This document shows positions 1 to 64,000 of a stretch of 64,000 nt of DNA, one piece after another. The position numbers and the translations under genes are program-made. Source of the DNA: Prochlorococcus sp. AG-424-P23 (GTDB taxonomy: Bacteria; Cyanobacteriota; Cyanobacteriia; PCC-6307; Cyanobiaceae); contig QCNK01000002.1 of NCBI GenBank assembly GCA_003210135.1, positions 41,211 to 105,210 of the forward strand. Reading direction: 5' to 3'. The notes below the pieces were generated by a model. The model was not told where the DNA came from. It made no database searches and was given only the letters and a program-made list of their open reading frames with translations. The stretch's first letter is position 1. Each line of letters opens with the position of its first letter.

Positions 1-127
1 TTTTTTTAGAGTACAAGCTTTATAAAGCCTTAATAATTGCCAGTTCTAATTTAGTGAAAATATATTATCTTGTTAATTAATAAGCCATTGATTAAGGGAT
101 ACATCAATGGTTTAAAACTTTTTATGA

Positions 128-331
128 TCAGTCATCTAGAAGATGAACTCCTTCTCCTACATCAGGAGTAAATTTACAATATTTTTCAAAAATAAGTCCA
201 ACACCTCTCATTTTTTCTCCTAATTCATCGTTAAATTTATTCCATTCTTCCGATTCACGATCAGGTAAATCCCACCCTTGTTGTTCAACCATACTTGTTA
301 TTACTGTATAGTCCCATTCTATGTATGCCAT
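128..331 (-). CDS. conserved small hypothetical protein (67 aa)
   Basis: Intact ORF, acidic cytosolic-type composition; no family recognised. Confidence 0.5.
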   Translation of the reverse strand: MAYIEWDYTVITSMVEQQGWDLPDRESEEWNKFNDELGEKMRGVGLIFEKYCKFTPDVGEGVHLLDD

Positions 332-428
332 TGAGTTAATTTAAACTACCAAAATATTATAAACCAAGAGATTTAATAGGTAATCAATATTTTTTGAATA
401 TAATTTTAAAAGTTTGAAAAAATTATAA

Positions 429-1100
429 ATGTCAATTTTGCCAAGAAGATTTGAACGAATCAAAAGTGTTTTAGATTCCAGAATGAAAAACTTGACTGTT
501 TTAGTTGAGGATGTCAATAAACCACATAATTTATCTGCGATATTAAGGACATGTGATGCAGCAGGAGTTTTCGAAGCAAATTTTATTAGCAAAACGAATG
601 CCGTTAAGACTTTTAATAGTACTGCTCAAGGAAGTCAAAAATGGGTGAAACTGAACAATCATGAAAACACTATCACGGCAATATCTGATTTAAAGAATAA
701 GGGTTTTAAATTATATGGAACGACTCTTAATAATTTATCAGTAGATTATAGAAATTTTGATTATTCTCAAAATACATGTTTTGTGTTGGGAGCAGAAAAA
801 TGGGGACTAAGTAATGAACTTATATCAATGGTTGATCAATCAATTTTTATCCCTATGAGAGGTATGGTTCAATCTCTGAATGTTTCAGTTGCTGCTTCTA
901 TATTATTATTTGAAGCTGTTCGCCAAAGAAAAAATAAAGGTATATTGCCCGCTAATGGAGAAGGGTTAAATATGGATGAATATCAAAAAACACTTTTTGA
1001 ATGGTGTTACCCAGAATTAGCTGCGGTGTATAAAAAGTCAGCCAAAGAATATCCAAAGTTGAATGATCAAGGAGAACTTGATACTATTTCAGATGACTAA
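429..1100 (+). CDS. trmH: tRNA (guanosine-2'-O-)-methyltransferase, SpoU/TrmH family
   Basis: VEDVNKPHNLSAILRTCDAAGV and LGAEKWGLSNE...IPMRGMVQSLNVSVAASILLFEAVRQR motifs of SPOUT/TrmH. Confidence 0.9.
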   Translation: MSILPRRFERIKSVLDSRMKNLTVLVEDVNKPHNLSAILRTCDAAGVFEANFISKTNAVKTFNSTAQGSQKWVKLNNHENTITAISDLKNKGFKLYGTTLNNLSVDYRNFDYSQNTCFVLGAEKWGLSNELISMVDQSIFIPMRGMVQSLNVSVAASILLFEAVRQRKNKGILPANGEGLNMDEYQKTLFEWCYPELAAVYKKSAKEYPKLNDQGELDTISDD

Positions 1101-1102
1101 AT

Positions 1103-1948
1103 TTATTCAGAATTTTGTCTATCAAAAATTTCTTCAAGGTCCTCTCCTATAAAAGAAAGACCTAAAACTAAAAAAAACATTGCCAAACCTGGGAACAAAG
1201 CCGTCCACCAGATGCCTGTAGGTAAAGCGGCAAGAGCCAGATTTAAATCACTTCCCCACTCTGGGACATCTGCAGGAACGCCAAGGCCTAAAAATCCTAA
1301 ACTTCCTAATACCAAAACAGCATCTGCAGCATTTAGGGTAAGCAGAATAGGCAGTGGAGTTATTACATTTGGGAGAATATATTTAAAAATAATTTTTTTA
1401 ACATCAGCTCCTGCAACTTGAGCTGCCTCCACATAAGTTTCGGATTTAACCAATATTGTCTGATTTCTGATTAATCTAAAATATTGAGGAGAGTAAACAA
1501 TACACAATGCCAAAGCCGCGTTAAGGATACCCTTACCCAGTACAAAAGCCACAACAACTGAAAGCAAAATTACAGGTATTGAAAAAATAGTATCCATTAT
1601 TAGTGATAAGCATTTGTCAAAAAAACCACCAAAATAACCACTTAATAATCCCAATGGCAAACCCAAACTTAATGAAAAAAGAATAGCTAAGAATACAACT
1701 TCTATCGCTAATGATGATCCTTGCAAAGTTCTTAAGCAAACATCTCTTCCTAATCTATCTGTGCCACAAAAATGATTAAGAGAAGGAGGGGCAAAGATAT
1801 CATTGCTTAACATTGAAAATGAATAGCCAAAAAAATTATTGGCCTCTAAAAATTTCATTATTAAAACAACAAGAAGATAAAAAAGTACAATTAAAAATCC
1901 AGCTTTTCTGATATTTGCGCCGACACGATTAAATGAGTTAATATCCAA
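1103..1948 (-). CDS. peptide/nickel-type ABC transporter permease (DppC/OppC-like)
   Basis: HFCGTDRLGRDVCLRTLQG and EAAQVAGADVKKIIFKYILPN motifs of DppC/OppC permeases. Confidence 0.88.
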   Translation of the reverse strand: MDINSFNRVGANIRKAGFLIVLFYLLVVLIMKFLEANNFFGYSFSMLSNDIFAPPSLNHFCGTDRLGRDVCLRTLQGSSLAIEVVFLAILFSLSLGLPLGLLSGYFGGFFDKCLSLIMDTIFSIPVILLSVVVAFVLGKGILNAALALCIVYSPQYFRLIRNQTILVKSETYVEAAQVAGADVKKIIFKYILPNVITPLPILLTLNAADAVLVLGSLGFLGLGVPADVPEWGSDLNLALAALPTGIWWTALFPGLAMFFLVLGLSFIGEDLEEIFDRQNSE

Positions 1949-2027
1949 AATCTTTTTTTACAGATATAAATGAAATATACCCAATTCTTTTAAAAATAAA
2001 TAGCTATAAATTTTAAATTAAAAGAAA

Positions 2028-3836
2028 TTATTGGTTTAATTTCAAGACTGCCATAAAAGCTTCTTGAGGGACTTCAACTTTACCCATTGCCTTCATCCTC
2101 TTTTTACCTTTGGCTTGTTTCTTTAAAAGTTTCTTTTTCCTAGAAATATCACCTCCATAACATTTAGATAAAACATCTTTTCGCAAAGCACTTATGCTTT
2201 CACTTGCAATAATCCTGCTACCGATTGACGCTTGAATAGGTATTTTAAATTGTTGTTTTGGAATAAGTTCTTTTAATTTCTCAACTAAACTTCTACCAAT
2301 TCCATAAGCCTTATCTTTATGAACAATAGAAGTTAATGGATCTGCTCTTTCTGAATTTATTAGAACATCTAATCTAACAAGGTCATTTCTTCTATAGCCA
2401 ATCAAATGATATTCCATTGATGCATAACCTTGGGTTCTACTTTTCATTTGATCAAAGAAATCTGTAACAACTTCTGCTAATGGAATTTCATAAATCAAGG
2501 TAACTCGATCTGTTGTTATGTATTTCATATCTATAAATACTCCCCTTCTTTCCTGACATAAACCCATTAATGTCCCATTAAATTCATTGGGAGCATAAAT
2601 TTCCATTTTCACATAAGGTTCTTCAATTGATTCTCTAAGTTGTGGATCAGGAATTGTAGAAGGATTATCAATAAAGATATGTTCCTGCTGATTTAAATTA
2701 ACTTTATAAATAACTGATGGTGCCGTCACGATTAGATCCAAGTCATATTCTCTTTCTAATCTTTCTTGAACAATCTCCATATGAAGAAGTCCTAGGAATC
2801 CGCACCTAAATCCGAAGCCCATTGCGCTACTGGTTTCGGGCTCATATTTTAAAGCTGCATCAGATAATTGTAATTTTTCTAGTGATACTCTTAAATCTGG
2901 GAATTGATCAGCATCAGTCGGGAATAAGCCACAAAAAACCATAGGATTTGCTGTCTTATATCCAGGCAAAGGATCATTGGCAGGTGAATTTAAAAGAGTA
3001 ATCGTATCTCCCACTCTCGCATCAGCAACTGATTTTATAGAAGCAGCTAAATAACCAACTTCTCCTGCATGTAATTCATCAACTTGCTGCTGATCAGGCG
3101 CCATTATTCCTATCTCATCAAGTTCATAATTTTTCTTACTTGCCATTAATAATATTTTTTCTCTCTTATTTAGAGACCCAGATATCACTCTGAAATAAAC
3201 AATAACTCCCCTGTAAGGATCATAATAAGAATCAAAAATCAGTGCCTTTGTAGGTAGTTTAATTTCATCTTGAGGAGGAGGTACTCTTCTTACGATTGCT
3301 TCTAAAATATCTTTAATACCAACTCCAGTTTTTGCAGAACAGTTTATTGCATTAGATGTATCAAGTCCAATAATTTCCTCTATTTCTTGTTTTATTTTTT
3401 CAGCATCAGCCCCTGGTAAATCAACTTTATTTAAAACAGGAATTATTTCAAGATTATTTTCTAAGGCAAGATAAACATTAGCTAAGGTTTGAGCTTCTAC
3501 TCCTTGACTTGCATCAACAACAAGTAAGGCGCCTTCACAAGCTTGAAGAGATCTACTAACCTCATAAGAAAAATCAACATGCCCTGGAGTATCTATTAAA
3601 TTCAAAACATATTCTTGAGAATCTTCAGCTTTATATTTCATCCTCGCGGCCTGTAATTTGATAGTAATTCCTCTCTCTCTTTCAAGATCCATACTATCCA
3701 AAAATTGTTCTTGCATATCCCTTTGCTGCACAGTACCAGTATCTTGGAGCAATCTATCGGCAAGAGTAGATTTACCATGGTCAATATGAGCGATTATGCA
3801 GAAATTTCTAATTTTCGAAACCGATATATCAGTCAT
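2028..3836 (-). CDS. lepA: elongation factor 4 (LepA)
   Basis: [39 protein letters not shown]-terminal [18 protein letters not shown]. Confidence 0.98.
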
Positions 3837-3890
3837 ATAGAAAGAAAATTCTCCTCTTATTACATCTTGATTAATACTAGCTAATTAGAA

Positions 3891-5387
3891 TTATGGATGG
3901 AAACCAAAAATGGAATTATTTCTTTTTTTAATGTCTTTTATGAAGGTACTGTTATTTTCAGAGGCTGATAGATCTGGATAAATTAAGTCATTTATTTTTT
4001 TCTGAAGATTATGCTTGTCGTTTAAAAACAAGACTGATTTTTCTAGAACCTCAACCATAATTGAGACCGCAGTACTTGCTCCGGGAGATGCTCCTAACAA
4101 AGCAGATAATGTTCCATCAGATGAATTTACAATCTCCGTTCCAAATTTCAAAGAACCACCACCTTCCGTTTTTTTAATTATTTGGACTCTTTGACCAGCA
4201 TTCTTTAAATACCAATCAGAAGGATTAGCTGATGGCATCATATTCTTTAAATTCTCAACTCTTGAGTTATGGTTCTTTAATGATTGTGATATTAGGTAAT
4301 TAATTAAATCGTTGTTCTTGAAACCAACGTCTAACATAGAGAATATATTATTCTTTTTAATTGAACTAAATAAGTCAAAGTATGAACTTTGTTTTAGAAA
4401 TTTCGTTGTAAATCCAGCAAAAGGTCCATATAAAAGAAGTTTTTTATTATCAATCCATCTGGTGTCTAAATGAGGCACAGACATTGGTGGCGATCCAATA
4501 TCAGCTTTACCATAAACTTTTGAGTTATGTTTTTCTGTTAGATCTTTTTTCTCGCAAATAAGCCATTTCCCACTAACAGGAAATCCACCATAACTTTTTG
4601 CTTCTGGAATTTTTGATTTTTGTAAATAATTAATTGTTTTTCCACCAGCACCAAGAAAAACGTAGCCAGTTCTAATTGAAGTTTTTCTACCTTCAGAACT
4701 AATTTCTAGTTCCCATTGTTTTTTATCAATTTTCTTTAAATCTACTAATTCTGTTTTATATCTAATTTCAACATTTTTATTTAAGGAAACTAATGACAAA
4801 TACTCTTTAGTTAAAGTCTCAAAATTAATATCAGTTCCTCTACCTATTCTGGTAGCAGCAATTTGAGTAGATGGATTTCTATCTTTTGTTATTAGAGGAG
4901 CCCATGATGAAATTTCATCAAAAGATGTAGAAAATTCCATATCGATAAATTCAGGATTTTCAGTCATTTTCTGAAATCTTTTTTTTAAAAAAGAAATATT
5001 ATCCTGACCAGAAACAAAGCTAATATGAGGAATAAATTTTAGAAACTTTTTAATATCAATTTTCCCTGCTTCATACAATGAGGCCCATAAAGACATTGAT
5101 GTTTCAAAAGAACGATTTATTGAGAGCGCTTTATCTATTTTTAGATTTCCTTTTTCATCTAAAGGGGTATAGTTTAATTCGCAATTAGCCGCATGTCCTG
5201 TACCTGCATTATTAAAAGCGCCAGTACTTTCACTTCCTGGAGCATTTAATTTTTCTATAATAAGAAATTTTATATCTGGTAAAACTTCTGAAATTAGGAG
5301 GGCTAAAGTACTACTCATTATCCCTGCTCCTACTAAGACTGCATCAAAGTAGCTATTGTCATTGGTGGGATTTTTAGATGAAGTCAC
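3891..5387 (-). CDS. mqo: malate:quinone oxidoreductase
   Basis: [52 protein letters not shown] motifs. Confidence 0.96.
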
Positions 5388-5457
5388 AACAGAAAATTAT
5401 CTTTTTTGCAATTAATCAGATTTCTTTCTAGGCTTATTATAAAGTTAATCCAAAATT

Positions 5458-5703
5458 ATGAGTACTGAAACACTCTCGCTGACAAACGAAAATGTTGAAA
5501 AAGTCCTTGACGAGCTAAGACCTTTTTTAATTTCTGATGGAGGTAATGTAGAGATTGCAGAAATAGATGGTCCAATTGTCAAAGTCAGACTTCAAGGAGC
5601 ATGTGGTAGTTGCCCAAGTAGCACTATGACTCTCAAAATGGGTATTGAAAGAAAGTTAAAAGAAATGATTCCTGAAATAAGCGAAGTTGTCCAGGTTTTA
5701 TAA
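5458..5703 (+). CDS. NifU C-terminal-like Fe-S scaffold protein (Nfu)
   Basis: [13 protein letters not shown]...[18 protein letters not shown]. Confidence 0.96.
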
Positions 5704-5725
5704 AAATTTTTAACTGCAATATATA

Positions 5726-5983
5726 TTATTTAGTTTTTAATTCCTTCAACAAAGATGATTCCATATCAAGGCAATCAATTGGAAGTCCTTGACCAATAGC
5801 AATTAAAAGAGGTGCAAGAATTCCTAAAGTAAAAACTAAATTTGATTGGCTTACATCATATTTACTCAAAGTAAAAGTTATCAAATAAATAATTAAAAAA
5901 TAAGCATGCAGTGAAAAAAATTCTTTTGGCTTTAACACTGGCCACCTTAAAGTATTTCCCAAGAAATATAAAAAACCTGTCAT
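5726..5983 (-). CDS. small conserved membrane protein
   Basis: 85 aa with hydrophobic segments; intact ORF. Confidence 0.55.
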   Translation of the reverse strand: MTGFLYFLGNTLRWPVLKPKEFFSLHAYFLIIYLITFTLSKYDVSQSNLVFTLGILAPLLIAIGQGLPIDCLDMESSLLKELKTK

Positions 5984-6133
5984 AAATAAATAGTTACATG
6001 AAGATTAAACCAAATATAAACATAAACCTTTTTAGAGACTATTTATAAAAAAATTTACCTAAGATAATAATTAAAAAAACATTAAATCTTCGTTTCTATT
6101 TGTAAAAGCTAGACATCCCTAGAAAAATAAGTT

Positions 6134-6139
6134 TATAAT
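6134..6139 (+). promoter_or_regulatory. putative -10 box (TATAAT) of the DUF4278 gene
   Basis: Exact TATAAT 6 nt upstream of the GTAGCAATTGCTAC palindrome. Confidence 0.5.
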
Positions 6140-6145
6140 AATTTG

Positions 6146-6159
6146 GTAGCAATTGCTAC
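6146..6159. promoter_or_regulatory. perfect NtcA-consensus palindrome GTA-GCAATTGC-TAC
   Basis: Exact GTAN8TAC match and full 14-bp palindrome, at the predicted TSS. Confidence 0.55.
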
Positions 6160-6164
6160 TTTTT

Positions 6165-6225
6165 CGTTCACCCTCATTTGAGGGCGCAGTTCGAGTCATA
6201 CCATGGAACGGGGGATGGCCGTGTT
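6165..6225 (+). ncRNA. glutamine riboswitch, downstream-peptide type
   Basis: CGTTCACCCTCATTTGAGGGCGCAGTTCGAGTCATACCATGGAACG: closing stem CGTTC/GAACG, hairpin CCCTC-ATTT-GAGGG, GCGCAGTTCG core; located directly upstream of a short-peptide ORF. Confidence 0.82.
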
Positions 6226-6238
6226 GTCAAATCGAATC

Positions 6239-6412
6239 ATGACTACTTTAACTTACAGAGGTAAAAACTACGTTCAAAACAAAGAAGCTGCTAAAAAGCA
6301 ACTTGTTGAACTTACCTACAGAAGAAACGTATACACCAACAGAATGGATGACGCTTCTTCAAGTAATGAAAAGGCAGAATTAAATTATAGAGGTGTTAAT
6401 TACACTAAATAA
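6239..6412 (+). CDS. DUF4278-type small protein with three (L)xYR-x-x-x-Y repeats
   Basis: MTTLTYRGKNY...LTYRRNVY...LNYRGVNY; the start at ATG 6239 is preferred because the ORF-track start at 6203 lies inside the riboswitch. Confidence 0.85.
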   Translation: MTTLTYRGKNYVQNKEAAKKQLVELTYRRNVYTNRMDDASSSNEKAELNYRGVNYTK

Positions 6413-6428
6413 TTTAATTAAACAAATT

Positions 6429-6458
6429 AAAAGCCCCTTTTTCAGGGGCTTTTTTTTT
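6429..6458 (+). terminator. intrinsic terminator after DUF4278 gene
   Basis: AAAGCCCC-TTTTTCA-GGGGCTTTTTTTTT. Confidence 0.92.
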
Positions 6459-6489
6459 GGCTATATTTATCAAGAGTCCTTTAAAACAT

Positions 6490-7284
6490 ATGTCTGAAAG
6501 TTGCTGTAATACAAACACATCGAATAAAGCACCTAATCAATTCGATCATAAAGATGCGATTCAAGAAAGATATGGCTCAGCCGCACAAGAAAAAGAAAGT
6601 TGTCTTTGTACACCAGTTGGGTTTAATCCCGTTTTACTTGAAGCAATTCCTCAAGAGGTTATAGAAAGAGACTATGGGTGTGGTGATCCAACAAAATATG
6701 TTCAAAAAAATGATATAGTCTTAGACCTTGGAAGTGGTAGCGGCAAAAATGCTTTCATTTGTGCCCAAATTGTTGGAAAAGAAGGGAAAGTTATTGGCGT
6801 TGATCAGAATTCGGACATGCTTTCTTTATCAAGATCAGCCTCTAAAGAAGTTACAAAAAATATAGGTTTCAACAATACAGAATTTCTAGAAGGTTCAATT
6901 GAAAAACTTGATGAATTAGATAAAGATTTAAATCCATTAATCGCAGATAAATCAGTTGATATTATTTTAAGTAATTGCGTTTTAAACTTGGTAAGTCCAG
7001 AATCTAGAAATAACCTTCTAAAAAACATAAAAAGAGTTTTAAACGATAATGGAAGAATTGCAATTAGCGATATCGTCTCTAACAAAAAAGTTCCTTTAAG
7101 ATTGCAAAATGATCATGATTTATGGACAGGATGTATTAGTGGAGCATGGTATGAGCCAGACTTTATAAGTGATTTTAAAGAACTAGGATTTAAAAATTTA
7201 AAATTTGCAGAAAGGAGTGTTGAACCTTGGAAAGTAATTGAGGATATAGAGTTTAGAACAGTAACCTTGGTAGGCAATATCTAA
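6490..7284 (+). CDS. arsM: ArsM-like SAM-dependent (arsenite) methyltransferase
   Basis: RYGSAAQ, DYGCGDPTKYV, VLDLGSGSGKNAFI, DLWTGCISGAWYEPDF with conserved Cys; internal ATG at 6490 preferred over TTG 6457. Confidence 0.75.
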   Translation: MSESCCNTNTSNKAPNQFDHKDAIQERYGSAAQEKESCLCTPVGFNPVLLEAIPQEVIERDYGCGDPTKYVQKNDIVLDLGSGSGKNAFICAQIVGKEGKVIGVDQNSDMLSLSRSASKEVTKNIGFNNTEFLEGSIEKLDELDKDLNPLIADKSVDIILSNCVLNLVSPESRNNLLKNIKRVLNDNGRIAISDIVSNKKVPLRLQNDHDLWTGCISGAWYEPDFISDFKELGFKNLKFAERSVEPWKVIEDIEFRTVTLVGNI

Positions 7285-7319
7285 CAAATTCAAGAGTTGA
7301 AAATATAATATAAATTTCC

Positions 7320-8495
7320 ATGAGAAATAATCTAAGAGATCAAATACCCGCATTAAAAAATAAGTATTATTTCAACTATGGCGGTCAAGGACCATTACCA
7401 AAATCTTCTCTAGAAGCAATAGTTAAAACTTGGGAAACCATCCAAGATTTAGGCCCATTTACCAATGATATGTGGCCTTTTATTTACAAAGAAATATTGA
7501 CCACAAAAAGAATCATTGCGCAAAAATTAGGTGTCAATTCAAAGAATATAGCTTTTACCGAAAATATCTCTTCCGGTATGATTTTGCCCTTTTGGGGAAT
7601 AAAAGTAGAAGAGGGAGAAGAGTTGTTAATAAGTGACTGTGAACATCCTGGAGTAGTGGCTGCAAGTCGAGAATTTTGCAGAAGAAATAAATTAATATTC
7701 AAAATTTTGCCAATCCAAAAAATTAAAAATCTAAATGACGAAAATATAATTTTAGAGTTTTTGAAAAATCTAAATAGTAAGACTAAGATCCTAATTATTT
7801 CTCATATCTTATGGAACTTTGGATATAAAATTCCTTTAAAACAAATTTCTATCGAATTAAAAAAAAATCGAGAAAACTCTTATCTACTTGTTGATGGTGC
7901 TCAGACCTTTGGGCACATAAATATTGAAGATGAAGTTCTTTATTCTGATTTATATTCGATAACCTCTCATAAGTGGGCATGTGGACCAGAAGGTCTTGGA
8001 GCAATTTATGTCTCGGATAAATTTATTCATGAAACAGATCCAACGATAATTGGTTGGAAATCATTAAAAAAAGAACAAGGAATCTATGAGCCTTCAGATA
8101 ATCTTTTTCATAATGATGCAAGGAAATTTGAAGTAGCGACATCTTGTATTCCTTTGCTTGCAGGGCTGCGTAATTCTTTAGATCTTTTGGATAAAGACTG
8201 CCCTGAAAAAGATAAAACCAAAAATATAAAAGAATTAAGTGAGAAACTTTGGGATGAATTAAATCAATCAAAGGAAATTGAATTAGTTTTAGAAAAAAAA
8301 TACTTAAATGGTATTGTTAGTTTCAATATCGAAAATATTAAAGATAAGGATAAATTTGTAAAGAAACTTGGAGAAAAGAAAATTTGGATCAGAGTTTTAG
8401 AAGATCCAAAATGGTTTAGAGCATGCGTACATCAAATGACTACAGAAGATGAGATTGATTTACTTTCTAAGGAAATTAAAAAAATTATAAATTAA
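7320..8495 (+). CDS. class V aminotransferase (isopenicillin-N epimerase / cysteine desulfurase-like)
   Basis: VDGAQTFGHI and SHKWACGPEGLGAIYVS PLP-lysine motif. Confidence 0.88.
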   Translation: MRNNLRDQIPALKNKYYFNYGGQGPLPKSSLEAIVKTWETIQDLGPFTNDMWPFIYKEILTTKRIIAQKLGVNSKNIAFTENISSGMILPFWGIKVEEGEELLISDCEHPGVVAASREFCRRNKLIFKILPIQKIKNLNDENIILEFLKNLNSKTKILIISHILWNFGYKIPLKQISIELKKNRENSYLLVDGAQTFGHINIEDEVLYSDLYSITSHKWACGPEGLGAIYVSDKFIHETDPTIIGWKSLKKEQGIYEPSDNLFHNDARKFEVATSCIPLLAGLRNSLDLLDKDCPEKDKTKNIKELSEKLWDELNQSKEIELVLEKKYLNGIVSFNIENIKDKDKFVKKLGEKKIWIRVLEDPKWFRACVHQMTTEDEIDLLSKEIKKIIN

Positions 8496-8571
8496 ATAAT
8501 TAGAAATTTTTTGATGAGAGGCACTTGCATTTCAAGAAAATAAAGAGAATATAAAGATAATGATAATTTAA

Positions 8572-8754
8572 ATGGAATCAATTAAAACTCCCAAAAGAAT
8601 TATTAAGAAACAGCTTAAAAATGTTAATAAAGCAATTATTGAAATTGCAGAAATGAAATTTAAAAATATTGAAGAAAAAGAAGAAAAATTAGATGCGCTT
8701 GTTTTTTTAAAGAATCAAATATTGAGGAAGGCCGAGAAGTTAGAAATAAAATAA
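8572..8754 (+). CDS. small hypothetical protein (60 aa)
   Basis: Intact charged, probably helical ORF. Confidence 0.45.
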   Translation: MESIKTPKRIIKKQLKNVNKAIIEIAEMKFKNIEEKEEKLDALVFLKNQILRKAEKLEIK

Positions 8755-8891
8755 CTAAATAATTTAAAAAAATTTTCTTTAAATAAATTTATTTTTTTCT
8801 TAATAACTTATTAACTCAAAAATCTTAGGTTTTGTATGTCTTCATTATTTTACGCCTTGAATATTGAAGACAATCATATAAAAAAAAATAA

Positions 8892-9107
8892 ATGATTATA
8901 AAAAATTCAACTTCTACCAAAAGATCAAATCAAGCAAAAGACAAGGAGCAAATCAAATATTCCAATAAAGAAAGTTTTAAAAGAGAAAATAAATCTCTTT
9001 TGGATGATTCGGAATTAATCAAAAATTATAATAATTCTCTCAAATCACCTCAATCAAGGAGACTATACAAAATAACAGAGAGTGAATTTCATACAGACAT
9101 AATTTAG
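8892..9107 (+). CDS. small hypothetical protein (71 aa)
   Basis: Intact ORF in correct orientation; no family recognised. Confidence 0.35.
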   Translation: MIIKNSTSTKRSNQAKDKEQIKYSNKESFKRENKSLLDDSELIKNYNNSLKSPQSRRLYKITESEFHTDII

Positions 9108-9208
9108 GTCAACCTTTTTTTCTAATATTTTTAAATTCTTTCAATAACAATTTCTATTGAAAAGAGTAGGTATTATTGCTAACAATGTATAAAACTTTTT
9201 AAAAAAAT

Positions 9209-9298
9209 ATGGAGCTAAATACTTTCTTGCTTATCTTATTAGTCATAGCAAATTTTACAAATTTATATCTGACTCATTTCAAAAAAAAGAAAAGGTAG
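9209..9298 (+). CDS. single-TM micro-ORF (29 aa, MELNTFLLILLVIANFTNLYLTHFKKKKR)
   Basis: ATG to TAG; hydrophobic core plus basic tail. Confidence 0.4.
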   Translation: MELNTFLLILLVIANFTNLYLTHFKKKKR

Positions 9299-9332
9299 TA
9301 GTTTTTACAATTTAAATAAAGCTTTTAATTCC

Positions 9333-9362
9333 CTTAACCTTCTATTAATTTTAAGTTAAAAA
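9333..9362 (+). promoter_or_regulatory. candidate Pho box (three PyTTAA-type 8-mers with 3-bp spacing) upstream of the ptx operon
   Basis: CTTAACCT-tct-ATTAATTT-taa-GTTAAAAA, about 48 bp before the ptxA start. Confidence 0.7.
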
Positions 9363-9409
9363 AAAGATAATCAAATCAGTTTTCAATAGGACTAATAAAT
9401 TAAATCCTA

Positions 9410-10195
9410 GTGAATAATAAGCTCTCCTTAAAAAATATTAATGTCAAATATGGAGAGAGCCTAGCTTTAAAATCAATAAACTTGGATATTTACAAAGGTG
9501 AATTTGTAGTCCTTCTTGGATCTTCTGGGGCAGGTAAATCAACTTTACTAAGAACAATAAATCAATTGAATCCATTAACTTCAGGAGAGTTAGATTTTTT
9601 TGATTTAGGAAAAATAAGAAATAAAAAAGATCTTCAGAATTTAAGAAAAAAAACTGGGATGATATTTCAACAACATCAGTTGATTGAGAGAAATACTGTT
9701 TTCCAAAATGTTTTAACTGGTCGACTTGGATTTCATTCATTACTTAGAAGCATTTTACCTCTTCCAAAATTTGATCAAGAACTTGCTCTCGATTGTATAG
9801 ATAGAGTTAACCTCTTAGACAAAGCGCTTGTAAAAGTAAAAGAATTAAGCGGAGGACAACAACAAAGAGTTGGAATTGCTAGAGCTTTAGCTCAAAATCC
9901 TTCGTTGATTTTGGCAGATGAACCAATAGCTAGTCTTGACCCAAAAACTTCCCATCAAGTTTTATCGATGCTTAAAGATATTTGTAAGAAAGATAATATA
10001 TCAGCATTAACTAGTCTTCACCAAGTTGATTTTGCTAAAGAATATGGAGATAGAATTATTGGCTTAAGTCATGGGAAAATAGTTTTTAATGGTAAATCAG
10101 ATCAACTTTCAGACGAGATTTTAAAAAATATTTATTCATCTTCACCAATAACAGAAGAAACAAATTTTACCTCAAATGAAGTGGTAATGGTTTAA
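9410..10195 (+). CDS. ptxA: phosphite/phosphonate ABC transporter ATPase (PtxA/PhnC)
   Basis: GSSGAGKSTLLRTINQLN, LSGGQQQRVGIARALAQNP; first gene of the ptxD-containing cluster; GTG start. Confidence 0.93.
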   Translation: MNNKLSLKNINVKYGESLALKSINLDIYKGEFVVLLGSSGAGKSTLLRTINQLNPLTSGELDFFDLGKIRNKKDLQNLRKKTGMIFQQHQLIERNTVFQNVLTGRLGFHSLLRSILPLPKFDQELALDCIDRVNLLDKALVKVKELSGGQQQRVGIARALAQNPSLILADEPIASLDPKTSHQVLSMLKDICKKDNISALTSLHQVDFAKEYGDRIIGLSHGKIVFNGKSDQLSDEILKNIYSSSPITEETNFTSNEVVMV

Positions 10196-10207
10196 AACCA
10201 CTTCATT
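10175..10207 (+). other. perfect 11-bp-stem intercistronic hairpin between ptxA and ptxB
   Basis: AATGAAGTGGT-AATGGTTTAAA-ACCACTTCATT, followed by A-rich, not T-rich, sequence. Confidence 0.75.
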
Positions 10208-10209
10208 AA

Positions 10210-11106
<897 letters not shown>

Positions 11107-11143
11107 AAAATCACTTTAAAAATACAAATAAAAAAATTATTAA

Positions 11144-11941
11144 ATGGATAAATTCAAAAGAATTTTAGAGGTCGAAAGGAGGACTTGGAAAAAACAATTT
11201 TTCAGGATTCTCATAATTTTGATATTTGTATTTTCTTCTTTAGCAGTTGTTGGTCTTTTCGATTTTGAAAGGATAAGTACAGGTATTCCGGCAGTTTTAA
11301 AATTACTGCCGGAAATGTTTCCTCCTGATTTCTCAAGAGCTGGAACTTGGTTTAAACCTTTAATAGACTCTTTGGCAATGAGTATCGCAGGAACTTCGAT
11401 TTCTGTTTTTTTATCTTTAGTTCTATGTTTTTTTGCTGCAAGAAATACAACTATAAATCCAATTGTTTACAACTTAGCAACACTAATTTTAAACGTCACA
11501 AGAGCTGTTCCTGAATTAATTTTAGGTATTATTCTAGTTGCAATGATTGGCTTTGGTGCTCTACCGGGGACATTGGCATTAGGTCTTCATTCTGTTGGAA
11601 TGTTAGGTAAATTTTATGCTGAAGCTATTGAGCTTTGTGACAAGGAACCTATAGAAGCAGCTAGAGCTTCTGGCGCAAGTGATCTACAAGTTATTGTGCA
11701 TAGCATTCTTCCTCAAGTTTTTCCTGCTATGGCTGATGTTACTTTTTATAGATGGGAATACAACTTTAGAGCTTCAATGGTTGTGGGCGCTGTAGGGGCT
11801 GGTGGTATAGGTTTAGAGATCATAAGTGCTTTGAGGATAATGGATTATGCTCAAGTATCAGCTTTATTAATAGTAGTTTTAGTCGTAGTAACTGTATTAG
11901 ATAGCATGAGTAACTATCTCAGGAAATCAGTATCTGAATAA
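11144..11941 (+). CDS. ptxC: phosphite/phosphonate ABC permease (PtxC/PhnE)
   Basis: Multiple TMs; NVTRAVPELILGIILVAMIGFGALPGTLAL; EAARASGASDLQVI EAA motif. Confidence 0.93.
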   Translation: MDKFKRILEVERRTWKKQFFRILIILIFVFSSLAVVGLFDFERISTGIPAVLKLLPEMFPPDFSRAGTWFKPLIDSLAMSIAGTSISVFLSLVLCFFAARNTTINPIVYNLATLILNVTRAVPELILGIILVAMIGFGALPGTLALGLHSVGMLGKFYAEAIELCDKEPIEAARASGASDLQVIVHSILPQVFPAMADVTFYRWEYNFRASMVVGAVGAGGIGLEIISALRIMDYAQVSALLIVVLVVVTVLDSMSNYLRKSVSE

Positions 11942-11951
11942 TTCTCATAAA

Positions 11952-12908
11952 ATGAAAAAGGTTGTTATTTCCAATAAAGTTCATACTGAAGTTATTGAGT
12001 TATTAGAAAAAAATTTTGAAGTAATTAGTAACCAAAATGATAAACCTCTAACTTATGAAAAATTAAAGTTCTTATGTAAAGATGCACATGGTGTGATGGT
12101 ATTCATGCCAGATAGAATTGATAAAAACTTTTTAGATAATTCAAAAAATTTAGAGATCATCTCTGGAGCACTAAGAGGATTTGACAATATTGATTTGGAA
12201 GAGTGCATAAAAAGAAATATTAAATTTACAATGATCCCAGATTTACTTGCTTCGCCAACAGCTGAGTTAACGTTGGGACTTCTTATTGGTTTATCAAGAA
12301 ATCTACTAATAGGTGATGAATATGTTAGATCTGAAAAGTTTAAAGGTTGGGAACCAAAATTCTTCTCAAATGGGATTGAAGGGAAAAATGTTTGTCTTCT
12401 GGGTATGGGTAAATTAGGGGTTGAAGTAGCTAGGAAGATTAAAGGTTTTAATGTAAAACTTTTTTATCATGATTTACAAAAATTAGATTCAATAGATGAA
12501 CAACAACTAAACACCGAATATCTGGAATTAAATGATCTTTTTGAGAAGGCTGATTATTTGGTTATTCTTTTACCTTTGAAAAACGATACTTACCATTTTA
12601 TTAACTTTGAAAATATTTTAAAAATAAAAAAAAGTTGTTTAATTATTAATACTTCAAGAGGTTCTGTAGTAGATGAGAGTGCAATTGCACAAGCAATTAA
12701 TTCTGGGCACATAGGAGGATATGCTTCAGATGTCTTTGAATTTGAAGATTTATCGATAAAAGATCGACCAAAAAAAATTAATCAGGAATTATTAAATTTA
12801 AAAGATAAGACTTTTTTTACTCCTCATCTTGGCTCGGCAGTTGATAAAGTTAGACTTTTTATTGAATTAGAAGCTGCTCAAAATATTATCAACTTTTTAT
12901 ATCATTAA
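11952..12908 (+). CDS. ptxD: phosphite dehydrogenase (D-2-hydroxyacid dehydrogenase family)
   Basis: AHGVMVFMPDRID, GALRGFDNIDLEEC, PDLLASPTAELTLGL, LLGMGKLGVE, NTSRGSVVDE, GGYASDVFEFED, TPHLGSAVDKVR align with remembered Pseudomonas stutzeri PtxD motifs; downstream of ptxABC. Confidence 0.93.
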   Translation: MKKVVISNKVHTEVIELLEKNFEVISNQNDKPLTYEKLKFLCKDAHGVMVFMPDRIDKNFLDNSKNLEIISGALRGFDNIDLEECIKRNIKFTMIPDLLASPTAELTLGLLIGLSRNLLIGDEYVRSEKFKGWEPKFFSNGIEGKNVCLLGMGKLGVEVARKIKGFNVKLFYHDLQKLDSIDEQQLNTEYLELNDLFEKADYLVILLPLKNDTYHFINFENILKIKKSCLIINTSRGSVVDESAIAQAINSGHIGGYASDVFEFEDLSIKDRPKKINQELLNLKDKTFFTPHLGSAVDKVRLFIELEAAQNIINFLYH

Positions 12909-13314
12909 TAGTTTTATACATTTTTATATAAGAGATATTTTCTTTTTTGAAATAATCACCTTCAGATAAAAAACCGAATTTTTCATAAAACATTTGGGCT
13001 TTTTTTCTAGAAAATAAATAAATATAATTTATGTTTTTTAATTCTAAGAAAGAAATTGAATGACAAATTAATTTAGACCCAAATCCTTTTTTTTGATAAG
13101 CAGGTTTTGTGGCCATTTTTCTAATTCTTGCTTTATTTTCTTTCATGAAAAGTGAAATTATTGATATTAATTCCTCTTGTTTATATAAACCAAAATGTGT
13201 CCCATTTTTATCATCTTCAAGAATACAAAATTCTCTTTTTTTATCTGGCCAAATAGCTTCATGCCTTATATCAATAGTTTGATTAGAATATATTTTTCTA
13301 ATTGAAATTGGCAT
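12889..13314 (-). CDS. GNAT family N-acetyltransferase
   Basis: RKMATKPAYQKKGFGSKLICHSISFLE acetyl-CoA motif. Confidence 0.85.
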   Translation of the reverse strand: MPISIRKIYSNQTIDIRHEAIWPDKKREFCILEDDKNGTHFGLYKQEELISIISLFMKENKARIRKMATKPAYQKKGFGSKLICHSISFLELKNINYIYLFSRKKAQMFYEKFGFLSEGDYFKKENISYIKMYKTINDIKS

Positions 13315-13332
13315 TCTTAATTATCTTTTCTT

Positions 13333-13351
13333 CTTAAATTTATCTTAATCA
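13333..13351 (+). promoter_or_regulatory. candidate partial Pho box upstream of phnY*
   Basis: CTTAAATT-tat-CTTAATCA, 36 bp before the GTG start of the dioxygenase. Confidence 0.45.
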
Positions 13352-13386
13352 TAAATGTTTAATATCTTGTTAAGACTTGTATTGAG

Positions 13387-14124
13387 GTGCAATCAGTTTT
13401 GAACAATATAAAATTAAAATTCGATAATGACGGATTTATAGTTAATGAGAACCTAATAAATCAAAGTGATTTAGAGGCAATTGAAAAATGGATTAGTGAA
13501 CTTAACGACTCTAAAGAGGTTAACCATCATTATGAAAAAACAGTTAATGGTAAAGTGCTTTCAAGAACAGAAAACTTTGTAAGCTCGCATACATCTTTTA
13601 GGGAATTTCTTTTAAGTTCATCAATAAAAGATTATTTAACTATGCTATTTGATGATGAACCAATATTATTCAAGGAAAAAATAAATTATAAATACCCAGG
13701 GGGAGCTGGATATGCACCTCATCAAGATGCTCCTGCTTATCCTTTTGGGAAAAAACACATAACAATGCTATTAGCTATAGATGACTCTGATATAAATAAT
13801 GGATGTTTGGAATTTGCAAGAGGTAGAAATAATGAGGGCATAATAAATATTGATGAAAAGGGGTGTATAAATTCACTAACCGCAGAAAAATTTGTTTGGG
13901 AGAAGATACCTCTTAAAAAAGGAGGCGCAGTATTTTTTGATTCTTTTGTTCCTCACAGAAGTTCAACAAATAAATCTAGTCGTCCAAGAAGAGCGCTCTA
14001 TGTTACTTATAATGCTAAAACTGAAGGCGATTTAAGAAAAGATTATTATGACTTTAAAAAGAACTCTCTTAAAGATGGATATGTAAGTTTAATAGGTCAC
14101 TTTGAAGGAGAAACAATTAAATGA
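13387..14124 (+). CDS. phnY: Fe(II)/2-oxoglutarate dioxygenase of the PhnY* (phytanoyl-CoA dioxygenase) family
   Basis: YAPHQDAPAYPFGKKHITMLLAIDD (HxD) and FFDSFVPHRSSTNKSSRPRRALYVTYN (distal H/R); overlaps phnZ. Confidence 0.88.
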   Translation: MQSVLNNIKLKFDNDGFIVNENLINQSDLEAIEKWISELNDSKEVNHHYEKTVNGKVLSRTENFVSSHTSFREFLLSSSIKDYLTMLFDDEPILFKEKINYKYPGGAGYAPHQDAPAYPFGKKHITMLLAIDDSDINNGCLEFARGRNNEGIINIDEKGCINSLTAEKFVWEKIPLKKGGAVFFDSFVPHRSSTNKSSRPRRALYVTYNAKTEGDLRKDYYDFKKNSLKDGYVSLIGHFEGETIK

Positions 14125-14726
14125 AATACAAAACTATTAAAAACTTCAAAAACAAATTACAAAATTCTGATAACAATGAATTTGTAGATTTATTATTTGA
14201 CTTTATTAAGGAGGAAGGAAAAACTAATTATGATGAATCAGTCACTCAATTACAACATAGTCTCCAAACAGCTTCACTCGCTCGCACTGAAGATGGCAGA
14301 AGGCATATAGTAATTGCTTCTTTGTTACACGATATAGGTCATCTTCTAATCGATGAAAATGACTCAAAAAATGATTTCTTAAAAAAAGATCTTAACCATG
14401 AAAATATTGCTTCAAATTTTTTAAAAGATTTTTTCTCTGAAGAAATTACAGAAAGTATTCGCTTACACGTTGTAGCAAAAAGATATTTATGCTCAATCGA
14501 TAATTCTTATTATGAAAGTTTATCTAAAGCATCTAAAAATAGTTTTCAGGTACAAGGTGGTGCTTTAAATAAAGAAGAGATTAATGAACTAGAAAATAAT
14601 AAATACTTCAAAGATGCAGTTCGATTAAGAAAATGGGATGATAGAGGAAAGGTTTCTCTAAAAGAAGTTGAAGAATTAGATACTTATAAAGAAATGATTG
14701 TTGCTGAAAGATTAGCTATCTATTAA
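14121..14726 (+). CDS. phnZ: HD-domain mixed-valent diiron oxygenase PhnZ
   Basis: QLQHSLQTASLA, ASLLHDIGHLL, HVVAKRYL, YYESLSKASKNSFQVQGG, RKWDDRGK agree with remembered PhnZ motifs. Confidence 0.92.
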   Translation: MKYKTIKNFKNKLQNSDNNEFVDLLFDFIKEEGKTNYDESVTQLQHSLQTASLARTEDGRRHIVIASLLHDIGHLLIDENDSKNDFLKKDLNHENIASNFLKDFFSEEITESIRLHVVAKRYLCSIDNSYYESLSKASKNSFQVQGGALNKEEINELENNKYFKDAVRLRKWDDRGKVSLKEVEELDTYKEMIVAERLAIY

Positions 14727-15117
14727 AAATATATTCATAGCTTATATTTATAGATTCTTTAAGAGAATTGCTTATGAATGATGATTCAATTTTTTCTTTT
14801 ATAAAGTTCTTTATTTTTAATTTCTTAATAAGTGGAAGGCATATTTTACAATGCAAGGTTGAAATTTTATTATTTTGAACATCACTTTTAGAGATAATGT
14901 CAACATAAAAACTTTTTGATTCAATATTATTCTTTTCTAGAATTATTCCAAGAGTTGTTGAAATACAAGAAGCTAAAGATGCAGACAATAGATTTGAGGG
15001 TTTAGTCTGTTCGCAAGAATCATGTAAATTTCTATTCGAATTTGTTTTTATTTTTAAATGATTTTCAAGGATAATTTCACTCTCAAATTCACCTACATAT
15101 TTCGCCTTAATTGACAT
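14716..15117 (-). CDS. OsmC-like protein
   Basis: Cys in PSNLLSASLASCISTTLGI; OsmC/Ohr fold motif. Confidence 0.8.
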   Translation of the reverse strand: MSIKAKYVGEFESEIILENHLKIKTNSNRNLHDSCEQTKPSNLLSASLASCISTTLGIILEKNNIESKSFYVDIISKSDVQNNKISTLHCKICLPLIKKLKIKNFIKEKIESSFISNSLKESINISYEYIFNR

Positions 15118-15141
15118 ATAAAAATAGTTATTATTAAGAGC

Positions 15142-15171
15142 TTATTATGGATAAATTAAGTTAAGATTAAG
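15142..15171 (-). promoter_or_regulatory. candidate Pho-box-like repeats between osmC-like and acr3
   Basis: On the minus strand CTTAATCT-taa-CTTAATTT-atc-CATAATAA: three 8-mers with 3-bp spacers, the third degenerate. Confidence 0.45.
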
Positions 15172-15216
15172 ACCAAAAAATTTTGCTAAATTTAATAATT
15201 GATTAAAAAATTTTAA

Positions 15217-16227
15217 ATGCAATTTTCTGATAGATATCTAAGTATTTGGGTTTTATTAGCAATGTGTATTGGATCTTTATCCGGTTATTTATTTCCTAAT
15301 TTATCTCAATTTATAGGGGGATTAGAACTCTCAAGAATAAATCTTCCAATAGCAATTCTTATCTGGGGAATGATTTTCCCAATGATGTTATCAATAGATT
15401 TCAAGTCAATAATAAATTTGAAATATAAGATTAAAGGATTTTCTATTATCCTTTTTATTAATTGGTTAATAAAACCAGTTTCAATGGCAATCATCGCAGC
15501 TTCTTTTTTATATTTTTTATATGGTAAGTTGATAGATCCTATACTTGCTAAAGAATATGTTTCTGGAATGATTCTATTAGGAATAGCACCATGTACAGCA
15601 ATGGTTTTTGTCTGGAGTAATCTAGCTAAAGGCGATCCTTTATTTACTTTAATACAAGTAGCTATTAATGATCTAATATTAATTTTAGCCTTTCCATTAT
15701 TGTCAAAAATTCTTTTAGGATTTAATAGTATAGATATCCCGTTAGATACTGTTTTCGGTTCTGTAATAATCTTTATTTTGGTACCACTTTTTCTAGCAAT
15801 ATTTTTAAAAAATAAAATCTATAGCGAAAAAAGAATAAAAATTATTTTGAATAAAAGTAAAAGTTATTCGTTGTTTTTTTTAATTCTTACAGTCTTTTTA
15901 TTATTCTTTGTTCAATCAAAATCTATATTACAAAATCCTATTCATATAATCTTAATTTCAATTCCATTAATAATACAGACTCTTTTTATTTTTTATTTAA
16001 CTGCTTTTTCAATGAAGTTTTTTGGGCAAAAGTATTCTATTTCCTGTCCAGGCTCGATGATAGCCGCTTCAAACTTTTTTGAACTCGCAGTAGCTGTATC
16101 GATTACTCTTTTTGGTGTTAATTCAGGAGCTGCTTTGGCAACCATAGTTGGGGTACTAGTAGAAGTTCCTTTGATGCTTTATTTAGTAAATATTTCTAAG
16201 TCTTCCAAAATACTATTTATAAAGTAA
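15217..16227 (+). CDS. acr3: ACR3-family arsenite efflux transporter
   Basis: FPMMLSIDF, GIAPCTAMVFVWSNLAKGDPLFTLIQVAINDLI, FFELAVAVSITLFGVNSGAALATIVGVLVEVPLML. Confidence 0.94.
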   Translation: MQFSDRYLSIWVLLAMCIGSLSGYLFPNLSQFIGGLELSRINLPIAILIWGMIFPMMLSIDFKSIINLKYKIKGFSIILFINWLIKPVSMAIIAASFLYFLYGKLIDPILAKEYVSGMILLGIAPCTAMVFVWSNLAKGDPLFTLIQVAINDLILILAFPLLSKILLGFNSIDIPLDTVFGSVIIFILVPLFLAIFLKNKIYSEKRIKIILNKSKSYSLFFLILTVFLLFFVQSKSILQNPIHIILISIPLIIQTLFIFYLTAFSMKFFGQKYSISCPGSMIAASNFFELAVAVSITLFGVNSGAALATIVGVLVEVPLMLYLVNISKSSKILFIK

Positions 16228-16313
16228 TATTTTCTTCAAGTTTTTTCTTTTTAAGCAACTGATCCCAACAATCTTTATCAATCAGCCTTATTTAATATAA
16301 AAAAAGATTTATC

Positions 16314-17018
16314 TTACCAAGGAATCTCTGAGCTGTCCCATGCAATAAATTTTCCACTAGATCCTGGATTTTGATTTTTAATAATATTGATCAAAAATTG
16401 GGATGATTTTTCTTTACTAAATAATTTATGTTCTGGAACAAATTTGTGAAAAGGTCTAGATAGATCAGTATCTACTGTCCCTGGATGAAGCAATGTAATA
16501 GTAGCCTTTGGGAAACGTCTAGCCCATTCAATACTTAAAGACTTAAAAAACTGATTTTGCGCAGATTTTGCAGCTCTATATGAATACCAACCTCCAGTTT
16601 GATTATCTCCAATGCTGCCCACTCTTGCACTTATACTTGCAAAATTAAAATCAAAATCTTTTGGTATAAATTCTTCAATAGTTTTAGCTAATAGAATAGG
16701 AGAAAAGGCATTTATTGAAAAACTTTCAATCATATTTTTTTTATCAAGATGTTGTAATCTTTTTTCTGGTTGAAGAGAATCACTATGAAGTCTACCTGTA
16801 GCATTAACAACTAGCCTTAATTTTGAAGGGTGATTTGATATTTTATTTTTTAACTGCAAAAGGGATTCAGAATCCTCTATGTCTAATTCCCAAAAAGAAT
16901 TAAATTCACTATTTCTTCCACACAAAACAACATCTAAATCTTTTTCACTTTCATGCAGATCATTAGCTAGTTGTGTTCCAATTCCACCTGCGCCTACAAC
17001 TAAGGCTAAGCCTTTCAT
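16314..17018 (-). CDS. short-chain dehydrogenase/reductase
   Basis: N-terminal Rossmann GAGGIGTQLAND; GGWYSYRAAKSAQNQFFKSL (YxxxK); HPGTVDTDLSRPF. Confidence 0.88.
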   Translation of the reverse strand: MKGLALVVGAGGIGTQLANDLHESEKDLDVVLCGRNSEFNSFWELDIEDSESLLQLKNKISNHPSKLRLVVNATGRLHSDSLQPEKRLQHLDKKNMIESFSINAFSPILLAKTIEEFIPKDFDFNFASISARVGSIGDNQTGGWYSYRAAKSAQNQFFKSLSIEWARRFPKATITLLHPGTVDTDLSRPFHKFVPEHKLFSKEKSSQFLINIIKNQNPGSSGKFIAWDSSEIPW

Positions 17019-17099
17019 TTTATTAAAAGTAACTTAATTGATTCTAAGAAACTTTTCTTGTGATTTGCGTAAATATCTTTCTTATTTGAATAGGAAATT

Positions 17100-18635
17100 T
17101 TATTGAGATTTACTTTTTTCTTTTAATAATTCATAAGCTATTTTTCTATCATCAAAATTAATAACTTTATCATTGAGAATTTGGTAGTCTTCATGTCCTT
17201 TTCCTGCAATTAAAACAATATCTTTTTTATTGGCACATTTAATAGATTCATTTATTGCTTTAAATCTATCAATTTCAATTGTTATTTTTTCTCTTTTTTT
17301 TATACCCATCAAAATATCATTTATTATCTTTTGGGGTTCTTCTGATCTTGGATTATCTGAAGTTATAAAAAGTTGATCAGAAAACTCTTCAGCTATTGAT
17401 CCCATTAAAGGCCTTTTACTACGGTCTCGATCTCCGCCACAGCCAAAAACAGTTATGAGTTTCCCTTTACAAAGTTTTTTAATTGATTGCAAAACTTTTT
17501 TTAATCCATCAGGAGTATGGGCATAATCAACAATTACTGTTGGAAGTGATCGTAAAACGACATCATTATCAATTTGTATTTTCTCCATTCTCCCAGGAGC
17601 ACCAGGGAAAGATTGAATTAACTTTGATAGATCTTTTAAAGAAAAATTTAGTTTATACAAAATTGTTATTGCTTGAATTGCATTCATTAAATTAAATTCA
17701 CCGACAAGTGGAACAAAAAGTTGAATTTTTTCTCTAGGTGTATGAAAAATACAAGTGGAACCACTTTCAGTAAATTTTTTATCTGTTACGAAATAACATT
17801 CATCATTTTCAAATTCAATGTCAGTAATCTTTGTCGAGACTAATGAAGATTTTTTTTCAAGATCAGATGATAATTTAGATATCCTAGGGTCATCATGATT
17901 TAATACACAAATTCCATCTTTTTCTTTTAAGTAAGGTGGGAAAAATAATTTTCTTTTTGTTTGAAAATATGATTCCATATCTGAGTGATAATCAAGATGA
18001 TCTTGAGTTAAATTAGTAAAAATAGCCGCCTCAAATTCGCATCCTGATATCCTGTTTTGAGCAATAGAATGAGAACTTACCTCTAATATCGCATATTCAG
18101 ATTCTGCCTCAACAGCAGCATTTAATTTCTTTTGAAGTTTATCGGCGAAATCAGTTGTATGAGAAGCCACTTCTGAAAAGCCAGGCCATCTATTGAGCAA
18201 GGTCCCAAATAATGCAGTCTTTTTCCCTAATTTTTTTAAAAGATATTCCAATAAAAAAGTAATTGTCGTTTTTCCATTTGTACCCGTAACACCAATAAGT
18301 TTTAGTTTTCTTGAAGGCCTATTCCAAAACTCAGCGACTATTTGACCAAAAATATAATCTAAATTATCCTCTATAACCAAAATCCTTTCTCGATCAATAG
18401 ATCCAATTTGTTCTTTTGCCGCAGACCCAATAATGGCTGCCTCTGCGCCATTTTCAATTGCCTCAATACAGTATTTTCCTCCATCAACATTTAAACCAGG
18501 CATACCTAAAAATAAAGTTCCTTTTTGAACTTCTTTAGAGTTAAAAGAAATATTATTGATTTCATGATCGATTAAATCTAATGAAGGAATAATTCCTACC
18601 AAATCTAAAAGTTTATGTAATTTTATAGATCTCAT
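17100..18635 (-). CDS. murE: UDP-N-acetylmuramoyl-tripeptide synthetase
   Basis: GVTGTNGKTTITFLLEYLL, NLTQDHLDYHSDM, DNPRSEEP, AGKGHEDYQ. Confidence 0.97.
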   Translation of the reverse strand: MRSIKLHKLLDLVGIIPSLDLIDHEINNISFNSKEVQKGTLFLGMPGLNVDGGKYCIEAIENGAEAAIIGSAAKEQIGSIDRERILVIEDNLDYIFGQIVAEFWNRPSRKLKLIGVTGTNGKTTITFLLEYLLKKLGKKTALFGTLLNRWPGFSEVASHTTDFADKLQKKLNAAVEAESEYAILEVSSHSIAQNRISGCEFEAAIFTNLTQDHLDYHSDMESYFQTKRKLFFPPYLKEKDGICVLNHDDPRISKLSSDLEKKSSLVSTKITDIEFENDECYFVTDKKFTESGSTCIFHTPREKIQLFVPLVGEFNLMNAIQAITILYKLNFSLKDLSKLIQSFPGAPGRMEKIQIDNDVVLRSLPTVIVDYAHTPDGLKKVLQSIKKLCKGKLITVFGCGGDRDRSKRPLMGSIAEEFSDQLFITSDNPRSEEPQKIINDILMGIKKREKITIEIDRFKAINESIKCANKKDIVLIAGKGHEDYQILNDKVINFDDRKIAYELLKEKSKSQ

Positions 18636-18643
18636 ATAAAAAA

Positions 18644-18946
18644 TTATTTATCCAGAATGGTACTAATATTTTTTTGAAACCAATTCTTTAATTGATCATC
18701 TTTTAATCTTGGAGAAATGCGTGGCAATTCTATAATCTCCTCTGACCTAATTCCTTCAACAGCAATAACAGGTACTTCATAATCATATTTTTTATATTTA
18801 TCTTTATATAAATCGACCCTATCAATATCAATTTCTTTGAGCTCCTCTAGATTAGGGAATAACTCATTAAGATTTATTTTTGCTAGTTTATTTTTTAATG
18901 AATCACATAGGCAACATCCCTGCCTAACAAAAATAAATATTTTCAT
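18644..18946 (-). CDS. glutaredoxin-like protein (DUF836)
   Basis: VRQGCCLCDSLKNKL; VPVIAVEG. Confidence 0.8.
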   Translation of the reverse strand: MKIFIFVRQGCCLCDSLKNKLAKINLNELFPNLEELKEIDIDRVDLYKDKYKKYDYEVPVIAVEGIRSEEIIELPRISPRLKDDQLKNWFQKNISTILDK

Positions 18947-18950
18947 TCAT

Positions 18951-19187
18951 TTAGTCAGGCACAGGGTCACATCCACAGGGGGTTAAAGGATGACATCTGC
19001 TTAATCTTCTTAAAGTTAACCACCCTCCCTTCCAAGGTCCATGTCTAGTAATTGCCTCATATCCATAAGAGCTGCAACTTGGAATAAATCTGCATCTTGG
19101 TCCAAAAAAAGGAGAAAACCACTTTTGATAAAACGAAATCATAAAAAGAAGTACAGAAGTAATTGATTTATTAATAGTTTTGAACAC
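18951..19187 (-). CDS. yidD: membrane protein insertion efficiency factor YidD
   Basis: YQKWFSPFFGPRCRFIPSCSSYGYEAI...GGWLTLRRLSRCHPLTPCGCDPVP. Confidence 0.97.
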   Translation of the reverse strand: MFKTINKSITSVLLFMISFYQKWFSPFFGPRCRFIPSCSSYGYEAITRHGPWKGGWLTLRRLSRCHPLTPCGCDPVPD

Positions 19188-19282
19188 TTTAATGATGTAA
19201 AATAGTAGCTCAGTAGTAATTTAGTTTAATTGAATTTAATCAATTATCCAATTTATTGCAATTTTCTATTTAATTTAAAATT

Positions 19283-19891
19283 ATGTCAAGATACCGCGGC
19301 CCCAGATTAAGGGTTACGCGTCGCTTGGGAGAATTACCAGGTCTCACCAGGAAAGCTTCAAAGAAGTCTAATCCTCCAGGTCAGCACGGCCAAGCCCGTC
19401 GCAAGCGATCAGAATATGCAATTCGTCTAGAAGAAAAGCAGAAACTTAGGTTTAATTATGGAGTTTCTGAAAAACAACTAGTCCGTTATGTAAAAAAAGC
19501 TAGAGCTCAAGAAGGATCTACAGGAACTAACCTACTAAGACTTTTAGAAAACAGACTTGATAATGTTTGTTTTAGATTAGGTTTTGGAGGTACCATTCCA
19601 GGCTCAAGACAATTAGTAAATCATGGCCATGTAACCGTTAATGGTAAGGTTCTTGATATTGCTGGTTATCAATGCAAATCAGGCGATGTAATCGGAATTA
19701 AAGAAAACAAAGCAAGCAAAAAACTTGTAGAAGGTAATATAGAATTCCCTGGTTTAGCAAATGTCCCACCTCATCTTGATTTAGACAAACCTAAATTAAC
19801 GGGAAAAATAAACGGTAAATGCGATAGAGAGTGGGTGGCTCTTGAAATAAACGAACTACTAGTTGTTGAATATTATTCAAGAAAAGTTTAA
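19283..19891 (+). CDS. rpsD: 30S ribosomal protein S4
   Basis: [34 protein letters not shown]. Confidence 0.99.
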
Positions 19892-19913
19892 TCCTACTTT
19901 TCTTTGGATTATT

Positions 19914-19941
19914 AAATCTCTCTTTTAAAAATGAGAGATTT
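19914..19941 (+). terminator. intrinsic terminator after rpsD
   Basis: AAATCTCTC-TTTTAAAAAT-GAGAGATTT. Confidence 0.7.
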
Positions 19942-19965
19942 AATTTAATTCTTATTTTTAAAATA

Positions 19966-21129
19966 ATGGGAAATAAGGAAAATAATATAAAAAAGCCAGG
20001 TTTTAAGACCTTATCTATTCACCATGGGGAAACATTTGCAGAAAACACTGGATGCGTTATGCCTCCTATTTTCTCTACATCTACTTTTAAACATGGAAAT
20101 AAAGATAATTTCGACTACACAAGATCAGGCAATCCAAACTTTAGAATTCTAGAAAACGTCCTTAAATCAATTGAAGATTCTAAATACTGTACAGTTTTTG
20201 GATCTGGGATTAGCGCAGTAACTGCAATTTCATCAACACTAAAATCAGGTGACAAGATACTCTGCGAGTCAAATCTCTATGGTTGTACAGTAAGGATGTT
20301 CGAAAAAGTTTTCAAGAAATTTGGACTAGAAGTTTTATACACAGATTTTACAAACGAAAATAATATCAAAAAGATTTCAAACTTCGAGCCAACCTTGATA
20401 TGGCTAGAAAGTCCAACTAATCCACTTTTGAAGGTACTTGATATTAAGGCGATTTGTAATGAAGCGAATAAACTACAAATCCCAGTAGTAGTAGACAACA
20501 CCTTTTCTACGGCACTTATTCAAAAACCATTGGACCTTGGTGCAACACTATCTCTAGTAAGCACAACAAAATTCATCAATGGACATAGTGATGCACTTGG
20601 TGGAGCAGTACTGACAAATAATGAGGTATGGAATAGTAAGATGCTTTTCTCTCAAAAAGCTCTAGGGCTTCAACCATCTCCTTTTGATAGTTGGCTCATT
20701 ACGAGAGGAGTAAAAACTCTTCCTTTAAGAATCGAACAACAAACGCAAAGTGCAAAATTAATTTCTGAAGAATTAGGGAATCAGAAAATAATTAGTAAAG
20801 TAATTTACCCTTTTAATCCAGAACATCCCCAATTTAATTTAGCAAAATCGCAAATGAAATCTGGAGGTTCAATGATCACCCTAAAATTAAATTTAAATAA
20901 AGAGGATACTTTTAAATTTTGCAAATCTCTCAAATATTTCTCTTTAGCAGAAAGCCTTGGAGGAGTTGAAAGTTTAATTTGTCACCCCGCAACAATGACT
21001 CATGCTTCTGTTGATGACAAAACAAAAAATCTGCTAGGGATTGATGATGCTCTTGTAAGATTATCAATTGGATGTGAAGATACAAACGATTTAATCTCAG
21101 ACATTTTATTTGCTTTAAATAAATTCTGA
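19966..21129 (+). CDS. Cys/Met-metabolism PLP enzyme (cystathionine gamma-synthase/lyase family)
   Basis: DYTRSGNPNFRILE, VSTTKFINGHSDALGG, ESLICHPATMTH. Confidence 0.93.
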   Translation: MGNKENNIKKPGFKTLSIHHGETFAENTGCVMPPIFSTSTFKHGNKDNFDYTRSGNPNFRILENVLKSIEDSKYCTVFGSGISAVTAISSTLKSGDKILCESNLYGCTVRMFEKVFKKFGLEVLYTDFTNENNIKKISNFEPTLIWLESPTNPLLKVLDIKAICNEANKLQIPVVVDNTFSTALIQKPLDLGATLSLVSTTKFINGHSDALGGAVLTNNEVWNSKMLFSQKALGLQPSPFDSWLITRGVKTLPLRIEQQTQSAKLISEELGNQKIISKVIYPFNPEHPQFNLAKSQMKSGGSMITLKLNLNKEDTFKFCKSLKYFSLAESLGGVESLICHPATMTHASVDDKTKNLLGIDDALVRLSIGCEDTNDLISDILFALNKF

Positions 21130-21132
21130 AAA

Positions 21133-22602
21133 TTGAGAGATTTACTTAAAAAACCTATATGGAAAAATTTAGAGTTGGGATATGCAATTCCTGATAGTAT
21201 TCATGCCGTTTCCGTAGCATTACCAACTTGGAATGATGTAATAAATTACGAGGAAAAAGATCAAGAATGCATGAATTTATTGAAGTCCATTTACCCAAGA
21301 TTCGGGCTAAATCCCATAGTGAAAAGATTATGCGAAAAAGTAAAAAAGCAAAATTACTACAACAATAAAAGTATCTGGCCATATCCGAATGAAAGCATAG
21401 CTTTTAAAGCTAAAAAATACATTGATAGAAATACTTCTGAACAATTCTCATTAATAGAAAAAAGAGGTAATTTAGCTTTCTTAATAACTGAAAAAGAAGG
21501 AAGTATTTATGCAAAATATTTTTGGCAACATACTGGTCTTGGTCTATCTTCAAGAGCTGCCGCTATAGAACTAGGTCTTGAAGATTGCCCTCCAAAATCT
21601 TATGTAAATGAATGTTCTCAAAGAATAAAAAATAGAATTTCTAAATCTACAAAAATTAACTCTAATTATATTCACTTAACATCATCTGGAATGTCTGCAT
21701 TGCATACATCATTAGAAATCATATATAAATTATTTCCAGCTAAACCAACACTCCAAGTTGGTTTTCCATATGTAGATGTACTTAAATTACCAATGAAAAT
21801 CTTTCACGGAGCCAAGTTAATTACAGAAGAAAATTGCGCGGATATTGAATTAGAAATCAAAAGAATAAATCCATCAGCATTAATTATTGAACTTCCAAGT
21901 AATCCAATGCTCAAATGTGTAAACATTAAAAAAATTTCAAAAATTGCAAAAAAGTTAAATATTCCCATAATTGTTGACGATACAATTGGTTCAAATTTAA
22001 ATATAAATTCCCTAGAACATGCAGATATAGTTTTTACTTCACTTACAAAAATTTTTTCAGGTAGTGGTGATATTCTTGCCGGATCATTAATACTAAATCC
22101 AAAAAGCAAATGGGTTGATCAATTTAGAAATGCATTAAACGAGATTAATCTTCCAACACTTTCCGATGGAGATACAGTTTATCTAGAGAAAGTTAGTAGA
22201 GATGTAAATCTAAGAGTTTTTGAACAAAATAAAGCATGTTTAGAATTAAAAAAAAGATTAGAGACCCATAGCGAGATTAAAAATATTTTCCATCCTGAAA
22301 ATTGTCCAAATTTCAATTCTTTACTTACTTCTGATGGAGGATACGGCTGCTTATTATCATTTGAATTAAAGGGAGGGTTGAACAAAGCTAAGAAATTTTA
22401 TGATTCTCTACAAGTATCTAAAGGACCTAGTTTAGGTACAAAATTTACTCTGGTTTGTCCTTATGTTTTACTAGCTCATTATGACGAGTTGGATTGGGCT
22501 GAAAGTTTTGGTATACCCTCGCACCTCATTAGAGTATCAGTTGGATTAGAAGACCAAGATCAATTATGGAAAAGCTTTTCTGAAGCACTAAATAATTTCT
22601 AA
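21133..22602 (+). CDS. second Cys/Met-metabolism PLP enzyme (cystathionine gamma-synthase-like)
   Basis: TSSGMSALHTSLEII, VFTSLTKIFSGSGDILAGSL, RVSVGLEDQDQL; TTG start adjacent to upstream stop. Confidence 0.88.
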   Translation: MRDLLKKPIWKNLELGYAIPDSIHAVSVALPTWNDVINYEEKDQECMNLLKSIYPRFGLNPIVKRLCEKVKKQNYYNNKSIWPYPNESIAFKAKKYIDRNTSEQFSLIEKRGNLAFLITEKEGSIYAKYFWQHTGLGLSSRAAAIELGLEDCPPKSYVNECSQRIKNRISKSTKINSNYIHLTSSGMSALHTSLEIIYKLFPAKPTLQVGFPYVDVLKLPMKIFHGAKLITEENCADIELEIKRINPSALIIELPSNPMLKCVNIKKISKIAKKLNIPIIVDDTIGSNLNINSLEHADIVFTSLTKIFSGSGDILAGSLILNPKSKWVDQFRNALNEINLPTLSDGDTVYLEKVSRDVNLRVFEQNKACLELKKRLETHSEIKNIFHPENCPNFNSLLTSDGGYGCLLSFELKGGLNKAKKFYDSLQVSKGPSLGTKFTLVCPYVLLAHYDELDWAESFGIPSHLIRVSVGLEDQDQLWKSFSEALNNF

Positions 22603-22687
22603 ATTTCTAGTATTTACCGTATAGAAACTTATATACTCTTTTTTTGAATAATAGTTAGAATTGATATATATTTTCTCAATAATATAA

Positions 22688-23674
22688 ATGGCAAAAATTT
22701 ATGAGGACAACAGTTTTGCTATTGGAAACACTCCATTAGTAAAATTAAAATCAGTTACTAAAAACGCGAAAGCTACAGTACTTGCAAAAATTGAAGGTAG
22801 AAACCCCGCTTACAGTGTCAAATGTAGGATTGGCGCAAACATGATCTGGGATGCAGAGAAAAGTGGGAAGCTTACAAAAGACAAAACCATTGTTGAGCCA
22901 ACTTCTGGAAATACAGGAATTGCTCTAGCTTTTACTGCTTCAGCAAGAGGTTATAAACTGATCCTTACAATGCCAGAATCCATGTCAATTGAAAGAAGAA
23001 GGGTTATGGCAGTGTTGGGTGCTGAAATTGTTTTAACAGAGGCATCTAAAGGTATGCCTGGAGCAATAGCTAAGGCTAAAGAAATTGCAGAAAGTAATCC
23101 TTCTCAATATTTCATGCCAGGTCAATTTGATAATCCGGCAAACCCTGAAATTCATTTCAAAACTACTGGACCAGAAATCTGGGATGATTGCGATGGTGAA
23201 ATTGATGTTTTAGTTGCAGGGGTTGGAACTGGCGGCACAATTACAGGAGTTTCAAGATACATTAAGCAAGAGAAAGGCAAAAATATTACTTCTGTAGCTG
23301 TAGAACCCTCACATAGTCCTGTTATTACACAGACAATGAATGGTGAAGAGGTAAAATCTGGACCACATAAAATACAAGGAATTGGAGCAGGATTTATTCC
23401 TAAAAACCTTGACTTGTCAATTGTTGATAAGGTTGAACAAGTAACAAATGACGAGTCAATCGAGATGGCTCTTAGATTAGCAAAAGAAGAAGGTCTACTA
23501 GTTGGCATATCTTGCGGAGCTGCTGCTGCTGCGGCTGTTAGATTAGCTGAACAAGATGAATATGCGGGTAAAACCATCGTAGTTGTTCTACCTGATTTAG
23601 CAGAGAGATATTTATCATCAATTATGTTTACTGAAGTTCCAAGCGGAATCATTCAAGAACCAGTCAAAGCTTAA
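22688..23674 (+). CDS. cysK: cysteine synthase A (O-acetylserine sulfhydrylase)
   Basis: [62 protein letters not shown]. Confidence 0.96.
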
Positions 23675-23676
23675 AT

Positions 23677-24801
23677 CTAATTTTTCTCCAGTAGTGAATC
23701 TGGTGAAATATACATCGCATCGCCATAAGAGAAAAATCTAAATTTTTCTTTTATGGCTTTCTTATACAAATCTAATAATCTTTCTCTACCAATCATTGCA
23801 CTTACTAAAAGTAATAATGAACTTTTAGGGAGATGAAAATTAGTTAATAATCCATCAACAACTTTAAATTTATAACCTGGCTTAATTACTAAATCTACGT
23901 ATTTAGCTATGGGAACAAAGTCATTAATTTCGTGAGAATAACAACTTTCAAGAGCTCTCACACTAGTTGTACCAATAGCAATTATTTTTCTATCTGTTTT
24001 CTTTATTCTTTTTATTTTCTCGACTACTTCCTTATTAACACTTACCCATTCTTTATGAAGTTTTAAGTTACTTAAATCTTCTTGATCAATTGGTTTGAAT
24101 GTTCCATAACCCACGTGCAAAGTTATCGGTAAAATTATTACTCCTTTTTTTTTTAGATTGGAAATAAGACTTTTGCTTAAGTGTAAACCAGCTGTTGGTG
24201 CAGCAACTGCCCCTGGACTAGTTGCATACTCAGTTTGATAACTTTTCTCATGAAAAGATTCTTCTTCGGAATTTTTTATATAAGGAGGAAGAGGGATTTC
24301 CCCATATTTATCAAGAAGTTCATTCATTGAATTGAGACAAGTTATATTTTCAGGAAATTTAATAAATCTCCCACCAGTTTCTTCATCAACCCCATCAACA
24401 ATCAAATTAATATCTTGTGCTAAAGGAGATTTTAATTTTAATTTTCTATTTATTTTTAACTTTTTCGCTGGCTTTGCTAAACATAACCAAACACATTCAT
24501 GGGATCGTTCTAAAACTAATAATTCGACTAATATCTTATTTTCTAATTCAACCTTTAACCTAGCTTTCATTACTTTAGTATTATTTACAACTACAAGATC
24601 CCCTTCTCTAAATTCATCTAAAAGATTCTTAGTAAATTTATTAGTTAAGCAGTCTTCTTCTAAAACACTATTTCTAACTATCATCAATCTTGATTCATGC
24701 CTAATTGCAGAAGGTTTGCTAGCAATTAATGAAGGATCAAGTAAATAATCATAAGCTTCAAGCTTATAATCTCTGTCTTCATTATTAATTTGAGAAATCA
24801 A
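23677..24801 (-). CDS. queA: S-adenosylmethionine:tRNA ribosyltransferase-isomerase
   Basis: YDYLLDPSLIASKPSAIRHESRL, AAPTAGLHLSKSL, TLHVGYGTFKP. Confidence 0.97.
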   Translation of the reverse strand: MISQINNEDRDYKLEAYDYLLDPSLIASKPSAIRHESRLMIVRNSVLEEDCLTNKFTKNLLDEFREGDLVVVNNTKVMKARLKVELENKILVELLVLERSHECVWLCLAKPAKKLKINRKLKLKSPLAQDINLIVDGVDEETGGRFIKFPENITCLNSMNELLDKYGEIPLPPYIKNSEEESFHEKSYQTEYATSPGAVAAPTAGLHLSKSLISNLKKKGVIILPITLHVGYGTFKPIDQEDLSNLKLHKEWVSVNKEVVEKIKRIKKTDRKIIAIGTTSVRALESCYSHEINDFVPIAKYVDLVIKPGYKFKVVDGLLTNFHLPKSSLLLLVSAMIGRERLLDLYKKAIKEKFRFFSYGDAMYISPDSLLEKN

Positions 24802-24807
24802 TTAAAT

Positions 24808-26175
24808 TTAGGAGACAAGAGTCTCTGGCTTATCTTCAATTAGGGAAGCCAAGTCTTTTAAGAATGAAGCTCCATCAGCTCCATAGATCACTCTATGATC
24901 AGCTGTTAGATTTACTTGCATTATTTTTTTAACAGATATTGACCCATCACTATTAGCAACAACGGTTGGTTTCGATGATGCTATGGCTAAAATAGCACCG
25001 GTACCTGGAGGAAGAATTGCGTCAAATCTATCAACTCCAAACATCCCAAGGTTAGATAAAGTGAAGGTTCCCGTTGAGTATTCATCAGGTTCTAATTGTT
25101 TTGATCTTGATCTTTTCACGAGATCTTTCCATTCCCTAGACAATTCAAATAAATCAGTATTGCATGGTTCTTTTAAAACTGGAGTTATTAGTCCACCATC
25201 TTCCATAGCAACAGCAACCGCAATGTTTATATTTTCTGGATAAGAAATTCCATTTTCTGAAAAACTTGAGTTAACTTGAGGATGTTTCTTTAGTGTCTTT
25301 GCAACTGCTTTAACTAGTAAAGCAGTCATAGTCACTCCGTTCTGTTTTACTTTTTTATAGAAATTATCTAATTTATCTGTGTTGATAGAGTATCCCACCC
25401 TAAAACATGGCACATCTAAACTAGATTCCATATTTTTATTTACCGCTTTTTGAAGAGTATTAAATTGAACTGTTTCTCCGGGATTACCAAAACTATTTCC
25501 TAAAGCTTCTGGTTTACTTTCAACTCCCAAATTTGCACCAGGGATACTTGCAGGAGAACCACCTTCGCCTATCCATGGTATAGAGACTGGTTGGCCATTA
25601 GCTTTTAAAATATCATCTGCTTGAATTCTTCCATGAGGTCCTGATCCATGAACCTTTGCTAAATCAACACCCATTTGAGAGGCGAGTTTTTTAGCTCTTG
25701 GAGATGCAATCACCCTCGAAGAAACATTACTCGTAGCAGCATTTATTTGATCACTACTAAAAGATGGGGCTGACTTTTCACTCATTAATACGACTTCTTT
25801 TTCTTTTTTTTCAACAATTTCACTTTTAATCACAGGTTTTTCTTCAGTTTTATTGCTTACCAATTCAAGTTGATCCGAACTAGAAACTTCGGGTTGATTT
25901 CCTTTATTTTGTTCTTGAACAGAAGCTATCTCATCCTCATTTTCTACAATAAGACCAATAGTCTCTCCTACTGGTGCAGTGCTGCCAGCAGGCATTAAAA
26001 CAGCCGCAAGATATCCATCTTGAAAAGATTCAACATCCATATCTGCCTTGTCAGATTCAACAACCAAGACAGATTCACCTCTTTCAACTTTATCTCCTGG
26101 ATTTTTCAACCATTCCACAATCTTGCCCTCCGTCATAGTAGAACTCAAGGCCGGCATGAATATTTCGTGAGACAT
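24808..26175 (-). CDS. pdhC: pyruvate dehydrogenase E2, dihydrolipoamide acetyltransferase
   Basis: Lipoyl motif VLVVESDKADMDVES; PSBD ASPRAKKLASQMGVDL; catalytic VNLTADHRVIYGADGASFL. Confidence 0.97.
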   Translation of the reverse strand: MSHEIFMPALSSTMTEGKIVEWLKNPGDKVERGESVLVVESDKADMDVESFQDGYLAAVLMPAGSTAPVGETIGLIVENEDEIASVQEQNKGNQPEVSSSDQLELVSNKTEEKPVIKSEIVEKKEKEVVLMSEKSAPSFSSDQINAATSNVSSRVIASPRAKKLASQMGVDLAKVHGSGPHGRIQADDILKANGQPVSIPWIGEGGSPASIPGANLGVESKPEALGNSFGNPGETVQFNTLQKAVNKNMESSLDVPCFRVGYSINTDKLDNFYKKVKQNGVTMTALLVKAVAKTLKKHPQVNSSFSENGISYPENINIAVAVAMEDGGLITPVLKEPCNTDLFELSREWKDLVKRSRSKQLEPDEYSTGTFTLSNLGMFGVDRFDAILPPGTGAILAIASSKPTVVANSDGSISVKKIMQVNLTADHRVIYGADGASFLKDLASLIEDKPETLVS

Positions 26176-26392
26176 AAGAAAATTGTTATTGCATGAGTTT
26201 CAAGTGATTTCTACCAAACTTCCTAAAGTTTTTATGATTAAGAACCCTTTAAACTCTTGTTTTTATTATACGAAATCATGTTCACAGTGGGAACTCTTAA
26301 AACTTAAGAAAGTAATAATTTAGATCGATTAGAATTTAAAAATTTTCGAAACTAAGATTTACTTATATTTATAAAAATACTAAATCTTCTTC

Positions 26393-26836
26393 TTAATTAT
26401 TATCTATAGATTGAATAACTCCATCTTTAACAGTAATCGAGACTTGCATTTTCTCAATAAGATTGTCTCCCACAGTGACATCGCAGAAACTATCCACTTG
26501 CCCTTGATCAACAATTTCGTCCATTTTTAATTCGCGAACTTGACTCTGTTGTTGGAGTAGATTTCTTTTTTGTTCTTCAATTTCATTTCGTTTTGCTGCA
26601 ACTTGTTGTTGCACCTGACTAACCTGTTCTTGAACCCTTGGATCTAGAGGATTAACTGATTGGGATCTAATATTATTTACTATCTGCTGCCCCTCTTGCT
26701 CCAGTTGCGATAATTGCTGATCAATGTTTGAAATTGCTTTACTTAATTCTTTTTCAGCATCTTCCTTCCAAGTTGATGTAACTACAGCTTTAATAGCTAT
26801 TGAGCGCTTTATAGATATTGAGTTTTTTGTTTCCAT
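26393..26836 (-). CDS. YlqD-family coiled-coil protein
   Basis: SISIKRSIAIKAVVTSTWKEDAEKEL...QQLSQLEQEGQQIV; Gln-rich coiled coil. Confidence 0.75.
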   Translation of the reverse strand: METKNSISIKRSIAIKAVVTSTWKEDAEKELSKAISNIDQQLSQLEQEGQQIVNNIRSQSVNPLDPRVQEQVSQVQQQVAAKRNEIEEQKRNLLQQQSQVRELKMDEIVDQGQVDSFCDVTVGDNLIEKMQVSITVKDGVIQSIDNN

Positions 26837-26874
26837 AAAAAATTAAATTACCTTTTCAATATAGATAGAACAAA

Positions 26875-28818
26875 TCAAAATTTCTTACTAAATTTGTTTT
26901 CATACATATTTTCTATTTGTAATGAATACTTTTTTTCTATTTCTTTTCTTTTTTGTTTAAGAGTTTGTGTTAACAAACCGTTTTCTAAAGTAAAGGCATC
27001 AACAAAGTAACAATCTAATATTTGTTCTTCTGATCTTGCTCCTAATCGACTTTTAAGCAAATTATTAATTTGTGATTTAAAAAATGTGCCAATATTCTTA
27101 TTCAGGTTTAATTTTGAAAGGTCTTCTTCCAAAAACTTGCTTTTAATCAATTCGATATTAGGCACTACAAGAGCTGTTAAACATTTCTTATCTTGCCCTA
27201 CGAGTTGAATCTGATTAATAAATTCAGAACTAAGGATTTCAGTCTCTAGCGGATTCGGTTCTATATTTTCACCGCTTGATAGCACTATTGTATCCTTGGC
27301 TCTTCCTGTTATGAAGAGAGAACCATTTGGTATAAGAAAACCTAAATCACCAGTATCAAACCAACCATCCTTGGATAAGACATCTTTTGTAGCTATTTCA
27401 TTATTAAGATAACCTTTCATTACTTGCGGCCCCCTAACAAGAATTTTTCCGACTTCTCTAAACTTCAGAATCTTTTTTTTATCTTCATTCACTATTTTGA
27501 TTTCAGTAAATGCTAGAGGCTGACCAGATGATCCTCTAACATTTAATTCTCTTCTCCTACAAGTTAATACTGGACTAGTTTCTGTGAGTCCATATCCCAC
27601 CAAAACATCTACACCTAAAGATTCAAAAAAAAGATCTACATGTTCTGGCAATGCACCTCCACCGTTAATGGGAAATTTAAGTTTTTCTCCGCATAGTTGT
27701 CTAAGAATATTCGGCCATAAAAAAATAGTAGACAATTTATGTAAAGGATATCGGCTAATAACAGCACCCAGTAAGGGGATTTTTGATTTAAAAGTTATTT
27801 GATTTATATCTTTATTTCTTATCCTCCTTAGACTTCTTTTGAAAACCGAACTATTATTTATCAAAAACTTAACAAGTTTTTGCTTTTTGGAAGGCATTTT
27901 TTTCAAAGCCAGAAAAAAACCATCATGTATTGCTTCCCAAAGTCTTGGTACAGTAGCCATGACAACAGGTTTTATTTGTGTAATATCATCTTTAAGAAAT
28001 TTGGGAATTGTATAATATTGAGAGCAACCACATGAAAAAAAGAAGTACTCAGCACTCCTCTCATAAGAATGCCAGATAGGCAAAACGCTTAATACAGAGG
28101 TCCCTGGTTCTGGATCAGCGATATAGGCTAAATTGATTATTTGATGTAAAAAATTTGCATGAGTCAAAGGCACACCTTTGGGTTTTCCGGTCGTCCCAGA
28201 AGTGTAAAGAATAGTAGCGACATCATCAATTTCTGGATTAAATTTTTCGAGATTATTATTTTGTGAATTTTCTTTTTCTACTGAACTTATAAATTTACTC
28301 CAACTTATTAAACTTTCAAATTGTTCATCTTCTAAATTGATTATAAATTTCAGTCTTTTTTTTAATTCTTCTTTGTTGTTTAATTTTAGCCAAATTTCCT
28401 TTGATTGAACTATTAGACCTACTGAATTAGAGTGCTCAATAATATAGTCTAATTCTACTGAAGGGGAATTAATACCTCTCACTGCATTTATAGCTCCTAA
28501 ACGCATTAAGCCTTGATCTACTGCTAGCCATCTTGGAGAATTTTCAGATATGACAGTAACTACATCCCCCTTTTTTAAACCATAATTTTTAAAAGAAAAA
28601 GAGACTTTTGTTATTAAATCAGCCAGCTCAGAATAAGAAAATTTTTCTTTATATTTCCCTCTTAAATCGCAAACAGCTAAAGCATCACCACATTTAAATT
28701 TTAATTTTTCCCAAATTTGATCTATATGATCAAGGTTCTTAATAAAATCTCTATTTTTGGCAAATTTATCTTTTTTAGAAAGAGGTTTGGCTGCAGGCCA
28801 ATACGCTAAATCACCCAT
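26875..28818 (-). CDS. AMP-dependent synthetase / long-chain acyl-CoA (ACP) synthetase
   Basis: ATILYTSGTTGKPKGVPLTHANFLHQ; GYGLTETSPVLTCRR; DGWFDTGDLGFL. Confidence 0.95.
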   Translation of the reverse strand: MGDLAYWPAAKPLSKKDKFAKNRDFIKNLDHIDQIWEKLKFKCGDALAVCDLRGKYKEKFSYSELADLITKVSFSFKNYGLKKGDVVTVISENSPRWLAVDQGLMRLGAINAVRGINSPSVELDYIIEHSNSVGLIVQSKEIWLKLNNKEELKKRLKFIINLEDEQFESLISWSKFISSVEKENSQNNNLEKFNPEIDDVATILYTSGTTGKPKGVPLTHANFLHQIINLAYIADPEPGTSVLSVLPIWHSYERSAEYFFFSCGCSQYYTIPKFLKDDITQIKPVVMATVPRLWEAIHDGFFLALKKMPSKKQKLVKFLINNSSVFKRSLRRIRNKDINQITFKSKIPLLGAVISRYPLHKLSTIFLWPNILRQLCGEKLKFPINGGGALPEHVDLFFESLGVDVLVGYGLTETSPVLTCRRRELNVRGSSGQPLAFTEIKIVNEDKKKILKFREVGKILVRGPQVMKGYLNNEIATKDVLSKDGWFDTGDLGFLIPNGSLFITGRAKDTIVLSSGENIEPNPLETEILSSEFINQIQLVGQDKKCLTALVVPNIELIKSKFLEEDLSKLNLNKNIGTFFKSQINNLLKSRLGARSEEQILDCYFVDAFTLENGLLTQTLKQKRKEIEKKYSLQIENMYENKFSKKF

Positions 28819-28845
28819 ATTAAATTGATTTTGAAATTTTAATTT

Positions 28846-29496
28846 CTATTTTGATATAAAATCAAAATTAAATTCTTCCTCTATGGTTTTTTTAACAATT
28901 CTCTTGACTTCTTGAATATTTAAATTTTTGTTGTAATCAATCATATTTGCCATATGACAATTTTCTATTCCGCACGGAACAATCTTATTAAAGTTTTCTA
29001 ATTCGCAGTCGATATTGATTGAAAATCCATTAATCGTAACCCATCTTTTACACCCAATTCCAATTGATGCGATTTTCTTATTTCCTATCCAGACACCAGT
29101 AAACCCTTTTCTAGAGTGACAATCTATATTAAAAGCTCCAAGGATTTTTATAATAATTTCTTCAATTTTTCTTAAGTACCAATTTAAATCTTTATTAAAA
29201 TTTTTCAAATCTAAAACCAAATACGTTACTAATTGTCCTGGCATATGACAAGTTACCTCACCACCTCTATCAATCTTAAAAACATCATATTTAGCATCAT
29301 TCAGAGAAAATAGTAAATTATCGTAATTTGATCCTCTCCCCAATGTATAACAGAGTTGATGCTCCCCTATCCAAATAAAATTAGGGTTAGAATTATCTAA
29401 AATCAATGCCTCCTGATATTCTTTTTGTAATTTATAAACATCATTAAAAAAAGAAATATTATCAGGTTGTTTAATTATTGCTGCTCTATTATCCAT
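28846..29496 (-). CDS. lipB: octanoyltransferase
   Basis: [45 protein letters not shown]. Confidence 0.96.
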
Positions 29497-29540
29497 ATTT
29501 AAGTAGATTTAGAAAGTAAGTAAATATTTTTAGATTTGTT

Positions 29541-30125
29541 ATGAAAATTTTAATCCATGGAAAGAATCTTGAGCTCACTGGAGCTTTAAAAGAATATACT
29601 GAGGCAAAGATAGAAAAAGCAACACATCACTATAAGGATATCGTTAAAGAAGCTGACATACACCTTTCAATTGAAAAGAACCCGAGAGTCTCGTTCCAAA
29701 CTGCAGAAGTTACTATTTTTGCAAATGGAACCGTAATTAGAGCTGAAGAAAAAACTGAAAATCTATACTCAAGCATTGATTTAGTTTCAAATAAACTTTG
29801 TAGAAAATTACGCAAATACAAAGAAAGAAACAATAAAACAATTCATAGTAAACAATTTAAAAATAAAGATTCTTTACCAATTGAAAGTATGGAATCAAAT
29901 TTTTTAGATAAAGCTTTATTTAAAGAAGGAACTGAAGCAAGTCTGCCTGAGCCATCTATAAAAAATAAATACTTTGAAATGAATCCAATTTCATCAGACG
30001 AAGCAAGAAAACAATTAGATCTAATTGATCATGATTTTTATGTTTTTCGAAACATTAAAAATAATCAACTTCAAGTTATCTATAGAAGGAATCATGGAGG
30101 TTATGGACTGATTCAATCTAGATAA
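29541..30125 (+). CDS. hpf: ribosome hibernation-promoting factor, long form (LrtA/HPF)
   Basis: MKILIHGKNLELTGALKEYTEAKIEKA; C-terminal domain DFYVFRNIKNNQLQVIYRRNHGGYGLIQ. Confidence 0.96.
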   Translation: MKILIHGKNLELTGALKEYTEAKIEKATHHYKDIVKEADIHLSIEKNPRVSFQTAEVTIFANGTVIRAEEKTENLYSSIDLVSNKLCRKLRKYKERNNKTIHSKQFKNKDSLPIESMESNFLDKALFKEGTEASLPEPSIKNKYFEMNPISSDEARKQLDLIDHDFYVFRNIKNNQLQVIYRRNHGGYGLIQSR

Positions 30126-30133
30126 CTTAATCA

Positions 30134-30793
30134 ATGCCGAATATTGAATATGAATTAAATGAAAAAATTCATGCAATTATTATTAATCCTTACCTTACCT
30201 GGGATGATTTCTGTGCAAATTGCGATTTAATTAAAAAATATAACATCAAGAATATTTCTACTTCTTTAAATTATTTAGATTCTTTAAAAAAATATTTGAG
30301 CAATTACAGCGCGAATATAACTGCACTAATTTCTTATCCTTTAGCAGATTTACCAGTTTCATTTATTGAAGAATTAGTTTGTTTCGCAAAGGATAGAGGT
30401 GCAAATGGAATTGAATATATCCCAAACTTTTTTAAGTTATCCAAAGGAAAATTAGAAACTTTTGCTGCTGAAATTGAGCAAGTTAAATTATCTGGATTAC
30501 CAGTTAGAATAATTCTAAATAAATCAAAAATAGAAGAAAAAATTTTGTATAGTGCGATAGAAATATCACTAGAGTTAGGAATTAAAAAATTTCAATTTGG
30601 AGACGGTTTTGGGGATCCTATTACATCGAATGATGTAGCCAAAATACTTAAAATTACAGGCTCTCAAAATCAAATCAAAGTTGTAGGTGGTATAAAAAAA
30701 CTTACACAAGTTATTGATTTGCTTAATAATGGAATTAGTTGTGTGGGAACTTCTAATTATTGTGAGATTTTCCAAGAAGTAAAAGTTTTTTAA
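30134..30793 (+). CDS. deoC: deoxyribose-phosphate aldolase
   Basis: LISYPLADLPVSFIEELVCFAKDRGANGIEYIPNF; FQFGDGFG; QIKVVGGIKKL. Confidence 0.85.
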   Translation: MPNIEYELNEKIHAIIINPYLTWDDFCANCDLIKKYNIKNISTSLNYLDSLKKYLSNYSANITALISYPLADLPVSFIEELVCFAKDRGANGIEYIPNFFKLSKGKLETFAAEIEQVKLSGLPVRIILNKSKIEEKILYSAIEISLELGIKKFQFGDGFGDPITSNDVAKILKITGSQNQIKVVGGIKKLTQVIDLLNNGISCVGTSNYCEIFQEVKVF

Positions 30794-31579
30794 ATGTCTG
30801 GTTCTGGTGAGTGCAGACTAGAAGGTCTCTGTATTAAAGCATCTCCATTAGGCGAGAATGATAGATTAATAACTATCCTTACAGATGAGCAAGGGATTGT
30901 GCGATTAGCGGTACCTGGTGCTAGGCGTCCAAAAAGTAGTCTTGCCGCAGCTGCTCCCTTAACATATTTAAGTCTGCAGATTTTTGGCAAAAGAAATCTT
31001 AAATCTGTACGTCAAATTAAAATATTAAAAAGTTACTCTGGTTTAGGGAAAAATATTGAATGTCTTGCGGCCGCACAAGCAATAACTGAATTAACATTCT
31101 TATTAGTAGGTAATAATGACAAGCAGCAAAACTATTTATCTTGCGTTCTTGCACATCTAGACAGGATTTATTTACATGAAGAATCTAAAGAAGAAGATAT
31201 AAAAATGCTCTCAATGAGTATTCAATCCTTAATCCATCTATTAGCTATCGGGGGTATAAATTTACCAATACATCATTGCTGTAAAACAGGAGATCCTATT
31301 ATTCCCCCCTTAGGGAATTGGGAATGGATTTGTTATTATTTACCAAGTGAAGGATTTTCAACTATAGAAGATCCTCAAAGTAATCTAAAAATAAATGCAT
31401 CTGAAGTTGCTTTATTACAGAGACTTCTGTTCCCCGAATTACCAATAAAATCTAATGGAGAGTTGTTGGGACCTAAAAAAGTTTGGCTTAAACTATTGTT
31501 TATTATTGAGACTTGGATCGCTGCTCAACTAGAGAAGGAACTATCTTCACTAAAAATGTTGAGAGAGATATATAGTTAG
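30794..31579 (+). CDS. recO: DNA repair protein RecO
   Basis: LEGLCIKASPLGENDRLITILTDEQGIVRLAVPGARRPKS; start immediately follows deoC. Confidence 0.93.
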   Translation: MSGSGECRLEGLCIKASPLGENDRLITILTDEQGIVRLAVPGARRPKSSLAAAAPLTYLSLQIFGKRNLKSVRQIKILKSYSGLGKNIECLAAAQAITELTFLLVGNNDKQQNYLSCVLAHLDRIYLHEESKEEDIKMLSMSIQSLIHLLAIGGINLPIHHCCKTGDPIIPPLGNWEWICYYLPSEGFSTIEDPQSNLKINASEVALLQRLLFPELPIKSNGELLGPKKVWLKLLFIIETWIAAQLEKELSSLKMLREIYS

Positions 31580-31664
31580 CATTTTCATGAACCGTTAATA
31601 ATTTTTAAAATTATGATCTTTAGGGTTCTGACTGTTAACTTAATAAATAGTTAATTCAATTAAT

Positions 31665-32831
31665 GTGGTTCATATTGCGTGGTTGGGTAAGAAATCCCCT
31701 TTTTGTGGAAATGTAACTTATGGAAATTCAACTACTGAGGAATTAAAGGCAAGAGGCCATAAAATTAGTTTTATTCATTTCGACAATCCCTCTAGTTCTA
31801 ATTCATCAAAACCATTATTTCTAGCAAATGATCCTGATGTGAGTCTCCCATATTTAATTAAGTCCCAGGTTTACACAATACCCTCACCAAGAGCAGAAAA
31901 AGAGCTAAGGCTATCATTGGAAAGATTAAAACCTGATATCGTACATGCAAGTTTAACTTTATCTCCTCTAGACTTTAGACTTCCAGAGCTTTGTAATGAA
32001 ATTAATATTCCACTTATTGGGACATTTCACCCACCATTTGATGCAAAAAATAGAAATTTAACTGCGAGTACTCAACAATTAACATATCAACTTTATGCGC
32101 CCTCTTTAGCGAAGTTCGATAAAATAATCATTTTTTCTGAACCTCAAAAAAATGTTCTTGAGAAATTAGGAGTACCTAAAGAAAAACAAATAATTATTCC
32201 AAATGGCGTTGATGAAAATATTTGGAAACCTTTTTGCGAAAAAAATAAAAAATATGACCAGGTAAAAAAAAGACTTGGAAATGAAAGAATATTTTTATAT
32301 ATGGGGAGGATTGCTAATGAGAAAAATATCGAGGCACTTTTACGTTCTTGGCGCCAAACAAAAAACAATAATTGCAAATTAGTTATTGTTGGAGATGGAC
32401 CTATGAAGCCAACACTTGAGAATAGTTTTTCTAACCTTGGTAATGATAAATTAATTTGGTGGGGTGCCGAATTAGATTTAGAAACAAGAGTAGCGATAAT
32501 GCAAATAGCAGAAGTTTTTTTCTTGCCAAGCTTGGTAGAGGGTTTATCATTATCACTCTTAGAGGCTATGTCTACTGGTACTGCATGTGTAGCTACAGAT
32601 GCCGGAGCTGATGGTGAAGTTTTAGATAACGGAGCTGGAATAGTAATTTCAACTGATAATGTGACTGCACAATTAAAAACTATAATCCCAATTCTTATTG
32701 AACATCCTTCATTTACAAAAGATCTTGGAGAAAAAGCTAGAGGACGTGTTCTTGAGAAATATACAATTACTAAAAATATAAATTCACTTGAAAAAGTTTA
32801 TATGAACTTAAAAAATAATTTCAAAAACTAA
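31665..32831 (+). CDS. GT4-family glycosyltransferase
   Basis: IIPNGVDENIW; LYMGRIANEKNIEALLRSW; FLPSLVEGLSLSLLEAMSTG. Confidence 0.93.
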   Translation: MVHIAWLGKKSPFCGNVTYGNSTTEELKARGHKISFIHFDNPSSSNSSKPLFLANDPDVSLPYLIKSQVYTIPSPRAEKELRLSLERLKPDIVHASLTLSPLDFRLPELCNEINIPLIGTFHPPFDAKNRNLTASTQQLTYQLYAPSLAKFDKIIIFSEPQKNVLEKLGVPKEKQIIIPNGVDENIWKPFCEKNKKYDQVKKRLGNERIFLYMGRIANEKNIEALLRSWRQTKNNNCKLVIVGDGPMKPTLENSFSNLGNDKLIWWGAELDLETRVAIMQIAEVFFLPSLVEGLSLSLLEAMSTGTACVATDAGADGEVLDNGAGIVISTDNVTAQLKTIIPILIEHPSFTKDLGEKARGRVLEKYTITKNINSLEKVYMNLKNNFKN

Positions 32832-33640
32832 TGAAACTCTTTACTTCGATTACTAGCTGAAACTATTGATTCAATTAGCGCTGACCTTACACTCTTTTTT
32901 TCTAAAACCCTTAAAGCAGAAATAGTTGTTCCACCTGGAGAGGTTACTAAATTTTTAAGCTCAGAAGTAGATAGTTTGTTTTCTTTTATAAGACTAATTG
33001 TTCCTTGTATCATTTCCATGACAAGTTCCTCTGAAAGTATTTTTGGTAATCCTCCGCTCAATCCTCCATCACTTAATGCCTCTATGATTAAAGCAATAAT
33101 TGCAGGTCCTGATGAAGTTAAAGCTAAAAAAATATCAAGGTAATCTTCAGTAAATTCATAGATCTTGCTCGTATTTTTAAATAATTTTTTTGTAAATTGT
33201 TTCTGGTCTTCTGTAAGACTTTCTCCCCAAGCAATTCCTGTTAAACCCTTCCCAACAGTGATTGGGATATTTGTAACAGCTCTCGCACATTTATGGTTAG
33301 GAAACTTTTGAGTAAGTCTATTTAATGAAACTCCAGCAAGGATTGATACTAAGAAATTGTCCTTATTTTTTATATAACCGCCCTCAGTTATATCTTTTAA
33401 ATGTTGGGGTTTTATCGAAAGAAGTTTAAATTCGCAATCCCAAATTATTTTTGACTCTTTAGAACCTGATTTATAAACATTTACATTATATTTATAATTT
33501 TTTTTTATATTATTTATACTTTTTTCTGAATTTACAACACAATATACATTCTCAGGATGTATTAATTTTTTATTCAATAAAGGTGTAATAATAGCATTTG
33601 CAATGTTTCCAAAACCAATAATAGCGATTTTATCAGTCAC
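32828..33640 (-). CDS. proC: pyrroline-5-carboxylate reductase
   Basis: IAIIGFGNIANAII; LTSSGPAIIALIIEALSDGG; NLVTSPGGTTISALRVLE. Confidence 0.96.
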   Translation of the reverse strand: MTDKIAIIGFGNIANAIITPLLNKKLIHPENVYCVVNSEKSINNIKKNYKYNVNVYKSGSKESKIIWDCEFKLLSIKPQHLKDITEGGYIKNKDNFLVSILAGVSLNRLTQKFPNHKCARAVTNIPITVGKGLTGIAWGESLTEDQKQFTKKLFKNTSKIYEFTEDYLDIFLALTSSGPAIIALIIEALSDGGLSGGLPKILSEELVMEMIQGTISLIKENKLSTSELKNLVTSPGGTTISALRVLEKKSVRSALIESIVSASNRSKEFH

Positions 33641-33647
33641 AGATTAA

Positions 33648-34223
33648 TCATGAAAAAGCACTTATTTTAGAATTACCCCATGCTGGTTCAGGAGCAGTAT
33701 TATTTTCTAAATTATATTTTGGTGTATTCTTTGAAGACAAATTTGAAGGGGATGCTTCTTCTGAAGAAGAACTAGTTACATTTACACAGCTTGGGGCAAA
33801 AAGAAAAATACTTTCACCCACTCTCTCTTGATGTCCATCAATTGCATACGTTCCCCCAGCTATAAAATCGACCGCTCTTTGAGCCTGATCGGGATCCATC
33901 ATGGTTAAATTGAGAATTACAGTTTTTCTTTCTCTTAATGCTTGTATAGCTTCAGGCATCTCATCAAAGCTTCTTGGTTCCATCAAGCTTACTTCTGAAG
34001 ATGAATTTGAGATTCCAGGCATACCAACTACTTTTGATGATCTGTTGTTGTTCATGAAATCAAATGGATTTGAATTAGCAAGGGCATTTGAATTTCTCTG
34101 ATTTTTTTTAAAATCATTAATATCATTTAATTCGTTCTCTGAGGCATAATCGAACTCATCAAAATCATCTTCGAGATACTCATCTCCTGCGACGACAGCC
34201 TTTAATCTAGAAATAAGTGACAC
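33648..34223 (-). CDS. sepF: cell division protein SepF
   Basis: [66 protein letters not shown]. Confidence 0.97.
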
Positions 34224-34372
34224 CTTTAAAATCCTCTTGAAATTGATTACTAAGGTTTAGGAACCTTAAGTAATAAATTCATTTTTAAAATGAATAAACT
34301 ACCTATACTTAAATAACGTTAGTTGTAGTTTACTGCAAGTTTGTAAATAAGATTTTTATAAATAATCAGTAA

Positions 34373-35008
34373 TTATGATCTATCTCCAAAAATTAATGAC
34401 CCTAACCTTAACCAAGTTGATCCAGCGTCAATAGCTTCTTCCCAATCCCCTGACATTCCCATTGAACAATCTGGAAGTTGGAGTGAATCAGCTAAGGAAC
34501 GACATTTTTTAAACAATTCTACATTTTCTTTAGAGCTAAGTCCTTTGGGATTAATAGTCATCAAACCCTTTAATGTAATATTTTTCAATTCTTGAATTTC
34601 TCTCCATTTAAATATTAAAAGGTCAGGATTAAAGCCTCCTTTTGTAGGGTCTTCACTTAATTTAACCTGCAACATTATTAATGGATTTTTTTTCTCTTCA
34701 TATGAAATATGAGAAATCTTTTGCAACTTTTCAAATGAATCTACAGAATGAATATATTCAAAATTTTGTACTATCTTTCTTACTTTATTACTTTGTATTC
34801 GACCAATAAAATGCCATTTAATTTTTTTTAGGTCTTTCAGGATTAGTTGCTTCTTAAAAGCCTCTTGAAACTTACTCTCACCAAAATCATTCTGACCTAA
34901 ATTTTGAATAGTCTTGATTTCTTGACTTTTAAATCCTTTACTTACTGCAAGAATATTTACATTTAAGGGTATTTTATTCTTTATTTTTAAATAATTTATA
35001 GGGTTCAC
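34373..35008 (-). CDS. PLP homeostasis protein, YggS family
   Basis: AVSKGFKSQEI; FGESKFQEAF; WHFIGRIQSNKV; CSMGMSGDWEEAIDAGSTWLRLGSLIFG. Confidence 0.95.
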   Translation of the reverse strand: MNPINYLKIKNKIPLNVNILAVSKGFKSQEIKTIQNLGQNDFGESKFQEAFKKQLILKDLKKIKWHFIGRIQSNKVRKIVQNFEYIHSVDSFEKLQKISHISYEEKKNPLIMLQVKLSEDPTKGGFNPDLLIFKWREIQELKNITLKGLMTINPKGLSSKENVELFKKCRSLADSLQLPDCSMGMSGDWEEAIDAGSTWLRLGSLIFGDRS

Positions 35009-35011
35009 ATT

Positions 35012-35278
35012 TTATAAAAAAGTTTGTGAAAATAAATTTTCCCACTTAGATAGATCCTCAGATGCTGTTCTTCTGGCTCTCTGAAGGTTTAATTCTGCCT
35101 GATTACGCGCATCTAAATAAGGTATTACTTCAAAAAAAACTTCTCTCTGTCTAATTTCTACCAAAAAAAACATTTTTTGGGCATATAAAGTCGCATATAT
35201 ATCTCTCCCATCGTTCCCAGGAGATACTTGATACAACATTCCAAATGTTGGGTGGTTTAAATAACGCTCGGAACTCAA
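35012..35278 (-). CDS. pipX: PipX, PII-interacting NtcA co-activator
   Basis: YLNHPTFGMLYQVSPGNDGRDIYATLYAQKMFFLV...YLDARNQAELNLQRARR. Confidence 0.95.
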   Translation of the reverse strand: MSSERYLNHPTFGMLYQVSPGNDGRDIYATLYAQKMFFLVEIRQREVFFEVIPYLDARNQAELNLQRARRTASEDLSKWENLFSQTFL

Positions 35279-35296
35279 ACTAAAATATGTTGTTAT

Positions 35297-36211
35297 TTAT
35301 AATGCACCATACAGTTTTCTAAGAAAAATTGCTATGCAAATAAAACAAATCGATAATGTATTAACAATTACATTAAGGGGTGTTAATGGGTAAAAAGTTT
35401 TAAATCTATTAGTTTTTATATTAATTTTTTTCTTAGATAGCAATGATTCTGCTCCTTGATCAATTCTTAGAAATATATTCTGAAATAACCTTTCCACTAA
35501 AACTAATAAAATATTAAAGGATTTTTTTAATCCTAAATTTCTAAAATTTATTGATCTAACTGAAACTGATCTAATTATATTTTGAAATTCTTCTTGAACC
35601 AAAGGAATAAAACGTAATGCAATTAATAATTGAAAAAGCCACTTACTAATCGGCAACCCAATTTTCCTTAATGGATAAAGAAACCAACTTAGGCCCCATA
35701 CAATGTCTTCTTGTGATGTAGTTAGAAGCATCAAATTAACACTATGTATGACAGTAAATATCAAAGTAGAGGTTTTTATTCCTAGTTCAACGGCTTTTCT
35801 TGATAAGTTATAAGCCCCAATATTTATAAACCATATGTTTTGCGAAGGAATTTGTAAAATATTCCATTTTTCATGACTTTCCACTACTACTTGTAACTCG
35901 TTTGGATTTCTTAAGTAGCCATCAAGAGATTGAATATCAGAAGAAGCAAGTATTGATATACATCCAATTAATAAAGATAGACATGAAAGAAAAAATAATG
36001 AACGCCACCATACTCTTGATGGCAATAAACTTAAAAAAGTAATTAATAACAAACAAACCACTAAACTTAATCTCCATATTGGACCTGCCCAAATTGGAGT
36101 AATTAAAAATATCATTACAATAATAATTTTTAATCTACTATCTATTATTCTTAGCCAACTTTTATTACCATAAACGTATTGACCAACTGAAAATTTGGTA
36201 AGTAAATTCAT
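35297..36211 (-). CDS. ECF transporter T component (CbiQ-like)
   Basis: Polytopic; GQYVYGNKSWLRIIDSRLKIIIV; IRSVSVRSINFRN coupling motif. Confidence 0.85.
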   Translation of the reverse strand: MNLLTKFSVGQYVYGNKSWLRIIDSRLKIIIVMIFLITPIWAGPIWRLSLVVCLLLITFLSLLPSRVWWRSLFFLSCLSLLIGCISILASSDIQSLDGYLRNPNELQVVVESHEKWNILQIPSQNIWFINIGAYNLSRKAVELGIKTSTLIFTVIHSVNLMLLTTSQEDIVWGLSWFLYPLRKIGLPISKWLFQLLIALRFIPLVQEEFQNIIRSVSVRSINFRNLGLKKSFNILLVLVERLFQNIFLRIDQGAESLLSKKKINIKTNRFKTFYPLTPLNVIVNTLSICFICIAIFLRKLYGAL

Positions 36212-37584
36212 TAATCTTTTTGAATTAACTCAATATTTTCCCTCTCTACCTCTTTATTTAAAGCTCTTTGTTGTTTCCCTCTCCAAAGTAGAATGAGAGG
36301 TGTCCCTTCAAAGCCTAAATTTAATCTAATTTGTTTTTCAATATATCTTCTATAAGTTATTCCAAATAATTTAGGATCGTTTACAAAAAGAGTAAAAGTG
36401 GGAGGTTTATTCTTAACTTGAGTACCGTAATAAAGTCTACCTTGTTTTCCACTCCTTTTAGTTGGGGGACTTTTCCAACTAATAGATTCCTTAAGCACTT
36501 CATTAACTACAGATGTTGTAACTCTTCTTCTGTGTTGATTTACAGCGTTAAGAGCATGCTCAAAAATATTATCAACTCTTTGACCAGTAAGGGCAGATAT
36601 AAAAATCATTTTTGACCAATGTAAAAAATAGAGTTTAGATCTAAGTTCTTTTTCTACTTGATAAATTGTTGAACTATTTTTTTCTACAAGATCCCATTTA
36701 TTAACTACAATTATACAAGCTCTGCCTTGTTCTTCAATTCGGCCTGCCAACTTCTGGTCTTGATCAGTTACCCCATCAATAGCATCTATAACTAATACAC
36801 AAACATCACTTCTATCAATAGATTTGAAAGCCCTATTAATACCAAAAAATTCAGTCCCATATTTAACATTTTTCTTTCTTCTAATACCTGCAGTATCAAT
36901 AATTTTCCATTGATTATCACCTTTTTTAATAAGCGTATCTATTGAATCAGTTGTCGTCCCACTAATATCACTAACTATTGCTCTTTTTTCTCCACAGATA
37001 GAATTTAATAAACTAGATTTGCCAACATTTGGCCTACCAATAATTGACATCATTATCTTTTCTTCATCAACCTTGATAGTATTTTCAGGAAGTTCGCCAA
37101 TAACGAGATCTAAGAGATCGCCAGTACCTGAACCATGAATAGCCGAAACAGGGTTAGGTTCGCCCAATCCTAATTTCCAGAACTCCGAAGCTAGAGATAT
37201 TCCTAGAGTAGTCGATTCGCATTTATTGACAGCAACAATTGTTTTACAGTTTGAGTTTCTTAACCATTTTGCTATTGATAAATCACCATCAGTAACGCCT
37301 TGATTCCCATCTACCACAAGTAACGCGAGCGAAGCCTCTTCTAAAGCCAAAAAAACTTGTGTCCTTATCTCTGGGAGAAATTCACTATCATCATCAAAAA
37401 CTAAGCCTCCAGTATCAACTATTTGAAATTCCTTACCTCCCCATGAAGCATTTTGATAAGTTCTATCTCTTGTAACACCAGGCTTATCAAATACTATTGC
37501 ATCATTACTTTGGCAAAGACGATTAACTAAGGTAGATTTCCCAACGTTCGGTCTTCCGATAATTGCTATTGTAGGAAGAATCAA
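36211..37584 (-). CDS. der: ribosome biogenesis GTPase Der (EngA)
   Basis: Two G domains: [18 protein letters not shown] and [18 protein letters not shown]. Confidence 0.98.
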
Positions 37585-37658
37585 TTCTTCTCTCCAAAGA
37601 AAGTAGTATCCCTTACAACTATACCTTTAATAGAATCATTTACATTATTCAAAAAAAC

Positions 37659-38144
37659 TTATTTAATTTCTGGATCACCAAAATGTCCTTTAACTGGATT
37701 AACAGGGGGTGAACTAGGACTTGGAATTAATCCATTATCTTTTGAAAAACAATTATTTTCAATCGACCAATAAATCAACCAATTTACTGCTGTCGCTCTT
37801 CTAGTTCTTCTTGGATAGAGTTCATTAATCTTATAACCTTTAAAATTAAGAAAATTTTTCAATCCCTGTTTATAGTCTTTTGGAATTGATCGAGTCAAAT
37901 GTACTGAGGCTGGTCGCTCTGAAATAATTTGAGGAGCTTTTTCAAATTTTTCTGACCAATAAAGAGGAGTTAATGCGCTAAAGGCCCAATCATTTATAGA
38001 TATTTCTTTAGTATAAAAAAGTCTTTCCCAAACTAATTCACAAACAAATACGTCACTAACCTTATCTTCAAGAACAAGAAATAATAGATCCTTACATATT
38101 GGCCATGTAAATTGATTTCCAATAAATTTTTCTTTTTTATACAT
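37659..38144 (-). CDS. DUF1823 family protein
   Basis: Sequence resembles the cyanobacterial DUF1823 family (SVHLTRSIPKDYKQGLKNFLNFKGY...YPRRTRRATAVNWLIYW). Confidence 0.7.
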   Translation of the reverse strand: MYKKEKFIGNQFTWPICKDLLFLVLEDKVSDVFVCELVWERLFYTKEISINDWAFSALTPLYWSEKFEKAPQIISERPASVHLTRSIPKDYKQGLKNFLNFKGYKINELYPRRTRRATAVNWLIYWSIENNCFSKDNGLIPSPSSPPVNPVKGHFGDPEIK

Positions 38145-38899
38145 TAATCGAACCTTATCAAAATCAAAGAAAAATAAGGCATAAAATCCTTTTTATATTG
38201 GGATGCATATTGAATAATTTGATCAGGCATCCCAAGACTTAAAGCTATTAATGATGTATTGATAATATCCTCTTTTTTTAAAATTTCCCTAACTAAATTC
38301 CATCTTTTGCCAACTTTCATAATGGCCAATACCGTTTTATTTGGCTTACTTTCCCTGATTAGGGTTGTTAATTCAGATTCTGAAGAAGGGCATTCTTTGA
38401 TGATCAATGTCTCGCCTTTTTTTACCAAATCAAAATCATTCAAAGCTGCTGCTGCTGAAATAGAGGAAATACCGGGTATGGTTTTGGTAATGATTTGGGG
38501 ATAATTATTTTTTATTATCCTCAAAATGTTAGAAGAGCTTGCGAATAGCGAAGTATCTCCAAGACAAAGTAAAACTACTGATTCGCCATTATTTATAAAT
38601 TTCACAATTTTTTCTACAGCATTAGACCATATTTCATCAGGATCAAAATCCTTCCTAGCCATTGGAAAGATGATAGGAATATTTTTTTTAAATTTGGTGT
38701 ATTTCTTAACTATTTCCGCAGCGAAACTCTTTTTATTATCATCTGAAATTGGAAAAACTATAACTTTCGCCTTTTTGATTACATCTACAGCAGCAATTGT
38801 TAAAAGCGATGGATCTCCAGGCCCAACACCAACGATGGTCAATGTGGCTGGATCACTTTTATAACCTGTAAATACTTTTAGAATTTTTTTTATTAACAT
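38144..38899 (-). CDS. cobI: precorrin-2 C20-methyltransferase
   Basis: VGVGPGDPSLLTIAAV; CLGDTSLFASSSNI; GISSISAAAAL. Confidence 0.93.
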   Translation of the reverse strand: MLIKKILKVFTGYKSDPATLTIVGVGPGDPSLLTIAAVDVIKKAKVIVFPISDDNKKSFAAEIVKKYTKFKKNIPIIFPMARKDFDPDEIWSNAVEKIVKFINNGESVVLLCLGDTSLFASSSNILRIIKNNYPQIITKTIPGISSISAAAALNDFDLVKKGETLIIKECPSSESELTTLIRESKPNKTVLAIMKVGKRWNLVREILKKEDIINTSLIALSLGMPDQIIQYASQYKKDFMPYFSLILIRFD

Positions 38900-38916
38900 T
38901 CTTTATTGTATTATCT

Positions 38917-39525
38917 CTAACTATGAATCCTTGGCATCATACAAGTTTCAGCAAGTATTACTGACTCAATTACAGACAATTCCTCTAACCTTTTGAAAGT
39001 TTGATTTTTAGAGAATTTAGTTTGCGCTAGTCTCCAATAAACTCCAAAATGTCTTGCCTCACTCTCAAGCAGAGACTCATAAAGGGCTTTAAACGATTTA
39101 TCTTCAGAATTCAGAGCAAGCAAGCTTAATCTTTCATGACTTCTCGCCTCAATAAGTCCTGCGATTAAGAAACTATCAAGCATTCTGTTGGGCTCTTCCT
39201 TTCTTATATTCTTGGACAATTCGGCTCCATATGGAGGTGGTTTTAATGTTTCAAGAGAATGTCCAAGATCCTTTAAAAAATAAAGTATTTTTTCAAAATG
39301 CTCTAATTCTTCTCTCGCAATTGGACTTAGAACTTCTGCCAGATTTGGTTCTGATGGATATCTAAACATCAATTGAATAGCCACCCCTGCTGCTTTTCTT
39401 TCACAATGAGCATGGTCAATAAGAATATCTTTTGGATTAGATAATGCGAGTTTGATCCACTCATCTGAGGTTAATGACGATAAGTATTTAATATGAGAAG
39501 AAGGCCTTTTAAAATCAACAAGCAT
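38917..39525 (-). CDS. miaE: tRNA-(ms2io6A)-hydroxylase
   Basis: DHAHCERKAAGVAIQLMFRYP; IAREELEHFEKIL; LIEARSHERLSLLA; ESEARHFGVYW (diiron ligands). Confidence 0.95.
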   Translation of the reverse strand: MLVDFKRPSSHIKYLSSLTSDEWIKLALSNPKDILIDHAHCERKAAGVAIQLMFRYPSEPNLAEVLSPIAREELEHFEKILYFLKDLGHSLETLKPPPYGAELSKNIRKEEPNRMLDSFLIAGLIEARSHERLSLLALNSEDKSFKALYESLLESEARHFGVYWRLAQTKFSKNQTFKRLEELSVIESVILAETCMMPRIHS

Positions 39526-39969
39526 TTAATTTTTACTACTTAAATATCCAATAATTCCTTCAAGAGCTAAGGAATAACTTGATATGCCAAATCCACTAAT
39601 AATTCCTATTGCTTTATCTGTAAGAAAAGATTCTTTACGAAAATCTTCCCTACTAAAAATATTTGAAATATGTAACTCTACAAATGGAATTTTTGATCCA
39701 ATTAAAGCATCACGAATAGAAATCGAGGTATGCGTAAAAGCGCCAGCATTAATAAGAATACCTTGAATCCTATTAACTGAATCATGAATTTTATCAACTA
39801 TTTCGCCTTCATGATTACTTTGGAAACATTCAAGATTAATACTTTTTTCGTTAGCAACTTTAGTTAAATCTTTTTCTATATCACTCAATGTTTTATTACC
39901 ATATATTTCAGGTTCTCTAGTACCCAATAGATTTAGATTTGGTCCATTTATCAATAAAATATGCATCAT
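39526..39969 (-). CDS. aroQ: 3-dehydroquinate dehydratase, type II
   Basis: [55 protein letters not shown]; start at internal Met preferred. Confidence 0.96.
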
Positions 39970-40068
39970 CAATAAAGTCTTTTCTTTACAAATGCTATCT
40001 AGAAAGAAACAAAAAAACCAAAACAATTTCACACAAAGTGTCCATTAACTGATAAGTTCAAATAGTGG

Positions 40069-40150
40069 GGGTCGGTGCCCGAGTGGTTAAAGGGGGCGGA
40101 CTGTAAATCCGCTGGCTCTGCCTACGTTGGTTCAAATCCAACCCGGCCCA
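40069..40150 (+). tRNA. tRNA-Tyr (GTA)
   Basis: GGGTCGG...CCGGCCC acceptor stem, anticodon loop actGTAaat, long variable arm, GGTTCAAATCC T-arm. Confidence 0.97.
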
Positions 40151-40160
40151 CTTTAAAATT

Positions 40161-40232
<72 letters not shown>

Positions 40233-40363
40233 TGAACAAGAAGTATCTCGATAACTGAGTTTATAAGTATTTGAAAGAATAAAATAATTTTAAGACCACT
40301 AAATATAAACGAATTAGAGCAGAAATTAGAGCATAATTATTTCTTATTAAATAATTTACTTCG

Positions 40364-40406
40364 CTTGGTAAGGGAGAGGCCCTGAGTTCCGGTTTCGGCG
40401 AGGGTA
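40364..40406 (+). pseudogene. degenerate 3' half copy of tRNA-Thr
   Basis: CTTGGTAAGGGAGAGGCCCTGAGTTCCGGTTTCGGCGAGGGTA aligns without gaps to 40190-40232; first 16 nt identical. Confidence 0.88.
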
Positions 40407-40477
40407 TAGCCCAATAAAACTAATTAGTCTTAAATAACTTTTATATATTTTAGAATTTAAAAATATTGTTATAAGAA

Positions 40478-40669
40478 ATGTCATTATCGTCATACAGGAT
40501 GCACAGAATATATCTTGCGGCAACTATGAATTATGGTCTTGGTTCTGATGATTCAGAAGAGTTGGCATACTACAACAAAATCAGAAAAGAGATGAATGAT
40601 ATGAAAAAAGACCCAATTAAAAAAGGGATAACTTTTAGTTGGAATATCTCCGAAGAAATAGAAAAATGA
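40478..40669 (+). CDS. island small hypothetical (63 aa)
   Basis: Intact ORF; overlaps the next micro-ORF by ATGA. Confidence 0.45.
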   Translation: MSLSSYRMHRIYLAATMNYGLGSDDSEELAYYNKIRKEMNDMKKDPIKKGITFSWNISEEIEK

Positions 40670-40752
40670 ATCTAAATACTTTCTTACTAATCGATGGGAG
40701 TCTGATGCTTATTGGTCTGCCAATTCTGATGATTCTTAAAGGGAAAAATTGA
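40666..40752 (+). CDS. single-TM micro-ORF (28 aa, MNLNTFLLIDGSLMLIGLPILMILKGKN)
   Basis: ATGA overlap with upstream ORF stop; hydrophobic core. Confidence 0.4.
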   Translation: MNLNTFLLIDGSLMLIGLPILMILKGKN

Positions 40753-40894
40753 TCCAAATCGGTATCATTTTAACCATATTCAAATTCAATTGTTGATCCT
40801 TTATCCGTATATGTGAGTACCTCAAACCGTACATTTTTATAAGTCGGATGGCCTGTATGACTAGTTAGAACTTAGTTGTAGTCGTCATGAGCAA

Positions 40895-41032
40895 ATGTCT
40901 ACCAAATCCAAACTAAAAGAAGATTATAAATCTGAACTTGAAGAAAGATCAGAGGAAGAACTTCTTGAGGAAGAAATCAGAAATCAACAAACATTGGATA
41001 GCTTTGTTAAATCTGACAAAAACTGGTGCTAA
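40895..41032 (+). CDS. acidic micro-ORF (45 aa)
   Basis: MSTKSKLKEDYKSELEERSEEELLEEEIRNQQTLDSFVKSDKNWC. Confidence 0.4.
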   Translation: MSTKSKLKEDYKSELEERSEEELLEEEIRNQQTLDSFVKSDKNWC

Positions 41033-41059
41033 TCAAGACTTATTTTTAAGGAGATTGTT

Positions 41060-41245
41060 ATGAACTTTAAAAGATCACCATTTTCTATACTTAATAAAAA
41101 AAGAAGAGAAATTGATTATATTAAGGGTGTTTATAAGAGAAAAATTCAAGCTGAAATTGAATCTTATAAAGATCCCGAAGATGAAAATAAGAGAGATACA
41201 ATTCAAGCTCAAGATGTATTGATGCTTGATAGGATTTCAATCTAG
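41060..41245 (+). CDS. island small hypothetical (61 aa)
   Basis: Intact ORF preceded by AAGGAG. Confidence 0.45.
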   Translation: MNFKRSPFSILNKKRREIDYIKGVYKRKIQAEIESYKDPEDENKRDTIQAQDVLMLDRISI

Positions 41246-41299
41246 TTAACCTTCCACAGTTCAGTAAATTCAAAAGTAAAAGATTTCTGTAAAAGAGAC

Positions 41300-41554
41300 C
41301 TAACTCTTTTTTGGCCATACTTCCTCAGTTTTCGTCCATCCCTGAGAGATTAACCTTTCATAAATTTCTCTAGCTAATTCTATATCTACAGAAACTGTAG
41401 TTGTCATTAAAGGTGGTTCTTTCCCTAATTCACCAACTATCTCTCCAGTATCTACAAACATATATTCAAAAACACCATCTATGCTTTTATCGTTTTTTAT
41501 AAACCTTTTTACTTCTTTTTTTTTTGGATTAATCAACCAATGAGATTTAGGCAT
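41300..41554 (-). CDS. DUF1651-like protein (paralogue A)
   Basis: HWLINPKKKEVKRF...YMFVDTGEIVGELGKEPPLMTTT...GWTKTEEVW; similar to ORF 50646-50894. Confidence 0.75.
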   Translation of the reverse strand: MPKSHWLINPKKKEVKRFIKNDKSIDGVFEYMFVDTGEIVGELGKEPPLMTTTVSVDIELAREIYERLISQGWTKTEEVWPKKS

Positions 41555-41585
41555 TAATTAAAAAGTAAAACTAGAAGGGGTTTGA

Positions 41586-41867
41586 TTAACAATATAGTGC
41601 TATTGTTTGATCTAAATCTGCACAAGGTTCAATAGTAAACTCCAATAATTCTCTCCAAGGTTGCCACTGTCGCCAAATAGTTTCTAAAGAATCAGCATCT
41701 ACAACAGAGTAACCATTGCCATGTTGAGGTAAGAAAATCCAAGATTGAACGTCATAACCCTCTGGTCTATTTTGTGGACCTCCATTGTCATACCATTCCT
41801 TCAGCATTTTTGATCCCTTCTCTTGGGCGTTTGCATCATTAAATTTATAAGAAATAAGAAACAGCAT
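41586..41867 (-). CDS. DUF3303-like protein
   Basis: WIFLPQHGNGYSVVDADSLETIWRQWQPWRELLEFTIEPC. Confidence 0.7.
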   Translation of the reverse strand: MLFLISYKFNDANAQEKGSKMLKEWYDNGGPQNRPEGYDVQSWIFLPQHGNGYSVVDADSLETIWRQWQPWRELLEFTIEPCADLDQTIALYC

Positions 41868-42032
41868 AAATAAAAATTATTAATATAATTTCAATTTAAA
41901 AAACATTATTTAAAAACCATTTAAATTATTTTTAAATTTAGATTTTTAAGCCTTTTTCAATATTAATTCACGAAAAAAGAATCTTTATTTGGTATCGCAT
42001 GTACCGTTTACAAATTTTTTGTTAGCTATTAA

Positions 42033-42221
42033 TTGGTTATGAGTTTTTTTGCTGAACCTAACCATATTGAATATGATGCATGGTTCGATGAAAATATCGA
42101 CCCAGTAGATCTTGCGAATTACTCAGATGAAAAGGAATTCAGTGATTCAGTACATTTTAAGTTCCATAAGATGTCCACTAGAAATTTAACGATTGGTTCT
42201 TCTAATAATTTTCACTCTTAA
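42033..42221 (+). CDS. island small hypothetical (62 aa)
   Basis: Intact ORF. Confidence 0.4.
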   Translation: MVMSFFAEPNHIEYDAWFDENIDPVDLANYSDEKEFSDSVHFKFHKMSTRNLTIGSSNNFHS

Positions 42222-42263
42222 TAAAAAGATTTTTAATTCCATAGATATAGATACTTATTAATC

Positions 42264-42641
42264 TTAAGCAGAATATGTTCCATCACTTTCTCTTCTTGCC
42301 TTAGCTAGTACGATTTCATCTACAACTTTTTCAATCATGTAAACACTTTTTTTACCAAAGCATTTTTCTTTTTTAATACTCTTAGAATCATTAACGATTA
42401 AATAATTATGTTCACAACAATCGCATTTAATATCAATTTTCACACCTCTTAAAACCTCCAAAGCTCTAGAAAAAATCCATTGCTGAACTGAAATACTTTC
42501 CCAACTATCAAAATTCGACCAATTATTAAAATCCCTATTAAGAATCCCTTTTAACCCATCAACCTGATTTACATGTACTAAGTATGAATCTTTTCTTGGT
42601 TCATCATTAATACCAATTGTTTTGACAGAATTTTGATTCAT
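42264..42641 (-). CDS. hypothetical protein with Cys pair (125 aa)
   Basis: IKCDCCEHNYLIVND; intact ORF. Confidence 0.5.
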   Translation of the reverse strand: MNQNSVKTIGINDEPRKDSYLVHVNQVDGLKGILNRDFNNWSNFDSWESISVQQWIFSRALEVLRGVKIDIKCDCCEHNYLIVNDSKSIKKEKCFGKKSVYMIEKVVDEIVLAKARRESDGTYSA

Positions 42642-42711
42642 TCAACATGCATCTATGAAGTAGCTCTACAAATCTAAAGGATAATTTGAAAAATATAAAC
42701 GGTAAAATGTC

Positions 42712-43179
42712 TTATATAAGATCATTAATCGCTTTATCTAATCTAGAAATATGATTTGTATTTCTGAGCAATTCAAAATCCTTAAAATCAAAGCCCGGGC
42801 CAACACAACAACTCACTAAAGTAAATTCGCCTGTACTTTTTGCAGCTTGCCAATATCCAGATGGGATCATTTCTACTGGATTATTGGAATCTAAAATTGA
42901 ATTTCTTATTAACTTATTATCATTATCTAGGCACCATAAATTAAGAGGATTACCCCTTAAATAAATCCAAATTTCATCTGCATTTTTTACTCTGTGCCAA
43001 GCACTTTTTGCATCTCTTTCCAAAAGATAATATATTCCCGTAATAAAGTTTCTACTTTGGCCATCTTCCCTAATTAGGAAATTATTACTTCTCACTATCT
43101 CTCTAAACCATCCACCTTCAGGATGAGGAGATAAATTAAATTGTTTAATTATTTCTAAATTTTTTTGATTAGGATTCAC
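42712..43179 (-). CDS. cupin family protein (DUF985)
   Basis: HPEGGWFREIVRSN, TGIYYLLERDAKSAWHRVKNADEIWIYLRG, LVSCCVGPGFDFKDFELL. Confidence 0.9.
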   Translation of the reverse strand: MNPNQKNLEIIKQFNLSPHPEGGWFREIVRSNNFLIREDGQSRNFITGIYYLLERDAKSAWHRVKNADEIWIYLRGNPLNLWCLDNDNKLIRNSILDSNNPVEMIPSGYWQAAKSTGEFTLVSCCVGPGFDFKDFELLRNTNHISRLDKAINDLI

Positions 43180-43260
43180 ATTACAAAAATATCTTTAAAA
43201 TTTCTTTTACAATTAAAGCAGCCTGAAAATAAATCAAAATAAAGTATATTTTCTTAAAAC

Positions 43261-43404
43261 TTAAGCACAAATAACTGACAAATCAACAAAATTTTTATTT
43301 TCATCTGCCAGTTCAGTAATGATTCTATTGAGCCATTCAGAGGTCGTTTCACAATAACCTACATTTAAAATAGTTTTTTGCTTTGCTGATTCTTCTTTAT
43401 TCAT
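43261..43404 (-). CDS. micro-ORF (47 aa)
   Basis: MNKEESAKQKTILNVGYCETTSEWLNRIITELADENKNFVDLSVICA; not in supplied track. Confidence 0.4.
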   Translation of the reverse strand: MNKEESAKQKTILNVGYCETTSEWLNRIITELADENKNFVDLSVICA

Positions 43405-43586
43405 AAGAAAAGTATTTTTATATAAACTAGTCTTTAATTAAATCTATGTGAATAAGTCTTAATTACTATCTATTTCAAAAAGTTGTAATTAATACATATT
43501 TAAGAACTACTAGTAAACAAATAAAATTAAATCGTTGACAAGAAAATCTATACAAGTAAGAGTAGAAAAAATTTATTTTTTAACCT

Positions 43587-43772
43587 ATGAATAACATCAA
43601 GATTGAGGAATTGATGAAAGTAAGGTTCGATGGTATTGCTAATAGAATTGGGCAATTAAGCAAAAGTGAAAGTGAGTCTTTATTGCTTGAGCATCTTGAG
43701 TGGTTGGAGGGAGGATGGGAGACTGAAGAAATCTTATTTTTAAAAAAGCCTTACAGAAAATGGTGGTTCTAG
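43587..43772 (+). CDS. small hypothetical (61 aa)
   Basis: Intact acidic ORF. Confidence 0.5.
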   Translation: MNNIKIEELMKVRFDGIANRIGQLSKSESESLLLEHLEWLEGGWETEEILFLKKPYRKWWF

Positions 43773-43791
43773 CTCTACTTCTAAAAAATAA

Positions 43792-44571
43792 TTAATGATG
43801 GCCTAAGGGACCAGGTCCAGATCCTATTTTATAAGAATTTTCTAAAGATTTCTCAACAAATAATTTCGCTTTTTGTATGGAATCAAGAAGTTCAAAACCT
43901 AAAGCTTTGTAACCACAAATAGCAGCACTCAAAGTACATCCGCTACCGTGGGTATTTTTTGTATTTATAAAATTATTAAAGAGCCACTCTTTTCTTCCGT
44001 TTAAGTCAAGAAAAAAATCCTTCCCTTTCATATCTTTTAAACCACCACCTTTTATAAGTACCGCTTTAGCTCCAAGACCAATAATTTTTCTTGCTGAATT
44101 TTCGATATCTTCTTTACTCCTTATTTCTAAACCAGAAAGTAGATTTGCTTCATAAATATTTGGAGTTACCAAATCAGCAATTGGTAATAAGAGTTTTTTA
44201 TAGGCATTAATAGCAGAATCTTCCAGTAATTTAGAACCAGTTCTTGTAACCATTACTGGGTCAATAATTTTGGTTATTTTGTATGCATTTAATTTTGAAG
44301 CAGTATCATTAATTATTCTTTCATTTAATAACATTCCAGTTTTTAAGGCATCAATAGGAAAATCAGCAAATAAAGTATCTAACTGATTTAATAAAGTATT
44401 CTTCTCTACTGGTTGAACGGATGTAACCTCTATACTATTTTGTGCGGTAATACATGTAATAACAGAACATCCATGTACTTTAAGGGCCATGAAAGTTCTC
44501 AAGTCAGCCTGTATGCCTGCTCCACCCCCGGAGTCACTACCGCCTATTGAAAGTGCAATTTTAGAATACAT
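43792..44571 (-). CDS. thiD: hydroxymethylpyrimidine (phospho)kinase
   Basis: [41 protein letters not shown]. Confidence 0.96.
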
Positions 44572-44620
44572 AATTTATTAGCTCGTTTTTGAAAATACTA
44601 TAAATAAATTTTAATTTAAA

Positions 44621-45244
44621 TTAGAAATCTGAATATGCATTAAAAAAATCTAACTCCAATTCCATAGCTCTCCTGTATAAATATTTGGCCTGATTAATAT
44701 CATAAGTTTCTTTATTAGTCTCAACAAGATTTTCAAGTGAAGCTGCTAGCTTTTCAAAGCTCTCATCAGAATAAGTAATTATCCATTCTTTATATTTAAT
44801 ATCAAAATCCTTTTCATACAAACTTTTTCCTATCCAAGAATAAAGTCGCATACATGGAGTCATTGCAAACATTATTTCAACGGAGCTTAGTCTTTTGGAA
44901 GTATCATCAAGAAAATCTGTATAATTTTTAGTGGCTTTTTTTATATAGTTATTAGACAAATCAATATCCCATTCTTTTGCATACGTTTCATGAAGTATTA
45001 ACTCCTCTGAAACGCCCATTAATAGTTCACTTAACTTCCTTATTGAGTACTTATCTTTTGATTTGTAAACAGCAAGACCATAAGCCTTAGCAAAAGTCTC
45101 TAAAAAGAAATAATCTTGAGCTAAATATTCTTGAAATATTTTTTTAGGGAGACTTCCATTCTTTAAACCTTGAACAAATTTTGTATTTAAACTTAGTAAA
45201 GCAATCTCATAATTATCCTCCCAAAGTTTTTTTGTTATTTTCAT
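44621..45244 (-). CDS. tenA: TenA/thiaminase II family protein
   Basis: FQEYLAQDYFFLETFAKAYGLAV; ESFEKLAASLENLVE. Confidence 0.9.
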   Translation of the reverse strand: MKITKKLWEDNYEIALLSLNTKFVQGLKNGSLPKKIFQEYLAQDYFFLETFAKAYGLAVYKSKDKYSIRKLSELLMGVSEELILHETYAKEWDIDLSNNYIKKATKNYTDFLDDTSKRLSSVEIMFAMTPCMRLYSWIGKSLYEKDFDIKYKEWIITYSDESFEKLAASLENLVETNKETYDINQAKYLYRRAMELELDFFNAYSDF

Positions 45245-45330
45245 TTTTGTTTTTTTTGTTATTTTAAAATTTTTTTATATTTTTGGCCTACAAATTTAAT
45301 CTTATTTTTCTAGGATTGTAGGAAAAAATA

Positions 45331-46827
45331 ATGAAAGAAATAAATATTTTATGGTTTAAAAAAGATTTAAGAATTTTTGATAACGAAGCTCTTTGTGAGG
45401 CTATCAAAGATAATGATATTTTACCTATTTTCATTATTGAGTTAGATATTTGGAGCCAAAATACTCATTCATATAGACAATGGCAATTTTGCAAAGAAAG
45501 TCTAATAGATTTAAGAAACGCACTTGCTGAGATTGGACAACCTTTAATAATTAGGACTGGAAATGTTATTAATGTCTTTGATGACATCTGCTCAAAGTTT
45601 AAAATCAAGGGGATTTTTAGCCATCAAGAAACCGGGGATTGGCTTACTTATAAAAGAGATCAAAAGGTAAGAGATTGGGCTATAAGCAAAAATATTATTT
45701 GGAAGGAATTTCTACAATTTTCAGTTTTTAGAGGAAATTTAGATAGGGATAAATGGTCTAAAAAGTGGCAAGAAAATTCCGAAAAGAAATTTCTTAATGC
45801 TCCATTAAAAATTAATTCTATTAATTTTGATATTGGAGAAATACCTTCAGACGAAATTTTTCCGTTTAAAAATGAAAATTGTCCAGGAAGAATGCAAGGT
45901 GGGAGGAAGAAAGGTTTAGAGAGAATGCAATACTTCTTTAGTAATAAATTTGAATCTTATTCAAAAGATATTTCTAGCCCAGAAAAATCATTTGATAGTT
46001 GTACAAGACTATCCCCTTATATTTGTTGGGGATGCATTTCATTAAAAGAAATTTTTAATAAAGCAAATATATCAAAAGACAATAATTCCAGGATGTTAAA
46101 AAGTAGATTAACTTGGCATTGTCATTTTATTCAGAAACTTGAAAGTGAACCAGAACTCGAGTACAGGGAATACCATCCTTTTTACAAAAATATCAGAGAA
46201 AAAAATAATGAATTACTTAATTTATGGAGTACCGGTAATACGGGTTTTCCTTTTATAGATGCATGTATGCGGTCATTAAATTTTAATGGATGGATTAACT
46301 TCAGGATGCGAGCAATGTTAATGTCTTTTGCTAGCTATAATTTATGGTTACCATGGCAAGATTCAGGTTCTGAATTAGCAAATAAATTTGTAGATTATGA
46401 GCCTGGAATACATTGGAATCAATGCCAAATGCAGTCTGGAACTACATCTATAAATACCAATAGGATTTATAATCCTATTAAGCAGGGTAAAGATCATGAT
46501 CCTCAAGGGAAATTTATAAAAAAATGGATACCAGAATTAAAGGATGTCGCAGTTAATTTCATTCATGAACCTTGGCTATTATCTAAATTTAATAAAGAAG
46601 AATATGAAAAAATTAATTATATAAAGCCAATAATTGACATCCCAATTAGCATTAAAACTGCTAAAAAGAAGATACAGGAAATCACTAAAAAGGAAGGATA
46701 TTGGGATATCTCAAAAGAAATTTATTTAAAACACGGCTCTAGAAAAAGGTTTAGAAATAATTCAAATATTAAAAAAATTGTTTCTAAGAAAAAGGAGATA
46801 CAATACGAACTTGAATTAGATATTTAA
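45331..46827 (+). CDS. cryptochrome/photolyase family FAD protein
   Basis: NILWFKKDLRIFDNEALCEAI; TRLSPYICWGCIS; TGNTGFPFIDACMRSLNFNGWINFRMRAML. Confidence 0.93.
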   Translation: MKEINILWFKKDLRIFDNEALCEAIKDNDILPIFIIELDIWSQNTHSYRQWQFCKESLIDLRNALAEIGQPLIIRTGNVINVFDDICSKFKIKGIFSHQETGDWLTYKRDQKVRDWAISKNIIWKEFLQFSVFRGNLDRDKWSKKWQENSEKKFLNAPLKINSINFDIGEIPSDEIFPFKNENCPGRMQGGRKKGLERMQYFFSNKFESYSKDISSPEKSFDSCTRLSPYICWGCISLKEIFNKANISKDNNSRMLKSRLTWHCHFIQKLESEPELEYREYHPFYKNIREKNNELLNLWSTGNTGFPFIDACMRSLNFNGWINFRMRAMLMSFASYNLWLPWQDSGSELANKFVDYEPGIHWNQCQMQSGTTSINTNRIYNPIKQGKDHDPQGKFIKKWIPELKDVAVNFIHEPWLLSKFNKEEYEKINYIKPIIDIPISIKTAKKKIQEITKKEGYWDISKEIYLKHGSRKRFRNNSNIKKIVSKKKEIQYELELDI

Positions 46828-46953
46828 GTTTGATTGTCGAAAATTTCAGATTCCTTTAAGTGAATAGGAAAGTTTTTTAAATTTTGAAATTTAATATCTA
46901 AATCCACGATGAAGTAATGCAAGCTTTAATGTATTCATTAGATTGAATTAATT

Positions 46954-47127
46954 ATGTCTGAAAGATTTGAATGGGACGATACCAATAGTTCAGGTATATG
47001 GTGGAGTACTAATGTAAGTATTAGAGACGAGTGCATTTTACTTAAAGAAGATACTCAATGTGAAGATTCTGATATAGTTGAACTCCTTAGAAGTATTGCA
47101 CAAAATATTGAAGATACTGGCCTTTAA
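46954..47127 (+). CDS. micro-ORF (57 aa)
   Basis: MSERFEWDDTNSSGIWWSTNVSIRDECILLKEDTQCEDSDIVELLRSIAQNIEDTGL; not in supplied track. Confidence 0.45.
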   Translation: MSERFEWDDTNSSGIWWSTNVSIRDECILLKEDTQCEDSDIVELLRSIAQNIEDTGL

Positions 47128-47150
47128 TTTTTAAAGGCATATTCTCTCTA

Positions 47151-48101
47151 TTAGAGATTTTCAATTCCTTTTACAGCTTTTATTAATTCAATACTGATCC
47201 CTTTTTCACTCATTGAATGACCAGCATCATTAACAATAATTAATTCAGAATTCTTTAATTTCTTATTTAGATCCCAAGCACTTCTAACAGGACATACAAC
47301 GTCATACCTCCCTTGAATTATTTTTGTTGGAATTGATTCTATTGTTTTTATATTTTTCAAAATAAAATCATCTTCTAAGAAAATATTATTAATAAAATAA
47401 TGACATTCGATCCTTGCAAAGGCATCTGAAAAAGAATTAACTTGGGAGTTATCAAAATCGAATTTTTTATTTATTAAATGACTAGTTGAGAGTTCCCATT
47501 TTGTCCAAGCTGCTGCTGCTTTTGATCTAAGATTCGTATCTGAAGATGTTAGATATTTATAAAAAGAACTTATCAAATCATTTCTTTCTTCTTTTGGTAT
47601 TACAGAAATATATTCTTCAAATTCATCAGGGAATATCTCACTCGCACCATATTGATAGAACCATAATAATTCGAACTTTCTACATAAAAATATTCCTCGC
47701 AAAGTTAAGCTCATAACTCTTGAGGGATTTTTAATTGCATATATAAGTGAAAGTGTTGAGCCCCAAGATCCACCAAACAGATGCCAAGTATCTATTTTTA
47801 AAAGAATCCTTAATTTCTCAATATCATCAACTAAATGATTAGTCGTATTTTCTTTTAATTCGGAGAAAGGTTTTGAAGAACCGCAACCTCTTTGGTCAAA
47901 TTGAATAATATCAAATTTATTGGGATCAAAGTATCTTCTATATCTTGGTTGACTTCCTCCTCCTGGACCCCCATGAATAACAAGTATTTTTTTGCCATTT
48001 GGATTGCCAGATCTTTCCCAATAAATAGTATGAATATCGCTTACTTGTAAAAAACCCTTTTCACGTACTTCAATTTTCGGAAACAAGACTTGATCTTTCA
48101 T
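47151..48101 (-). CDS. pip: proline iminopeptidase
   Basis: VIHGGPGGGSQPRYRRYFDPNKFDIIQFDQRGCGSSKP; FGGSWGSTLSL. Confidence 0.96.
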   Translation of the reverse strand: MKDQVLFPKIEVREKGFLQVSDIHTIYWERSGNPNGKKILVIHGGPGGGSQPRYRRYFDPNKFDIIQFDQRGCGSSKPFSELKENTTNHLVDDIEKLRILLKIDTWHLFGGSWGSTLSLIYAIKNPSRVMSLTLRGIFLCRKFELLWFYQYGASEIFPDEFEEYISVIPKEERNDLISSFYKYLTSSDTNLRSKAAAAWTKWELSTSHLINKKFDFDNSQVNSFSDAFARIECHYFINNIFLEDDFILKNIKTIESIPTKIIQGRYDVVCPVRSAWDLNKKLKNSELIIVNDAGHSMSEKGISIELIKAVKGIENL

Positions 48102-48179
48102 TTTGAAATATTTTTGATCACTTTATTAATCCATTTTATCCAAAAAGAACTCTAGTTTAGAAGGATTTTGTTAAACAAA

Positions 48180-48207
48180 AAAAAGGACTGCTTATACAGT
48201 CCTTTTT
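48180..48207 (-). terminator. strong intrinsic terminator, minus-strand orientation
   Basis: AAAAAGGACTG-TATAAG-CAGTCCTTTTTTTT read on minus strand. Confidence 0.8.
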
Positions 48208-48612
48208 AATATTTATTTTCCTTCTTACAGGATATAAAATTACATATATTAAAGTTTATTTACTCATAAACTTAGAATACGTGAATTAGGGGATTTCTCT
48301 CGATAATTTTAGTCCCTATTGTCGCTAGTAATTATAAAGCGAAGTCTTATCAGACTAATTGATTGAACTTGAATTTTCGAATAATCCCATTCTCAGGAAT
48401 ACGCTTCCTATATTTTGGAATTTGCTAAATTTCAGGCGGACTATCAATCATTTAGATTGCCTCCGAACTCAACATTTATAAATTACTCCTTTTTATATTT
48501 TCAGTAAATCCGTAAATATGCTGATTTACTTTTTACTTAATTTGTAAGAGGATTTTAATGATCCTTTGTTTTTTATAGATAAATATAAATAATAAAGTCT
48601 ATAATCTCCTAG

Positions 48613-48804
48613 TTATTCAGATTCATAGAGCAAAATAGATTCAATTATTCTTTTATCACTATCAGAAAGTTTATAATCTTCCAATTTCCACTGAACAAAT
48701 TTTACACACTCATCAATAGAAGGATTCTTATCCCGGAACTTACGCCACTCTCTAATCCAATCTGCCAAGGCAAAAGTTATTTTTGTAGTAAGCATATTTA
48801 CCAA
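48613..48804 (-). CDS. small hypothetical (63 aa)
   Basis: Intact ORF (WIREWRKFRDKNPSIDECVKFVQWKLEDYK). Confidence 0.5.
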   Translation of the reverse strand: MVNMLTTKITFALADWIREWRKFRDKNPSIDECVKFVQWKLEDYKLSDSDKRIIESILLYESE

Positions 48805-48938
48805 TCAGGGTAATTAAAATCTCCGCCTATAGGTTCTTCATAAAATTCCCCTTCTTTTATAAATTTATCATATTTTTCAATTATCTTTTTATAAGAAGCT
48901 ATTGAGGGAAGTAAATCTCCTAAATATAGGGGTACCAT
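48798..48938 (-). CDS. micro-ORF (46 aa)
   Basis: MVPLYLGDLLPSIASYKKIIEKYDKFIKEGEFYEEPIGGDFNYPDW; overlaps following ORF by a few nt. Confidence 0.45.
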   Translation of the reverse strand: MVPLYLGDLLPSIASYKKIIEKYDKFIKEGEFYEEPIGGDFNYPDW

Positions 48939-49012
48939 TCTAATTGTTATAATAATATTAATTATTTATTATTTTATATAAGAATTTAATAAATAGATTA
49001 TTAATATGCATT

Positions 49013-49108
49013 ATGGATTTCATCAAAAAGAACAAGATCTTAACAGTAATGGCCGTAGTTGCAGTTTTATCATTTGCATTAGAAAAAGTAGGCATAATAC
49101 ACCCTTAA
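49013..49108 (+). CDS. single-TM micro-ORF (31 aa)
   Basis: MDFIKKNKILTVMAVVAVLSFALEKVGIIHP. Confidence 0.4.
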   Translation: MDFIKKNKILTVMAVVAVLSFALEKVGIIHP

Positions 49109-49315
49109 AATAATTAATTTCATTTGTTTAATACTTCCTAATGAAATAAGTAAACTGATACTATTACTGCAAAAATAAGCAATGGAGATAATAATGTAAA
49201 AATTAAAGTTGAAAGATTAATCAGCATAAATTTTAAATAAATAAACAAATTTAATAAACATCACTTTTAAGCATTTGCAATAAGTAAAATTTAAATTATT
49301 ACGATATAAAAAAAT

Positions 49316-49513
49316 TTGAATAAAGAAAGATATAAAGAAGAATATGAAGAGGGTTCAGACTTACTATGGCCTAGTGATAAAGAAGATAAAATAACTCGGC
49401 AATTTTATAAAGATTTATCTGATCTTTCAAAAAATATAAACTATAGTAAAAAGAAAAAGCTAAAACTTTTTGAACAAGTAGTTAGAATAATAAAAGGCAA
49501 AGGCTGGGGTTAA
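49316..49513 (+). CDS. small hypothetical (65 aa)
   Basis: Intact ORF immediately upstream of CPBP protease. Confidence 0.4.
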   Translation: MNKERYKEEYEEGSDLLWPSDKEDKITRQFYKDLSDLSKNINYSKKKKLKLFEQVVRIIKGKGWG

Positions 49514-49530
49514 TTAATATTCAATCTAAA

Positions 49531-50391
49531 ATGAAAAATTTAATGATATTAATTAAAAGTTTTTTTCTTTTAAGACCAAGATTTTTATCCACTATATTTT
49601 TTATTCCAATTCTTTATGGCATTGGCTGGGCTTTATCTCAGCCACTTTTATTGTTTAATTTTGAAGAAGAAAATTTATCCTTAGTTGGAACTATTATTAC
49701 TTTCTTTCTTTTTATCTTTTTACTCCCATATTGGTTTTATATCAAAAGAAACAAATCAAGTGCTTGGGTACTTCTTGGGTTAACTAAAGACAAATTTTTA
49801 AAAAACTTTGTCAATTTTTCTAAAGGTATCTTATTTTCCTTAGTTTTAATAATTCTAATTCTGGTACCACTATTGCAAAAAAATTATATTTCTTGGATTG
49901 GTGAATTCTCTCCAATAATATTATTAAATTCTATTGTACTGGGATTAGGTGTTGGATTCGCAGAGGAAATAATTTTTAGAGGATGGTTACTAGAAGAACT
50001 AAAATTTGAATATGGTACAAAAATATCAATAGCTTTACAAGCTTTAGTTTTTAGCTTTGTTCATGATTTATCAAATGACATATTTTGGAACATAATAGGA
50101 TTACGTTTAGGATTTATTTTACTTGGGATATTTCTATCATTAGTCAAAATTAGAGATAAAGGTTCTCTATGGAATTGCATAGGACTTCATGGGGGACTTG
50201 TGGGTATTTGGTTTTTTATAAATAACGGATTAATAGAATTCAAAGAAAATACACCTTCTTTTTTAGCAGGTCCCTTTACACAAAATATTCCAAACCCAAT
50301 CGGAAGCTTTAGTGCAATTATAATATTACTTTTGTTATGTATTTTTTATACACTAAAATCAAAAAAAAATTTCCTTAGACGTTTTAATTAG
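49531..50391 (+). CDS. CPBP (Abi/CAAX-type) intramembrane metalloprotease
   Basis: GFAEEIIFRGWLLEEL; FSFVHDL; GLHGGLVGIWF. Confidence 0.9.
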   Translation: MKNLMILIKSFFLLRPRFLSTIFFIPILYGIGWALSQPLLLFNFEEENLSLVGTIITFFLFIFLLPYWFYIKRNKSSAWVLLGLTKDKFLKNFVNFSKGILFSLVLIILILVPLLQKNYISWIGEFSPIILLNSIVLGLGVGFAEEIIFRGWLLEELKFEYGTKISIALQALVFSFVHDLSNDIFWNIIGLRLGFILLGIFLSLVKIRDKGSLWNCIGLHGGLVGIWFFINNGLIEFKENTPSFLAGPFTQNIPNPIGSFSAIIILLLLCIFYTLKSKKNFLRRFN

Positions 50392-50411
50392 ATATAAATA
50401 CCGATTGATTT

Positions 50412-50618
50412 TTGATTAGTAATTGTCAGATTAAAATAAAGCTTAATTCACATATGAACTTTGAGCCAGGAATAAGATTTATTGTCTTTTTAGTAATTTT
50501 TGGAGTTACAAACTATCTAATGATGTTGAGAAGATATGAAAACGACATGAAAAAAAAGAAATATTTACAACAGGAAAAAATTTCCAGGCTATACCCTAAA
50601 GGTTCATTTATTTTCTGA
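50412..50618 (+). CDS. small membrane protein
   Basis: One TM segment then basic tail. Confidence 0.4.
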   Translation: MISNCQIKIKLNSHMNFEPGIRFIVFLVIFGVTNYLMMLRRYENDMKKKKYLQQEKISRLYPKGSFIF

Positions 50619-50645
50619 AATTAAAAAAGTTTTTGTAAAATCTAC

Positions 50646-50894
50646 TCACCATTTTTTATTAGTTTTTTGCCAACCTTCATTTAACAATTTTTGCCACAAT
50701 AATCTTGCTTCTTCTATAAAAATTTTTTTTCTAGTTTTCATCAATGGAGGATTTTCTCCATGTATTCCCATAATAATTCCTTCTTCAATAAACATATAAT
50801 CAATAGATTTATCAGAATGATCATTATGTTTGTAGAAACGCATCACTCCTACAAAATTAGAGTCTATTAACCAGAAATCATTAGTTGAATTCAA
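50646..50894 (-). CDS. DUF1651-like protein (paralogue B)
   Basis: FWLIDSNFVGVMRF...YMFIEEGIIMGIHGENPPLMKTR...GWQKTNKKW; similar to ORF 41300-41554. Confidence 0.72.
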   Translation of the reverse strand: MNSTNDFWLIDSNFVGVMRFYKHNDHSDKSIDYMFIEEGIIMGIHGENPPLMKTRKKIFIEEARLLWQKLLNEGWQKTNKKW

Positions 50895-50967
50895 TAGAAC
50901 AAAAATTAAATTATATTTATAAACATTTTTAATAGCAATCTGCGAGGAAAATATTTTTTTAGTTTAT

Positions 50968-51396
50968 TCATATTTGATACGTTTTTTCTTTTTGTCTACT
51001 TTTTTTCAATTCGCCACGTTTTTTCTTAACCTCAACTCTTTTCTTTTGTGATGCTTTAGTGGGTTGTGTAGATTTTCTTAATTTAAATGGTTTATTTAAA
51101 GCATTTTTTAGGATTGAACTAAATTTCATTAAAGCTAGCTGCCTATTTAATAATTGATTTCTATGTTCTTGAACCGCTAAACGTAAGCTATTATTCACTA
51201 ATTTGGTTTTCAAGTTTCTCTTAAGAATTTCTTTCTGATAATCATTTAATACTTTGGAATCTTCTAAATTAAAGATTATCTCTACTCTACTTTCAATTTT
51301 ATTTACATTTTGTCCTCCAGGACCTGAGGATCTGGAAAATCGCCACTTAATTTCGTTGGATGGTATTACTAATGTTTTAGTAATTTTTAAATCCAT
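50968..51396 (-). CDS. arfB: ArfB/YaeJ-type peptidyl-tRNA hydrolase (ribosome rescue)
   Basis: EIKWRFSRSSGPGGQNVNKIESRVEI (GGQ) and basic C-terminal tail. Confidence 0.93.
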   Translation of the reverse strand: MDLKITKTLVIPSNEIKWRFSRSSGPGGQNVNKIESRVEIIFNLEDSKVLNDYQKEILKRNLKTKLVNNSLRLAVQEHRNQLLNRQLALMKFSSILKNALNKPFKLRKSTQPTKASQKKRVEVKKKRGELKKSRQKEKTYQI

Positions 51397-51462
51397 TTTT
51401 ATTTCTTTTTGATTTAGATCTTTAGAATCATTTCCTTAATACTTTAAAACATATCTTGAAAT

Positions 51463-51837
51463 TTGATCGGTAAATACTGGGCGGTTAAGTTAGGTAAACC
51501 GAAATTCGGTGTATTTGCCGTATCAATATCTTCGGTATTTATCCTTTCATATTTCAAAGAATTATCAGATATTGAGTTTGTACTAATTCAAAGGTCACTT
51601 ATGTATTCAATGTTTGATCTTCTTTTTGAAACACCTTCATATCGCCCAGTATATGTTATTTCCGATAGTGAAATGAAGGAGTTAAAGAAAAAGCAACATC
51701 AAGAAGAGCTTGATGAAATTACAAAACAAAAAGTAAGACTTGAAGATGCTTTTAAAGCTCAACTAAAACATCTTGAAGAGAGAGAAAAAGAAGTAAAAAA
51801 AGAACTCAAAGTACTCTCAGCTTCAAAAGATAAATAA
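51463..51837 (+). CDS. hypothetical protein with C-terminal coiled coil
   Basis: 124 aa ORF; charged helical C-terminus. Confidence 0.6.
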   Translation: MIGKYWAVKLGKPKFGVFAVSISSVFILSYFKELSDIEFVLIQRSLMYSMFDLLFETPSYRPVYVISDSEMKELKKKQHQEELDEITKQKVRLEDAFKAQLKHLEEREKEVKKELKVLSASKDK

Positions 51838-51864
51838 TCTATTTTTAGAGAAATTATTTTTTCC

Positions 51865-51890
51865 AAAGACGGTTTTTAACCGTCTTTTTT
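51865..51890 (+). terminator. intrinsic terminator
   Basis: AAAGACGG-TTTTTAA-CCGTCTTTTTT. Confidence 0.9.
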
Positions 51891-51956
51891 AATTCTTTTA
51901 ATCTTAAGGAATCCATTAAATCCACAGATTTTAAAAATATTTTCCATAATTAAAAA

Positions 51957-52061
51957 ATGAATAACAATAAAGAAAAAATTAGAATGTTCTTACCCTTTAG
52001 CTGGGTAATTTGTGCAGCAATATCTTTTGCTTATATAAATTCACATTTAATAAATACCTAA
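51957..52061 (+). CDS. single-TM micro-ORF (34 aa)
   Basis: MNNNKEKIRMFLPFSWVICAAISFAYINSHLINT. Confidence 0.4.
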   Translation: MNNNKEKIRMFLPFSWVICAAISFAYINSHLINT

Positions 52062-52066
52062 TATAG

Positions 52067-52411
52067 ATGTCTTATCCCTCAAGAGACGAAATACTTGCAT
52101 CTTCAAAAGGGTGGGTAGCATCTTTTTTAAATTTTTTTCCTGGCTTAGGATCGGGTTACTTATATCAAAGAAGATGGAAACCCTATTTTTTTACCATCAC
52201 TGCTAGTACTGCATGGTTCGCTTTAGGTTTTTTTTTACAAGGAGATTCAGAACCCTCTCAAAGTAAACAAATAATTGGAATTTCTGGTCTTTTTTTTATA
52301 TCAATAGTTACAGTTATTGAAGCCAACTTGGCTTTCAAAAAAGCAAGTGATAAAACAAAATCTGAAAAAAAGAAAATAATTTCGTCTGAAAAAAAAGGAT
52401 GGTTTAAATAA
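52067..52411 (+). CDS. conserved small membrane protein
   Basis: SFLNFFPGLGSGYLYQRRWKPYFFT; two TM segments. Confidence 0.7.
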   Translation: MSYPSRDEILASSKGWVASFLNFFPGLGSGYLYQRRWKPYFFTITASTAWFALGFFLQGDSEPSQSKQIIGISGLFFISIVTVIEANLAFKKASDKTKSEKKKIISSEKKGWFK

Positions 52412-52427
52412 TTAAAAAAAAATTTTT

Positions 52428-52700
52428 TTAGTTATAAAAAAATAAAATTTCCTTTTCTTTAAGACCTTCCCATCCAGAGTCTATTAATAATTGATTCAAT
52501 GTTTCTTTATCAAAATGCTTAGAACCCGTTTTGACGCATCTATTTCTCATTGATTTTTTAACACCACTCCTTTGTCTTTTATTCTCCTCATCCATAATTC
52601 TATTGTATAGATCTAGCATTTTTTGAGGGATTGGAGTACCGTCAAGATCTACTCCATTTTCAATAGCAAGATCAACAGCCTGCATTCCCATTTTCTTCAT
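52428..52700 (-). CDS. small hypothetical (90 aa)
   Basis: Intact ORF. Confidence 0.5.
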   Translation of the reverse strand: MKKMGMQAVDLAIENGVDLDGTPIPQKMLDLYNRIMDEENKRQRSGVKKSMRNRCVKTGSKHFDKETLNQLLIDSGWEGLKEKEILFFYN

Positions 52701-52768
52701 ATATTTAAAAAAAAGCTGAAACCATAATAAAACAAAAGTTATTAATCTAAAATTCTTTGAATAATAAT

Positions 52769-53218
52769 TTATTGATTTTGAATTTCCTTAAGTACTCTAA
52801 TTGCCTCTTTAATGTGTTCAGGACCATTCAATAAATCTCTAAAAATATGCTTAACAGTCCCTTTGCGATCGATAACGTAAGTTACCCTACCATCCATAAA
52901 ACCTAATACTTTAGGAACTTTAAAAGTTTTCCTTAGAGAATCATTCGTATCACAAAGTAATGGATATTGTAATTTATTTTTATTGGCAAATGCTAAATGA
53001 CTTGAGGTACTTCCATTACTTACTCCCCAAACTTGTGCACCTAATACTTTAAATAAGTCATACTTATCTCTAAATCCGCAAACTTCTATAGTGCAACCCG
53101 GAGTATCATCTTTTGGATAAAAGAACAAAACAAGAGGATTTTTTAATCCCTTATTTGATCTTTTAACTCCATTTTGATCCAGTAAGGAAAATTCCGGAAT
53201 TTTATCTCCAATCTTCAC
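52769..53218 (-). CDS. bcp: peroxiredoxin (BCP/PrxQ)
   Basis: LFFYPKDDTPGCTIEVCGFRDKYD. Confidence 0.96.
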   Translation of the reverse strand: MKIGDKIPEFSLLDQNGVKRSNKGLKNPLVLFFYPKDDTPGCTIEVCGFRDKYDLFKVLGAQVWGVSNGSTSSHLAFANKNKLQYPLLCDTNDSLRKTFKVPKVLGFMDGRVTYVIDRKGTVKHIFRDLLNGPEHIKEAIRVLKEIQNQ

Positions 53219-53367
53219 AATGATTCTTATAAAGTTCCATATTAGAGGTTAATATGTTTTTTTTGTGGCCTTAAAGTAAATAACTGGTATTAAAGTCAAT
53301 TTTTTTGTTTTAAAAGATACTAAAAAATTATTGAAATAAACTAAGGTGAATTTATTAATTCAATAAT

Positions 53368-53502
53368 ATGGAATTAATAGTTTATATTTTGTTATTTCTT
53401 CTTCTTTTTTTAGGAGTTATTTTTAATTTAAAAATAACTAATTTCAAAAAAGTTAAAGAAATACGAAACAAAGCTAAAGGTTATTCAAAAAAGAATAATT
53501 AA
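53368..53502 (+). CDS. single-TM micro-ORF (44 aa)
   Basis: MELIVYILLFLLLFLGVIFNLKITNFKKVKEIRNKAKGYSKKNN. Confidence 0.4.
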   Translation: MELIVYILLFLLLFLGVIFNLKITNFKKVKEIRNKAKGYSKKNN

Positions 53503-53518
53503 ATATGTATTACTTAGA

Positions 53519-53758
53519 TTAAAATTCAATTTTTTCATTTGGAGTAAATACTGAGCAATATTTTTTTACTATGTCCTTTGGCTCACTTGCGGAAGAATTC
53601 GTTAATTTTAATTTTAGTTTTTCTATAGCCTCATTAGCATTAATCTCACCTAGTCGATATCTTGCACAAGTATCCAATACTTTAAACATTTTTGTGGTAA
53701 CGGCTTCAGCTGGATAAATTAGAAAAAAAAGGTAAAAAACAACAAATAAGTACTTCAT
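53519..53758 (-). CDS. small secreted protein
   Basis: N-terminal signal peptide MKYLFVVFYLFFLIYPAEA; two Cys. Confidence 0.6.
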   Translation of the reverse strand: MKYLFVVFYLFFLIYPAEAVTTKMFKVLDTCARYRLGEINANEAIEKLKLKLTNSSASEPKDIVKKYCSVFTPNEKIEF

Positions 53759-53934
53759 TTTTTTGATAATAGATATTAAGCGAATAGTTTCAATAATTTA
53801 GAAAAAAATTAATTTACAAAAAGATTAAAAGTTAATAGAATAGTTTGATTTGAGGAAAATCTAGGATTTCTATAAGTTAATAATAAAAGAAATTAAGATA
53901 AAATAAGTGATAGGAATAAATAATCTCGGTGAAA

Positions 53935-54072
53935 ATGAGAAAATTAATAGGTAAACATAAAACTCTTATAAATTGGTACCAAAAAAAATTCAAATTGAGT
54001 GATTATCAATTACTTTGGTTAGTTTTCTTTAAAGGAGTATTAATAACAATAATATTTTTCAAAATTTTTTAA
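53935..54072 (+). CDS. micro-ORF with C-terminal TM (45 aa)
   Basis: MRKLIGKHKTLINWYQKKFKLSDYQLLWLVFFKGVLITIIFFKIF. Confidence 0.35.
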   Translation: MRKLIGKHKTLINWYQKKFKLSDYQLLWLVFFKGVLITIIFFKIF

Positions 54073-54162
54073 TATTAAAAAAGCTTTTCTAAGAATGAAA
54101 TTTTCACATGATTTGACTATATTTAATAGTAGATTTCCTAATTAGTTAAATAGTTATCAGTT

Positions 54163-54429
54163 ATGAATATTTTTGGTGTAGGTTTGCCTGAAGTTACTGT
54201 AATACTTATCTTAGCTCTTTTAATTTTTGGTCCCAAAAAGCTTCCAGAATTAGGAAAACAGCTTGGTAAAACTTTGAAAAGTCTTAAAAAAGCGTCGAAT
54301 GAATTTCAAAATGAAATCGATCAAGTTATGAACGAAGAAGATAAAGATGAATCTCCTAAATCTATAGAAAGCAATCAAACCAATGAAATTAATCAAGAAA
54401 AAATAGATTCAGAAAACAGCAAAAAATAA
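54163..54429 (+). CDS. tatA: Sec-independent translocase TatA
   Basis: MNIFGVGLPEVTVILILALLIFGPKKLPELGKQLGKTLKSLKKAS. Confidence 0.96.
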   Translation: MNIFGVGLPEVTVILILALLIFGPKKLPELGKQLGKTLKSLKKASNEFQNEIDQVMNEEDKDESPKSIESNQTNEINQEKIDSENSKK

Positions 54430-54433
54430 TATC

Positions 54434-54826
54434 TTGGATAGGCCCATAACCCCCATAGACGAATTTGAAAGAGCATTAGATAAAGCATGTCTCACTAAAG
54501 AAGAATATGAATTAATAGACTACATCCGCTATACAAGTGTTTTTACGCAGACTAGTCTTATTAAAGATTTAAAAAGGCCATCAAAGCCTCCTCTTTTGTC
54601 AGTTCTATGTCAAATTTGCAGAAAAATTGGTTCGGAGATGCCAGATCATTTCAAAAAAGTAATTGAGTGGTCAATTGAAATAAGTGATCACGATACAAAA
54701 TGGGATGCTCATTTAATTTGCGCAGAAGCATTGAATATAGACAAAATCCCATTAAGTCCTATTCATGGAACAACTCTATTTGATGTTCTTGTTGTACACA
54801 AAGAATTATTTCTTGGCTTTGATTGA
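54434..54826 (+). CDS. conserved hypothetical (130 aa), in apparent operon with tatA
   Basis: 4-nt spacing from tatA; PLLSVLCQICRKIGSEMPDHFKKVIEWS. Confidence 0.65.
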   Translation: MDRPITPIDEFERALDKACLTKEEYELIDYIRYTSVFTQTSLIKDLKRPSKPPLLSVLCQICRKIGSEMPDHFKKVIEWSIEISDHDTKWDAHLICAEALNIDKIPLSPIHGTTLFDVLVVHKELFLGFD

Positions 54827-54832
54827 ATTAAA

Positions 54833-55150
54833 TTAATCATCTAAAGGCACAGAATCAGTATCTATAACTTCCGAATCATCATACTTATTTATTTTATTTT
54901 CAATCCAGTTATTTATATAACTAACTAAAGGCAATGAACCTCTAAAAATAAAAATAGAGGTAGGCAAAGCGCTTAGTAAACCGACTAAAGGACTTTTAAA
55001 AAGTAATCTTCCGGCTTTAATATTAAATAAAATAATAAGAGCTGAGGGAACTATAACTTTAACTACTGTTTTGAGCGCCTCAAGCCAACCAACGCGATAT
55101 ATCCACCAAATTAAAATTATGCCAACTATGTAGAGGAATAAGTAAGTCAT
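54833..55150 (-). CDS. conserved small membrane protein
   Basis: Hydrophobic N-terminal half, acidic tail. Confidence 0.6.
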   Translation of the reverse strand: MTYLFLYIVGIILIWWIYRVGWLEALKTVVKVIVPSALIILFNIKAGRLLFKSPLVGLLSALPTSIFIFRGSLPLVSYINNWIENKINKYDDSEVIDTDSVPLDD

Positions 55151-55241
55151 AAAAATAGTATAATAATTATCTATTTATCTTGTTCTTACTAAGAAAAAGA
55201 TTTTATAAATTTCTTTTACATCAATCAACCAAATTCTAGTA

Positions 55242-55457
55242 ATGAGTTTTTCTGAAATAAGAAAATTTTTAATCAAGATGCAATCTGATGAATACTTAAA
55301 AAAGCAGGTTACTTCATCCTCTACAGCGGATGATGTAGCCCTGATTGGTCAACGCTTAGGTTATGACTTTTCAGGAGATGATCTCTTAAGATTTAATGGA
55401 CAAAAAGTTGATAAAGTTACCGTAAGAAAAGTAGATCATCCAGGAGAATATCACTAA
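55242..55457 (+). CDS. Nif11-domain protein
   Basis: MSFSEIRKFLIKMQSDEYLKKQVTSSSTADDVALIGQRLGYDFSGDDLL. Confidence 0.82.
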   Translation: MSFSEIRKFLIKMQSDEYLKKQVTSSSTADDVALIGQRLGYDFSGDDLLRFNGQKVDKVTVRKVDHPGEYH

Positions 55458-55458
55458 A

Positions 55459-55968
55459 TTAAGACTTAACCCATATTGCAAGCCCTCCGCCCCTTCCTCG
55501 GGCACATAACCAATTATCTTTAGTGCTAATTCCTACAAGAGAGAAAAAAGGCATTTTTCTTTCTTCTGGTTTTTTTAATTCCTTATTAAAAACTGGAAAA
55601 TTACTAATACTAATTTTCAATTTTTCAAAATAAAAAGCCAATAAAGGTCTAAGCCCTTTTAATTCTGCACTGCCTATAAAAGTAATATTTAATAACCCGA
55701 AATTAATTGAATTTTTTATTTCATAATTTATTTGATCCTCTTTATTTTTACTTTTTAATTCGAGCCTTGCCGACAATACTTGGAGGATAGAACTGGGTAT
55801 ATTTTTGATTTCATCTGACTCCTTTCCCCATACATACTTAAACTTCCATATTCCTAACAATTCCTCATATAAAATTCCGCTACCGTTTTTTTGAGAATTT
55901 TTTTCTAAAAGTTTTATCTCATTGATATCAGGGAATTGTTTCATAATAGATTTTAATCTAAGAATCAA
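55459..55968 (-). CDS. PAP/fibrillin-like conserved cyanobacterial protein
   Basis: ILYEELLGIWKFKYVWGKES...LLNITFIGSAELKGLRPLLAFYFEKLKISI. Confidence 0.55.
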   Translation of the reverse strand: MILRLKSIMKQFPDINEIKLLEKNSQKNGSGILYEELLGIWKFKYVWGKESDEIKNIPSSILQVLSARLELKSKNKEDQINYEIKNSINFGLLNITFIGSAELKGLRPLLAFYFEKLKISISNFPVFNKELKKPEERKMPFFSLVGISTKDNWLCARGRGGGLAIWVKS

Positions 55969-56116
55969 ATACTAAGATAACTCTATAAAAAATGTTCTTA
56001 GTTAAAAAGATCTCCAAAAAGATTTCTTTATTTCAAAATATTTCCAAAAAAAAATTTTTATGGCACACATAAGGAACAAGATCTCGTTATTATGTTTACA
56101 TAAAGTAACTAAAAAA

Positions 56117-56227
56117 ATGGATTTTATTTCTAAAAGCCAAGGATACATTCCTCTAAAAGCAGTCCCTTACATATTTTTCCTAGCTGTTGTACTAAGTATT
56201 ACAACTTCAACTAATACATTTGTCTAA
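56117..56227 (+). CDS. single-TM micro-ORF (36 aa)
   Basis: MDFISKSQGYIPLKAVPYIFFLAVVLSITTSTNTFV. Confidence 0.4.
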   Translation: MDFISKSQGYIPLKAVPYIFFLAVVLSITTSTNTFV

Positions 56228-56266
56228 AACTTTTTAGTTTTACGAGAAGAGTTAAGTAAATATTTA

Positions 56267-57796
56267 ATGAAAAAGTACGATGTTGTAATAGTAGGTAGTG
56301 GAATAGGTGGATTATGTTGTGGTTCTCTTTTGGCCTTATCAGGCAAAAAAGTTCTTATATGTGAAGCACATACCCAGCCTGGAGGTGTAGCTCACAGTTT
56401 CAATAAAAAAGGTTATATTTTTGAATCAGGTCCTTCATTGTGGAGTGGAATAGGTAAATGGCCCACAACTAATCCACTAGGGCAAATTCTTAAATTACTT
56501 GATGAAGAAGTTGAACTATTTCAATACAAAGGTTGGCAAGTAATTGTCCCAGAAGGCAATTTTAATCTTGATGTTGGGGAAGAACCTTTTAAAAAAACAA
56601 TTAAAACTTTAAGAGGTGAGAAATCTGTTAAAGAATGGGAATCATTTATTTCCGGAATTAAACCTCTTAGCCGAATAATAAATGAAATACCTTTACTCTC
56701 ATTTTCTCCCGAATCAATAAATTTCTTAGATCTAATAAATTTAACCTCAAAATTTTTACCTAATATCAATCAAATACCAAAAATTAATAAGGGCTTTGGG
56801 AATTTAGTTAATAAACATCTAGAGGATCCTTTTCTCAGAAATTGGGTTGATTTATTGAGCTTTTTGATAAGTGGTATGTCAATGCATGATACTAATACAG
56901 CTGCGATGGCTACTTTATTTAATGAGTGGTTTGAACCAAATTCATACCTTGAATACCCTAAAGGAGGTAGTGAATCAATCGTAAACGCCTTAATTAATGG
57001 ATTTAAAAAAAATGGAGGAGAATTAATTCTCTCTTCGAGAGTAAAGACAATTAACTTTAATAAAAATTTAGCAACAGGTATAACTCTTGATAATGGTTCT
57101 AGTTATAGTTGTGAGTCTGTTGTCACGAACACTGATGTTTGGAATCTAAAAAAGTTAATTCCAAATAAAATTTCAAAAAAATGGAATACAAAAGTTTTGA
57201 ACCCTAATAAATGTGATTCTTTCCTACATATACATTTAGGTTTTAATGCTGATGGTCTTCAAGATTTGCCAATACATGCGATACATGTTGATGAGTGGAA
57301 AAAAGGTATAACTGCAGAAAGAAATATAGCTGTATTCTCAATCCCATCTGTTTTAGATAAAAATATGGCCCCTAAAGGGAAACATGTTCTTCATGGATAT
57401 ACTCCCGCAAATGAACCTTGGGAAATTTGGGAAAACTTAAATCCAAAGGAATTAGAATATAGAAATTTGAAAGAAGAAAGATGTTCAATATTCCTTAATG
57501 CAATTCGAAAATTCATCCCTGACATAGATGAAAGGATTGATATAAAGATGCTAGGAACCCCAATCACTCATAAAAAATTCACCAATACTTATTGCGGTAG
57601 TTACGGCCCTGCATTATCTGCAGCAAAAGGTCTTTTCCCAGGCTGCAAAACTCCAGTGAAAAATTTATTTACTTGCGGTGCCAGTACATTTCCAGGTATT
57701 GGAATTCCTGCTGTTTCAGCAAGTGGTGCTTACGCAGCCGAAAAAATTATTGGTAAAAAAGAATTTAAAACACTTCTTAAGAAAATAAATTTATGA
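56267..57796 (+). CDS. CrtI/CRTISO-like FAD-dependent carotenoid isomerase or desaturase
   Basis: DVVIVGSGIGGLCCGSLLALSGKKVLICEAHTQPGGVAHSF; GGSESIVNALINGFKKNGGEL; LFTCGASTFPGIGIPAVSASGAYAAE. Confidence 0.92.
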   Translation: MKKYDVVIVGSGIGGLCCGSLLALSGKKVLICEAHTQPGGVAHSFNKKGYIFESGPSLWSGIGKWPTTNPLGQILKLLDEEVELFQYKGWQVIVPEGNFNLDVGEEPFKKTIKTLRGEKSVKEWESFISGIKPLSRIINEIPLLSFSPESINFLDLINLTSKFLPNINQIPKINKGFGNLVNKHLEDPFLRNWVDLLSFLISGMSMHDTNTAAMATLFNEWFEPNSYLEYPKGGSESIVNALINGFKKNGGELILSSRVKTINFNKNLATGITLDNGSSYSCESVVTNTDVWNLKKLIPNKISKKWNTKVLNPNKCDSFLHIHLGFNADGLQDLPIHAIHVDEWKKGITAERNIAVFSIPSVLDKNMAPKGKHVLHGYTPANEPWEIWENLNPKELEYRNLKEERCSIFLNAIRKFIPDIDERIDIKMLGTPITHKKFTNTYCGSYGPALSAAKGLFPGCKTPVKNLFTCGASTFPGIGIPAVSASGAYAAEKIIGKKEFKTLLKKINL

Positions 57797-57913
57797 ATCA
57801 AGTTCTTTTTTATAACTCTACAAATACTTAGTTAAGAAATAAGAATAAAAAAAGCAAAAACGTTTAATAATGATAATCTTTATCTGAACATAAACTTAAC
57901 TTATAGCTCTTAT

Positions 57914-58117
57914 ATGTTTTTCTTATCAATTCCTCAAGCCTGGCATTTAGTTGGCACTTGGTCAGAACAACTTCCAAGCGAGTCAAATCTTATAGGAATG
58001 GGCCAAACAGAACTAATGATGACATTACATTCTATATTCGTTCCTCTTTTAATTGTAATTTCATATTACCTATTCAATAGCATTAGTAAAAACGAATCAA
58101 AGAATATTAAAGGATGA
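57914..58117 (+). CDS. small membrane protein
   Basis: ORF with one TM. Confidence 0.45.
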   Translation: MFFLSIPQAWHLVGTWSEQLPSESNLIGMGQTELMMTLHSIFVPLLIVISYYLFNSISKNESKNIKG

Positions 58118-58128
58118 TCCTTTAAGGT

Positions 58129-58419
58129 TTATTTAGCTGAACTTCTTCTAACTACTTTTCTGCCTGTAGAAGTATCAACTCCGCTTGAATCTTTAGTTTG
58201 TGAATTAGTTTCAACATTATCAACATCACTCTTATCCATTTCTGCGCAAACACCAACTACCATGGCAGCTTGCATTTGATCTGGCAAATCTCCAATAGTT
58301 AATAAAGCCTTTAAAACTAATTGAAGTCGAGTTTGCCGATCAATTTCTGGTCTTAGTTTTTTTACAGTATTCCAAAGTTCTTGGGTAACTTCTTTTAAAA
58401 GTTCTCGATCTACAGCCAA
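58129..58419 (-). CDS. conserved picocyanobacterial protein (TIGR03894-like)
   Basis: DRELLKEVTQELWNTVKKLRPEIDRQTRLQLVLKALLTIGDLPDQMQAAMVVGVCAEM. Confidence 0.65.
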   Translation of the reverse strand: MAVDRELLKEVTQELWNTVKKLRPEIDRQTRLQLVLKALLTIGDLPDQMQAAMVVGVCAEMDKSDVDNVETNSQTKDSSGVDTSTGRKVVRRSSAK

Positions 58420-58509
58420 ATTAAAACCTTCTTATCTTTCTACTAATCTAACAAAAAATTGGATCTCGTAAAATAATATTCAATAAAAAGATTGTTAGTT
58501 GATATTTTT

Positions 58510-58716
58510 CTAAACGAATACAAGTTGCATCTGTTGATGCAATTCATTCTTCTCATGCAAAAGTTCATCTTTTTCAATCTTTTTTAGAGTAAAAGTTCCA
58601 TGAAATTTTTTTTGAATCTTTATTGGAGTATTTTCAAACTTTGCATTCTTACTTATTAAATAATTCCACTCTTTTGAATTAAAAGGGGCATAAGGAGAAG
58701 ATGAAATCACTTTCAT
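58510..58716 (-). CDS. small hypothetical (68 aa)
   Basis: Intact ORF; start 6 nt from the 38-bp palindrome. Confidence 0.5.
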   Translation of the reverse strand: MKVISSSPYAPFNSKEWNYLISKNAKFENTPIKIQKKFHGTFTLKKIEKDELLHEKNELHQQMQLVFV

Positions 58717-58722
58717 ATCTTA

Positions 58723-58760
58723 ATAGTAAATCTGTACTAATATTAGTACAGATTTACTAT
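58723..58760. repeat. perfect 38-bp palindrome (no spacer)
   Basis: ATAGTAAATCTGTACTAAT|ATTAGTACAGATTTACTAT, arms exact reverse complements. Confidence 0.95.
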
Positions 58761-59016
58761 AGTGCAATAACTCTGTCCGCTTATCTTGATATAAAAGTAT
58801 CCTTGATAATTGATTGATTTTTTTTATCTAATTTACAAGATTTATAAGTTCTATAAATGAATTAACGTATAATTCATTACCTATTAATGCCTTTTTTTAG
58901 TGACTTAAGACTTTTCTCACTTAAAAACCTTCTAAATAAGTAAATTTGTTGAAATTAACATTGACAAGATATATTTAGTATTCCTTCCTATAAAAGTAAT
59001 AATGAATTGATCAAAA

Positions 59017-59325
59017 ATGCTTCTTAGTAATGCAAAAAGACTTAAGATCCAAGGAATAATTAAAAGAATTGCTCAAGATAAATCAATTACATTAGAAGAG
59101 AGGATATATGTTGAGAAATTTGCTCAACATAATTCGTCAATTTCTCTTTGGCTGAAAAAAGCTAACAGCTTTAGAAGGAATGGTGCAAAAAATGATGGGG
59201 GTATTGATAACCTCTTACAATCATTTGGGATAGATGGACTAGATAAAGAAAATCATTTCAATCCAAATGAAGATGATATATCGGATTGGTTTGGCGGTGC
59301 TCCTGGTTGGCTAAGAAGAAGCTAG
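59017..59325 (+). CDS. conserved hypothetical (102 aa)
   Basis: Intact ORF; DISDWFGGAPGWLRRS terminus. Confidence 0.6.
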   Translation: MLLSNAKRLKIQGIIKRIAQDKSITLEERIYVEKFAQHNSSISLWLKKANSFRRNGAKNDGGIDNLLQSFGIDGLDKENHFNPNEDDISDWFGGAPGWLRRS

Positions 59326-59609
59326 ATTCATTAATTATTCAACTTATCCAGGCTATCTTACACAAATATATACTCATAAAAGATATAAATGCCCAAAAAA
59401 CCCATGGTATAAATTTAATCGGAACTAAATATTTTTTTGAAAAGGTTTTCATATAGATTTTTCTTTTAGATTATTTCTTCCCTACCGTATTTGAAAATAG
59501 GTTTAATTGCTCTATTTAGCTCTATTTAAAAATTAAACAATATTCGAAACCTCAAAGATATTAAATCACTTTAATTAGATGAAAGTTAATCAGCCTTAAT
59601 CATCACTAT

Positions 59610-59750
59610 CTAAGCAACTTTATCTTCAATGTTCCTTGTAAAATTTACTATTTTTGCCTCATCATGGTCTGAATCATTCCAATATTTTATAAGTCTTTCT
59701 AATTCATCAATCCTCTTTTTTGCATTTGCAATTTTTTCAGTAGTTGTCAT
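59610..59750 (-). CDS. micro-ORF (46 aa)
   Basis: MTTTEKIANAKKRIDELERLIKYWNDSDHDEAKIVNFTRNIEDKVA; not in supplied track. Confidence 0.45.
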   Translation of the reverse strand: MTTTEKIANAKKRIDELERLIKYWNDSDHDEAKIVNFTRNIEDKVA

Positions 59751-59896
59751 ATAAAATTTTTATCTATCCAATTAATGCATGAAAAAAAAATATTTCAATG
59801 GAAGTAATAATTTTTAGAGTATAAATATTAATTTTTGGTTAATTAGTTAAATACATTATGGTCCTGGAGCTGCTAAGTAATTATACTTAAAGAAAA

Positions 59897-60415
59897 ATGA
59901 AGGTTATGAAGAAATTAAATTCTTTGATTTTGAATAGTACTGTTAACTTTTTAGACTTCATATACTCTGGTAGATCTTTACAAAGATTTTGGGTTTTAGA
60001 AGTAATAGCTAGATCACCTTATTTTGCATTTCTTTCAGTTCTTCATTTTAAAGAATCCCTGGGAATTAAAAATGAAAAAACAATGATTTTAATGAAGGAA
60101 CATTTTTATCAAGCTATTAACGAAACTGAGCATCTTAAAGAAATGGAGAAAAGAGGAGGAGATAGGTTCTGGATTGATAGATTTTTTGCGAGACACCTTG
60201 TGCTTGTCTATTACTGGATCATGGTTTTTTATTATTTCTTCTCTCCAGCTAATGCTTATGATGTCAATATAAAAATCGAAGAACATGCATTTGAAACTTA
60301 TTCCAAATATTTAATAGATAATCCGAATGATCAAAAAATAAAAGAAATTGCTCAAGATGAATTAAATCATGTCCAAGAACTTAACCAAGCTTTGTCAATG
60401 CTTACTACAGTTTAG
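59897..60415 (+). CDS. plastoquinol terminal oxidase (PTOX/AOX family)
   Basis: LQRFWVLEVIARSPYFAFLSVLHFKESLG; NETEHLKEME; GGDRFWIDRFFARHLVLVYYW; IEEHAFETYSKYL; DELNHVQEL diiron ligands. Confidence 0.95.
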   Translation: MKVMKKLNSLILNSTVNFLDFIYSGRSLQRFWVLEVIARSPYFAFLSVLHFKESLGIKNEKTMILMKEHFYQAINETEHLKEMEKRGGDRFWIDRFFARHLVLVYYWIMVFYYFFSPANAYDVNIKIEEHAFETYSKYLIDNPNDQKIKEIAQDELNHVQELNQALSMLTTV

Positions 60416-60846
60416 ATTATTGCTGAGAAATCTATTAGCAATATTGATAGCATCACCGAAGAAGATATGAATCCTAAGCTAATCATCAATGAGACATAAC
60501 CTTTTTTTCTAGGCAATTTATAAAAAGATATTCCAATAATTAATATCATTATTAATGAGAAAAAAATTATAATTTTTTCATTTACTAAATTAAGATGCAT
60601 AACTAAATTTTTTTCTTCAAAAAATTTGAGAAATTCAGATAAAACTAATTCTTCTTCTATTTTTTTTAAATAGTCAAATGAGCTTATAAAAGCAGAACTT
60701 AATAAAGATAAAGCAACCAATGCAGAAACTGGTTTTGTTAACCTGTTAAGTGTTCTGTTAAAACTTATCAATAAAATAAAAATAAATAAAGAGGTTACTA
60801 AAGGTATTAAAGGTATAAGAGTTATCGAATTTATGAAATTTACCAC
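60412..60846 (-). CDS. membrane protein resembling an N-terminal fragment of NdhF/NuoL
   Basis: LIPLIPLVTSLFIFILL...LTKPVSALVALSLLSSAFISSFDY; about four TM segments; convergent with PTOX. Confidence 0.45.
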   Translation of the reverse strand: MVNFINSITLIPLIPLVTSLFIFILLISFNRTLNRLTKPVSALVALSLLSSAFISSFDYLKKIEEELVLSEFLKFFEEKNLVMHLNLVNEKIIIFFSLIMILIIGISFYKLPRKKGYVSLMISLGFISSSVMLSILLIDFSAII

Positions 60847-60993
60847 GAAAATAATATATATCTAACTTAAAATTTTATATTATTTCGACGCATTATTTTA
60901 TTAAATAAGATTTTTTAAAATCTTAAATGTAATTAGTACCTATTGCATTCTGTGTAAATTGATACCAAAATTTAATTAGTATTGAAAAATAAA

Positions 60994-61095
60994 ATGTTAG
61001 CCATTTCTGAAATTATTATTGCAAGTGCCATCTTCCTAGGAATTGTATATTGGGAAGTTAAATTCCTATATACCAAAACTACTGTAGCGAAATAA
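60994..61095 (+). CDS. single-TM micro-ORF (33 aa)
   Basis: MLAISEIIIASAIFLGIVYWEVKFLYTKTTVAK. Confidence 0.4.
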   Translation: MLAISEIIIASAIFLGIVYWEVKFLYTKTTVAK

Positions 61096-61212
61096 CTTCT
61101 CTCAAAACAGGAAAGTTAAAAAACATAGAAAATTTAAATAAAATTTAAGAATTTAAGTTGACAAAAAAAACGATATATATGAGAGAATAAACACAAAGAT
61201 TCAAGCCCTCAA

Positions 61213-61350
61213 ATGAGCGAAGTCCAAAATCCTAAAACTAATTCAACTCAGCAGCAGCAACAACAACAACAGCAATCCTATTCAGAAAGCAAAATTAATT
61301 CTGCAGAGAGTGAGAGGCTATACCTTGAGATGAAAGAGGCTTGGCTTTAA
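61213..61350 (+). CDS. polyglutamine-containing micro-ORF (45 aa)
   Basis: MSEVQNPKTNSTQQQQQQQQQSYSESKINSAESERLYLEMKEAWL. Confidence 0.55.
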   Translation: MSEVQNPKTNSTQQQQQQQQQSYSESKINSAESERLYLEMKEAWL

Positions 61351-61623
61351 ATCTAATTCGTGTTTTAAATAATATTTCTAAAAATTTGTAAAAATTTTTT
61401 TTTAATTTTGAAGTAATCGATACTTTTTTATTTTTTATAACCTCTAAATTTTTGTTTAATTGCAAAGTAAGCTTTTGAGAAAACTAAAGCAACTAGAGAA
61501 AATCAATGGAAGACTCGCAATGGGAGGGTTGATATATTTAGTTTTTACAAAATTAGTTTCCAACCGTGGCGACATATTAGACCAACTTAAATCTTATTTG
61601 ATTTAAAAAATCAATTGGAAGTA

Positions 61624-61716
61624 TTATCCAGGAATATTTCTTTCTATATAAGCGTCAGTTAAAGCTAAAATTAACCCCAATAATGTTGAAAATATAGCAA
61701 TTTCAGTTGATTCCAT
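61624..61716 (-). CDS. single-TM micro-ORF (30 aa)
   Basis: MESTEIAIFSTLLGLILALTDAYIERNIPG. Confidence 0.4.
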   Translation of the reverse strand: MESTEIAIFSTLLGLILALTDAYIERNIPG

Positions 61717-61813
61717 TTTATTTTTGAATTACCTCTAGTTTGCTAAATAATTCTAAGTTCGACAACAAGACTAATAACCTAGTATAGTACATATATACTA
61801 TTAGCTATTTATT

Positions 61814-62062
61814 GTGATCTCAGCAACTCCTGAGTTTCTTTTCGTTAGGCCTGGTGATTATGTCGCAATTAAAAAAGAGAATTGCCAAAATACTAAGGAA
61901 AAGAATAAAAATTATTGGGTCGGTCAAGTTATCGACTGTATTGGAGGAGCTAGAAATCCAAATTCATGGACCTTGTTTCAAGTTGCCAATATTGATAATG
62001 GAGAGATCACTATAATCAACGCAGATATTGTAGAAAAAATTTTGAAACCTTCTGAAAGTTAA
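61814..62062 (+). CDS. DUF3104-like protein
   Basis: RPGDYVAIKKE...YWVGQVIDCIGGARNPNSWTLFQVANIDNGEITIINADIVEKI; GTG start. Confidence 0.78.
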   Translation: MISATPEFLFVRPGDYVAIKKENCQNTKEKNKNYWVGQVIDCIGGARNPNSWTLFQVANIDNGEITIINADIVEKILKPSES

Positions 62063-62132
62063 GCTTATGGGTAATCAAATAAACTTCCTTCAGTATCACA
62101 AAAATAAAAGGCAAAATGTACGCTTAAAGGCA

Positions 62133-63023
62133 TCAACCCAGTTCCAAGCAGGCAAGTCCGTATACTTGATTCATTGGGCAGGGAGGTTGAATGCCTTTAT
62201 ACATTCTGTAAGTTTTTGATATTTCCTCAAATCCCAAACTTGATAAAAGATAATTTGCATAAGGATTCAGATTAGAGCAATCCAATAAGATTTGGGCATC
62301 TAAATCGCCAACTAAATCCCTTATTAATAATTCAGCAAGTGGTGGAGTATCCGCTAAAAGAGGTCCAATTCTCCAGCCTTGCTCATTATCCTCCAATACA
62401 CAAGGTCTTATCCTGCCAAATCCATGGCACATCCCATTGTTATCGATAATTGCACTGACATTCCCATAAGAATTTTGCAACCAGTCATTTAGAAAATGTG
62501 GTCTGGGACTAGGTTCTCTTTGATCATCATAAATTAAGACTGCTTCAGATAAAATTTTATTACCCGGGACAACTTTAAAAGAATGAAATTGATCTTTATA
62601 GAAATTTCTCAATGGCAAATCTTGAAAACCATTTAATTTCCATCGATTTGTAATGGAAGATTTTCTAAACCCCCATTTTGCATAATCATTCAATCTATCT
62701 GGGGCGGCCTCAAGACCAATACAATCAACATTTTTTAAATATTCGAGGGCATGTTTCCATAATCTCACTCCATATCCATTATTTCGGAATTCTTTCTTAA
62801 CGATAAATAGACCTATAAAACCATAAAAGGAATTATATTTTATACACGCAATTGAACCTATAGGATTATTGTCGAGACAAGCTACCCATACCCCTTGTTT
62901 ATCTGTATTTCTATAAATTGATACGTCATCCATTCCAGGAGAAAATCCTTCTAACCTTGCCCAGTTCGTTACTTCTGGTATTTCATTTAGAGATATCAAT
63001 CTAATTGAAAATTTTTCCTTCAT
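62133..63023 (-). CDS. GNAT family N-acetyltransferase
   Basis: GLFIVKKEFRNNGYGVRLWKHALEYL acetyl-CoA motif; C-terminal second domain. Confidence 0.88.
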   Translation of the reverse strand: MKEKFSIRLISLNEIPEVTNWARLEGFSPGMDDVSIYRNTDKQGVWVACLDNNPIGSIACIKYNSFYGFIGLFIVKKEFRNNGYGVRLWKHALEYLKNVDCIGLEAAPDRLNDYAKWGFRKSSITNRWKLNGFQDLPLRNFYKDQFHSFKVVPGNKILSEAVLIYDDQREPSPRPHFLNDWLQNSYGNVSAIIDNNGMCHGFGRIRPCVLEDNEQGWRIGPLLADTPPLAELLIRDLVGDLDAQILLDCSNLNPYANYLLSSLGFEEISKTYRMYKGIQPPCPMNQVYGLACLELG

Positions 63024-63179
63024 AGGAATATACTAACCAAGAAAATTTTGGATTTTTAAAGACAATATTAATAAATTTGATTATTTCTTATAAATCATTC
63101 ACTCTGATTAAAGTGGCTAAAAACCTTTGTTATTTAAAATTTATCCTCTGATATATTTAATACTATTGATAGAAATAAA

Positions 63180-64000
63180 ATGAAAATTTCTGATAAATTT
63201 CATTTAGAAAACATTAATAGATTAAAAAATACTGTTCTCACTGGTAAAACGGAAGATATAAAATGGCGGATCCAACATATCAATATAGTTTCTAAACTTT
63301 TGGAAGAAAATAAAAAAGAAATAATAAAATCACTTTTTGTTGATCTAGGCAAATCTGAAATTGAAGGGCTTTCAGAAATCCTTTTAGTGAGAGAAGAAAT
63401 TTCACTCATAAAAAAGAAACTCAATTATTGGATGCGACCAAAAAAAATTGATACACCTTTTTATCTATTTCCATCATCCTCCAAAGTTATTTATGAACCT
63501 CTTGGGTGTGTTTTAATTCTTGGTCCTTATAATTATCCATTACTTTATGTTTTAAAGCCATTGGTAAATATTTTCTCAGCAGGAAATACTGCAGTTATAA
63601 AACCATCAGAGAAATGTCCTGCGACCTCAAAACTTATTAAAAAGCTTACATCCAAATATTTCCGAAAAGATGTCCTTATGACAGTAGAGGGTGATTATAA
63701 ACAATCTATAAAATTAATTGAACAAAATTTTGACCACATATTCTTTACAGGAAGTACTGAAACTGGAAAATCTATAATGAAATTAGCTTCAAAAAACTTA
63801 ACTCCATTAACTCTTGAGTTAAGCGGAACAAATCCTGTAATTATTTTCAAGAATGCAAATTTAGAAGTAGCTGCTAAAAGAATTGTTTGGGGCAAATTTT
63901 TTAATTCTGGTCAATCCTGCATGGCTCCAAATCATATCTTTATAGATAAGGAAATTGAAAATATTTTTATAGAAAAATTAAAGAAATGCATAGTAAGTTT
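63180..64000 (+). CDS. aldehyde dehydrogenase (class 3-like), truncated by window end
   Basis: YEPLGCVLILGPYNYPLLYVLKPLVN; FFTGSTETGKSIM; LELSGTNPVIIF; FFNSGQSCMAPNHIF; open to the edge, so absent from ORF track. Confidence 0.95.
   Translation, partial: MKISDKFHLENINRLKNTVLTGKTEDIKWRIQHINIVSKLLEENKKEIIKSLFVDLGKSEIEGLSEILLVREEISLIKKKLNYWMRPKKIDTPFYLFPSSSKVIYEPLGCVLILGPYNYPLLYVLKPLVNIFSAGNTAVIKPSEKCPATSKLIKKLTSKYFRKDVLMTVEGDYKQSIKLIEQNFDHIFFTGSTETGKSIMKLASKNLTPLTLELSGTNPVIIFKNANLEVAAKRIVWGKFFNSGQSCMAPNHIFIDKEIENIFIEKLKKCIVS

Follow-up and report, generated by a model that had tools for sequence, protein, structure and literature searches.

Regulation of glutamine synthetase (GS) in Prochlorococcus has been described as unclear (PMC6316151). 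The closest described relative of the gene analysed here is MED4 PMM1846, a 7 kDa DUF4278 protein with a type 2 glutamine riboswitch in its 5'UTR and an NtcA motif in its promoter (PMC6316151, after Klahn et al. 2018). The likeness is drawn from the published description, no difference between the two is known, and a 2018 review proposes that PMM1846 is a GS inhibitor, a role like that of the inactivating factors IF7 and IF17 (PMC6316151). The main lines of the present finding, namely the three parts and the IF-like guess, are thus already known. The additions are the fixed geometry of the NtcA-type box across the family and the occurrence in cyanophages of YRG peptides accompanied by glutamine aptamers; no prior report of the family-wide box geometry or of a quantified absence of the IF segment was found in the literature searched, which did not cover Klahn et al. 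2018.

Other described systems share parts of this arrangement. MED4 yfr6 has the same order of promoter, palindrome, Glutamine-II aptamer and YRGxxY peptide, but its peptide has 33 aa and two motifs as against 57 aa and three, and the published accounts present it as non-coding and paired with an antisense RNA (PMC1242208, PMC2518516); the copy of yfr6 in the source genome is locus L001. Synechocystis gifB, which encodes IF17, is likewise repressed by NtcA, switched on by a glutamine riboswitch and DUF4278-containing, whereas its aptamer is of type 1 (glnA) and its product ends in a C-terminal IF7-like GS inhibitor segment. Synechocystis PirA (Ssr0692), a 51-aa, NtcA-repressed and ammonium-induced PII binder (PMC8092223), follows a similar control logic, although its NtcA sites lie upstream of the start site and no riboswitch was found described for it. 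The idea that PirA is itself a DUF4278 protein was dropped, since the literature consulted gives it no support.

Layout of the unit

Within the window (the whole stretch of DNA analysed, 64 kb), positions 6110-6458 form a compact unit of promoter, palindrome, aptamer, 57-aa open reading frame and terminator:

6110..6139, + strand: sigma-70-type promoter TAGACA-N18-TATAAT, 11 of 12 consensus bases (-35 TAGACA at 6110-6115, 18-nt spacer, -10 TATAAT at 6134-6139)
6146..6159, + strand: NtcA-type palindrome GTAGCAATTGCTAC, located on the expected start of transcription
6162..6219, + strand: Glutamine-II aptamer (RF01704, also called Downstream-peptide or type 2 glutamine riboswitch), score 67.5 bits, cut-off 33
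6220..6238, + strand: short leader from aptamer to start codon, judged from its sequence to be the presumed expression platform (translation initiation)
6239..6412, + strand: open reading frame of the 57-aa DUF4278 protein (PF14105, 42.9 bits; codon-position pattern)
6429..6458, + strand: intrinsic terminator, a 10-pair stem (6429-6453) followed by a T-run

The source genome comprises 1.45 Mb and is closely related to those of Prochlorococcus single cells and of isolates such as MIT 9302; genome size and base composition suggest that these are high-light types. A preliminary description had named the TATAAT, a perfect GTA-N8-TAC palindrome at 6146-6159, the ATG at 6239 and the terminator, all of which were found in place, with TAGACA 18 nt upstream of the TATAAT. 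Among 81 relatives the -10 element is unvarying and the -35 element almost so, while the spacer and the bases just 5' of the box vary.

The covariance-model search that had been suggested as a check gave a match to RF01704 well over the cut-off (E 3.7e-14, model positions 1-60 of 60). The type of aptamer proposed earlier was therefore correct, but its boundaries, given as 6165-6225, were a few bases off. RF01704, Glutamine-II, is the new name of the Downstream-peptide motif, which was first described with open reading frames of 17-100 aa (PMC2864571). Type 2 riboswitches are ON switches, probably acting on translation, and such switching has been shown for another Prochlorococcus Glutamine-II aptamer (PMC6316151, PMC6698751); a structure of the type 2 riboswitch has also been published (PMC6698751). 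No clear Shine-Dalgarno sequence was found in 6220-6238, and for a competing pairing of the aptamer with the leader before the ATG, 14/200 permutations did as well.

Translation of the frame is indicated by codon-position variation in 81 near relatives, which falls almost wholly on third positions (0.0175, against 0.0006 at first and 0.0004 at second positions). The protein is identical in 76/80 related loci and is under purifying selection. Two in-frame ATGs within the aptamer, at 6203 and 6215, were rejected as starts; 6203-6238 has no coding pattern and the upstream ATGs are not kept in relatives, many of which have CCAAGG there, so that the ATG at 6239 is the likely start. These patterns also bear on the proposal that the RNA is the functional product, as a yfr6-like dual-function RNA or one of an antisense pair, with the peptide secondary. 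That yfr6 was originally reported as non-coding and as having an antisense RNA partner (PMC1242208, PMC2518516) speaks for such a role, but the strong conservation at the amino-acid level, the codon-position pattern and the recurrence of the 55-58 aa three-motif class in the family make it highly improbable.

Probable nitrogen control at the transcription start

Plain GTA-N8-TAC is not rare in the window (13 occurrences against 6.5 expected), whereas the longer GTAGC-N4-GCTAC is found a single time against 0 expected. The position of the box was examined at 113 Glutamine-II loci sampled from the window genome and its relatives. At 103 of these, GTA-N8-TAC lies 18-24 nt 5' of the GTTC of the aptamer, mostly at 19-20 nt, with the -10 element 6-7 nt 5' of the box; the other 10 are without it. 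At a background of 0.157 per kb, a box so positioned would be expected by chance at about 0.12 loci. The palindrome is not accidental, since its offset is kept family-wide. In 81 relatives its arms are unvarying and variation is confined to the centre (6152-6154).

The start of MED4 yfr6 was mapped to a G after a TATA element, with the 33-aa open reading frame at nt 97 (PMC1242208). In the yfr6 copy of the source genome (L001) the ATG is nt 98 when counted from the first G of GTAGC, which places the published start, within 1 nt, on the first base of the palindrome. The box would thus span about +1 to +14, where a bound protein would be placed to block transcription. GTA-N8-TAC at the expected start, with its offset kept in 103/113 loci, is the arrangement expected of an NtcA-repressed promoter. 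NtcA repression also predicts less yfr6 under nitrogen depletion, which matches the published drop in its expression (PMC1242208).

Alternatively, the 5' end of the transcript could fold through the palindrome into a hairpin of 5 bp. A mainly RNA-level role, protecting the transcript or helping the riboswitch with NtcA uninvolved, is suggested by its location at the extreme 5' end, by the inverted repeat that is kept with changed sequence in 13/14 phage homologues (background 24%), and by an association between box positions 5 and 10 (odds ratio 7.7, p 0.002, kinship ignored). We nevertheless regard it as quite unlikely. GTA and TAC are held at a fixed place in 103 host loci, which fits the requirement of an NtcA site, whereas C-A mismatches at positions 5/10 break the fifth pair in 14/103 loci, unlike a pure RNA hairpin. 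The phage repeat overlaps the -10 element in several phages and would there lie outside the RNA, and the drop of yfr6 upon nitrogen depletion is what NtcA repression predicts (PMC1242208). A 5' hairpin role may coexist with NtcA binding.

Dual nitrogen control, with NtcA at the start and a glutamine ON switch behind it, had been put forward in the preliminary description and is well supported by conservation and by work on relatives (PMC6316151, PMC1242208, PMC6698751); NtcA binding at 6146-6159 and the glutamine response of the window copy are predictions from sequence. Under nitrogen limitation, NtcA with 2-oxoglutarate would occupy the palindrome (about +1 to +14) and block RNA polymerase. 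With plentiful nitrogen NtcA would depart and the leader would be transcribed, and binding of glutamine by the Glutamine-II aptamer would then allow translation of the 57-aa protein. The two steps would form an AND gate for low 2-oxoglutarate and high glutamine. We therefore favour, at a probability of roughly 0.7, the reading that the window gene is a stand-alone nitrogen-sufficiency gene behind an NtcA and glutamine AND gate, whose DUF4278 product acts by binding a partner and not as an IF7-type inhibitor. Control of this protein would read nitrogen status twice, and its sequence is identical in most of the related genomes examined.

The DUF4278 protein and its possible targets

The protein matches PF14105 (DUF4278) at 42.9 bits against a gathering cut-off of 25.3, over profile positions 1-57 of 57. 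It contains three Y-R-G/R-x-x-Y motifs (LTYRGKNY, LTYRRNVY and LNYRGVNY), which in an alignment of 17 class members read LxYRGxxY, LxYRxxxY and LxYRGxxY with unvarying Y, R, G and Y positions. No solved structure matched by sequence, and a low-confidence AlphaFold model (pLDDT 63.7, pTM 0.27) gave no fold match in Foldseek. The earlier statement that the function of this DUF4278 protein is not established is correct. The protein would most likely bind a partner in nitrogen metabolism through its three YRGxxY-type motifs.

In other cyanobacteria, IF17-like proteins join DUF4278 to a C-terminal segment with the pattern RxxRQQxxLxRxAxEIGL..RIQGK. This segment is also encoded on its own, in frames of about 70-90 aa, as is the case for IF7. 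We read this segment as the IF7-like inhibitor part, on the basis of its stand-alone occurrence and of published work on IF17, in which the N-terminal part is dispensable for inhibition and stabilises the protein (PMC6316151). A profile of the segment was positive in 31/33 other cyanobacteria of the class, so that the positive control works, and the same profile search found the segment in 0/121 family genomes. Full-length IFs had already been reported absent from picocyanobacteria (PMC6316151). The window protein stops after DUF4278 and, since the IF7-like segment is missing, is no GS inhibitor of the IF7 type. The earlier proposal that it acts on GS as IF7 and IF17 do finds no support in homology, since it matches only the N-terminal DUF4278 part of IF17, reported to be dispensable for GS inhibition, and the segment is absent from the family searched.

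Regulation is thus gifB-like while the protein falls outside the IF family, and an IF-like effect through another surface is possible. That it is a true IF-like GS inhibitor of picocyanobacteria, co-evolved with the Prochlorococcus enzyme, is an idea also found in PMC6316151. The regulation shared with gifB is in keeping with this, as are the correspondence of DUF4278 to the IF17 N-terminus, a part that makes GS inactivation more effective and the protein more stable (PMC6316151), the small size and R- and K-rich composition of the protein, and the GS gene in the genome. It is nonetheless unlikely, given that neither the protein nor any of the 121 family genomes has the GS-binding IF7-like segment, which was found in 31/33 other cyanobacteria of the class, and that the DUF4278 part is reported to be dispensable for IF17 function (PMC6316151). 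With the segment absent from the family, the search for a target can turn away from the textbook mode of IF action.

By analogy with PirA, the protein might instead bind PII (GlnB) or a PII partner and, when nitrogen is high, alter the synthesis of arginine or the uptake of ammonium. Its control logic and size are similar to those of PirA, but marine picocyanobacteria are reported to lack PirA itself (PMC8092223), and we consider this target possible but rather doubtful. Partner binding behind the AND gate, in a manner other than that of IF7, remains our preferred reading.

Related peptides in host genomes and cyanophages

The riboswitch is present in 72/121 family genomes. The source genome contains four Glutamine-II copies, three of them with GTA-N8-TAC directly 5', and across the Glutamine-II loci the same leader drives several classes of peptide:

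L001 class: 33 aa, two motifs (yfr6 copy)
Window class: 55-58 aa, three motifs; recurs across the family
L003 class: 33 aa, one clear motif
L004: 53 aa, without box
L072, L093, L102-104, L107: 46 aa, without box
L047, L048, L117: about 105 aa, membrane-like, box present, without DUF4278

The fourth Glutamine-II copy, L004:1501-1740 (on contig C7 of the source genome), is without an NtcA-type box and encodes the 53-aa peptide beginning MNNLLQIREKIKRANRLHKAKLL. LxYRGxxY occurs at six sites in the source genome, all in the window protein, the L001 and L003 peptides and a 513-aa protein encoded at L007:1492-3033 (- strand; on contig C5). The 513-aa protein ends in two DUF4278-like YRGxxY motifs and appears PilM-like by eye, with no Pfam support. 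In other cyanobacteria, a second multi-domain DUF4278 family (L200, L204, L205, L211, L221-L223, L226) carries a C-terminal helical segment, ..ERRLxVAxxRGDxxLVxxLExE.

A tblastn search for phage relatives of the window protein found none; phage cassettes were found only by DNA pattern and motif-peptide scans of viral contigs. Two such contigs contain a complete host-like cassette of -10 element, GTA-N8-TAC, Glutamine-II aptamer and YRGxxY peptide: L266 (2264-2500; 73.8 bits, box GTAGCAACCGCTAC) and L239 (1225-1462, - strand; 71.9 bits), the latter adjoining terminase, portal and head genes. L236/L253 are without the box (56.8 bits) and carry DNA polymerase and ThyX genes.

In 378 cyanophage records a peptide of 55 aa, annotated as hypothetical (T4-GC_937), carries two YRG motifs; its gene often adjoins talC or thymidylate synthase genes (L290-L305). 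It resembles the host unit in its YRGxxY motifs and in a short glutamine aptamer-like element that lies upstream in 14/16 phages examined; one of these elements is over the Rfam cut-off (RF01739, 41.1 bits), and the others searched are under it or gave no match. It differs in being a phage gene, in a palindrome that is mostly not NtcA-like, and in its N-terminus, which resembles the host L004 peptide (36-40% over 25 aa; 0/2000 shuffles as good). An inverted repeat stands just 5' of the aptamer in 13/14 phages, mostly with differing sequence and in three as GTA-N8-TAC; that the palindrome is kept while its sequence changes makes an RNA or other role possible. In the 45 nt upstream of the aptamer in L290-L305, the repeat in some cases overlaps the -10 element.

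Glutamine riboswitches of T4-like cyanophages have been mentioned in print (PMC9964418, PMC9602691), and no mention of a link between YRG peptides and these riboswitches in phages was found in the literature searched. The host would make several YRGxxY peptides under the NtcA and glutamine gate, and cyanophages would bring glutamine-gated versions into play during infection. Tentatively, and as one possibility that we would not put ahead of others, YRGxxY peptides could be a nitrogen-sufficiency signal common to picocyanobacteria and their viruses, the phage versions engaging or blocking the same host target. The phage copies suggest that this target may matter in infection, and they offer a second handle with which to find it.

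The window also contains a Yfr8/9 RNA at 48248-48473 (RF02360, 257.8 bits), which belongs to an antisense RNA pair reported to be phage-responsive in MED4 (PMC2518516).
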